Assembly: GCA_904420465.1 (NCBI GenBank)
Contig: CAJFVL010000029.1
Location: 1 to 34,129, forward strand
DNA length: 34,129 nt
From: an uncultured Clostridium sp.
Lineage (GTDB): Bacteria; Bacillota; Clostridia; Oscillospirales; Oscillospiraceae
Direction: 5' to 3'
Shown here one piece after another: positions 1 to 34,129 of this stretch. The notes below the pieces were generated by a model. It was not told where the DNA came from. It saw nothing but the letters and a program-made list of their open reading frames with translations, and searched no databases. Position numbers and translations under genes: made by a program. How positions within the stretch are numbered: position 1 is the stretch's first letter; each line of letters opens with the position of its first letter.

Positions 1-177
1 AAAAGTCCAAAGACTTTTCCGACAGCCTGCAAGAATGCCGATACTTTTCCGCCGCGCAGCGGCGGAAAAGTCCTCGCTGCGCTCGCTGAACGCCTTGCCA
101 AACAAGGCGTTCAGGGCATTCGATCCCACTCGAGGCGGGCTGCCGCCCCCTCGAGCTCCCCCGCCCCAACTTGAGCG
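1..177. repeat. Cluster of intergenic hairpins
   Basis: Three near-perfect inverted repeats follow one another. AAAAGTC/GACTTTT lies at 1-7 and 12-18. A 12-bp stem, CTTTTCCGCCGC with its complement, lies at 44-55 and 59-70. A second 12-bp stem, CTGAACGCCTTG with its complement, lies at 86-97 and 103-114. A weaker GAGGCGGGC/GCCCCCTC pairing lies around 133-157. I find no convincing gene in the first 360 bases. The cluster may be an intergenic palindromic repeat or the end of an upstream transcript; which one cannot be told from one copy. Confidence 0.5.
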
Positions 178-200
178 GACTCATCTCTACACAGGTTTTT

Positions 201-250
201 TGACAAACTGCGACGGGACGGCCGAGACGGCCGTCCCGTCCTGTTTGTCA
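201..250. terminator. Long inverted repeat, probable bidirectional terminator
   Basis: An inner perfect 13-bp stem (GACGGGACGGCCG, loop AGA) is extended by an outer perfect 8-bp stem TGACAAAC/GTTTGTCA. The left side is preceded by a run of six T at 196-201, which as an A-tract would favour termination on either strand. It probably insulates proC from whatever lies upstream. Confidence 0.6.
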
Positions 251-300
251 CGGCGTGAAAAAAGTTTACACAAATTCCTGTGGGAAAACCTTGACAGTTG

Positions 301-309
301 TGGTATGAT
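301..309 (+). promoter_or_regulatory. Putative extended -10 promoter of proC
   Basis: The sequence TGGTATGAT matches an extended -10 element (TGn plus TATGAT) about 55 bases before the proC start. The TTGACA at 291-296 is only 7 bases from it, too close to be its -35. The leader then contains a GGGCCGG/CCGGCCC hairpin (326-332 and 340-346) just before the Shine-Dalgarno sequence, which could affect translation. Confidence 0.4.
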
Positions 310-363
310 AAAGGCAGGAAATAAGGGGCCGGAATTCTGCCGGCCCGTTCAGGAGGGATTGTA

Positions 364-1173
364 ATGTTCCAGTCCATCGGCTTCATCGGGACGGGCAACA
401 TGGGTTCGGCCCTGGCCCGGGCCGCCGACAAGGGGGCGCCTCAGGGGGCCGTGCTGCACCTGTCCAACCGCACCCCCGCCAAGGCGGGGGAGCTGTGCCG
501 GGAGCTGCGCCATGCCGTTGTGTCCACCAATGAGACAATCGCCGGAGCGTGCGGCCTCATTTTCCTGGGAGTGAAGCCCCAGATGATGGCCGGGCTGCTG
601 GAAGGGCTGCGGCCCATTCTGTCCGCCCGCACCGACCGCTTTGTGGTCTGCAGTATGGCCGCCGGGCTGACGCTGGATACTCTGGAGGGAATGCTGGGGG
701 GAAGCTGTCCCCTCATCCGTATTCTGCCCAATACCCCCGCGGCTATCGGCCAGGGCATTGCCCAGTTCTGTGCGCGGGGTGTGTCGCAGGAGGAGAAGGA
801 CGCCTTCCTGTCCCTGCTGGCCCCCTCCGGCATTTTGGACGAGATGGACGAGGGGCTGATGGCCGCCGCCAACTGCATTTCAGGCTGCGGCGTGGCCTTC
901 GCCTCCCTGTTTATGGAGGCGCTGGCCGACGGAGGGGTAGCCTGCGGCCTGCCCCGGGACAAGGCTCTGCTGTGTGCGGCCCAGACTCTGGCGGGCACCG
1001 GGGCCCTCTATCTGGACGCCCGGCAGCACCCCGGACCCATGAAGGACGCGGTGTGCTCCCCCGGGGGGACCACCATCCAGGGGGTGCGGACGCTGGAGAA
1101 GGCCGGCTTCCGCTCCGCCTGCATAGAAGCGGTGATTGCCGCGTACGAAAAGACCCTTTCCATGGGGAAATGA
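364..1173 (+). CDS. proC: Pyrroline-5-carboxylate reductase
   Basis: This enzyme catalyses the last step of proline synthesis, the NAD(P)H-dependent reduction of 1-pyrroline-5-carboxylate to L-proline in the cytoplasm. The 269-residue length is normal for the family. The N-terminal Rossmann fingerprint GTGNMG is at residues 9-14. The C-terminal dimerisation and substrate domain carries the family signature SPGGTT at about residue 232. AGGAGG at 351-356 sits 7 bases before the ATG. It is the first gene of a proline cluster with proB and proA, and its stop lies about 50 bases before proB, consistent with co-transcription. Confidence 0.95.
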   Translation: MFQSIGFIGTGNMGSALARAADKGAPQGAVLHLSNRTPAKAGELCRELRHAVVSTNETIAGACGLIFLGVKPQMMAGLLEGLRPILSARTDRFVVCSMAAGLTLDTLEGMLGGSCPLIRILPNTPAAIGQGIAQFCARGVSQEEKDAFLSLLAPSGILDEMDEGLMAAANCISGCGVAFASLFMEALADGGVACGLPRDKALLCAAQTLAGTGALYLDARQHPGPMKDAVCSPGGTTIQGVRTLEKAGFRSACIEAVIAAYEKTLSMGK

Positions 1174-1220
1174 CACAGAGGCCGGAGCGGCAGACGCGCC
1201 GGAAAAAGGAGTTGCACGGG

Positions 1221-2009
1221 ATGCGGATTGTTGTTAAGGTGGGCACCTCGACGCTGGCCCACGCCACTGGGCGGCTGAATATCCGCCATGTGGAGGAACT
1301 GGTCAAGGTGTTCTCCGACCTGAAAAACGCGGGACATGAGATGATTCTGGTGTCATCGGGAGCCATCGGCATGGGAGTGGGCAAGCTGAACCTGCCTGGC
1401 CGTCCGGCCGACATGCCCACCAAGCAGGCCGCTGCCGCTGTGGGCCAGTGTGAGCTGATGTACACCTATGACAGGCTGTTTGCCCAGTACAACCACACCG
1501 TGGCCCAGATTCTGCTTAACGGAGGGGATGTCCACGACCCCTACCGCTGCGCCAACGTGCAGAACACCCTGAGCAGGCTGCTGGAGCTGGGGGCTCTGCC
1601 CATCATCAATGAGAACGACGCCGTGGGCACCGACGAAATTGGGGTGTCCTCCACCATCGGGGAAAATGACACCCTGTCCGCCATTGTGGCCCAGCTGGCC
1701 CGGGCCGACCTGCTGGTCCTGCTCAGCGACATTGAGGGACTCTATACCGCCGATCCGCGAAGGGACCCGGACGCCCGGCTCATCCCGGTGGTGGAGGAGG
1801 TCACCCCCGAGATTGAGGCGCTGGCCGGCGGCAAGGGGAGCGAGCTGGCGGTGGGGGGAATGGCCACCAAGCTGAAGGCGGCCCGGATGGCGGCCGAGAT
1901 CGGCTGTGACATGATCATTACCAATGGACAGTACCCGGAGCGGCTGTATGACATTGCCGAGGGCAAACAGGTGGGCACCCGCTTCCTGGGGAGGAAAAGC
2001 GGGAGCTGA
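1221..2009 (+). CDS. proB: Glutamate 5-kinase, short form without PUA domain
   Basis: ProB phosphorylates L-glutamate to gamma-glutamyl phosphate, the first and usually feedback-controlled step of proline synthesis. The amino-acid-kinase fold starts at once with MRIVVKVGTSTL, and IINENDAV and a late GGMATKLKAA glycine/lysine segment are present. I chose ATG 1221 because AAGGAG lies 9 bases upstream; the frame is open much farther upstream, but that part is the shadow of proC. At 262 residues it ends after the kinase domain and lacks the C-terminal PUA domain found in the longer (about 370-residue) form. Short forms without PUA are known in several bacteria. Confidence 0.94.
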   Translation: MRIVVKVGTSTLAHATGRLNIRHVEELVKVFSDLKNAGHEMILVSSGAIGMGVGKLNLPGRPADMPTKQAAAAVGQCELMYTYDRLFAQYNHTVAQILLNGGDVHDPYRCANVQNTLSRLLELGALPIINENDAVGTDEIGVSSTIGENDTLSAIVAQLARADLLVLLSDIEGLYTADPRRDPDARLIPVVEEVTPEIEALAGGKGSELAVGGMATKLKAARMAAEIGCDMIITNGQYPERLYDIAEGKQVGTRFLGRKSGS

Positions 2010-2041
2010 CCGTCCATAGCGGCAGGTGTGAGGAGGAGACC

Positions 2042-2386
2042 ATGAAAAAAGTGAAAATTACCGTCCTGCGCAAGACCCTGCAGGAGGATCTGGCCCGGGA
2101 GTACGGGGCGGAGGGCCTGTCCGCCTGCCCTATGCTTCGGGAAGGGCAGGTGTTTTACGCCGACTACGCCAAGCCGGAGGGCCTGTGTGACGAGGCCTGG
2201 AAAGCCATCTATCAGTATGTGTTTGCCCTGGCCCACGGGGCGGATCAGGGACTGTTCTACTACGGAGACTGGATTCGCAAGCCCGGAGTGGCTATCTGCT
2301 CCTGCAATGACGGCCTGCGGCCCGTTATCTTCAAGCTGGAGGCCACCGATCAGGAGTCGGAGATCAATTACACTCCGGTGAATTGA
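2042..2386 (+). CDS. TIGR04076-like small protein
   Basis: This 114-residue protein has the pattern I associate with the uncharacterised TIGR04076 family. It starts with KVKITVLRK, has ACPMLREGQ near residue 30, a central W..I..YV.AL segment, and ends with CNDGLRPVIFKLE. Conserved cysteines near residues 30 and 90 could bind metal or be redox-active, but no function is established. GAGGAG lies immediately before the ATG. It lies 32 bases after proB and 14 bases before the next small gene, inside the proline cluster, so it is probably co-transcribed. A role in proline metabolism is not implied by sequence. Confidence 0.8.
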   Translation: MKKVKITVLRKTLQEDLAREYGAEGLSACPMLREGQVFYADYAKPEGLCDEAWKAIYQYVFALAHGADQGLFYYGDWIRKPGVAICSCNDGLRPVIFKLEATDQESEINYTPVN

Positions 2387-2399
2387 AGGAGAATATTAC

Positions 2400-2651
2400 A
2401 TGCTGCAATATAAATTTGACACCCAGCTGCTGATCCAGGGCTGCCAGGAGGACGAGGATGCGGTGGACGGCTATATCCGCCGCCACTTTCCCGGAGACTG
2501 CCTGATCGTAGCCGGGGACGAGGAGGTCATGAAGCTTCACTTTCACACCAACCTCCCCTGGCGGGTGCTGGAGTACTGCGCCTCCCTGGGGGAGATCTAT
2601 GATATTGTGGTGGAAAATATGGAGCGCCAGGAGCAGGGATTGAATGGCTGA
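2400..2651 (+). CDS. Stand-alone FakA/YloV-like domain protein
   Basis: The 83 residues resemble the segment that follows the DAK2 kinase domain in YloV/FakA-type proteins (fatty-acid kinase subunit A). It has a start like YKFDTQLLIQG, then GDCLIVAGDEEVMKLHFHTNLPWRVLEY, then GEIYDIVVENMERQ. The HFHTN and ENM..Q motifs are the most telling. The nucleotide-binding kinase domain is missing, so it cannot be a kinase by itself; it may bind a ligand or partner. GAAGGAG lies 8 bases before the ATG. It is probably co-transcribed with its neighbours between proB and proA. The family assignment comes from motif recall and a profile search would settle it. Confidence 0.65.
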   Translation: MLQYKFDTQLLIQGCQEDEDAVDGYIRRHFPGDCLIVAGDEEVMKLHFHTNLPWRVLEYCASLGEIYDIVVENMERQEQGLNG

Positions 2652-2708
2652 AACAACCCGTTTAGCGGAGAGAAGGCCTCAGAGGCAGGCGGAAAGGGAA
2701 GAGTGACA

Positions 2709-3965
2709 ATGACCACGATGGAACTGCTTGAGCGGGCCAAAGGCGCCAAAAGCGCCATGGCCCTGGCGGATACTGAGACAAAGAACAGGGCGCTGCTGGC
2801 TATGGCAGACGCCCTGGAGGCGAAACAGGAGGCCATTCTGGCCGCCAATGCCCAAGATCTGGCAGACGCCAGGGGAACCATCTCTGACGTGATGCTGGAC
2901 CGGCTGGCCCTGACGCCCGGCCGTATTGACGGCATGGCCAAGGGTATCCGGGAGGTGGCGGACCTGCCCGACCCGGTGGGAGCGGTGCTCAGCCGGGTGG
3001 AGCGGCCCAACGGCCTGGTGGTGGAAAAGACGGCGGTGCCCATGGGCGTCATCGCCATCATCTACGAATCCCGGCCCAACGTCACCTCGGACGCCGCCGT
3101 TCTGGCGCTGAAGGCAGGTTCGGCCTGTGTGCTGCGGGGCGGGAAGGAGGCCCACCGCTCGGCGGCCGCCATTGTGGAAGCGTTAAAGGAGGGGCTGGGA
3201 CGGGCTGGGCTGCCAGCCGACGCCCTGCAGCTGGTGGAGGACACCAGCCGCGCCTCCGCCAACGAGCTGATGACCGCCAGCGGCTATGTGGACCTGCTGA
3301 TTCCCCGGGGGGGCGCGGGCCTGATCCGGGCCTGTGTGGACAACGCCACCGTCCCGGTGATCGAGACGGGTACCGGCATCTGTCATATCTATGTGGACCG
3401 TTCCGCCGACCTGGATATGGCCCTGGACATTGTGGAGAACGCCAAGTGCTCCCGGCCCTCGGTGTGCAACGCCGCCGAGGTGTGTCTGGTTCACCGGGAG
3501 ATCGCCGGGGACTTTCTGCCCCGGCTGAAGGAGCGTCTGACGGACAGCCGGACGGCTGCCGGACTTCCTCCCGTGGAGCTGCGGCTGGACCCCGCCGCCG
3601 CGGCCGTCATTCCGGGCACCCCCGCGGGAATACGGGACTTTGATACCGAATTTCTGGACTATATTCTGGCCGTCAAGGTGGTGGATGGGGTGGACGAGGC
3701 TGTCGCTCATATTGCTGCCCACTCCACCGGCCACTCAGAGGCCATTGTCACCGCGGATGAACGGGCGGCCGGCAGCTTTCTGCGGCGGGTGGATTCGGCT
3801 GCCGTCTATTGGAATGCCTCCACCCGCTTCACCGACGGGGGAGAATTCGGTTTGGGCTGTGAGATGGGCATCTCCACCCAAAAGCTTCACGCCCGGGGTC
3901 CCCTGGGGCTCCAGGAGCTGTGCACTTTCAAATATATCGCCAGGGGAACGGGACAGGTGCGCTGA
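2709..3965 (+). CDS. proA: Gamma-glutamyl phosphate reductase
   Basis: ProA reduces gamma-glutamyl phosphate to glutamate 5-semialdehyde with NADPH, between ProB and ProC. The aldehyde-dehydrogenase fold spans the whole protein of about 418 residues. The segment [12 protein letters not shown] and the catalytic cysteine context PSVCNAAEV are conserved, and the C-terminus has [13 protein letters not shown], typical of ProA. I favour ATG 2709 because AGGGA lies 9 bases upstream; GTG 2703 in the same frame is too close to that site, and ATG 2718 is also possible. It ends the proline cluster, separated from proB by two small genes. Confidence 0.95.
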
Positions 3966-4167
3966 ATCCGGCCGGCGGCGGATTTTACCCCGCCCCGACC
4001 ATAAGCCTCTGCTCACCTCCCTCTTATTTCCTGCTGACAGGCGGACCTGTTCCGGTCTAAAATGGAAGGGAGCCGGGCGGGTTCGTGCTGAAGGCCGCCT
4101 GCGGCGCCTGCCGCGGGACGGCGATCCATTCCACACCATTTACTTATAACAGAAAGGACTGATACCC

Positions 4168-4665
4168 ATGAACCACTATATGCGCGAGTTCGTCAACGCC
4201 ACCGCGGAGCTGCTGTGCTCTGAGCAGGTTCGGATGATGGGCCGCTGGAAGCACCATGGCCCCGTCACCACTCTGGACCACTCCCTGTTTGTGGCCTACC
4301 TGTCCTTCCGGGCGGCGCGGGCGCTGGGGCTGGATGCCGGGGCGGCCGCCAGGGGCGGGCTGCTTCATGATCTGTACCTGTACGATTCCAGGGACAAGTC
4401 CGCCCACCCCGGATGGCAGTGCTTCGACCATCCCCGGGCGGCCGCCCGGAACGCCGAGCAGCTGACCGAGTTGACGGACAAGGAGCGCAACATTATTCTG
4501 TCCCACATGTGGCCTCTGGGGGGACAGCTGCCCCGGTCTCTGGAGGCATGGCTGGTAGACCTGGTGGATACCCTGTGTGCCGGCCTGGAGCTGAGCGGGC
4601 TGTATCGGCCCTCCCAACTGCGGGAGCGGCTGGGCGTGTGTCCGCTGCGGGCTGCCTCTGCCTGA
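4168..4665 (+). CDS. HD-domain phosphohydrolase-like protein
   Basis: The 165-residue protein has the metal-binding pattern of the HD superfamily: H38 in LDHS, the H67-D68 doublet in GLLHDLY, H113 in SHMWPL and the aspartates of VDLVD near residue 131. HD proteins hydrolyse phosphate esters of nucleotides or signalling molecules, but the substrate cannot be read from sequence. The Shine-Dalgarno AGAAAGGA lies about 10 bases before the ATG. It stands alone, 200 bases after proA and with a terminator just behind it, so it is probably a separate unit. Confidence 0.85.
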   Translation: MNHYMREFVNATAELLCSEQVRMMGRWKHHGPVTTLDHSLFVAYLSFRAARALGLDAGAAARGGLLHDLYLYDSRDKSAHPGWQCFDHPRAAARNAEQLTELTDKERNIILSHMWPLGGQLPRSLEAWLVDLVDTLCAGLELSGLYRPSQLRERLGVCPLRAASA

Positions 4666-4674
4666 GACGGCTGT

Positions 4675-4709
4675 AAGCGCACCCTCTCCCGGCAAGAGGG
4701 GGTGCGCTT
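4675..4709 (+). terminator. Rho-independent terminator after the HD gene
   Basis: AAGCGCACCC and GGGTGCGCTT form a GC-rich stem, extended by TCT/AGA with a small bulge. A T-rich stretch follows. It starts 10 bases after the stop codon. Confidence 0.8.
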
Positions 4710-4772
4710 CTTGTGTGATTGTACAATTTTGCAGGGAAATTGGCGATTCTCGCCTACTTAAAAAAATTTTGC

Positions 4773-4801
4773 TTGTCACATCAGGAAAACCCTGATAATA
4801 T
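4773..4801 (+). promoter_or_regulatory. Sigma-A type promoter for glmU-like/prs unit
   Basis: TTGTCA and TAATAT are separated by exactly 17 bases. An A/T tract (AAAAAAATTTT) lies just upstream of the -35 and could act as an UP element. It lies between the HD-gene terminator and the GlmU-like gene and points to it. Confidence 0.8.
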
Positions 4802-4876
4802 GCTATCATGTAGTGGACGAACATGGATGCAGAGGCGGAAGGTCCGCCCGCTGCGCACAGGAGGACTGACGCCAGT

Positions 4877-5563
4877 ATGAAGTTTGAGGAGACCCGGAGC
4901 ATGGACGCCAAGCGCAGGCAGCTGCTGGAGGCGGGAGTGCAGATGATGGACCCCGCCGCCGTCTATGTGGATGACGCTGTCACTGTGGGGGAGGGGACTC
5001 TGCTGCTGCCCGGCACCATTCTGCGGGGAAACACCCGGATCGGGCCCAACTGCCAGATTGGCCCCAATGTGATGCTCACGGACTGCGTGGTGGAGGAGGG
5101 CTGCACCATCAACGCCTCCCAATGTGAGGAGAGCCGCATCTGCAGGAACTGCCAGATTGGCCCCTACACCCATATCCGGCCCCACTGCGTGGTGGGGGAG
5201 GGGTCCAAGATCGGCGCCTTTGTCCAGCTGAAAAACTGCAGCCTGGGCGAGGGCACCAAAATGGCGCACCTGACCTATGTGGGAGACAGCGACGTGGGCG
5301 ATCACTGCAACTTCGGCTGCGGTACCGTCACCTGCAACTACGACGGCTTCCAGAAATCCCGCACTACGATAGGCAGCAATGTATTTGTGGGCTGCAATAC
5401 CAACTTTGTACCCCCGGTGAAGGTGGGAGACGGGGCCTATATCGCCGCTGCCACCACCGTGACCCAGGATGTTCCTGCCGACGCCATGGTCATCGGCCGC
5501 ACCCGCCAGCAGGTCAAGGAGGGCTGGGCTGCGGTCAACCGCGAGAAGAAAGGCGGACGGTGA
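4877..5563 (+). CDS. glmU: GlmU-like left-handed beta-helix acetyltransferase, no uridylyltransferase half
   Basis: The protein matches the C-terminal half of GlmU, which acetylates glucosamine-1-phosphate on the route to UDP-GlcNAc. It consists almost wholly of hexapeptide repeats such as IGPNCQIGPNVML. The GlmU acetyltransferase site is recognisable in KMAHLTYVGD (catalytic His), GCGTVTCNYDG and the late TTVTQDV. The N-terminal pyrophosphorylase domain, about 230 residues in full-length GlmU, is absent, and no such gene lies upstream. ATG 4877 has AGGAGG 12 bases upstream; ATG 4901 with GAGGAG at 9 bases is equally credible. It sits before prs, the usual place of glmU in Firmicutes. Confidence 0.8.
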   Translation: MKFEETRSMDAKRRQLLEAGVQMMDPAAVYVDDAVTVGEGTLLLPGTILRGNTRIGPNCQIGPNVMLTDCVVEEGCTINASQCEESRICRNCQIGPYTHIRPHCVVGEGSKIGAFVQLKNCSLGEGTKMAHLTYVGDSDVGDHCNFGCGTVTCNYDGFQKSRTTIGSNVFVGCNTNFVPPVKVGDGAYIAAATTVTQDVPADAMVIGRTRQQVKEGWAAVNREKKGGR

Positions 5564-5658
5564 GCGCCGGGCTCACTGGATCTCTGTTCAGACATACTAA
5601 ATTTGGTTCGTCCGCTGAAAGAGGGCCGGCGAACCCCAACATGGGAGGAAGCTGCAAT

Positions 5659-6642
5659 ATGATCGCACACGGGAAGGATATCAAGGTATTTACCGGAAAC
5701 TCCAATCCCAAGCTGGCAAAGGACATCTGCCGGGAGCTGGGCATCCCGCTGGGCAATTCAGAGGTGGGGGCGTTCTCGGATGGGGAGAATTTCGCCTCCA
5801 TCTATGAGACGGTCCGTGGCTCTGACGTGTTCGTGGTCCAATCCACCTGCTCCTTTGTGGACGATGGCAAGCCGGGCACGGTCAACGACGCGCTGATGGA
5901 GCTGCTTATCATGATTGACGCCCTGCGCCGGGCCTCCGCCGGACGGATCACCGCTGTGATTCCTTACTTTGGATATGCCCGGCAGGACCGCAAGACCAAG
6001 CCCCGGGACCCCATCTCCGCCAAGCTGGTGGCCAATCTGATCACCACCGCCGGCGCCGACCGGGTGCTGACCATGGACCTGCACGCCAACCAGATTCAGG
6101 GCTTCTTTGATATTCCGGTGGACAACCTGCTGGGTTCTCCCATTTTTGTGGAGCACTTTTCCCAGAAGTATGCCGCCGTCCATGATGACACCATGGTGGT
6201 CTCCCCCGATGTGGGCAGCGTGGCCCGGGCCCGGGCCTTTGCGCAGAAGCTGAATATGCCGCTGGCCATTGTGGACAAGCGGCGGCAGAAGGCCAACTCC
6301 TCCGAGGTCATGAATATCATCGGCGATGTGCGGGACAAGCACGTCATTCTGCTGGATGACATGGTGGACACCGGCGGCTCCCTGTGCCACGCCGCCAAGG
6401 CCCTGGTGGAGATCGGGCACGCCAAGGATGTCACCGCCTGCGCCTCCCACGGGGTGCTCTCCGGTCCGTCCATCCAGCGCATCAACGACAGTGTGCTGGA
6501 CGAGGTGATCTTCCTGGACACCATTCCGGCCAAGCCGGGGGTCCGCTGCGACAAGATCCGGTATATCTCGGTGGCCCACATGTTTGCCGAGGCCATCAGC
6601 CACATTTACATGGAGACCTCGGTGTCTCCCCTGTTCCTGTAA
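5659..6642 (+). CDS. prs: Ribose-phosphate pyrophosphokinase (PRPP synthetase)
   Basis: Prs makes phosphoribosyl pyrophosphate from ribose 5-phosphate and ATP, the precursor for nucleotides, histidine and tryptophan. The 327 residues show the family order: FSDGEN near residue 37, YFGYARQDRK, the divalent-metal region DLHANQIQGFF, and the PRPP-binding loop VILLDDMVDTGGS. GGGAGGAA lies 8 bases before ATG 5659. The open frame extends to GTG 5560, touching the glmU-like stop, but that extension has no family similarity. It follows the GlmU-like gene by 95 bases. Confidence 0.95.
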   Translation: MIAHGKDIKVFTGNSNPKLAKDICRELGIPLGNSEVGAFSDGENFASIYETVRGSDVFVVQSTCSFVDDGKPGTVNDALMELLIMIDALRRASAGRITAVIPYFGYARQDRKTKPRDPISAKLVANLITTAGADRVLTMDLHANQIQGFFDIPVDNLLGSPIFVEHFSQKYAAVHDDTMVVSPDVGSVARARAFAQKLNMPLAIVDKRRQKANSSEVMNIIGDVRDKHVILLDDMVDTGGSLCHAAKALVEIGHAKDVTACASHGVLSGPSIQRINDSVLDEVIFLDTIPAKPGVRCDKIRYISVAHMFAEAISHIYMETSVSPLFL

Positions 6643-6660
6643 GAAACAGAACATGTCCAA

Positions 6661-6687
6661 AGGGGCGGGTAACCCATACCCGCCCCT
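6661..6687 (+). terminator. Hairpin between prs and pth
   Basis: A perfect 11-bp stem AGGGGCGGGTA/TACCCGCCCCT with a 5-base loop starts 18 bases after the prs stop. The following bases are only moderately T-rich (ATTTAACC), so partial read-through into pth is likely. Confidence 0.65.
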
Positions 6688-6714
6688 ATTTAACCTGTCT
6701 GAGCGAGGAATGTC

Positions 6715-7308
6715 ATGCTGTTCAAACGAGATGCCGGGGGAGCCTCCTGGCTGCTGGTGTGCCTGGGCAATCCGGGAGACAAATATGAGAATACCCGCCA
6801 CAATGTCGGCTTTATGGTGGCCGATGAGCTTGGCGAGCGCCAGCGCGCCCCCATCCAGAAGCTGAAGTTCAAGGCGCTGACCAACCTGTTCACCATTTCC
6901 GGGGAAAAGGTGCTGGTCATGAAGCCGGTGACCTATATGAACCTGTCCGGCGAGGCGGTGCGCCCGGCGGCGGACTTTTACAAGATTTCCCCGGACCATG
7001 TGCTGGTGATATCCGACGACACCGCCCTGGCGGTGGGGCGGCTGCGTATCCGCCGGGGCGGCTCCGCCGGGGGACATAACGGCCTGAAAAGCATCATCCA
7101 GCACCTGGGTACCGACCAGTTTCCCCGTATCCGGGTGGGAGTGGGGGAGAAACCCCATCCTGATTATGATATGGCCGACTGGGTGCTGGGCCATTTTCAG
7201 GGTGAGGACAAAAAGGCCATTGACGCCGCGGTAAAGCGGGCGGCCGACGCGGTGGAGTGCCTGATTGGCGAGGGTGTGGACCGGGCCATGAACCGGTTCA
7301 ACGGATAA
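6715..7308 (+). CDS. pth: Peptidyl-tRNA hydrolase
   Basis: Pth releases peptides from tRNAs that dropped off ribosomes and is normally essential. Residues LGNPGDKYENTRHNVGF carry the conserved asparagine and the catalytic histidine (H29). KPVTYMNLSG, the aspartate-containing SDD segment and GGHNGLKS follow, all Pth signatures. The 197 residues are normal. GAGGAA lies just upstream of the ATG. The first ten residues before SWLLVCLGNPG are a slight extension over many homologues. It sits between prs and mfd as is usual in Firmicutes. Confidence 0.95.
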   Translation: MLFKRDAGGASWLLVCLGNPGDKYENTRHNVGFMVADELGERQRAPIQKLKFKALTNLFTISGEKVLVMKPVTYMNLSGEAVRPAADFYKISPDHVLVISDDTALAVGRLRIRRGGSAGGHNGLKSIIQHLGTDQFPRIRVGVGEKPHPDYDMADWVLGHFQGEDKKAIDAAVKRAADAVECLIGEGVDRAMNRFNG

Positions 7309-7361
7309 TCTTCAATAAATTTTAAGAAAAATCTTCCTAAGGTCTTAAATTCCACAGGATA

Positions 7362-7393
7362 TCCTAACTGCGATTTGATACGCTGTGTTAGGA
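7362..7393 (+). promoter_or_regulatory. Possible Shine-Dalgarno-sequestering hairpin
   Basis: TCCTAAC at 7362-7368 is complementary to GTTAGGA at 7387-7393. The latter overlaps the Shine-Dalgarno sequence TTAGGAGGGG of the next gene. Pairing across an 18-base loop would mask part of the ribosome binding site. The upstream A/T-rich stretch (7310-7355) contains TTAAG-like boxes that might be promoter elements. Confidence 0.3.
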
Positions 7394-7402
7394 GGGGACC
7401 TG

Positions 7403-8167
7403 ATGAAGTGGTTTTTACTCACCCATGTCCGAAAGCTGTTCCGGCTGTGGTGCATCCTGGGCGCTCTGCTGTGGCTGGCTGGCGTGCTCATGCGGCCTGA
7501 TGCCCCCATTACGCTGTTTCTGCTGTGGATGCTCTGGATTCAGGCGGGATTCTGGGGCGGAAATCTCTTTGCGGGGTGGATGGGCATTCTGGCCTTCCGC
7601 AGGCTGGACGAGGACTGTGACCCGGAGCCGCTGCTCGCGGTGAGCCAAAGCGTTCTGGCGCAAAATCCAAACGCCTGCTGCTACCGGGTTTATGAGGCCT
7701 GGGCCCTGTCCCTGCTGGGACGGCAGGAGGAGGCGGCGGCAGCCGCGGCGCTGGCGGAGGGACGCCGGCGCCTGTGGCGGAAGCCCCGGCTGCTGCTGAT
7801 GTGGAGCGCTGCTCTGCCCCCCGATGATCCCCGCCAGAAGAGGGCCCAGGCCGCGCTGGAGCGGTTTGCCGGGCGGAAGCTCGGGAGGCACCGGGCCATG
7901 ATCCGCAGCGCGCTGGAGCGCCAACGGATCTATGCCCAGATGAGCCGGGGGGCAGACGAGCTGGAGCCCGCGCTGCTGGCCGCCCTGGAGCAGGCGGGAT
8001 GCACCCGGGAGCAGGTGGGGGCCCACCTGGCCCTGGGGCTGTATTACCTCCAGCGGGGGGACACGGCCCGGGTCCAGGCGCATTTGTCCTTTGTGGCTGC
8101 CCACGGCAACAAGCTCAAGGTCAGGGCGGAGGCGGAACGCCTCCTGTGCCGCATGCCCGCCGTCTGA
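7403..8167 (+). CDS. Membrane-anchored protein with TPR-like helical domain
   Basis: The N-terminus has two predicted transmembrane segments (about residues 11-27 and 34-58, rich in Leu, Trp and Gly). A roughly 190-residue alpha-helical region of Ala/Leu/Arg-rich repeats follows, with features of tetratricopeptide helices such as YRVYEAWALSLLGRQEEA and HLALGLYYLQRGD. The 254-residue protein should face the cytoplasm with its helical domain. I do not recognise a named family. TTAGGAGGGG lies about 7 bases before ATG 7403. It sits between pth and mfd, where Bacillus has the small gene fin; there is no similarity to that. Confidence 0.75.
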   Translation: MKWFLLTHVRKLFRLWCILGALLWLAGVLMRPDAPITLFLLWMLWIQAGFWGGNLFAGWMGILAFRRLDEDCDPEPLLAVSQSVLAQNPNACCYRVYEAWALSLLGRQEEAAAAAALAEGRRRLWRKPRLLLMWSAALPPDDPRQKRAQAALERFAGRKLGRHRAMIRSALERQRIYAQMSRGADELEPALLAALEQAGCTREQVGAHLALGLYYLQRGDTARVQAHLSFVAAHGNKLKVRAEAERLLCRMPAV

Positions 8168-8220
8168 CCTTCCCCAGCAGGAGGCAGCTCAGAGCGGAAG
8201 CCAACACACTGAAACGTGTC

Positions 8221-8246
8221 CCCCCCTCTCCTTTCGGAGCGGGGGG
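8221..8246 (+). terminator. GC-rich hairpin before mfd
   Basis: CCCCCC and GGGGGG plus CTCC/GGAG form a 10-bp stem with one mismatch and a TTTC loop. There is no U-tract, so it may be an attenuator or processing hairpin rather than a true terminator. Confidence 0.35.
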
Positions 8247-8299
8247 CGCTGCCGCGTCCGTAACTGTAAATTTGAAATGCTGTAAGGGAGGCCTGTCCC

Positions 8300-11200
8300 A
8301 TGAAATTGCTCACTGCGGCTCTGAGCCGCCTGCCTGAGTTTGAACAGCTGCTCTCCGCTGTGGAGGGGGGACGCTGCCCCGCCGCCCTGTCGGGAGCGGC
8401 GGCGGTTCACCGCGCCCACCTCACCGCCGCCCTGGGCCTGAAAACGGGGCGGCCGGTGGTGGCGGTGTGTGCCGACGAGGGGGAGGCCGACCGGCTGGCC
8501 AGAGATCTGGCTGCATTTTCGGGAGCGGCGGTCCCCGTGCTCACCCCCCGCTCCTTCACCTTTCACAATGCGGCCACCGTCTCCCGCCAGTGGGAGCACC
8601 GGCGTCTGGCCCTGCTGGACAAACTGGTCCGGGGGGAGCTGCCCTTCCTGGTGGCCACGGTGGAAAGCCTGCTTCAGCGCACCCTGCCGCCCCAGGCCAT
8701 GGCCGGCTGCTGCCGGACGCTGGCGGTGGGGCAGGCGTGCGGCCTCAACGAGCTGACCGAGGCCCTGGCCGCCGCCGGCTATGTCCGCTGCGACCAGGTG
8801 GAGGGAGTGGGGCAGTTTGCCCTGCGGGGAGGCATCCTTGACGTCTACTCCCCGGGGATGGACCAGCCTGTCCGGGTGGAGTTTTTCGGGGACGAGGTGG
8901 ACGCCATGGGGGCCTTTGACCCCGCCACCCAGCGGCGCACCGAAAACCTGGAGTCGGTCCGACTGCTGCCCGCGGCCGAGGCGCTGCCCCAGCTGGCCCC
9001 CGGCGGGCTGGCCGGACTGGCCGCCAAGCTGGGCAGGCTGGCGGCCAAGGCCCTGCGGGAGGGAAACAAGGAGCTCTCTGTTACGTTGGAGCAGGACCGG
9101 GAGGCGGTGGAGCAGGGGCGCAGCTTCCCTGCCATCGACCGCTATCTGGCTCTGATCTATCCCAAAATGGCCACCGCCGCCGACTATCTGCCTGCGGAGG
9201 CCTGCGTGGTGATGCAGGAGTGCGTCCGCACTGCCGACCGGGCTAAGACCTGGCAGTGGCAGCTGGAGGAGGACGTCAAGACCCTGCTGGAGCGGGGGGA
9301 GCTGGACGGCTCCTGCGGCGAGCTGGGCCGGACCTTTCAGCAGCTGTGCGCCCTGCTGTCCGACTGGGCGCTGGTCTATCTGGACTCCTTTACCACCTCG
9401 GCCTATCCTGTCCCGCCCAGGGCCCTGCTCAGCGTTGTGGCTAAGCAGCTGCCCTCCTTTGGCGCCAGCCTGGAGACGGCAGTGCAGGACCTGTCTCACT
9501 ACCAAAACGCCGGCTTTGCCTCCCTGGTGCTGGTGTCCGGGGAGCAGCGGGCCCTGGACCTGCAGACGCTGCTGCGGGAGCAGAAGATCAAATCCGCTGT
9601 GGATTTTCAGCTGAAGGAGCTGCCCCGCCCGGGCCAGACGGTCATCACGGTAGGGGGGCTGACCGCCGGGATGGAGTACCCGGGGCTGAAGCTGGCTGTC
9701 CTCACAGAGGGGACGGCGGCCGCGGTGAAAAAGCCCCGGGCTCGGAAGGAGAGCACCAACCGGCAGAAGCTGAAGTCCTACGCCGACCTGTCCCCCGGCG
9801 ACCTGGTGGTCCACGAGCACCACGGTGTGGGCCGCTATGTGGGCATGGTGAAGATGCCGGTGGACGGGGTGGAGCTGGACTATGTGAAGATCGCCTATGC
9901 GGGCAGCGACGTGCTCTATGTCCCCGCCACCCAGCTGGACCTGGTGTCCAAGTATATCGGCGGGGGCGAGGACGCCAACGAGACAAGAAAGCTCAACCGC
10001 CTGGGGGGCGGCGAGTGGGAAAAGGCCAAGACACGGGCCAAAAAGGCGGTGCAGGACCTGGCCAAGGGGCTGATCCAGCTCTACGCCCAGCGGCAGCGCC
10101 AGCCCGGCTTCGCCTTCTCCCCCGATTCCCCCTGGCAGCGGGAGTTCGAGGAGCAGTTCGAGTTCACCGAGACGGAGGACCAGCTCAAGTGCATCGACGA
10201 GATTAAGCGGGACATGGAGCGCCCCGTCCCCATGGACCGGCTGCTGTGCGGCGACGTGGGCTACGGCAAAACGGAGGTGGCCTTCCGGGCCATGATGAAG
10301 TGCGTGCTGGACGGCAAGCAGGCCGCCGTCCTGGTGCCCACCACGGTGCTGGCCCGGCAGCACTACCTCACCGCTCTGCGGCGGTTCCAGAAGTACCCGG
10401 TGAACATCGACGTGGTCTCCCGCTTCCGCACCCCCGCCCAGATGAAGGAGACATTGCGGAAGGTGGAGACGGGGGAGGTGGATATCCTCATCGGCACACA
10501 CCGGCTGTTCAACCGGGATGTGCGCTTCAAGGACTTAGGGCTGCTGGTGGTGGATGAGGAGCAGCGCTTCGGCGTCCAGCACAAGGAGAAGCTGAAGGAG
10601 AACTTCCGGCAGGTGGATGTGCTCACCCTGTCCGCCACCCCCATTCCCCGCACCCTGAACATGGCCCTCTCGGGCATCCGGGACATGTCCACCCTGGAGG
10701 AGCCCCCCGCCGACCGCCAGCCGGTGCAGACCTATGTGCTGGAGCACGACTGGGGGGTGCTGGCCGACGCCATGCGCCGGGAGCTGGAGCGGGGGGGCCA
10801 GGTGTACTACCTCCACAACCGGGTGGAGACCATCAGCCGCTGTGCCGCCCGCATCCAGCTGCTGCTGGGGGAGGACGCGGCGGTGGGGCTGGCCCACGGC
10901 CGCATGTCCCAGGAGGACATCGACGAAGTGATGAGCCGGATGACCGACGGGGAGATCAATGTGCTGGTATGCACCACCATCATCGAGACGGGCATCGACC
11001 TGCCCAACGTGAACACCCTGATCATTGAGGACGCCGACAAGCTGGGGCTGGCCCAGCTCCACCAGATCCGGGGCCGGGTGGGCCGGTCCAGCCGGAGGGC
11101 CTTCGCCTATCTCACCTATCGAAAGGGAAAGGCCCTGTCTGAGGTGGCGTCCAAGCGGCTGGAGGCCATCCGGGAATTTGCGGAGTTCGGCTCCGGCTTT

Positions 11201-11792
11201 AAGATCGCCATGCGGGACCTGGAGATCCGGGGGGCGGGCAACGTGCTGGGGCCGGAGCAGAGCGGCTTTATGCTGTCGGTGGGCTATGACATGTATCTGG
11301 CTGCTGGAGGAGGCCGTACTCAAGGAACAGGGACAGGAGGTCCCTGCCCGCACCGAGTGCGCCGCCAACCTGGCGGTGTCGGCCAGCGTGCCCGACCGGT
11401 ATGTCCCCTCGCCGGAGCAGCGAATGGACCTGTACCGCCGCATCGCCGCCCTGCGCACCGAGGAGGACGCCGACGACCTGGTGGATGAGCTCATCGACCG
11501 CTACGGCGAGCCGCCCCGGCCGGTGAACAACCTGATCTCGGTGGCCCTGCTGCGCGCCCAGGCCGCCCAGGCGGATATCACCGACATCGACCAGAAGAAC
11601 GGCGCCCTGCTGCTTACCATCCCCAAATTTGACCTGCGGCAGGTTTCCGCCCTGTGCGGCGGAGAGAAGTACAAGGGTCGGCTGCTGTTTTCCGCCGGCG
11701 ACAAGCCCTACCTGTCCCTGAAGCTGAAAAAAGGGGAGGACGCCCTGCGGGCGGCACGGGCCCTGGTGGCCGACTACGCGGCGGAGCTTTGA
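8300..11792 (+). pseudogene. mfd: Transcription-repair coupling factor, frameshifted near 11300
   Basis: Mfd is a DNA translocase that removes RNA polymerase stalled at lesions and recruits UvrA. The first frame encodes the UvrB-like region, the polymerase-interaction domain and the translocase motifs LCGDVGYGKTE (Walker A), VVDEEQRFG, SATPIPRT and ETGIDLPN. It passes through GAGNVLGPEQSGFMLSVGYDMYL and then loses similarity, ending at 11488. The family sequence resumes at once in the next frame as LLEEAVLKEQGQEV and runs to 11792 with a normal C-terminal domain. The join at 11297-11303 needs one base fewer or two more. Start ATG 8300 has GGGAGG 8 bases upstream. It could be a real mutation or a sequencing error; intact, it would be about 1164 residues. 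Confidence 0.9.
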
Positions 11793-11866
11793 TCAAGGGG
11801 AGGCGTCTCACCTGCGCGGGCCTGTGAAACACCGCGCCGCCCACCCCGGGGCCCCCTTTCTTCCCC

Positions 11867-11895
11867 TTGTCCCCCGGTGCCTTTTATGATATGAT
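11867..11895 (+). promoter_or_regulatory. Sigma-A type promoter of the foldase gene
   Basis: TTGTCC and TATGAT are separated by 17 bases; a second TATGAT overlaps 5 bases upstream. It lies 63 bases before the foldase start, after the mfd stop. Confidence 0.75.
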
Positions 11896-11957
11896 ACAGA
11901 GGCTGCCGGCCCGGCCGGGGGCGGAATCCTCTGGAAAGGAAAGGAATTTTGCGAATC

Positions 11958-13214
11958 ATGACGAAACAAAAGCGGCTGCTTGCCCTTGTTCTGGCCCTGG
12001 TTCTGGGGGCCGGACTGCTGTCCGGCTGCTCCGGCGGGGACAGCTCCTCCAGCGGAAGCGGGGACGCTTCCAGCGCCTCCTCCGGCGAGTCCGACGCCTC
12101 TGAACAGGTGGAGCCAATGGATCTGACCGGGGTCACCGACCCTTACCTGGCCACCGCCGGAGTGGCGGGGGACGCCGTGGTGGCGTCGGCGGGTGAATAT
12201 GAGATTCTGGCCGCCGACTACCTCTATTGGCTGAACGGCGCGGTGGAGAGCTATTTGGAGCAGTATGCCGCCCTGGGCATCACGGAACTCCCCTGGGACA
12301 TGGATGTGGGGGGAATGACCATGGAGGAGGCGGTGACTCAGTCCGCCCTGGAGGCGGCGGCCTTTTACCGCATTCTGCCGGAGATGGGGGCGGCGGAGGG
12401 CCTCTCCGTCTCCCAGGAGACGCTGGACGAGATTGACAGCCAGCTGGCGGTGCTGGGGGACGAGGGGGAGGCACGGGAGCACAGCCTCTGGTATCAGATG
12501 CTGACCAGCGCGGTGTATACCCGGGTGTATGAGGCGGCTGTGATGTACACCCAGCTGCAGGAGCGGTATTTTGGGGAGGCCAGCGGGGACTATCCCACCG
12601 ACGCCGAGGTGCTCGCCTATGCCCAGGATCAGATGGGGGTCTACCGGGCCAAGCACATCCTGCTGCTGACAAAGGACATGAGCCAGACGGTGACCAACGA
12701 GGACGGCACCACCGGCTACGCCCCCCTGGACGACGCCGTCATCGCGGAGAAGCGGGCCCTGGCCGATGACCTGCTGGCCCAGCTGCGGGCGGCGGAGGAC
12801 CCCATCGCCCTGTTTGACCAGCTGATGAATCAGTACAGCGAGGACACCGGCCTGGCCGCCAACCCCGACGGCTACACCACCTACAAGGGCTACATGGTCC
12901 CCGAATTTGAGGACACTGCCCTGTCCCTGAAGGACGGTGAGATCAGCGAGGTGGTGGAGAGCGACTACGGCTACCATATCATCCTGCGCCTGCCCCTGGA
13001 CCCGGCCGACTACCGGGAGGACATGGTGGCCGGTCTGATGCAGGAGCGAGTGGACCAGTGGCTGTCAGAGTGTCCGGTCCAAACCGGCGAGGTCTTTGAG
13101 CAGATCGACTTGCCCCAGTACCGGGACAATGTACAGGCTCTTCAGGCTGCCGTTCTCCAGGAGCTGGAGGGGACACAGGCGGCGGGGGAGGCCTCCTCCG
13201 GAAGCCAGAGCTGA
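11958..13214 (+). CDS. Parvulin-type peptidyl-prolyl isomerase lipoprotein (PrsA/SurA-like)
   Basis: This is an extracytoplasmic foldase, probably anchored by a lipid. A signal peptide with hydrophobic core LLALVLALVLGAG is followed by the lipobox LLSGC. A Ser/Gly-rich linker comes next, then a SurA-N-like helical region. The parvulin domain, in roughly residues 235-355, starts at RAKHILL and ends with GEISEVVESDYGYHIILRL. About 418 residues is usual for clostridial PrsA-like proteins. ATG 11958 has AAGGA 12 bases upstream; TTG 11949 would be too close to it. It follows mfd, a common clostridial order. Confidence 0.9.
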   Translation: MTKQKRLLALVLALVLGAGLLSGCSGGDSSSSGSGDASSASSGESDASEQVEPMDLTGVTDPYLATAGVAGDAVVASAGEYEILAADYLYWLNGAVESYLEQYAALGITELPWDMDVGGMTMEEAVTQSALEAAAFYRILPEMGAAEGLSVSQETLDEIDSQLAVLGDEGEAREHSLWYQMLTSAVYTRVYEAAVMYTQLQERYFGEASGDYPTDAEVLAYAQDQMGVYRAKHILLLTKDMSQTVTNEDGTTGYAPLDDAVIAEKRALADDLLAQLRAAEDPIALFDQLMNQYSEDTGLAANPDGYTTYKGYMVPEFEDTALSLKDGEISEVVESDYGYHIILRLPLDPADYREDMVAGLMQERVDQWLSECPVQTGEVFEQIDLPQYRDNVQALQAAVLQELEGTQAAGEASSGSQS

Positions 13215-13230
13215 AGCCGACGGAAAACAG

Positions 13231-13277
13231 AACAGGCCCCGGCCCATCGGAGCGCTCCGGTGCGGCCGGGGCCTGTT
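13231..13277 (+). terminator. Strong terminator after the foldase gene
   Basis: A perfect 14-bp outer stem AACAGGCCCCGGCC with its complement encloses an inner palindrome CGGAGCGCTCCG. It begins 16 bases after the stop codon and ends in TGTTTCG. It probably closes the last host transcription unit before the prophage. Confidence 0.85.
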
Positions 13278-13304
13278 TCGTGCCGCCGGGGAGAATTTAG
13301 GAAA

Positions 13305-13322
13305 TTCTTAAGAGGTTCTTAA
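13305..13322 (+). promoter_or_regulatory. Direct repeat TTCTTAA, 11-bp period
   Basis: TTCTTAA occurs at 13305-13311 and 13316-13322, a spacing of 11 bp, the typical period of OmpR/PhoB-family response-regulator boxes. It lies downstream of the foldase terminator, in the 240-base gap that must contain or border the left attachment site. It may belong to the promoter of the host gene now displaced by the prophage. Confidence 0.3.
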
Positions 13323-13376
13323 ATCAGACGGAGCAAACGAAACTATTTTTCTTTGTTTGTGGTCGTATAAGCACGA

Positions 13377-13411
13377 AACAGGGTGGAAATTGAAACAATT
13401 TCCGCCCTGTT
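13377..13411. terminator. Strong hairpin at the host-prophage junction
   Basis: Two 16-base arms (AACAGGGTGGAAATTG and its complement, one G-T pair) flank an AAA loop. On the + strand ATTTTGC follows; on the - strand it lies 41 bases after the integrase stop. It could end a short + transcript or the leftward integrase transcript. Confidence 0.65.
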
Positions 13412-13451
13412 ATTTTGCACAATTTTTAAGCGTTAGACACACGCTGTCATA

Positions 13452-14489
13452 TCAGGAGACCTTGTCCAGCTCACGGCGGAGATAATCCAGATCCACATGA
13501 GTATAGTGCTCTGTGATATCCTTATCTGAGTGTCCCATCATGCGCTTGACGGCCAGCTCGTCAGTACCGGCCTGGTGGGCCCGGGTGGCAAAGGTGTGGC
13601 GGCACCAATGGGGGGTGGCGCCGTGGGCACCGATCTGCTCCATGACCGCAGCAAAATAGGTTCGGTACGCGGAGGCAGAGACCTTGTGCCCCTTGGGCCC
13701 GCAGATGATATAATCTCCGCCCTGGGCCAAGCGCGCCAGGAGATACGGCTTGATCTTGGTGTGAATGGGGATAATCCTGTCCCGTCCGGCGTCAGTTTTG
13801 ATCCCGCCCTGGAGGTAATCCCCCTCTGGGTGGTATGAAAATCGGGTCAACCCTAAAAATTCAGAGACACGGAAGCCAGTATAGCAGAGTATCAGGACCG
13901 TATCGGCCCAAGGAAAGCCGGCGGCCGCCAACTCCTCCAGCTTGCGAAGCTGCAGGTCGGTAAGGATTCCTTTTGTATACTTGGGGCCGACGGAAGGCAC
14001 CTTGACAAACTGAACATAGTCTTTATGAATCCAGTCTCGCTCCAGGGCGAACCGGGACAGGGCAGACATGAGGGAGCGGTCATTATTGATAGAGGACTGA
14101 GACAGGCCGTCGTGCGCGTCCTGATCAATGATAGACTGCCAGTCATCAATGGTGGCGCGGCGAATTTTTTTGCTGGCCAGAGCAGAGACCCGCCCCCAGG
14201 AGGCTCTGTGCGAGGTGGCGGACGCAGGGCCAATTCGAGGATACTCTCTGGCACTCCACAGGTCGTAGATCTGCTGAATCGTATAATCCTCCGGCTCCGT
14301 GGGCAGGGAGGCGTGAGCGCGGCACCAATCGTCCAGGGCCTGTTGGGCGTGGACAGCCTTCTCATAGTAGCCCAGGTATTTCTGTCGCACCCGGCCCCGT
14401 TGGGTGCGGTAGGGTACCTTCACCGCCCAAGGCCGGCGGCGGTTCCCCGGGAGCTTAACCACGCTGCCGGTTCCATTCGCTCGTCTCAT
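13452..14489 (-). CDS. int: Phage tyrosine integrase
   Basis: This site-specific recombinase integrates and excises the prophage. The 345 residues contain an N-terminal arm-binding region, a SAM-like core-binding domain (about 68-165) and the catalytic domain. The catalytic residues R207 (TGFRVSE), K231, H294, R297 (HWCRHTF), H320 (MMGHSD) and the nucleophile Y329 are all present, so it should be active. ATG 14489 is chosen because AGGAGG lies 9 bases upstream; an in-frame upstream extension has no site. It is the leftmost phage gene, and its partner site must lie between 13280 and 13450. No tRNA gene is seen there. Confidence 0.95.
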   Translation of the reverse strand: MRRANGTGSVVKLPGNRRRPWAVKVPYRTQRGRVRQKYLGYYEKAVHAQQALDDWCRAHASLPTEPEDYTIQQIYDLWSAREYPRIGPASATSHRASWGRVSALASKKIRRATIDDWQSIIDQDAHDGLSQSSINNDRSLMSALSRFALERDWIHKDYVQFVKVPSVGPKYTKGILTDLQLRKLEELAAAGFPWADTVLILCYTGFRVSEFLGLTRFSYHPEGDYLQGGIKTDAGRDRIIPIHTKIKPYLLARLAQGGDYIICGPKGHKVSASAYRTYFAAVMEQIGAHGATPHWCRHTFATRAHQAGTDELAVKRMMGHSDKDITEHYTHVDLDYLRRELDKVS

Positions 14490-14518
14490 TGACAAGTTCC
14501 TCCTATCCTGATATGATA

Positions 14519-14551
14519 AGAGGGCAGATGGCCTCACAGCTTCTGCCCTCT
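14519..14551 (-). terminator. Hairpin between PH-domain gene and integrase
   Basis: A perfect 10-bp stem AGAGGGCAGA/TCTGCCCTCT with a 13-base loop lies between the two leftward genes. The - strand then reads TTATCATATC, a weak U-tract, so it may partly uncouple int from the upstream lysogeny genes. Confidence 0.5.
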
Positions 14552-14594
14552 CTCCCTCACTTAGTGTTAACGGCGCTGAGTGGGGGATTTTTGT

Positions 14595-14969
14595 TCATAG
14601 AACCCTATCACCAATCATTTTGCAAATTTCAGATACATTGCAATTCGATGTAAACTCAAACTTAACTTTTCCAAGTCCGGAAAACCAAAGTTCCAATTCA
14701 CTGTCTAAATCCAACAACCCTGCTGTCTCCACAGAGAATGCCTGAATTCTGCTATACGGGAGGCTGGAAAAGTCTTTCTTTTTCCCAGTTATCCCTTGTA
14801 CGTTGATAGCAAAAATTCTCTTTGAGGTAAAGACTACGCCGTCACGGATAGACTGGAAAGACTGGATTACAGTCTCACCGGGGACCAGCATTCCCTCTAT
14901 CAAATGGAAAAAATTCTTGTCGGGAACAGGCTTCAGCTTCAAAAAAGATGCGTTTTTAAAATCAACCAT
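14595..14969 (-). CDS. Bacterial PH-domain protein (YvbH-like)
   Basis: The 124-residue protein looks like a single bacterial PH domain of the PF08000 type. It has LVPGETVIQSFQSIRDGVVFTSKRIFAINVQGITGKKKDF, followed by FSVETAGLLDLDSELELWFSG, both typical of that family. Such domains mediate protein or membrane contacts; no enzymatic function is known. GGAGGAG precedes the ATG. It has a lower GC content than the integrase and repressor genes, which suggests a separately acquired gene in the lysogeny block next to the Ltp-like gene, which also carries a PH-like region. Confidence 0.75.
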   Translation of the reverse strand: MVDFKNASFLKLKPVPDKNFFHLIEGMLVPGETVIQSFQSIRDGVVFTSKRIFAINVQGITGKKKDFSSLPYSRIQAFSVETAGLLDLDSELELWFSGLGKVKFEFTSNCNVSEICKMIGDRVL

Positions 14970-15010
14970 ATTCGATTCTCCTCCGTGCTTTTTTGTTGCC
15001 CAGCGTTTTT

Positions 15011-16093
15011 TTAGTAACCCACCTGTTCAGCACCATATTCGGCCTGATCTTGCGTAAATCCCTCAAATAGCAATTGATCTATCAGTCCTTCACGGGAAAA
15101 AGAAGTTATATCCATATACGATGCGGCGGCTTCCGCAGCTTCCTGGTTCCAGTCTGCCCCGCAGTTATCTATAGCGTACTGCACTTCTGTAGGGAGAAAC
15201 CCCTCATAAGTCAATTGATCGTGCAGTCCACTATATGAAAACCCGGATAAATCCAAATAACTTTGCGCTGTTCTTAGCGCCTGTTCGTTCCAGTCAGCTC
15301 CACAATTTGCAACGGCATATTCCGCTTCCGCTGTGGTGTAACCCTCAAACTCCAATTGTTCTATTAACCCGCTCGCCGAGAAATGTGATATGCTCAAATA
15401 AGAATTTGCCTGACTGAGTGCGTTTTGTTCTCCAATAGTCGCAGTATCTTGGGATGCGCCGGTGTTTAGGGATACGCCGGTATTTTGACTTGGCTCTTGG
15501 ATCTGCAACGCTCCGTCTGTTTCTTCTTTCTGGTTATCTCCGAAGGAGAAGATAACGAATATTACTGCTGCCGCGGCAACAATCGAAGCGATCGGCCACC
15601 ACTTTTTCAATGTTTTTTTATTGCCTTTTCCGGGAGTGTATGTTCCTGACTCCAGCTCCTGCTGGCATTCCTCTACTGATGACTCCAGTCCGCCGGCCAG
15701 CCCTGCGGCGGTCTGTGCTCCCGTTGTCAACCGCAGGTCTCCGCCGGTGTGCTTTACAATCAACACATCGGAATCGGCTGTAACGCTGATAATCGACATG
15801 ACCGGGTATGTCATCACGTTATGATCATTGGCGACAATTAATTTGGAATTTGCCAGGGCGCAGGCGCAAAGGCTGCCGCTGTTGTCCGTGCCCATAAAGG
15901 CCATGGTGACCTGCGGGTCAGGAGCGATGTACTGTTCAACATGTTCAAACAGCCGTCGGCTGTCTATCACAGAAGCACCATTAAAAGTGTTGAAATAACG
16001 GCAGTATTCCATCATGCCGTCGGCGCTTACCAAATCGTTTGATTTCAGTTTAAACAGCTCTACATCGGCACTTTTTCGAAATCGCAGCCCCAT
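15011..16093 (-). CDS. Membrane protein with Ltp-type repeats, candidate superinfection exclusion protein
   Basis: The 360-residue protein has a PH-like beta-rich region (about residues 60-125), one transmembrane helix (about 164-184), a polar linker and three repeats of about 45 residues (from 225, 273 and 320). The repeat pattern is A.SYL..S.FS..GL..QL.FEGYT..EA.YAV.NCGADWN, that of host-cell surface-exposed lipoproteins (PF07553). In Streptococcus phage TP-J34 the Ltp lipoprotein with such repeats blocks DNA injection by other phages. Here the anchor is a transmembrane helix, not a lipobox. ATG 16093 has AGAGGGG 7 bases upstream; ATG 16099 is an alternative. Its lower GC suggests a moron. 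Confidence 0.8.
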   Translation of the reverse strand: MGLRFRKSADVELFKLKSNDLVSADGMMEYCRYFNTFNGASVIDSRRLFEHVEQYIAPDPQVTMAFMGTDNSGSLCACALANSKLIVANDHNVMTYPVMSIISVTADSDVLIVKHTGGDLRLTTGAQTAAGLAGGLESSVEECQQELESGTYTPGKGNKKTLKKWWPIASIVAAAAVIFVIFSFGDNQKEETDGALQIQEPSQNTGVSLNTGASQDTATIGEQNALSQANSYLSISHFSASGLIEQLEFEGYTTAEAEYAVANCGADWNEQALRTAQSYLDLSGFSYSGLHDQLTYEGFLPTEVQYAIDNCGADWNQEAAEAAASYMDITSFSREGLIDQLLFEGFTQDQAEYGAEQVGY

Positions 16094-16135
16094 GTTCATT
16101 CCCCTCTCTATCTTTTCCACCCTCCGGCGGTTAAG

Positions 16136-16600
16136 TCACTGGGCCTTCTTCAGCTCGGCGATTTCCTGGGACATGGAGCGCATGGCCAGCTTCATCATGT
16201 CCATGTCGCTGCGAAGCAGCTCCAATTCGCTCTTGGCGGCCAGCTGGTCCAGCCGCTCCATAATGGCGTCGTGACCCTCAAAGAGTAAATCCAGCTTGCG
16301 GTTTATATCGGCCTCCAGCAGGACGGCGGTCTGCTGGGCCCGGTCCTCCACCCGGTCCAGGCGGTCCTTGATGCCGGAAATTTCGGTCCGCATAGCCTCT
16401 TGACCGGATTTGAGACCGGAAATTTCGGTCCGCATAGCCTCTTGACCGGATTTGAGACCGGAAATTTCGGTCCGCATAGCCTCTTGACCGGATTTGAGAC
16501 CGGAAATGTCCTCCTGGATGGGCTTTAGCTTTTGGTCGATGCGGGTCTCCAGACCCTTCATCATTTGCGCGATGGCCTGTAAATCTTTCTCTTCTAACAT
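16136..16600 (-). CDS. Coiled-coil protein with internal repeats
   Basis: The 154-residue protein is predicted almost entirely alpha-helical and coiled-coil. Three consecutive copies of SGLKSGQEAMRTEI occur at about residues 33-74, and leucine/isoleucine heptads follow to the end (ELELLRSDMDMMKLAMRSM). There is no signal peptide or membrane segment. AAAGGAG lies 8 bases before ATG 16600. It sits directly downstream of the repressor gene and is probably co-transcribed with it in the lysogen. I do not know a function; similar repeat coiled coils are common next to prophage repressors in clostridia. Confidence 0.75.
   Translation of the reverse strand: MLEEKDLQAIAQMMKGLETRIDQKLKPIQEDISGLKSGQEAMRTEISGLKSGQEAMRTEISGLKSGQEAMRTEISGIKDRLDRVEDRAQQTAVLLEADINRKLDLLFEGHDAIMERLDQLAAKSELELLRSDMDMMKLAMRSMSQEIAELKKAQ
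16376..16501. repeat. Three tandem 42-bp repeats
   Basis: The unit is in frame and encodes SGLKSGQEAMRTEI. The three copies are almost or fully identical, so the copy number has probably changed recently by slippage or recombination. Confidence 0.85.
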
Positions 16601-16631
16601 AGCAATCTCTCCTTTCCTTTCAGCGGTCGGA

Positions 16632-17489
16632 TCACACAATGATATCCCGTGTCTTGGGGTCGTACCCACCCAGCACACGGCCCAGCACCCGCAGCTCGGC
16701 AAAGGGAGGGATCTCAATGTCCGCATACTCCGGATTCAGGGAGTGCAGCTTCACCTGCTGGGTGGTCTCATCCCGCCGCAGCTGCTTGCAGTATGATTTC
16801 CCGTCCAGGACAAAGATTCCGATCTCTCCATTGTCCAGAACAGGAGCGGCCTGGATAAAAACGGTGGCCCCGTCCGGGATGCGGGGCTCCATGGAGGTCC
16901 CGGAGATCAGCACGCCGAAATTCGTCTTGGCGGGCACATAATCGGACGGGTACTGCTCGATGTGGCTGGGCGGGATATCCACCGGATTTCCCAGGCCGGC
17001 GGCGGAGGGCTGGTCGAACACCTGGACCTCAGTCATCCCGTGGGCGCGCCTTATTTTGGGAATGGAAATCACTTTGGAATTTCTCTGGGGCGGCTTTGGA
17101 GCCGCTGTGATTTCAGCCGCGCTTTCATACTCCATGATCAGCTTGACCGCCCCCTTGCCGTGGTCGGTCAGCTTGTCGTAGCCGCGGGCTATTTTCTGCG
17201 CCTCCTCCGAGAGATCGGAGGGGGCCGTATTTGTTTTTGACAGATTAGATACTGATTCAGAATCCCTGGGCGAGTACAGATCAATAATAGAGATACCGAG
17301 GACCTCGCATATTTTGGGAACCATATCAACATCAGGTGAATTATTGCCACGAGTCCAATTGTTTACAGTTCCCTTGCTGATGTTTAATTTGTCGGCAAGC
17401 TGAACCTGGGTGATACCAGCATTTTTCATGGCATCAATCAAATTTAGACGGATGCGCTCACGCAAAGAGACATCAGTATTGGACCCCAT
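16632..17489 (-). CDS. CI-like prophage repressor, XRE HTH plus S24 peptidase
   Basis: This is the probable lysogeny repressor. Residues 10-72 form an XRE helix-turn-helix (ITQVQLADKLNISKGTVNNWTRG). Residues about 160-285 form a LexA/CI S24 autopeptidase with the likely Ala-Gly cleavage site A164-G165, nucleophile S199 (SGTSMEP) and general-base K235 (SYCKQL). This architecture predicts RecA-stimulated self-cleavage and induction by DNA damage. ATG 17489 has a near-perfect AGGAGGTGA just upstream; the longer open frame is not supported. It faces the Cro-like gene across a 141-base operator region. Confidence 0.93.
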   Translation of the reverse strand: MGSNTDVSLRERIRLNLIDAMKNAGITQVQLADKLNISKGTVNNWTRGNNSPDVDMVPKICEVLGISIIDLYSPRDSESVSNLSKTNTAPSDLSEEAQKIARGYDKLTDHGKGAVKLIMEYESAAEITAAPKPPQRNSKVISIPKIRRAHGMTEVQVFDQPSAAGLGNPVDIPPSHIEQYPSDYVPAKTNFGVLISGTSMEPRIPDGATVFIQAAPVLDNGEIGIFVLDGKSYCKQLRRDETTQQVKLHSLNPEYADIEIPPFAELRVLGRVLGGYDPKTRDIIV

Positions 17490-17511
17490 AGAATCACCTC
17501 CTGTTAAAGGC

Positions 17512-17540
17512 ATCGTAGCACAAAAAAAAATAAAAGTCAA
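17512..17540 (-). promoter_or_regulatory. Leftward repressor promoter
   Basis: On the - strand TTGACT and TACGAT are separated by exactly 17 bases, most of them T. It lies 23 bases before the repressor start and its -35 overlaps the operator half-site at 17536-17541. Confidence 0.8.
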
Positions 17541-17608
17541 GAAATTCGTGATTCCGGCTTGACAGTAGCGGTTTGTTGTGATATTATGCAGGCGAGTCAA
17601 GAATATCG
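17535..17608. promoter_or_regulatory. Candidate repressor/Cro operators
   Basis: Three GTCAAG half-sites lie here: 17536-17541 (+), 17558-17563 (as CTTGAC) and 17596-17601 (+). The first and third are part of a repeated 14-mer, AGTCAAGAA followed by W-W-TCG. They overlap the -35 of the leftward promoter, the -35 of the rightward promoter, and the rightward transcription start, as expected for competing repressor and Cro binding. Confidence 0.6.
17559..17587 (+). promoter_or_regulatory. Rightward early promoter (PR-like)
   Basis: A consensus TTGACA and TATTAT are separated by 17 bases, 44 bases before the Cro-like gene. It is the only strong + promoter I find for the early operon that follows. 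Confidence 0.88.
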
Positions 17609-17630
17609 CTACTTTTAGGAGGTGACTCCA

Positions 17631-17843
17631 ATGAATATCGCTGGAACAATCCGGGAGTATCTTAGAGACAATAAGATAAGGCAGACCACAATCTCGGAAA
17701 GATGTGGATGGTCAAAGCAAAAGACCAGCGCCATTATCCGCGGACAGCAAAAAATGACTGCCGAAGAAATGGCCGCTGTTTGTGAAGCGCTTGGCGTACC
17801 ATACGATTATTTCTATCGCCGGGCCGACAACCAGGGGGCGTGA
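17631..17843 (+). CDS. Cro-like XRE regulator
   Basis: The 70-residue protein is a single XRE helix-turn-helix domain (IRQTTISERCGWSKQKTSAIIRG), ending EALGVPYDYFYRRADNQGA. It is divergent from the repressor and is the first gene of the rightward operon, so a Cro-like role in blocking the repressor promoter is likely. AGGAGGTGA precedes ATG 17631; the in-frame GTG 17622 lies inside that site and is rejected. The last 24 bases of the gene, stop included, recur at 19024-19047. Confidence 0.88.
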   Translation: MNIAGTIREYLRDNKIRQTTISERCGWSKQKTSAIIRGQQKMTAEEMAAVCEALGVPYDYFYRRADNQGA

Positions 17844-17868
17844 AAACGAATGAAAGGAAGTGTACAGC

Positions 17869-18114
17869 ATGGTACGAAATCTATCAGCATGTTTTCCCAT
17901 TACACTAGCACCCAAAGAAGCAGAACAGATTCTAGCGACCAGTGATCTGCGGCGGTTGGTAGACCAATTCTCAAGGGGAATTTTAGAAAAAAATCCCACG
18001 ACGCTGGAGGCACAGGCTGTGCTTGTCACGACGTGGGAAACAGTTCTGAAAAACGCGAGGTTCAGTCTTCCGAATCAGCAAAAGGGGGCGGAGCAATTTC
18101 AATCTCAAACTTAA
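17869..18114 (+). CDS. Small phage protein of unknown function
   Basis: The 81-residue protein, mostly alpha-helical by composition (LAPKEAEQILATSDLRRLVDQF), has no motif that I recognise. AAAGGAA lies about 10 bases before ATG 17869; GTG 17860 is an alternative. Its last 53 bases overlap the 3' end of the leftward zinc-ribbon gene, the first of four such tail-to-tail overlaps in a row. It follows the Cro-like gene by 25 bases and is presumably read from the same promoter. Confidence 0.6.
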   Translation: MVRNLSACFPITLAPKEAEQILATSDLRRLVDQFSRGILEKNPTTLEAQAVLVTTWETVLKNARFSLPNQQKGAEQFQSQT

Positions 18115-18331
18115 ATCCGCTATCTGGCGGGATATAGCACCCGTCTATCACTGATTCATATTCAATCGCTCTCAAAGCATCCATAGCATTTTTCATTAGG
18201 AAAAGGTCATTCTCAGGGAGCTGCTGGCCGCAGTTTTGGCAAATAATTGGGGCCTGGAGTTCTTGCCCGCGCGGTGCAAACTGCATTTTGCATCCGCAAA
18301 CTTTACATGTAAGGGTAAATTTACTGAGCAT
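18062..18331 (-). CDS. Zinc-ribbon protein, first leftward cassette
   Basis: The 89-residue protein starts with a four-cysteine zinc ribbon (TCKVCGCKMQF and CQNCGQQL) at about residues 8-40. An acidic helical and beta C-terminus without known similarity follows. GGGGGTGA lies 7 bases before ATG 18331. It points against the early operon and has its own promoter 28 bases upstream in the repeated element at 18359. No terminator is evident after it; transcripts could run antisense into the Cro-like gene. Confidence 0.65.
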   Translation of the reverse strand: MLSKFTLTCKVCGCKMQFAPRGQELQAPIICQNCGQQLPENDLFLMKNAMDALRAIEYESVIDGCYIPPDSGFKFEIEIAPPPFADSED

Positions 18332-18358
18332 TAGTTTCACCCCCTTCCTACCACCCAA

Positions 18359-18442
18359 ATTCTACCACAGGCGGCAGGGAGGGGCAAGAGAGAAAACAAA
18401 ACCCCGGCCGGGCCGGGGGCGTGGGAGGGGGTGAGAGGGGTG
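18359..18442 (-). repeat. Repeated terminator-promoter element R1
   Basis: On the - strand it reads, in order: a hairpin CCCCCGGC-CCGGCCGGGG followed by TTTTGTTTTC (terminator), then TTGCCC, 17 bases and TGGTAGAAT (extended -10; -35 at 18382-18387, -10 at 18359-18364). On the + strand the same bases carry the GGAGGGGGTGAG ribosome binding site and the GTG start of the next + gene. It matches R3 in 78 of 84 positions. Confidence 0.65.
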
Positions 18443-18616
18443 GACGATTTAACCGAAATCAAAGAAAAACTGGCAGCCATTGAATCACTACTTCAACGGC
18501 TGCCAGAGATCCAGGCCGCGACCTTTATTCAAATGCAGGAGGAGTATCAAACGGCCAGGATGCAGGGGAAAAAGAGCTCTGATCTTTGGGTCATTGCTCC
18601 GCCCAATTTGCGATAA
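18440..18616 (+). CDS. Small coiled-coil phage protein
   Basis: The 58-residue protein is helical (LTEIKEKLAAIESLLQRL), with no known domain. I chose GTG 18440, which lies inside the end of R1 with GGAGGGGGTG about 7 bases upstream; GTG 18431 is in frame but overlaps that site. The last 26 bases overlap the 3' end of the leftward DUF6173-like gene. Confidence 0.55.
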   Translation: MDDLTEIKEKLAAIESLLQRLPEIQAATFIQMQEEYQTARMQGKKSSDLWVIAPPNLR

Positions 18617-18962
18617 ATCCGATTTTCCTTTTGGGCTGGTCTGGTGCCTTGGGGACAGCCATAAGTAAGAAATTTAACTGGCTGATATGCTGAATCAGTG
18701 TTGCCATTGTTCCATTGACATAACCGCGGAATACCATCAAAACTGATTCCTCATATCCAATTTGTGTGACCTCCATGAGAGTGGACTGGCCAAAGTTAGT
18801 AAGTAAAAGGCCGACATCATGGTCTTGGTCTAAAGATCGCTGAAAATCCTGCACATACTTTTTGATGATTTTAAATTGGGTGTCGGAAAAACTATCTGAT
18901 GCTGGATTATAAGGAACCGAGGTAAAGGCGGACATATCAGGAATGGTTAAATCAAACTCCAT
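18591..18962 (-). CDS. DUF6173-like protein, second leftward cassette
   Basis: The 123-residue protein has the pattern I recall for the uncharacterised DUF6173 family. It has IIKKYVQDFQRSLDQDHDVGLLL, FGQSTLMEVTQIGYE, FRGYVNG and LIQHISQLNFLLMAV, then a conserved end with RKIGF. No catalytic residues are evident. ATG 18962 has AGGAGG 11 bases upstream; GTG 18974 overlaps that site. Its own promoter is in R2, and its transcript would end at the R1 hairpin after running antisense over the small + gene. Confidence 0.7.
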   Translation of the reverse strand: MEFDLTIPDMSAFTSVPYNPASDSFSDTQFKIIKKYVQDFQRSLDQDHDVGLLLTNFGQSTLMEVTQIGYEESVLMVFRGYVNGTMATLIQHISQLNFLLMAVPKAPDQPKRKIGFIANWAEQ

Positions 18963-18992
18963 GTAATTTTCCACCTCCTTTCTACCACCTAA

Positions 18993-19063
18993 ATTCTACC
19001 ACAGGCAGGAAGGGGAGGGCAAGCGGGCCGACAACCAGGGGGCGTGAGATGTGAAGGAGGTGA
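18993..19063 (-). repeat. Repeated promoter element R2, hybrid copy
   Basis: ATTCTACCACAGGC matches the left half of R1 and R3, giving a leftward promoter TTGCCC, 18 bases, TAGAAT. The GC hairpin is missing. Instead, bases 19024-19047 are identical to the last 24 bases of the Cro-like gene, followed by GTGAAGGAGGTGAG, the ribosome binding site of the next + gene. It looks like a recombinant of the element with the cro 3' end. Confidence 0.65.
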
Positions 19064-19068
19064 GGGGA

Positions 19069-19185
19069 ATGGATATTACGATCAGCGGGACGGCGGAAGA
19101 AATCGCCGCCCTGGTCCTGGCGGTACAAGGGCGGCGGAATGAAAATATTCCTAATTATGTTCCACTGGATTCAGGTAAAGAGTGA
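19069..19185 (+). CDS. 38-residue phage microprotein, paralogue A
   Basis: It begins MDITISGTAEEIAALVLAV, nearly identical in protein and DNA to the gene at 19425, but the rest (QGRRNENIPNYVPLDSGKE) is unrelated and short. AAGGAGGTGA lies 5 bases before ATG 19069, an excellent site. Its last 31 bases overlap the 3' end of the leftward gene at 19155. It looks like a paralogue whose C-terminus has been replaced at the junction with the leftward cassette. Confidence 0.55.
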   Translation: MDITISGTAEEIAALVLAVQGRRNENIPNYVPLDSGKE

Positions 19186-19316
19186 ATGGCATTGTATGAC
19201 TCTGTAATGAGGGCGTGAATTGTTGCTCCATCCAACGGTTTGACCCCACTTTTTTGGAACCACACAGAAATGTATGCACATACAACCTCTACCGCCAGTT
19301 CTTTATCTGATTTCAT
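19155..19316 (-). CDS. 53-residue protein, third leftward cassette
   Basis: It begins MKSDKELAVEVVCAYISVWF and ends LITESYNAIHSLPE. The composition is helical, with no membrane segment or metal site, and resembles small clostridial prophage proteins of unknown function. GGAGGTG lies 6 bases before ATG 19316. Its promoter is in R3. R2 downstream lacks the hairpin, so its transcript probably reads into the DUF6173-like gene. Confidence 0.55.
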   Translation of the reverse strand: MKSDKELAVEVVCAYISVWFQKSGVKPLDGATIHALITESYNAIHSLPESSGT

Positions 19317-19343
19317 TTTGAACACCTCCTCTCTGCTGCCCAA

Positions 19344-19427
19344 ATTCTACCACGGGCGGCAGGAAGGGGCAAGAGAGAAAGCAAACCCCCGGCCGGGCCG
19401 GGGGCGTGAGAGGGGGTGAGAGGCGTG
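19344..19427 (-). repeat. Repeated terminator-promoter element R3
   Basis: On the - strand, a CCCCCGG/CCGGGGG hairpin (19386-19404) is followed by TTTGCTTTC. The leftward promoter follows: TTGCCC (19367-19372), 17 bases, TGGTAGAAT (-10 at 19344-19349). On the + strand it ends in GAGGGGGTGAG and the GTG start of the next + gene. It matches R1 in 78 of 84 positions. Confidence 0.65.
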
Positions 19428-19583
19428 GATATTACGATCAGCGGGACGGCGGAAGAAATCGCCGCCCTTGTATTAGCGGTAGAAGGGCAGCGGAAGCAGG
19501 AAATTAAACTGGAACTGGATGGGCTCAGGGTAGCGGACAGAGTGAAAAGAAACATTACTCTTCCAAACCTAACTGATTCATAA
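19425..19583 (+). CDS. 52-residue phage microprotein, paralogue B
   Basis: The N-terminal 19 residues MDITISGTAEEIAALVLAV are shared with the 38-residue gene at 19069. The remainder (QEIKLELDGLRVADRVKR) looks like an intact small domain. I recall similar short proteins in clostridial phages, but no function. GTG 19425 has the same ribosome binding site as the gene after R1. Its last 29 bases overlap the 3' end of the fourth leftward gene. Confidence 0.55.
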   Translation: MDITISGTAEEIAALVLAVEGQRKQEIKLELDGLRVADRVKRNITLPNLTDS

Positions 19584-19794
19584 GCCAGGTGTGGTAAGCA
19601 TACAGGACAAGCTGTGTATATTCCTGCGTGTACCTGACAGCGTTGTCCTGGACTGTTTGAAGCAAAAGAGACAGCCCTTCTTGCGTAAGAGAGTTGTCTA
19701 CCTGAAGTACATCCATTCGTCGGAGCTGCTGAAAGAGCTCTTTTTGATGGGCTTCCAGAAAGTCCTGAAAATCTTCAAAACTTAGCTTTTTCAA
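19555..19794 (-). CDS. Helical protein, fourth leftward cassette
   Basis: The 79-residue protein is alpha-helical (FEDFQDFLEAHQKELFQQLRRM and ending LYAYHTWLMNQLGLEE), with no known domain. The start is uncertain. TTG 19794 has AAAGGGG about 8 bases upstream and fits the predicted transcript start. ATG 19815 and 19818 lie in or next to the -10 box of the R4 promoter and would need a leaderless or upstream message. Its transcript would end at the R3 hairpin. Confidence 0.5.
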   Translation of the reverse strand: MKKLSFEDFQDFLEAHQKELFQQLRRMDVLQVDNSLTQEGLSLLLQTVQDNAVRYTQEYTQLVLYAYHTWLMNQLGLEE

Positions 19795-19816
19795 ACGAAC
19801 ATCCCCTTTCGCCATC

Positions 19817-19877
19817 ATTCTACCACGGGCGGGGGACGGGGACAAGAGAGAAAGCAAACCCCCGGCCTGGCCGGGGG
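19817..19877 (-). repeat. Repeated terminator-promoter element R4
   Basis: The leftward promoter is TTGTCC (19840-19845), 17 bases, TGGTAGAAT (-10 at 19817-19822). Upstream of it on the - strand is the hairpin CCCCCGG/CCGGGGG (19859-19877) followed by TTTGCTTTC. The + end differs from R1 and R3 after the hairpin and leads into a different gene with AAAGGAG. Confidence 0.6.
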
Positions 19878-19894
19878 CAGAAAGGAGCAAAACG

Positions 19895-20236
19895 ATGAGA
19901 CCAAAGACACGGGATCTGCCGGCGGTGACCGATCAGGAGATCCTGGCCTGTGACAATGTGCCGGTGGAGCTGGCTGCCCGGTATCTGGGCAGCAGCACGG
20001 CGACCCTGTACGAGGCCCTGCAGGACGAACGGGTGCCCTTCGGCTGGGCGGTGCAGCGCAACAGCAACTGGGCCTACAACATCAGCCCCGGAGCTCTGGT
20101 GCGCTACAAGCGGGAGGGGCTGCCCATGTACCGGCTGAAGGACGTTTCAGAGATCATCTGCGAGGACGTCAACCGGCTGATCGACCAACGGATGGCCCTG
20201 GTGGGACGGCTCACCAGCGCCCTGCTGGAGCAGTGA
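19895..20236 (+). CDS. Phage DNA-binding-like protein of unknown function
   Basis: The 113-residue protein has VPVELAARYLGSSTATLYEALQDERVPFGWAVQ, which reads like an excisionase/MerR-type helix-turn-helix that recognises DNA, followed by SPGALVRYKREG. It could be an excisionase or regulator, but it is a motif guess. AAAGGAG lies 8 bases before ATG 19895. It is in the early operon just after R4. Confidence 0.65.
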   Translation: MRPKTRDLPAVTDQEILACDNVPVELAARYLGSSTATLYEALQDERVPFGWAVQRNSNWAYNISPGALVRYKREGLPMYRLKDVSEIICEDVNRLIDQRMALVGRLTSALLEQ

Positions 20237-20248
20237 GGAGACCGCGCT

Positions 20249-20371
20249 ATGTGGGACCGGTTCAGAAGGGCCCACCCACGGCTGTACGAGGCGGTGGAGT
20301 GGGGTGTGCTGGCCCTGGCGGCGGGGGCGTTCCTGCTGGCGGCGGCAATGTTTTTGGAGAGGTGGTGTTGA
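20249..20371 (+). CDS. 40-residue single-pass membrane microprotein
   Basis: A charged N-terminus (MWDRFRRAHPR) precedes one hydrophobic helix (GVLALAAGAFLLAAAMFL) and a short tail. GAGGAG lies about 8 bases before the ATG. It starts 12 bases after the previous stop and ends 1 base before the next start, so it is translationally coupled. No family is recognised. Confidence 0.55.
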   Translation: MWDRFRRAHPRLYEAVEWGVLALAAGAFLLAAAMFLERWC

Positions 20372-20372
20372 C

Positions 20373-20576
20373 ATGCTGAGTACAAAAGCGCCCCCGGCGG
20401 ACCGGGAGCAAGTGATGGACGCTTTGGAAGAGCGCTTCGGCGCGGATCAGATCTGGCAGGTGGAGCGGCTGAGCCGGCACATCTTCCGGGCCTGGCTGCG
20501 CAGCGGCCGGGTGGCTATCGCCACGGTGGAGCCGGATGGGGATCTGTCCGTGCGGCTGCTGGAGGACCTGGACTGA
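20373..20576 (+). CDS. Small phage protein of unknown function
   Basis: The 67-residue protein has an alpha/beta pattern (REQVMDALEERFGADQIW, then RSGRVAIATVEPDGDLSVRLLEDLD). No domain is recognised. The start is ATG 20373, one base after the preceding stop, with AGGTGG upstream; the frame is open farther left but overlaps the membrane microprotein. It is followed by the predicted antisense RNA locus. Confidence 0.55.
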   Translation: MLSTKAPPADREQVMDALEERFGADQIWQVERLSRHIFRAWLRSGRVAIATVEPDGDLSVRLLEDLD

Positions 20577-20588
20577 TGGCAGCCGGAG

Positions 20589-20656
20589 CAAAAAAGAGCC
20601 CCGCGGCCCTGGAGAGACCGCGGGGCGGCACATCCAAAAGGACGCACCATGAGAAC
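20589..20656 (-). ncRNA. Predicted small leftward RNA
   Basis: A consensus - strand promoter at 20663-20691 is followed after about 35 bases by a perfect 9-bp terminator stem GCCCCGCGG/CCGCGGGGC (20598-20606 and 20618-20626). After TC comes a run of six T at 20595-20590. The predicted transcript is about 68 nt. It lies in the 127-base gap between two + genes and is antisense to that leader. A short reading frame (ATGTTCTCATGG) exists but has no good ribosome binding site. Confidence 0.6.
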
Positions 20657-20662
20657 ATCTGT

Positions 20663-20691
20663 ATTATACCACGGCCCAGGCCGATTGACAA
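20663..20691 (-). promoter_or_regulatory. Consensus leftward promoter of the small RNA
   Basis: On the - strand TTGTCA and TATAAT are separated by 17 bases, with TGG before the -10. This is the same layout as in R1 to R4 (extended -10, 17-base spacer) but closer to consensus. Confidence 0.75.
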
Positions 20692-20703
20692 GGGGGCGAG
20701 CAC

Positions 20704-21027
20704 ATGATCCCGGAAAATTTGACTAAGCTGTGGGATACCGAGGTGGCCCGGCTGGAGATTTTGTTTCTGGCGGATCACGGGGGAGGGGACCCTGACGCCC
20801 TGACTGCACCGGCCCTCACACCGGCGGGCCGCCGGGTAGCCCTGCGCCGGATGGGCTTCCGGGTGCGGGAGGAGTATGACATGCCCCGCGACCCCATGCG
20901 CCCGGTTGGACCGGACAACCGTGAGCCCTGGGTCCGGCTTACCAACGGCATCGCGGTCTGTTTGGACAGCGGCTTTGTGATCCGGTCAGTGAAAGGGGGC
21001 GGCCGGAATGGGCGAGACCAGCATTAA
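20704..21027 (+). CDS. Phage protein of unknown function
   Basis: The 107-residue protein has RRVALRRMGFRVREEYDMPRDP and ends VKGGGRNGRDQH; no domain is recognised. The ribosome site (AAGGGGGCGAG) is moderate. Its last 20 bases overlap the replication initiator gene, indicating coupling. Confidence 0.6.
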   Translation: MIPENLTKLWDTEVARLEILFLADHGGGDPDALTAPALTPAGRRVALRRMGFRVREEYDMPRDPMRPVGPDNREPWVRLTNGIAVCLDSGFVIRSVKGGGRNGRDQH

Positions 21028-21826
21028 GTCAGGCCGGAAAAAGGGCTTTGTGGTCCTGTTCCGGTCTGCCGCCCAGGACCAGCGGCTGAGCCTGGAGGCC
21101 CGGGGGCTGTTTGCCCTGATGATCTCGCTCCCGGAGGACTGGGAATATACCGTCTCCGGCCTGGCGGCCAAGGCGGGCTGCGGCCGGGAGAAGGTGCGCC
21201 GTCTGCTGAAGGAGCTGCAGACGGTGGGCTACCTGCTGCGGGAGCAGTCCCATGACAGCGGGGGCAAGTTCGGCGGCAACGTCTACGCCCTCCAGGACGA
21301 GGCGCCACCGTTGCCCGAAAACCCGTCCAACGGTGAGGCGGAAAAAGCACCGTTGCCCAGAAACACCGTCAACGGTGAAAACCGTCAGCGGGAAACACCG
21401 TCAGCGGGTTTTCCGCCACAACAGAATAAAGACTTAACAGAGAATAGAGACTTAACAGATCCCCCCTATAGTCCCCCCAAGGGGAACAGGGGTGGCAGGC
21501 GGAGCACAAAGTATGATCTGGCAGAGGAGGCCAAGCCCATCCTCCAGGCGTATGTGGGGGAGGACCGGGATCTGCACCAGACCCTGGGCGCCTTCATCCG
21601 ACAGCGGACGGAGCTGCGTGCCATCAACTCGGCCCGGGCCATCCGGATGCTGCTGAGGGAGCTGGACCGGCTGAGCGGGGGCCGCCGGGAGGACAAGCTG
21701 CTGCTGATCCAGCAGGCCATGGCCAACAGCTGGAAGTCGGTTTTCCCCCTGCGGAAGAGCGGGGGCGCATCAGCGCCCTCTGAGCCCGCCCGGGTAACGG
21801 AGGAGGAGGGGACCTATCTGCTATGA
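21008..21826 (+). CDS. Phage replication initiator / replisome organiser
   Basis: The 272-residue protein has an N-terminal winged-helix domain (about residues 20-95, with LSLEARGLFALMISLPEDWEYTVSGLAAKAGCGREKVRRLLKEL split by short loops). A low-complexity Asn/Pro/Gly linker (100-155) and a helical C-terminal domain (165-240) follow. This is the usual plan of phage initiators that bind origin repeats inside their own gene and load DnaB, and the next gene is DnaB-like. The linker is encoded by repeat-rich DNA, annotated as the candidate origin. ATGA overlap with the helicase start shows coupling. Confidence 0.8.
   Translation: MGETSIKSGRKKGFVVLFRSAAQDQRLSLEARGLFALMISLPEDWEYTVSGLAAKAGCGREKVRRLLKELQTVGYLLREQSHDSGGKFGGNVYALQDEAPPLPENPSNGEAEKAPLPRNTVNGENRQRETPSAGFPPQQNKDLTENRDLTDPPYSPPKGNRGGRRSTKYDLAEEAKPILQAYVGEDRDLHQTLGAFIRQRTELRAINSARAIRMLLRELDRLSGGRREDKLLLIQQAMANSWKSVFPLRKSGGASAPSEPARVTEEEGTYLL
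21306..21460. other. Candidate phage replication origin inside the initiator gene
   Basis: Short repeats are packed here. CACCGTTGCCC occurs twice, ACCGTCAGCGGG twice, and the palindrome CACCGTCAACGGTG once. A downstream A/T-rich pair of near-identical 19-mers, AGAATARAGACTTAACAGA, has an 18-base period. Iterons plus an A/T-rich unwinding region inside the initiator gene is the arrangement of lambda O and many phages. The assignment is by analogy. Confidence 0.55.
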
Positions 21827-23310
21827 GCCAGCTGGACCCGAGATATGAGCAAGCACAGCGGTCCGTTCTGGGGTCCCTGATGCTGGACGCTCCCCACGTT
21901 GCGGGGATGGTGCTCCACCGCACTCAGACGGAGGACTACACGGGGGAGTACCGCAGCATCTTCCAGGCCTGCCGGGAGCTGTTCCAGGAGGGGCGGCCCA
22001 TCGACCCGGTGACCGTGCTCAACGCGGCCGGCCGGGAGTATTACGGCCTGATCCAGCAGCTGATGCTGGACACCCCCACCGCCGCCAACGTGGAGGCGTA
22101 CATAGAGCAGACGGTGGAACAGGCCAAGCTGGCCCGCCTCCAGGGGATGTCCCTGGCGCTGGCCGGATGCCGGGACCTGGAGGAGGCCCAGCGGCTGGTG
22201 GCCCAGGCCGGGCGCATCCTCGGCGGCCGCCCGGGGGTGCGGGTGGTGACCATGGAGCAGGGCTTTCAGGACTTCTACGCCCGGCAGAATAGGCCGGCCC
22301 GGCTGATCACCTGGGGGCTGGACAAGGTGGACGACACCCTGAGGGCGGAGTGGGGCGGCGACTTCATCGTCCTGGGCGGCTATCCCTCGGCGGGCAAGAC
22401 GGCCCTGTCCCTCCAGCTGGCCTGGAACCAGGCCAAAGACCACCGGGTGGGCTATTTCTCCCTGGAGACTAAGCCGGAGAAGCTGGTGGATCGGATGGTA
22501 GCGGCGGTGTGCGGGGTGGACTTCGGCCGGATCAAGGAGCACCGGCTGCGGCCGGAGGACTGGGATGCCTGTGAGTACAGGGCCCAGGCCTTTGTAGGCC
22601 GGAAGCTGGAGGTCATCCAGGCGGGGGGCCTGTCAGTGGTGGACATTCAGGCGCTGACCCTGGCGGGGCGGTATGAGATCATCTACATCGACTACCTGCA
22701 GCTGATTGCTGCCGAGGACCGGAGACGGTCAGACGTGGACCAGGTGACGCAGATCTCCAAGGACCTGCACACTATGGCACAGACCACGGGAGTGACCGTT
22801 TGCGCTCTGTCCCAGCTGTCCCGGCCACCCAAGAGCGGCCAGCAGGAGCCGTCCCCAGGACTGCATTCTCTGAGGCAGTCGGGACAGATCGAGCAGGACG
22901 CCGACGGGGTGCTGCTGCTCTACAAAGAGGAGCCCAAAAACCCCAGAAGCCGACGGGTGCTCAAAATTGCAAAGAACAAGGACGGTGAAGCGGGCGGAAT
23001 CGTTTACCTGATCCTGGACGGGGCCCGCCAACGATTCAGAATCAGCTTAACGGACGCGGTCAGGCCCAAGCGGGAGCCGGAATACAAGCAGACCGCCATG
23101 TACGACCTGCCCGGCAGCGTCCGGGTGCCGTTTGAAGAGGAGGGGGAGCGTGACAAAGGACAAGCTGCTGTGCCTGCTGGAGGGGGAAGCGCTGCGCCGC
23201 CGGGCGCTGGCCAGCCTGTCCCGGGAACTGGCTCCCCAGCATCTGGAGGCGGCCCGGGCCCTGGAGACGGCCCGCTGCCTCCTCTCGATGAAAAAGACCT
23301 GCCATTTTGA
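21823..23310 (+). CDS. dnaB: DnaB-type replicative helicase with SSB-like C-terminal tip
   Basis: The 495-residue hexameric 5'-3' helicase has an N-terminal DnaB domain (about 5-105). The RecA-like motor has Walker A GGYPSAGKTAL (about 185-195), Walker B EIIYIDYLQLI and the arginine-finger region near LRQSGQIEQDADGVLLLY. After about residue 440 comes a Pro/Gly/Ala-rich tail that ends DEKDLPF, strikingly like the C-terminal tip of bacterial SSB. The tail uses codons unlike the rest of the gene, while another frame there has native codon use. It is coupled by ATGA to the initiator gene. Confidence 0.93.
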   Translation: MSQLDPRYEQAQRSVLGSLMLDAPHVAGMVLHRTQTEDYTGEYRSIFQACRELFQEGRPIDPVTVLNAAGREYYGLIQQLMLDTPTAANVEAYIEQTVEQAKLARLQGMSLALAGCRDLEEAQRLVAQAGRILGGRPGVRVVTMEQGFQDFYARQNRPARLITWGLDKVDDTLRAEWGGDFIVLGGYPSAGKTALSLQLAWNQAKDHRVGYFSLETKPEKLVDRMVAAVCGVDFGRIKEHRLRPEDWDACEYRAQAFVGRKLEVIQAGGLSVVDIQALTLAGRYEIIYIDYLQLIAAEDRRRSDVDQVTQISKDLHTMAQTTGVTVCALSQLSRPPKSGQQEPSPGLHSLRQSGQIEQDADGVLLLYKEEPKNPRSRRVLKIAKNKDGEAGGIVYLILDGARQRFRISLTDAVRPKREPEYKQTAMYDLPGSVRVPFEEEGERDKGQAAVPAGGGSAAPPGAGQPVPGTGSPASGGGPGPGDGPLPPLDEKDLPF

Positions 23311-23333
23311 GAAAAAGAAAGCGAGGACGAACC

Positions 23334-24113
23334 ATGAGAACATTTGCAATCGTCAACCGCAAGGGCGGAGTGGGCAAGACCACCAACGCCGTCAACCTGG
23401 CCTACGTTCTGGCCACCAGCTGCCATCTACGGGTGCTGCTGGTGGACGCGGACGGCCAGGCCAACGCCACCCAGATCCTGCTCCCCCGTGGGGAGTACGC
23501 CGGGCTGGGGGCCCTGCTCCGGGGCTACGCCATCTGTTACGACGAGCTCACCGTACATACCGACGTGGACGGCCTGGATGTGCTGCCGGCGGCGGAGGAC
23601 CTGTGGGCCCTGGACCTGGAGGCCGCCGGGGGAGACCGGGGCCGGTGCTACCGGGCACTCCGGGACATGCGGGAGGCCATGGAGGAGGACGACGCCTACG
23701 ATGTGATGGTCATCGACTGCCCGCCCAATCTGTCCGCCGCCTGCGTTTCCGCCATCTTGGCCAGCGACGCCATTATCATCCCGGTGTTGTCCGACGCCTG
23801 CTCCGCCACCGGGGTGGCCGACCTGGTGGACCAGATCGCCAGCCTGCGCTCCCTCCACCCGGCCCTGCGGGTGGCCGGAGTGCTGGTGAACCAGTGGCAC
23901 CGCTCCCCCGTGGTGGAGGACGCAGCGGCCTACCTCCGGGAGGAGGGGCAGGTGCCCGTCTATGACACGGTGATCCGCCGCACTGACAAGGTGCCCGAGT
24001 CCAGCTGGGCCCGGATGGCGGTCCAGCAGTGGAGTCCCTGGTGCTCCGCCGCCCGGGACTACCGGGCCTGGGCCGCCGAGCTGCTGGCAAAGGAGGGGAT
24101 GCAGCATGAGTAA
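23334..24113 (+). CDS. parA: ParA-family ATPase
   Basis: The 259-residue protein begins with the deviant Walker A KGGVGKTT. DADGQANAT and the Walker B VMVIDCPP follow, the set of ParA/Soj partition ATPases. No DNA-binding N-terminal extension is present (small ParA type). GAGGA lies 8 bases before ATG 23334. It overlaps the next gene by 8 bases, and that DUF3102 coiled-coil protein may be its partner. A partition gene suggests a plasmid-like phase or derivation. Confidence 0.92.
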   Translation: MRTFAIVNRKGGVGKTTNAVNLAYVLATSCHLRVLLVDADGQANATQILLPRGEYAGLGALLRGYAICYDELTVHTDVDGLDVLPAAEDLWALDLEAAGGDRGRCYRALRDMREAMEEDDAYDVMVIDCPPNLSAACVSAILASDAIIIPVLSDACSATGVADLVDQIASLRSLHPALRVAGVLVNQWHRSPVVEDAAAYLREEGQVPVYDTVIRRTDKVPESSWARMAVQQWSPWCSAARDYRAWAAELLAKEGMQHE

Positions 24114-25080
24114 GCCGGACCTGGGGCGGATCATCGCCCAGACCATAGCCCGACCGGCGGAGGGCCGGACCATCGAGGCGGTTACCGCCGATATCCTGGA
24201 GGCCAAGCGAGCTGGGGGCGAGGCCATCCTTACCATCGGCCGGTGCCTGATCGAGGCCAAGGACATGCTTCCCCACGGGGAGTGGCTGCCCTGGCTCAAC
24301 GAGCAGGTGGAGCTCTCGGAGCGGACTGCCCAAAAGTTCATGAAACTGGCCCGGGAGTGGTCAAATCCGAACACGTTGGCGGATTTGGGAGCGTCCAAGG
24401 CCTTGATGCTCCTGGCTTTGCCAGAGGGTGAGCGGGAGCAGTTTACAGCAGACCACAACGTAATCGACATGAGCGCCCGCCAGCTGGAGCAGGCCATCAA
24501 GGAGCGGGACGAGGCCCGGAAGGCCGCCGAGGCGGCCAAGGCGGACGCCTCCGCCGCGGAGCAGGCCCGGGCTAAAATGGAGGCGGACATGGCGGTGGTC
24601 AACGCATCCCTGGAGTCGGCCAATGCAGAGCGGGAGCAAGCAGACCAGGAGATTGTCCGGCTGGAACGGGAGCTGACCGCCCTGAAAGCCAAGCCCGTGG
24701 AGGTGGCGGTGGAGAAGGTCATTGACCAGGAGGCCATCGAGGCCGCCCGGAAGGAGGCGGTGGCCGGGATGCAGGCCAAGCTGGACAAGGCCCGGGAGGA
24801 TAAGGCCAAGGCCGACGAAAAGCGCAAAAATGCGGAGGCCTCGGTGGAGATTCTGAAAAAGTCCCTTGAGCGGATGGAGCACAGCGAGAAAAAGGCCGCC
24901 CTGGGGGCGGACAAGGACGCGGTCCAGTTCGAGGTGCTGTTTAACCAGGGCCAGGAGCTGGCCAACAAGATGCGGGGACTCCTCCTGAAGGCCCGGGGCC
25001 GGGAGGACCAGACCGCCGCCCGGAGCATGGAGCGGGCGCTGCAGGCCCTGGCTGAAGCGGTGGGGAGGTGCGCGGAGTGA
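24106..25080 (+). CDS. DUF3102 protein with long coiled coil
   Basis: The 324-residue protein has an N-terminal DUF3102-like region (about 20-110: EAILTIGRCLIEAKDMLPHGEW, then SERTAQKFMKLAREW), which looks like a DNA-binding helical domain. A long Ala/Glu/Lys coiled coil (125-280) and a short helical end follow. The position directly after parA, with overlap, suggests that it is the centromere-binding partner or a partition adaptor; this is inference. Function of DUF3102 is not established. Confidence 0.85.
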   Translation: MSKPDLGRIIAQTIARPAEGRTIEAVTADILEAKRAGGEAILTIGRCLIEAKDMLPHGEWLPWLNEQVELSERTAQKFMKLAREWSNPNTLADLGASKALMLLALPEGEREQFTADHNVIDMSARQLEQAIKERDEARKAAEAAKADASAAEQARAKMEADMAVVNASLESANAEREQADQEIVRLERELTALKAKPVEVAVEKVIDQEAIEAARKEAVAGMQAKLDKAREDKAKADEKRKNAEASVEILKKSLERMEHSEKKAALGADKDAVQFEVLFNQGQELANKMRGLLLKARGREDQTAARSMERALQALAEAVGRCAE

Positions 25081-25430
25081 TCCAGGAGGCAATCAGCAGG
25101 CTGCAGGAGCAGCAGAGCCGGGTGAAGGCGCGCTCCCCTCAGTGGATGGTGGCCCAGCAGTTGATGGATCTGGTCCGTGCGGAGCCCCAGTGCGGGGAGA
25201 TTCTGGCCCAGGATCTGGAGGTGGAGGCCATGTCCATCACCGAGGCGGAGAAGAAGATCAAGGCCTTTGCGGACAGTCACAGGACCGGGAATTTTGCCTG
25301 TGTCACCCCAGAGGAATCCGACCGCATTTTGCGGGAGTTTTACGGCCTGCCTCCTCGTTCGGGTTGGGAAGCGGACGATCCGGAGCCAGACGGGGGCCTG
25401 GGTCTGGACCTGGCCGACTTCTGGGGGTGA
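25077..25430 (+). CDS. PcfK/AcrIIA9-like protein
   Basis: The 117-residue protein shows QWMVAQQLMDLVRAEPQ, then MSITEAEKKIKAFADSHRTG, then ACVTPEESDRILREFYGLP. This layout resembles PcfK-like proteins, a family that includes the Cas9 inhibitor AcrIIA9. The match is by pattern, not close identity. The assignment is strengthened by the next gene, which is PcfJ-like, since pcfK and pcfJ are neighbours on the conjugative plasmid pCF10. GTG 25077 has GGAGGTG about 7 bases upstream and overlaps the preceding stop; GTG 25068 lies inside that site. Confidence 0.6.
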   Translation: MIQEAISRLQEQQSRVKARSPQWMVAQQLMDLVRAEPQCGEILAQDLEVEAMSITEAEKKIKAFADSHRTGNFACVTPEESDRILREFYGLPPRSGWEADDPEPDGGLGLDLADFWG

Positions 25431-25434
25431 CGGT

Positions 25435-27216
25435 ATGAGGGATGTACGCGGACTGATTCCCCGGGAGCCGCCGGAGGGCTTCCTGGCCTGGGCGGCCGAG
25501 ACCTTGGGCGGTGAGCTTGACACCTACGGGATGCTGTACGAGCAGGAGTGGGTGGAGGACTGGGGGCTGGAGACGATTCTGGACGAGTGGGCCAGGCCCC
25601 GGAAGCGCCGGATGGTGCGGGTGGAGTGCTCTTGCTGCGGGTACCGGGACCTGTACCACTACGGCAAGGTGTCCGGCTGGAAACGAAGCGGGTATGGTTT
25701 TGTTCTCCCGGAGAGCTATGCCGAGGTGGAGGGCGGCACGGTCTATGGAGACGGAGAGAATATCCTGTGTCCCCAGTGCAGGACGCCGGTGCTCATCCGG
25801 AAGCGGGCCAATGTGAGGCGGGAAGGATATTTTGTCACCGCCGAGGCCCGGGCCATGAGCGCCGCGGTGGTGGGGAAGGACAGACTCCTGGTCCTCACCG
25901 GCTGGGTGATCCAGCGGCGGACGGGGATCGGCGGCGGGAGCCGGCTGGAGGCCATCCCCAGCGAGGCCTATGTGTTTTCCACCGGCGAGTGCGCCCAGCT
26001 GATGGGCTGGCGCAACGGTTACAGCGGAAACGGCGGATATTTCGTGGAATACACCCGGTCCTGGCGGCAGCCCAAGGGCTGGAAAGAGCGGTGGCATCAG
26101 GAGGAGCACATCTTCGGCCTGACGCCGGAGCTGGTGGCGGCGAGCTGCCTGCCCCACTGCAAGCTGGACATCTATATGCAGCCGCGCCCCGGCGCGGAGC
26201 ACTGGCCGGTGCCCTATTTGCGGCTGTATCAGGAGCGCCCCAATGTGGAGGGCGTCCTGCTCCATGGCCTGCCCCGGGTGCTGGATGACCTGATCCGGAA
26301 CCACACCCAGGAGCACCAGTGGGCAGACAACAGGCAGGGCCTGCTGGAGCTGCCGGAGCTGGACTGGAACCAGACCCGGCCGGCCCAGATACTTCGGCTC
26401 ACTAAGGATGAGCTGCGCCTGGCCCGGGAACAGGACTGGGGGGAGCTGTTCTGGAGCCTGTTCCTCCGCAGCAGGGCGGCGGGAGAGATGCTTACCGGAC
26501 AGGACATCGTCAATGCCTTCTATCTCGGGGACGAGCGTGTGGCCGAGCTGCCGGGCCGGGGGCCGGTTGCCAAGAGCATCCGGTATCTGCTCCGGCAGTG
26601 CGGCCAGTGGGATGACACCTGGATTCCGGTTGAGCTGGAGGACGAGGACCCGCCGGCGGACGCCGAGATCCCGGACATCCAGATCCTGCTGGACTACTGG
26701 GACATGTCGGAGCGGCTGGGCCGGGACCTGACCAACGACCGGGTCCGCTTTCCTCACGACCTGATCGCCGCCCATGACGAGGCGGCCGCGCAGATGCGGC
26801 AGCGGGAGGAGGCTGACAGGGCCAACCAGTTCCGCATCCGCTGGCATCTGCTGAGACGATGGGCCTTTGAGGCGGACGGATTCATCATCCGGCCGGCGAG
26901 GAGCCAGCGGGAGCTGGATGACGAGGGAAACCAGCTGAGCCACTGTGTCAGCACCTACGGCAAAAACCACGCCGAGGGCAAGTCGGCCATCTTCTTCATC
27001 CGGCGGAAGCGGGCGCCCCAGAAATCCTGCTACACCCTGGAGCTGGATGAAAAGACCCTGACCGTCCGGCAGAACCGGGGACTGCGAAACTGTGCCCGTA
27101 CCCCGGAGGTCCGGGCCTTTGAGGAACTGTGGCTGAGCTGGGTTCGCTCCGGGGCGCCCAGAGATGAGCGGGGAAAGCCGGTGGTTTGCCGTGAGTCAAA
27201 ACCTCTTACGGCTTGA
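25435..27216 (+). CDS. PcfJ-like protein
   Basis: The 593-residue protein has a four-cysteine zinc-binding region near residues 64-123 (ECSCCGY and LCPQC). A long central region is without known motifs. The PcfJ signature is at about residues 495-550: ELDDEGNQLSHCVSTYG, then IFFIRRKRAPQKSCYTLEL and the QNRG loop. The conserved His-Cys pair in LSHCV suggests metal or catalytic chemistry, but the molecular role of PcfJ is unknown. ATG 25435 has GGGGGTGA just upstream; the frame is open farther left over the pcfK-like gene. The pair is probably one functional unit. Confidence 0.8.
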   Translation: MRDVRGLIPREPPEGFLAWAAETLGGELDTYGMLYEQEWVEDWGLETILDEWARPRKRRMVRVECSCCGYRDLYHYGKVSGWKRSGYGFVLPESYAEVEGGTVYGDGENILCPQCRTPVLIRKRANVRREGYFVTAEARAMSAAVVGKDRLLVLTGWVIQRRTGIGGGSRLEAIPSEAYVFSTGECAQLMGWRNGYSGNGGYFVEYTRSWRQPKGWKERWHQEEHIFGLTPELVAASCLPHCKLDIYMQPRPGAEHWPVPYLRLYQERPNVEGVLLHGLPRVLDDLIRNHTQEHQWADNRQGLLELPELDWNQTRPAQILRLTKDELRLAREQDWGELFWSLFLRSRAAGEMLTGQDIVNAFYLGDERVAELPGRGPVAKSIRYLLRQCGQWDDTWIPVELEDEDPPADAEIPDIQILLDYWDMSERLGRDLTNDRVRFPHDLIAAHDEAAAQMRQREEADRANQFRIRWHLLRRWAFEADGFIIRPARSQRELDDEGNQLSHCVSTYGKNHAEGKSAIFFIRRKRAPQKSCYTLELDEKTLTVRQNRGLRNCARTPEVRAFEELWLSWVRSGAPRDERGKPVVCRESKPLTA

Positions 27217-27424
27217 TCCCTGCACCGTGCCCTGCCGGGGCCTGTCCTGCTGCAACTGCTGCGGGGAGGCTCCGGGGATGCACTTTGTATGGCCCAGCGG
27301 GACACTCTGGAGCCGGTGGGACCGGAACTGCTGTTGGATGTCCCGGCTCAACAAGCCGCAGGAATGTATGCACCTCCAGGGTAAGACCCGGGAGGAGTGG
27401 ATGAAGGAGGGGACAGAGACATGA
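27191..27424 (+). CDS. Cysteine-rich small phage protein
   Basis: The 77-residue protein has clustered cysteines (CTVPCRGLSCCNCCGEAPG) and conserved tryptophans (FVWPSGTLWSRWDRNCCW), suggesting a metal-binding fold. No family is recognised. The start is uncertain: GTG 27191 or ATG 27164, both overlapping the end of the PcfJ-like gene. ATGA overlap with the next gene. Confidence 0.6.
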   Translation: MSQNLLRLDPCTVPCRGLSCCNCCGEAPGMHFVWPSGTLWSRWDRNCCWMSRLNKPQECMHLQGKTREEWMKEGTET

Positions 27425-27573
27425 TGACGGTCACGGTTCGGGTCGATGCCCCGCCGGGTACGGCGCAGGGGGTGAAGGAGGCCCTGGCGATGTTTCTGGA
27501 GCAGTATGGGGATGTGCGAATGGTCACCGTCCAGGAGGACGCCCCGGAACAGATAAAGATCGGAGAGGTGTAA
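27421..27573 (+). CDS. 50-residue phage protein
   Basis: The sequence MTVTVRVDAPPGTAQGVKEALAMFLEQYG has a beta-alpha pattern like a ferredoxin-fold fragment; no function is known. AAGGAGGGG lies 9 bases before ATG 27421, and ATG 27424 is also possible. It overlaps the previous stop as ATGA and ends 3 bases before the next start. Confidence 0.6.
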   Translation: MMTVTVRVDAPPGTAQGVKEALAMFLEQYGDVRMVTVQEDAPEQIKIGEV

Positions 27574-27576
27574 ACC

Positions 27577-27735
27577 ATGAAGGTGTTAAAACCCGGCGAC
27601 CCATGCCCCTGCTGCGGACAGCCCATCAAAAGCCGGGACCCGGATGTGCTGGAGCTGCTGACCCAGATCGCGCAGGAGCAGCGATTTCCGACCATAGAGG
27701 AAATTCAAGCGTGGAGGAAGGAGGGAAAACCTTGA
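27577..27735 (+). CDS. 52-residue zinc-knuckle-like phage protein
   Basis: DPCPCCGQPIKSRDPDVLELL carries a compact Cys cluster (CPCCGQPI), half of a typical zinc ribbon, followed by a helix. The ATG follows GGAGAGGTGTAAACC. Its stop overlaps the TTG start of the next gene. Confidence 0.6.
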   Translation: MKVLKPGDPCPCCGQPIKSRDPDVLELLTQIAQEQRFPTIEEIQAWRKEGKP

Positions 27736-28199
27736 CTCGGAACAGTGCGATTGACGCCACGAAAATCGGGGCAAACATGAGGGCGGCAAGAGAAGCAAAA
27801 GGGATCTCTCGCGCAGAGCTTGCCCGAAAAGTGAACATGTACCCCAGCCTGATCCGGTGCTATGAGAAGATGGAGGTCTGCCCGGGAGCAGACAAGCTGA
27901 TTTTACTGGCGAACGCGCTCGGGATCGGTCTGGATTCGTATGTTGCAGGAATCGTGGCCCGCACCCCGCCGAATGAGCCGCTGACGCTGGAGCAGCTGCG
28001 GGATATGGACGGGGAGCCGGTGTGGGTGACACCGCTTGGATTTTGGGCGCTGGTTATCGCAAAGCCTGGCGAGCGCGTTAAGCTGATCTGCAATGATGGA
28101 GAAATTGTGTATGCAGACAAAGAGATCGAGCTAGTCGGCCCAGTCTACCGCCGCCCGCCGGAGGGAGGGGATGGGACAGATGGCGACCATAATTTGTGA
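27732..28199 (+). CDS. XRE-HTH protein with C-terminal DMDGEPVWV domain
   Basis: Residues about 12-75 form an XRE helix-turn-helix (MRAAREAKGISRAELARKVN). A C-terminal segment begins LEQLRDMDGEPVWVTPLG. I recall that LR.MDGEPVWV segment from many small clostridial phage proteins of unknown function, where it usually occurs alone. TTG 27732 is chosen because GGAAGGAGGG lies 6 bases upstream and it overlaps the previous stop. It may be a late or accessory regulator, distinct from the repressor/Cro pair. Confidence 0.75.
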   Translation: MTRNSAIDATKIGANMRAAREAKGISRAELARKVNMYPSLIRCYEKMEVCPGADKLILLANALGIGLDSYVAGIVARTPPNEPLTLEQLRDMDGEPVWVTPLGFWALVIAKPGERVKLICNDGEIVYADKEIELVGPVYRRPPEGGDGTDGDHNL

Positions 28200-28413
28200 T
28201 ATGGAGTGCAAGCACCGCTCAAAGCGCAAAATGCGGAAATGGAGGCATAAGGACGGGCGCCCGTGCTATACATGCGGACTGGAGGCTGTGACGATCTCCA
28301 GGGCATTTGACTTTGACGGAGACATAAAGGCAGTAGCCGGAGAGGAGAACATGGCCCGGTGTGCGCATTATGAGCCGCTGGACGAGCCGGAGGGAGAGGA
28401 GGCGTCGAAATGA
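28180..28413 (+). CDS. Cysteine/histidine-rich small phage protein
   Basis: The 77-residue protein begins MATIICDMECKHRSKRKMRKW and has CYTCGLEAV and ARCAHYEP, a Cys/His set able to bind zinc. ATG 28180 has GGAGGGG 9 bases upstream; ATG 28171 directly abuts that site. No family is recognised. It overlaps the previous gene's end. Confidence 0.6.
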   Translation: MATIICDMECKHRSKRKMRKWRHKDGRPCYTCGLEAVTISRAFDFDGDIKAVAGEENMARCAHYEPLDEPEGEEASK

Positions 28414-28571
28414 ACATCCCGCAGGAATTTGAGGACATTTTCCGTGGCATTGCGCTGACAGATGGGGAGATCCGGACGCTGGTCTGGATCACTGGCTGGG
28501 AACGCCAGACGGTGGAGAATCTACGCTCCGCTATCCAGAAGGTTCGGGAATTTAGGGAGGAGGACACATGA
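28410..28571 (+). CDS. 53-residue phage protein
   Basis: The protein is MNIPQEFEDIFRGIALTDGE followed by IRTLVWITGWERQTVENL, helical with no known domain. ATG overlaps the preceding stop (AATGA) and AGAGGAGG lies about 8 bases upstream. Its stop overlaps the next ATG. Confidence 0.6.
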   Translation: MNIPQEFEDIFRGIALTDGEIRTLVWITGWERQTVENLRSAIQKVREFREEDT

Positions 28572-28741
28572 TGGACATTGAGAAGCTAATACACGCTGCA
28601 AAGGACGCGCTAGACGGTGCTATGGAGTTCTACGGCGTAGCCGACGACCACGACAACCCGTATATCGCGTTCCAAATTGGCGTTGCATGGGCGTACATCA
28701 ATGCGGCGATGGGGCTGGAGGGAGAAGACGATGGACATTGA
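28571..28741 (+). CDS. 56-residue phage protein
   Basis: It begins MDIEKLIHAAKDALDGAMEF, resembling the N-terminus of the next gene (MDIDKLIEAVKLCG), so the two may be related. GGAGGAGG lies 8 bases before ATG 28571; ATG 28568 is an in-frame alternative. No function is recognised. The last 11 bases overlap the next gene. Confidence 0.55.
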   Translation: MDIEKLIHAAKDALDGAMEFYGVADDHDNPYIAFQIGVAWAYINAAMGLEGEDDGH

Positions 28742-29186
28742 TAAGCTGATAGAGGCCGTGAAATTATGCGGCAGCACGCCGACAGTAGACCGGTGCAAAC
28801 AGTGCGCATTTTGGGCCGGAGGGGATATGAGCAGGTGCATCCCGAACATGACAGGCGATGCCGCCACCGCCCTCTCCACGCTCCAGGCCGAAAACGAGAG
28901 GCTGCGTAATGAAGCGGAAGGGATGCGGTCTAATTGGTATAAATCCGTCGAGGAGATCAAGAAGCTGCGGGCAGAGCTGGAGCAGGCGAAGCGGGACCTT
29001 GATGGGATTTGTGAGTACATTGATAGCGAAGGTTTTCTGAGAAAGCAGTTCTGCGAGAACGGAAACTCAGATTTGGAGCCATGCGTCTGCCCATCGCTGA
29101 AAGAGCATCCCGGATATATTGATTCGGACGATTGCGAAGGGTGCGACTATTTCTGCAATTCATGGCGCGGCCAGAAGGAGGAATGA
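28731..29186 (+). CDS. Cysteine-rich coiled-coil phage protein
   Basis: The 151-residue protein has an N-terminal segment with CKQCAFWAGG, a central coiled coil (TLQAENERLRNEAEGM and IKKLRAELEQAKRDL) and a C-terminal cluster of cysteines (CVCPSL, CEGCDYFC). It may bind zinc at both ends. Similar proteins in clostridial phages are annotated only as hypothetical. GGAGGGAGAAG precedes the ATG. Confidence 0.65.
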   Translation: MDIDKLIEAVKLCGSTPTVDRCKQCAFWAGGDMSRCIPNMTGDAATALSTLQAENERLRNEAEGMRSNWYKSVEEIKKLRAELEQAKRDLDGICEYIDSEGFLRKQFCENGNSDLEPCVCPSLKEHPGYIDSDDCEGCDYFCNSWRGQKEE

Positions 29187-29187
29187 C

Positions 29188-29466
29188 ATGGGACGATTAA
29201 CGTATAAAACCGTAGAAGGAGGCTGGGGCCTGAAGGGCTTGAGCTGGCAGGAGCTGGTGGCCCTGCCGCCCCGTGTGTACGGAGCGCTGGCCAAGCTGAA
29301 GGATGCGGAGGATCTGATTGATGACATTGGAGACCCGGCCAACGGGGAAAACGGAGTCTGTGAGCTGGCGCTGGAGACGCTGATAACGATGGGCAGCGAT
29401 GGGATCAATGCCAATATGGAGGGGGCAAGGGCATGGATACGCAAGAGATTCGAGCAGGTGACCTGA
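29188..29466 (+). CDS. Small phage protein of unknown function
   Basis: The 92-residue protein begins MGRLTYKTVEGGWGLKG and has LKDAEDLIDDIGDPANGE. No domain is recognised. AAGGAGG lies 8 bases before ATG 29188. The last 34 bases overlap the next gene. Confidence 0.6.
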   Translation: MGRLTYKTVEGGWGLKGLSWQELVALPPRVYGALAKLKDAEDLIDDIGDPANGENGVCELALETLITMGSDGINANMEGARAWIRKRFEQVT

Positions 29467-29957
29467 CAGGGGGCACAGTGCTGGTGATCCACCTGCCTGT
29501 CGGCAAGGGGGACGCTGATCTGCAGGAGATGCGGGACTATGTGGCTGAGTCTATTGACAAAGGCGTGCTGGTCCTTAACGCCAATACTGCCTATAAGCTG
29601 GAGCGTTTCCCGCCACTGGGCGGCGTTCTGGTCTGTACCGGCGGCATGGAGGCGGGCGGCGGCAGGCCTTCGCCCGGGGCGCTGCTGCGGGAGAGGGATG
29701 TGCCCCAGCTGTCCGCCCAGGCGGAGGGGGAGGAAAAGCGGCGGATTCTTCAGAGGCTGAAGGAGTACCGGGCGGCCAACGGACCGGGATGCCTGGAAGA
29801 GGTGTCCCAAAGGACCAGAACCAGGGGCGGAGTGCTCAGTGTCATGACGCTGCGGGATGTGCTCAATGGGGACGCCGTGCTGCCTGTTCAGGACTGGCGG
29901 CGGATCGGCCGGGCCCTGGACAAGCTGGCGCCGCCGGAGGTGCCGCCCGGTGAGTAA
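29433..29957 (+). CDS. Phage protein of unknown function
   Basis: The 174-residue protein has an alpha/beta N-terminal half (GGTVLVIHLPVGKGDADLQE, then DYVAESIDKGVLVLNANTAY). A variable Gly/Arg linker and a helical end (LRDVLNGDAVLPVQDWRRIGRALDKL in parts) follow. I do not recognise it. GGAGGGGGC precedes the ATG. It overlaps both neighbours slightly. Confidence 0.6.
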   Translation: MDTQEIRAGDLTGGTVLVIHLPVGKGDADLQEMRDYVAESIDKGVLVLNANTAYKLERFPPLGGVLVCTGGMEAGGGRPSPGALLRERDVPQLSAQAEGEEKRRILQRLKEYRAANGPGCLEEVSQRTRTRGGVLSVMTLRDVLNGDAVLPVQDWRRIGRALDKLAPPEVPPGE

Positions 29958-30111
29958 AATTCTGAAACAGGTCAGGGCGGGACGGCTGGTGGGCGCGGTG
30001 GTCTACACCACTCCAACCGCAGGGGATTCTCCAAGGGCACGGGCCCAGAAGCAGAAAGCCAGTACGGCCGCCCGGGAGCTGTGCAGATCTCCTCCTGCAG
30101 AAAGGCGGTGA
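29950..30111 (+). pseudogene. Possible N-terminal remnant of a Rep-like protein
   Basis: The 53-residue frame starts MSKILKQVRAGRLVGAVVYT. This resembles the start of the HUH Rep-like gene at 31053 (MSRAIKHITAGLLHIEVI), with a following basic stretch in both. It ends soon after, with no catalytic region. The most economical reading is a truncated second copy, interrupted where the SPFH pair now lies. It could instead be a genuine small protein. Confidence 0.4.
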
Positions 30112-30117
30112 ACCAAG

Positions 30118-30189
30118 ATGCTTCCAATCGCTACATTTTTTCTGATTGCAGCCATGATCCTGTTTTTGATTTTCTATTTTTTCTTGTAA
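30118..30189 (+). CDS. 23-residue membrane microprotein
   Basis: The whole product is one hydrophobic helix (MLPIATFFLIAAMILFLIFY plus three residues). AAAGGCGGTGA lies about 8 bases before the ATG and the stop is 13 bases before the SPFH gene. Its A/T-rich codons match that gene, not the upstream ones, so the two probably arrived together. Confidence 0.45.
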   Translation: MLPIATFFLIAAMILFLIFYFFL

Positions 30190-30202
30190 GGAGCAATGTA
30201 AT

Positions 30203-31051
30203 ATGAAGGTTATTATTTCTGCGGCCTGTGCCATCGTGTGCGCAATTTTCCTGGTCCTCTGCGTAGAGCGTGTTTCTGTGGGCAATGTAGGTGTCGTGTA
30301 TAGCGCCGGGGGCGTGGAAGATGAGGTGCTTACTCAGGGGTGGCACCTGATGAATCCCCTGAAATCTGTCAAGCAGTTTCCTGTTTCCCAGCAACAGTTG
30401 GTACTGAGCAATAATCCAGGGGACTACAATACTGAGGAGCACCAGGACTGGTCCATCGACGCGCCCGCGGACGGCGGAATGGTCAAAATTAATTTGACTG
30501 TGAATTATAATTTCCTGCCGGATCGGGTGGTAGAGGTATACAAAAAGTTCAATGGCATGAGTGGTGAGACCATTGTGGAGAGCCGGGTGCAGAACAGCAT
30601 CATCGCCTATGTGAAAGAAGTCACCCCTCAATTCTCCGTAATGGACATTTACAGCGATAAAAAGAGCGAGGTAAACGAAGCAATCACCAACTATCTCAAT
30701 GAACGGCTGACCGAGGAATACGGGATCAATGTCTCCAGCGCTCTTGTCATCGACGTACAACTGGACACCACGCTCCAGCAAAAAATCCAGGCCAAGGAGC
30801 AGGCCAAGCAGGACGTGGAAATCGCCGAACTAGCCAAACAGACGGCGGAGGCTCAAGCCGAGACGAACCGTGTCATTGCAGAATCCGAGGCGCAGGTCAA
30901 ACTGATTGAGGCTCAGGCCGAAGCGGATGCCAACCAAATTATCTCCGAGTCAGTCACACCCGAATTGATCCAGATGCTGGAGGCCGAGGCGCGGATGGAG
31001 CACGGTTGGGTTACAGTACAGGGCGCAGGCACTGTAGTCGCCGGGGGATAA
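30203..31051 (+). CDS. SPFH/prohibitin-like membrane protein
   Basis: The 282-residue protein has an N-terminal membrane anchor (about 3-20) and an SPFH/band 7 domain (about 22-190). The domain has VSVGNVGVVYSAGGVEDEVL, GWHLMNPLKS and SSALVIDVQLD. An Ala/Glu/Gln-rich coiled coil (about 195-255) and a short C-terminus (HGWVTVQGAGTVVAGG) follow. SPFH proteins form ring-shaped membrane scaffolds; bacterial HflK/HflC cage the protease FtsH, which controls lambda lysogeny. GGAGCAATGTAAT precedes the ATG. Lower GC than its surroundings suggests transfer. Confidence 0.85.
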   Translation: MKVIISAACAIVCAIFLVLCVERVSVGNVGVVYSAGGVEDEVLTQGWHLMNPLKSVKQFPVSQQQLVLSNNPGDYNTEEHQDWSIDAPADGGMVKINLTVNYNFLPDRVVEVYKKFNGMSGETIVESRVQNSIIAYVKEVTPQFSVMDIYSDKKSEVNEAITNYLNERLTEEYGINVSSALVIDVQLDTTLQQKIQAKEQAKQDVEIAELAKQTAEAQAETNRVIAESEAQVKLIEAQAEADANQIISESVTPELIQMLEAEARMEHGWVTVQGAGTVVAGG

Positions 31052-31052
31052 T

Positions 31053-31871
31053 ATGAGCAGGGCCATCAAGCACATCACCGCCGGGCTGCTCCACATCGAG
31101 GTCATCGGGCAGGTGCCTGAGCGGCCGCCCGGTCCGCGGGGGCGGGCCGGGCGGTCAAGGCCTACCTCGGCCGCCCAGCAGTTTTATAACGACAAGTGTT
31201 CCTGGCGGGCGCTAGAGCTCCTGGTGGCGGGCAACTTCGGGCGGCGGGCGCTGGTGCTGACGCTGACCTACGATGATTTTCATCTGCCTGCAAATAAGGA
31301 CGAGGCGGATCAGGTTCTTTCCAAGTTCATCCGCCGGTACCGGGCTGCCCTGCGAAAGCGGGGAGTGGAGCTGCGGTACATCTATGTGACGGAGGGCTTC
31401 CACGAAAAACGGGAGTACGACTGGCTGGAGGGGGACGGGCATCTGGAGGACCGGCGGCTGCACCACCACATGGTGATCAACCACACCGGGAGCGATGACC
31501 TGGAGGAGATCAGGAGCCTGTGGACCGGAGGCGGCTACATCCGGGCGGAGCCGCTGGACGTACACTATTACCGGGAGCTGGCCAAGTACCTCTCAAAGGA
31601 GGCCCGGGAGTTTGGGAGGCCAAGACCGGGAACGCGGACCTGGCGGGCATCCAGGAATTTACAGCGGCCCACGGTGGAGTACATCGAGATACCCAGCGAC
31701 AGCGTGACCCTCTCGCCGCCGGCGGGGGCGGTGGACTATGAGCAGTTCCACGAGCGAAACCCTTATGGGTTTGCCGACTGCGTTGGGGCCCGGTATCTGC
31801 TTTATCCTCAGAGAGGACAGACGGAGTACAGCTACACTAGGCCGCGGGCTAGAGACAAGCGAATACCTTAA
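31053..31871 (+). CDS. HUH-type rolling-circle Rep-like protein
   Basis: The 272-residue protein has the order of single-strand initiator endonucleases. RRALVLTLTYDD (motif I) is followed by the HUH metal site in RRLHHHMVINHTG near residue 135, then the tyrosine region YYRELAKYLSKEARE. The end RTWRASRNLQRPTVE is typical of the Rep-like proteins of clostridial phages. It may nick DNA at a replication or transfer origin. The coexistence with a DnaB system is notable. The start follows the SPFH stop by one base. Confidence 0.8.
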   Translation: MSRAIKHITAGLLHIEVIGQVPERPPGPRGRAGRSRPTSAAQQFYNDKCSWRALELLVAGNFGRRALVLTLTYDDFHLPANKDEADQVLSKFIRRYRAALRKRGVELRYIYVTEGFHEKREYDWLEGDGHLEDRRLHHHMVINHTGSDDLEEIRSLWTGGGYIRAEPLDVHYYRELAKYLSKEAREFGRPRPGTRTWRASRNLQRPTVEYIEIPSDSVTLSPPAGAVDYEQFHERNPYGFADCVGARYLLYPQRGQTEYSYTRPRARDKRIP

Positions 31872-31936
31872 TAATTTTTGAGCTTGAAACCAGTCTTAAT
31901 AATTCGTCATGGTGTGTAGAAAAGGAAGTGGGCCTA

Positions 31937-32134
31937 TTGCAAAAACAGATGGAAACTGGTAAACTGGTCGTAAAGGACGGATGGCTGATGTGCCCGTCCT
32001 GTGGCAAGCAGAAAGTCCTGCGGATATATCCGGAAACCAGGGCGAGGTATTTGCAGGTCCACTGCAAACGATGCGGCCACGAAAGCATTGTGAATATCGA
32101 CAAGTGCCTGTGCCAGAGTGCCTGTGCCACATGA
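31937..32134 (+). CDS. Cys-rich KTR/Com-like zinc-ribbon protein
   Basis: The product of about 65 residues has DGWLMCPSCGKQKVLRI and HCKRCGHESIVNI. This four-cysteine ribbon matches the Cys-rich KTR domain pattern of clostridial mobile elements. TTG 31937 has AAAGGAA 10 bases upstream; GTG 31928 is too near and ATG 31949 rather far. It is separated from the Rep-like gene by about 65 bases of A/T-rich sequence. Confidence 0.65.
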   Translation: MQKQMETGKLVVKDGWLMCPSCGKQKVLRIYPETRARYLQVHCKRCGHESIVNIDKCLCQSACAT

Positions 32135-32192
32135 TCCGCGAGATGCGGACGTGTCGGCGCAGGCTTTTTGTTTTGTCTGGAGGTGATAGCCC

Positions 32193-32534
32193 ATGGATTA
32201 CAAGAGCCGGCGTTGGCACAGAAAGCGGCGGGCTGTTTTGATGCGGGATCGCTGTCAATGCCGGGAGTGCAGGCGCTATGGCCTGGCAGTTCCCGCGTCG
32301 GTGGTGCATCACGTCTGGCCAGCGGAGGATTTCCCCGAACTGGCTTGGGAGGATTGGAACTTGATCAGCCTATGCGCCGCCTGCCATAACGCCATGCATG
32401 ATCGGGATTCTGGTGAACTGACTCAGCTGGGGCTCTCTTGGCGCCGGAGGGTGGCCCCCCCTCCGCTCACCGCTCGGACTAACACCCATGGGGACCGGGG
32501 GGCGGAACATTTTCCGACGGCGGAAAACGTCTGA
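32193..32534 (+). CDS. HNH endonuclease
   Basis: The 113-residue protein has a CQCREC zinc pair, VVHHVWP and NLISLCAACHNAMHDR, the full HNH pattern with its second zinc pair in CAAC. In tailed phages this gene usually stands just before the small terminase gene, and HNH proteins assist terminase at cos sites. GGAGGTGA lies 8 bases before the ATG. The position matches that order, since a small terminase fragment follows. Confidence 0.9.
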   Translation: MDYKSRRWHRKRRAVLMRDRCQCRECRRYGLAVPASVVHHVWPAEDFPELAWEDWNLISLCAACHNAMHDRDSGELTQLGLSWRRRVAPPPLTARTNTHGDRGAEHFPTAENV

Positions 32535-32560
32535 GAGGGGGTGAATGAGCAAATGCAATA

Positions 32561-32612
32561 ACACGCGGGCACCACGCGCTCGCGGGACGCGCCCGCAAAC
32601 GACGCGCCTGTG
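32561..32612. other. Candidate cos/packaging region
   Basis: Four copies of ACGCG lie at 32563, 32574, 32587 and 32602, and GCGGGC/GCCCGC form an inverted repeat in the gap between HNH and small terminase. cos sites often lie here in HNH-containing phages. No cleavage site can be read from sequence alone. Confidence 0.25.
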
Positions 32613-32640
32613 TGAGATATGACATGGACGGAGGTAAAAA

Positions 32641-33036
32641 TTGGGACGGGAGGCAATGATTCGGGCTGACATGGAGTCGGTCGGATTATACAGCCCGGTA
32701 TTTGACGGAACAATCCGGCTGCTGGCCAAGACTGAGCGGGAGCTGTCCAGGGCCGAGAAAGCATGGAAAGCTGCCGGCGGGAAAATGGTTGCCGAGCTGG
32801 TGAACAAGACCGGAGGCGCTTACACCGCGAAAGATCCAAACTATGCTGTGGTTGATCAGCTGCGGAAGGATGTCCTACAGCGTGCCCGTGGTTGTGGCCT
32901 CCGGCCCCCTGGTGACCAAGACGCCCAAGTGGTTCAACGACAAGTACGGGCGCAGATTCATTGTTTAAGGAGTGATTTTGATGCCGGAGGCACCAAGCGA
33001 ATATTATACCAGCCGTTACAGCGGCGAGGAGATTGA
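32641..33036 (+). pseudogene. terS: Small terminase subunit (P27-like), C-terminally broken
   Basis: Residues 1 to about 79 look like the P27 family small terminase. They have VGLYSPVFDGTIRLLAKTERELSRAEKAW split over two helices, GGKMVAELVNKTGG, and DPNYAVVDQLRKDVL. At about 32872 similarity stops; the frame goes on with a non-native Arg/Gln-rich stretch that is the shadow of another coding frame and overlaps the tail-fibre start. TTG 32641 has GGAGGT 5 bases upstream. The normal end and the large terminase gene are missing, so packaging should fail. Confidence 0.75.
32870..32968 (+). pseudogene. C-terminal remnant of a tail/baseplate protein
   Basis: In the frame that ends TAA at 32966, the last 32 codons read MSYSVPVVVASGPLVTKTPK and then WFNDKYGRRFIV. 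The stretch has native codon use and a normal stop 12 bases before the tail-fibre start, with the next Shine-Dalgarno directly behind it. It is probably the end of a large tail or baseplate protein whose body was deleted. Which protein is not certain. Confidence 0.55.
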
Positions 33037-33961
33037 TCGGGGAATCGACGGCGCCCTGCAGCTGGGCGGGGCGACTACAAAGCAGCAGGCCCTCCGTAAC
33101 ATCGGCGGGCGGCCCAACCGGAACCTCCTGGACAACTGGTACTTTGTGGGCGGCGGCTCCCAGCAGGGCGACGGGCAGTTTCCCATTAACCAGAGGGGGC
33201 AGACGAGCTACAACGCGAAAGGGGGAATCATGGACCGCTGGGTTCTCGAAACGGGCGGGGTCACAAGTGGCGTTGCTGTCACATTGTCCGCCGATGGGCT
33301 TGTACTGAACGGAAACTCGGCATATCAGTATACCACGGTTTTTCAGAAGCTGTCGGCCTTAGCCCTATCCGGCCAGACATACACCTTGTCGGTGCTTCTT
33401 TCAAATGGGACGTTGGTCCAGGCGTCTGGGCAGGCTGCTGTCGAGGTTATGGACTGGTGTCGTTTACAGGTTACTCCAACATGTTTCGTCAGGACGGTTG
33501 GATTAAATAGGGTCGACATTGTTGAAACCGCAGAGACTCCGCCTATTAAAGCGCTGAAGTTCGAACTCGGCCCCACTCAGACCCTCGCCTACCAGGACGA
33601 GGACGGCAACTGGCAGCTCTTTGAGACGCCGGACTATGGGGAGGAGCTGGCGAAGTGTCAGAGGTATCTTGTTGTTTATACAATGGATGGGCAGAGATTT
33701 TGTGGAGTTGGGCATCTTGATTCTGCGTCTGCTGTGCAGAGCATTATCTGGACACCTGTTCCCATGCGAATTGCACCAACTATCTCAGGCGATGTATCTA
33801 TCTATGGAGTTAGTAACAATCTACCCGGAACAAATCTTACAGGTGCGGCTATAGGCCCTACAGGCATCAGAGTCAACTTTAGCGTTTCAAATGCTGTGAA
33901 TTATCCCGCGACCGTAATGATATACACTCAAAACTCACTCATGCTATCCGCTGAACTCTAG
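32981..33961 (+). CDS. Tail fibre / receptor-binding-like protein
   Basis: The 326-residue protein has an N-terminal attachment region (about 1-45) and NLLDNWYFVGGGSQQGDG, common in tail fibres. A beta-rich carbohydrate-binding-like domain follows, and ETPDYGEELAKCQRY near residue 220 recurs in many phage fibres. The last part (from about base 33650) is much richer in A/T than the first, a sign of domain exchange, as usual for host-recognition tips. AAGGAGTGA lies 7 bases before ATG 32981. Confidence 0.8.
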   Translation: MPEAPSEYYTSRYSGEEIDRGIDGALQLGGATTKQQALRNIGGRPNRNLLDNWYFVGGGSQQGDGQFPINQRGQTSYNAKGGIMDRWVLETGGVTSGVAVTLSADGLVLNGNSAYQYTTVFQKLSALALSGQTYTLSVLLSNGTLVQASGQAAVEVMDWCRLQVTPTCFVRTVGLNRVDIVETAETPPIKALKFELGPTQTLAYQDEDGNWQLFETPDYGEELAKCQRYLVVYTMDGQRFCGVGHLDSASAVQSIIWTPVPMRIAPTISGDVSIYGVSNNLPGTNLTGAAIGPTGIRVNFSVSNAVNYPATVMIYTQNSLMLSAEL

Positions 33962-33973
33962 GAGGTGACCACA

Positions 33974-34129
33974 GTGAACAGCAGTATCGCAACCCTGGAA
34001 GAGACTATCCCCGGACCAGACCCCTACCACGTCTACGTCCAGACGGACGAGACGGGCCGGATCACCGCCGTCAACTCATCTGCCTTTGTCTCCCCTGAAT
34101 GGGGCACGGAAATTGACAGCGGCTACGGC
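33974..34129 (+). CDS. Phage tail-associated protein, partial
   Basis: The frame starts at GTG 33974, 5 bases after GGAGGTGA, and is open to the window end (52 residues). It contains YHVYVQTDETGRITAVNSS, a start common in small proteins next to tail fibres. The rest lies outside the window. Confidence 0.65.
   Translation, partial: MNSSIATLEETIPGPDPYHVYVQTDETGRITAVNSSAFVSPEWGTEIDSGYG

Follow-up and report, generated by a model that had tools for sequence, protein, structure and literature searches.

What do four small genes do when they run against the early lytic operon in which they lie? The window, the whole stretch of 34,129 nucleotides analysed here, derives from an uncultured Clostridium sp. 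of the Oscillospiraceae and appears to hold such an operon of a temperate phage. Its ORF list shows an array of four small leftward genes set against small rightward genes, in the interval from the cro-like gene to the replication genes (Table 1). A preliminary description, made from the sequence alone, had the two sets alternating and converging, and this was borne out when the overlaps were recomputed as 53, 26, 31 and 29 nt, overlap being defined here by the 3' ends of the ORFs. Rightward gene 1 gave no family match in Pfam and PHROGs searches, and was skipped by our home-made gene caller.

Table 1. Features of the array and its borders (positions in the window)
Feature	Position	Strand	Basis
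CI-like repressor, HTH_3 + peptidase S24	16632..17489	-	domain matches
Predicted early rightward promoter, TTGACA-17-TATTAT with TG	17559..17587	+	11/12 matches
cro-like HTH gene, first of early operon; final 24 nt duplicated in R2	17631..17843	+	
Rightward small gene 1, 81 aa from ATG 17869; 53-nt overlap with leftward gene 1	17869..18114	+	ORF
Leftward gene 1, 89 aa, two CxxC pairs, zinc-ribbon-like	18062..18331	-	gene caller; NF047912 E=4e-5, under that family's cut-off
Element R1: RBS/leader, promoter 18387-18359, hairpin 18418-18402	18335..18419	-	model score 61.4 bits
Rightward partner 2, 58 aa, family common to L091, L098, L041	18440..18616	+	cassette comparison
Leftward gene 2, DUF6173 (PF19670, phrog_3306)	18591..18962	-	E=5.3e-19
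Element R2: promoter 19022-18993, without hairpin, cro-gene-end copy 19024-19047	18970..19047	-	58.1 bits
Rightward partner 3, 38 aa; 5' part recurs in partner 4	19069..19185	+	phrog_10973 E=0.0099
Leftward gene 3, 53 aa, no family match	19155..19316	-	ORF, gene caller
Element R3: promoter 19372-19344, hairpin 19405-19385	19321..19405	-	57.5 bits
Rightward partner 4, 52 aa; 5' part like partner 3	19425..19583	+	phrog_10973 E=0.0049; skipped by gene caller
Leftward gene 4, 79 aa from TTG 19794, no homologue	19555..19794	-	ORF; gene caller took ATG 19818
Element R4: promoter 19845-19817, hairpin 19878-19858	19801..19878	-	44.4 bits
Conserved early gene right of array (phrog_6058), served as anchor	19895..20236	+	PHROGs

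The promoter/leader element of the leftward genes

All four leftward genes begin at copies of a single promoter/leader element, as had been proposed. The predicted promoters read TTGCCC-17-TAGAAT at R1 and TTGTCC-17-TAGAAT at R4, with spacers of 18 at R2 and 17 at R3. All four carry a TG before the −10, and these putative extended −10 sites, which would give each gene the promoter of its own expected of a moron, are conserved in relatives. Promoter-like sites number 11 within positions 16500-21500, against 2.7 ± 1.5 in shuffles, and direct repeats (D1-D3) were found in the array. The element pattern matched four times in the phage's own assembly (2.35 Mb, 88.6% complete), every time in the array, with no further exact match and none for a reversed-pattern control. 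The final 24 nt of the cro-like gene (17820-17843) recur exactly in R2 (19024-19047), as a recombination scar. The repeat that lies in the cI/cro intergenic region has no copy inside the array at 0-2 mismatches, a result that bears on the proposed independence of leftward transcription from the repressor.

Minus-strand hairpins with a T-rich tail were confirmed at R1, R3 and R4, and their absence at R2 as well. The idea of autonomous promoter-gene-terminator units fits three junctions but not R2, where cassette 3 has no hairpin for its leftward transcript. As moron-like units the leftward genes keep their common predicted promoters and variable content, with candidate terminators at R1, R3 and R4. 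The hairpin predicted to end each leftward transcript sits past the rightward partner, so that the transcript would be antisense to the entire partner gene. Leftward gene 4 could hardly start from ATG 19818, because this codon overlaps the −10; its likely start is TTG 19794, preceded by the RBS GGGG.

Recurrence of the element and borders of variable gene content

A sequence-only model of the element gave 45 matches in 38 chosen sources and 10 in 56 viral loci, the element-bearing loci having been selected for such matches; of the 60 viral loci with DUF6173, 44 entered the viral search, since L104-L119 nearly duplicate L103. Of these 55 matches (all 45 + 10, including a probable chance match, L169, whose neighbour is by eye a DNA polymerase III gene), 54 mark the start of a leftward ORF 40 or more codons long, versus 27% of random positions, and 43 have an ATG start there, versus 10.7% (n=11,000); this enrichment is partly built in because the model includes the RBS. 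In the family survey, matches at E<=0.01 occurred in 81 of 400 genomes and matches of at least 28 bits in 16, five of which were seeds. Several elements lie near each other in G206 (4+2), G247, G184, G216, G194 and G200. A stricter pattern had no match in viral contigs. The isolate phage Cormatin (L022), whose host is Flavonifractor plautii, has a reversed gene carrying the element, a single cassette at L022 1470-1922; our gene caller, which overlooked some small rightward genes, failed on part of L022. Elsewhere, L020 has two HTH genes with similar C-termini, and in L151 one zinc-ribbon cassette is present in two copies (95.6%).

Comparison of related prophages had been proposed as the test of cassette exchange, and it showed that gene content varies with borders at the element. 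L010 and L011 share 99.8% identity over 6,650 nt rightward from the element's RBS and only random identity leftward, where the cassettes and the immunity genes, including repressor and cro genes, differ; the L011 arrangement was found again in a third contig (L014, 100% over 2,700 nt). Similarity picks up again within the element between L046 and L047, and at 19817, in R4, between the window and phage L020, which have in common only the element blocks (79-88%) and the stretch that follows R4 on its right (79%). In these three comparisons the entire immunity-plus-cassette segment differs, so what stood of the proposed exchange through the element is the border, and not the swap of a single cassette. 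Closer to changes at the level of slots, as the alignments suggest, are two comparisons with L167. L158 and L167 are 94.4% identical over 179 nt from the element, and their leftward genes differ; where L158 has an extra cassette between two genes, the rightward gene of L167 looks like those two genes fused. L044 and L167 have in common the cro gene (84.8%, 276 nt) and the downstream DNA (86%, 230 nt), with a cassette between only in L167. In Dulem virus 33 the anchor gene follows the HTH gene with no annotated gene between, and L020 has different cassettes ahead of the anchor gene. Thus, as is characteristic of morons, relatives lack cassettes or carry other ones in the interval between a given pair of genes (Dulem virus 33, L020, L044 versus L167). 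Many of the loci come from draft or metagenomic assemblies, where repeats may be misjoined.

Coding genes, partner genes and competing explanations

We consider the array, with a probability of about 0.7, a multi-slot set of moron-like accessory genes expressed in lysogeny, lying antisense in the early operon and exchanged at the promoter block. What the DNA shows directly is the layout, its recurrence, selection on the coding sequence of recurring members, and variable segments that border at the element. A cassette would pair a rightward early gene with a leftward gene running towards it, the latter transcribed from a sigma-A-type promoter that, with its leader, makes up the element. While the phage is dormant, repression of the early promoter would leave the leftward genes to be made singly from their own promoters, possibly to the benefit of the host cell. 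Upon induction, rightward transcription would cross them and damp them through interference and antisense pairing, as in a "noncontiguous operon"; accordingly, the leftward genes have predicted promoters of their own and lie antisense within an operon deduced from gene order. Because a near-identical promoter/RBS block heads each cassette, general recombination between phages or slots could swap, add or remove cassettes there and leave the leftward genes intact; recombination may thus use the element, not merely spare it.

Are the leftward ORFs genes at all? Leftward gene 2 scored 69 bits against PF19670 (curated cut-off 27). Searches of 50,697 phage records and of 30 further genomes, chosen for element, anchor or DUF6173 matches, gave no homologue of genes 1 and 4, and gene 3 had none among the cassettes compared; the coding status of these three therefore rests on RBS, position and codon usage. 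These orphans, together with the many draft or metagenomic sources, could be taken to mean that the promoters arose by chance and the antisense ORFs are spurious products of GC-rich DNA, or that repeats were misassembled. We regard such an artefact as highly improbable, given the ORF starts at elements, Cormatin, and the isolate phage phiCDKH02, which carries a reversed DUF6173 gene. Moreover, in 29 of 38 scorable loci the DUF6173 gene runs against the genes on either side, compared with a background of 76/813 genes drawn from all 64 loci (68 loci, 4 dropped where the gene was not called, 64 reduced to 40 representatives, 2 at an edge); neighbour strands in this count and in the cassette listing carry errors, because the gene caller is incomplete. 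In keeping with the preferred reading, a strand switch lies at most five genes from DUF6173 in 19 of 34 viral-contig representatives, and 10 of 10 chosen switch genes encode HTH repressor-like proteins, these having been picked from the 19 for their HTH look, while some of the other nine are by eye not repressors. Purifying selection on recurring cassette genes of both strands also opposes an artefact: pN/pS was 0.21-0.36 in eight of nine computed pairs and 0.58 in the ninth, one near-identical pair and one entry without a second sequence being left out. It is likewise improbable, if a little less so, that the leftward transcripts merely silence the early operon and their ORFs are incidental. 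Such transcripts would indeed cover the partner genes, but the recurring leftward proteins are conserved at the amino-acid level although synonymous sites have nearly reached saturation, and DUF6173 also occurs beside other neighbours in phages and plasmids.

The partner genes raise a further possibility, which we hold only tentatively: each leftward gene may be an immune effector and its convergent partner the cognate off-switch made upon induction, with such pairs standing in tandem. In 40 cassettes (38 of the 43 listed, without L168, L162, L163, L039 and L169, plus two of L160 added by hand; the list omits the two weakest of the 45 matches), eight pairs of leftward genes were homologous between loci. 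In four of them the convergent partners were homologous as well (4/5 at >=60% identity), and in none were the neighbours on the far side of the element. In the DUF6173 set at >=40% identity, the corresponding counts were 15 versus 2 of 566 pairs. Selection on both members and the published phi80 tai/ati pair, alike in layout, also agree with this proposal. Against it, DUF6173 faces several unrelated partner families even among close relatives, and in four cases homologous partners face unrelated leftward genes; partners thus appear often to move with the leftward gene, yet also to be swapped. Nor did the four leftward products give a convincing match in PADLOC (best E 0.01), Pfam, PHROGs or NCBIfam beyond DUF6173/phrog_3306. 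At its fullest, and no less tentatively, the proposal makes the array a rack of anti-phage effector and early-lytic off-switch pairs, whose slots would be filled, exchanged or copied through ordinary recombination at the promoter/RBS block, integron-like without an integrase, and spread through gut Oscillospiraceae phages. Tandem duplication of one unit within a lineage, in place of exchange between phages, is an unlikely sole origin. It would account for the cro-gene-end copy in R2, an 85-nt block common to partners 3 and 4, the paired HTH genes of L020 and the doubled cassette (95.6%) of L151; however, leftward genes within one array are mostly unrelated to each other, and the L010/L011 and L158/L167 differences speak for exchange. 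Probably both processes act.

Relation to known systems and significance

The sieB gene of lambda and P22 is an exclusion gene with its own promoter, reversed in the early operon; it is a single gene with no array. In phi80, taiEcA is expressed in lysogeny and reversed in a lytic operon that also holds the counter-defence gene atiEcA; tai expression drops with Q present, and the two are stated to be always associated (PMC11364771). That pair is single and lies in the late (Q) operon, whereas the window has up to four slots in an early operon, with one repeated promoter element at which content changes; the likeness is one of layout, an immune role being only putative here. In S. aureus 80alpha tha/ith, a small antisense gene with a constitutive promoter of its own overlaps an operon that switches between lysogeny and lysis (PMC11087260). 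The layout is again similar, the window's promoters being predicted, but there the immune gene, encoding the HEPN protein Tha, is in the cI operon, the antisense gene is the inhibitor, and the pair is single. Accessory morons antisense to lytic genes, with their own promoters, were described by Owen et al. 2020 (PMC7067206) as single genes, with no repeated element or array in the parts of that account considered here, unlike the array with its repeated element. Cluster K mycobacteriophages carry a repeated element, SAS/ESAS, at the starts of small genes of different families (PMC3203893). It differs in sequence (GGGATAGGAGCCC), lies nearly always in one orientation, has a proposed role in translation start and, in the sections of that report drawn on here, is not presented as a swap point. 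We rejected the window element as SAS/ESAS, since the 13-bp GGGATAGGAGCCC before co-directional starts was absent by alignment inspection and the orientation is antisense.

What sets the window apart from the known single reversed genes is probably the multi-slot array with one shared promoter element, at which cassettes would be exchanged. Single genes reversed within lytic operons have recently turned out to be immune genes of prophages, or inhibitors of such genes, and the authors of the tai study predict many such pairs in noncontiguous operons (PMC11364771). The recognisable promoter element of the array provides a search rule for such genes, and together with the lone-reversed position it flags many unnamed small proteins, DUF6173 included. 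Related phages with different cassettes are natural swap experiments, and their differences, bordering at a shared start signal, suggest a plug-in rack for dormant-phase genes.

Reversed cassettes of the prophage

In the window, the prophage follows host ORFs that, read by eye, include proline synthesis genes and mfd, within an assembly of 2.35 Mb in 133 contigs, 88.6% complete. Its leftward module (− strand) encodes an integrase, a bacterial-PH protein, an Ltp-type lipoprotein, a coiled-coil protein and a CI-like repressor, and is followed on the + strand by a cro-like gene, the array and the early genes. For the lipoprotein family, a role in superinfection exclusion is described (PMC3952083). 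The anchor gene, a conserved early gene right of the array, is also encoded, at 97%, on a contig labelled uncultured Oscillospiraceae bacterium.

The preliminary description of the array was correct in nearly every detail. Four − strand genes alternate with + strand genes and converge on them with 3' overlaps of 53, 26, 31 and 29 nt, and TTGnCC, 17–18 nt and TAGAAT, the last preceded by TG, lie ahead of each leftward gene. Three of the four junctions have a hairpin followed by T-rich sequence on the leftward strand; R2 carries in its place an exact 24-nt copy of the cro-like gene end. Rightward partners 3 and 4 have in common an 85-nt block (88%) around their starts; this block and the R2 copy are recombination scars.

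Coordinates of features in the window and in related loci
Sequence	Feature	Position	Strand	Details
Window	Ltp-type lipoprotein, lysogeny module	15014–16093	−	PF07553, three repeats, E 2.9e-44
Window	Coiled-coil protein	16136–16600	−	14-residue tandem repeat ISGLKSGQEAMRTE, three copies
Window	Likely start of leftward gene 4	19794	−	TTG
Window	Anchor gene	19895–20236	+	phrog_6058
Window	Strong leftward promoter with two-hairpin unit	20691–20590	−	TTGTCA-17-TATAAT
Window	SPFH/Band 7 protein	30203–31048	+	Amid rightward phage genes
L020	Cro-like gene	4102–4341		Followed by a cassette
L020	Cro-like gene	4807–5049		Followed by a cassette
L165	Leftward-cassette gene with element	2704–2889		Between apparent host genes, outside obvious prophage; gene 34% to L020 4682, E 1.4e-5
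Phage Cormatin (L022)	Reversed cassette gene	1470–1862		Depositors' annotation uses later start, 1739
Phage Cormatin (L022)	Element	1867–1922		Points to start GTG 1862, product 130 aa

The strong leftward promoter is directly followed by a two-hairpin unit of about 70 nt with a terminator (z −7.3), without a gene and without an Rfam match. Similar units of 56–72 nt, their 5' ends related, occur in L020, Cormatin, L039 and L167, that of Cormatin directly preceding the annotated replication initiation gene. The window unit is possibly an OOP-like or replication-control RNA.

Spread of the element and of DUF6173

At E≤0.01, a sequence-only model built from ten elements matched 81 of the 400 family genomes, chance matches surely making up part of the weak tail; by our count 16 genomes, five of them seeds, had matches of at least 28 bits. 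Loci of the better matches were fetched. The loci searched gave 55 model matches in all, 45 in 38 chosen sources and 10 in 56 viral loci. In 54 of these, an ORF of 40 or more codons runs leftward from the element, versus 27% of random positions. Clusters of at least two elements occur in L020, L151–L155, L157 and L158, and also, together with DUF6173, in L098 (29 and 21 bits) and L120 (weaker, 16 bits), both viral contigs.

Coding selection was estimated for six leftward and three rightward recurring gene pairs: pN/pS was 0.21–0.36 in eight of them, and the ninth, a leftward pair, reached 0.58. In the window, neither leftward gene 1 nor leftward gene 4 had a homologue in 50,697 phage records and 30 other chosen genomes, and gene 3 had none among the cassettes compared.

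Leftward gene 2 belongs to DUF6173 (PF19670, phrog_3306). Among the family genomes, 5 of 400 carry this family, as do three phage records (two phages), 10 plasmid records and 60 viral-contig loci, many near-identical. Of the 38 representatives that could be scored, 29 have DUF6173 on the strand opposite to both neighbours, versus 76 of 813 other genes; overlap with the convergent neighbour is common, and the gene often lies one to three genes past a repressor/cro switch. The DUF6173 gene of C. difficile phage phiCDKH02 is, by the depositors' annotation, a lone reversed gene amid HTH and antirepressor genes. Our literature search found no paper naming DUF6173, and fold comparison gave no safe match.

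Borders of variation between phages

Between the window and L020, matches are limited to the element blocks (79–88%) and the DNA right of R4 (79%), the intervening cassettes being without match. L010 and L011 are 99.8% identical across 6,650 nt rightward from the RBS end of the element, whereas identity to its left is random for more than 200 nt; 85% similarity is back about 3.3 kb (L010) or 2.0 kb (L011) left of the element. Since the repressor and cro genes differ as well as the leftward genes (55 vs 101 codons), the exchanged segment comprises immunity genes and cassettes and ends on the right at the element. The L011 arrangement is repeated in L014, a contig from another dataset (100% over 2,700 nt). 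The proposed exchange at the repeated element is partly supported: gene content varies with borders there, but the L010/L011 segment extends to immunity genes.

Similarity between L046 and L047 picks up again inside the element. L158 and L167 agree at 94.4% over 179 nt rightward from it and differ in the leftward gene; the next rightward gene of L167 looks like a fused version of the two genes flanking an extra L158 cassette. L044 and L167 have in common the cro gene (84.8%) and downstream DNA; L167 alone has a cassette between the two. The L158/L167 and L044/L167 differences come closer to single-slot changes. The window DUF6173 cassette and its partner recur as one block in L041, adjoining the cro gene, and both members of an L020 cassette recur in L151. 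The two cro-like genes of L020 differ in their N-terminal (DNA-binding) parts and are nearly identical at their C-terminal ends: a duplicated or hybrid switch gene.

Partner genes and proposed switch

The rightward partners may be off-switches of the leftward genes, a reading with evidence on both sides. Leftward genes are co-inherited better with the convergent partner than with the other neighbour. Where they are homologous between loci, the partner is also homologous in 4 of 8 cases and the other neighbour in 0 of 8; for DUF6173 the counts are 15 versus 2 of 566 pairs. DUF6173 also faces several partner families, and some rightward partners face unrelated leftward genes.

The layout resembles two published examples, tai/ati of phi80 (PMC11364771) and, in reversed roles, tha/ith of 80alpha (PMC11087260). 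By analogy with these pairs, the early promoter would be repressed in the lysogen, leaving the leftward promoters free, and induction would reverse this state. A defence function of the leftward genes, raised in the preliminary description, is a fair hypothesis. The arrangement is real, recurrent and modular, and belongs among known kinds, the moron and the noncontiguous operon; new here are the multi-slot array, the promoter/leader common to the slots at exchange borders, and the spread.
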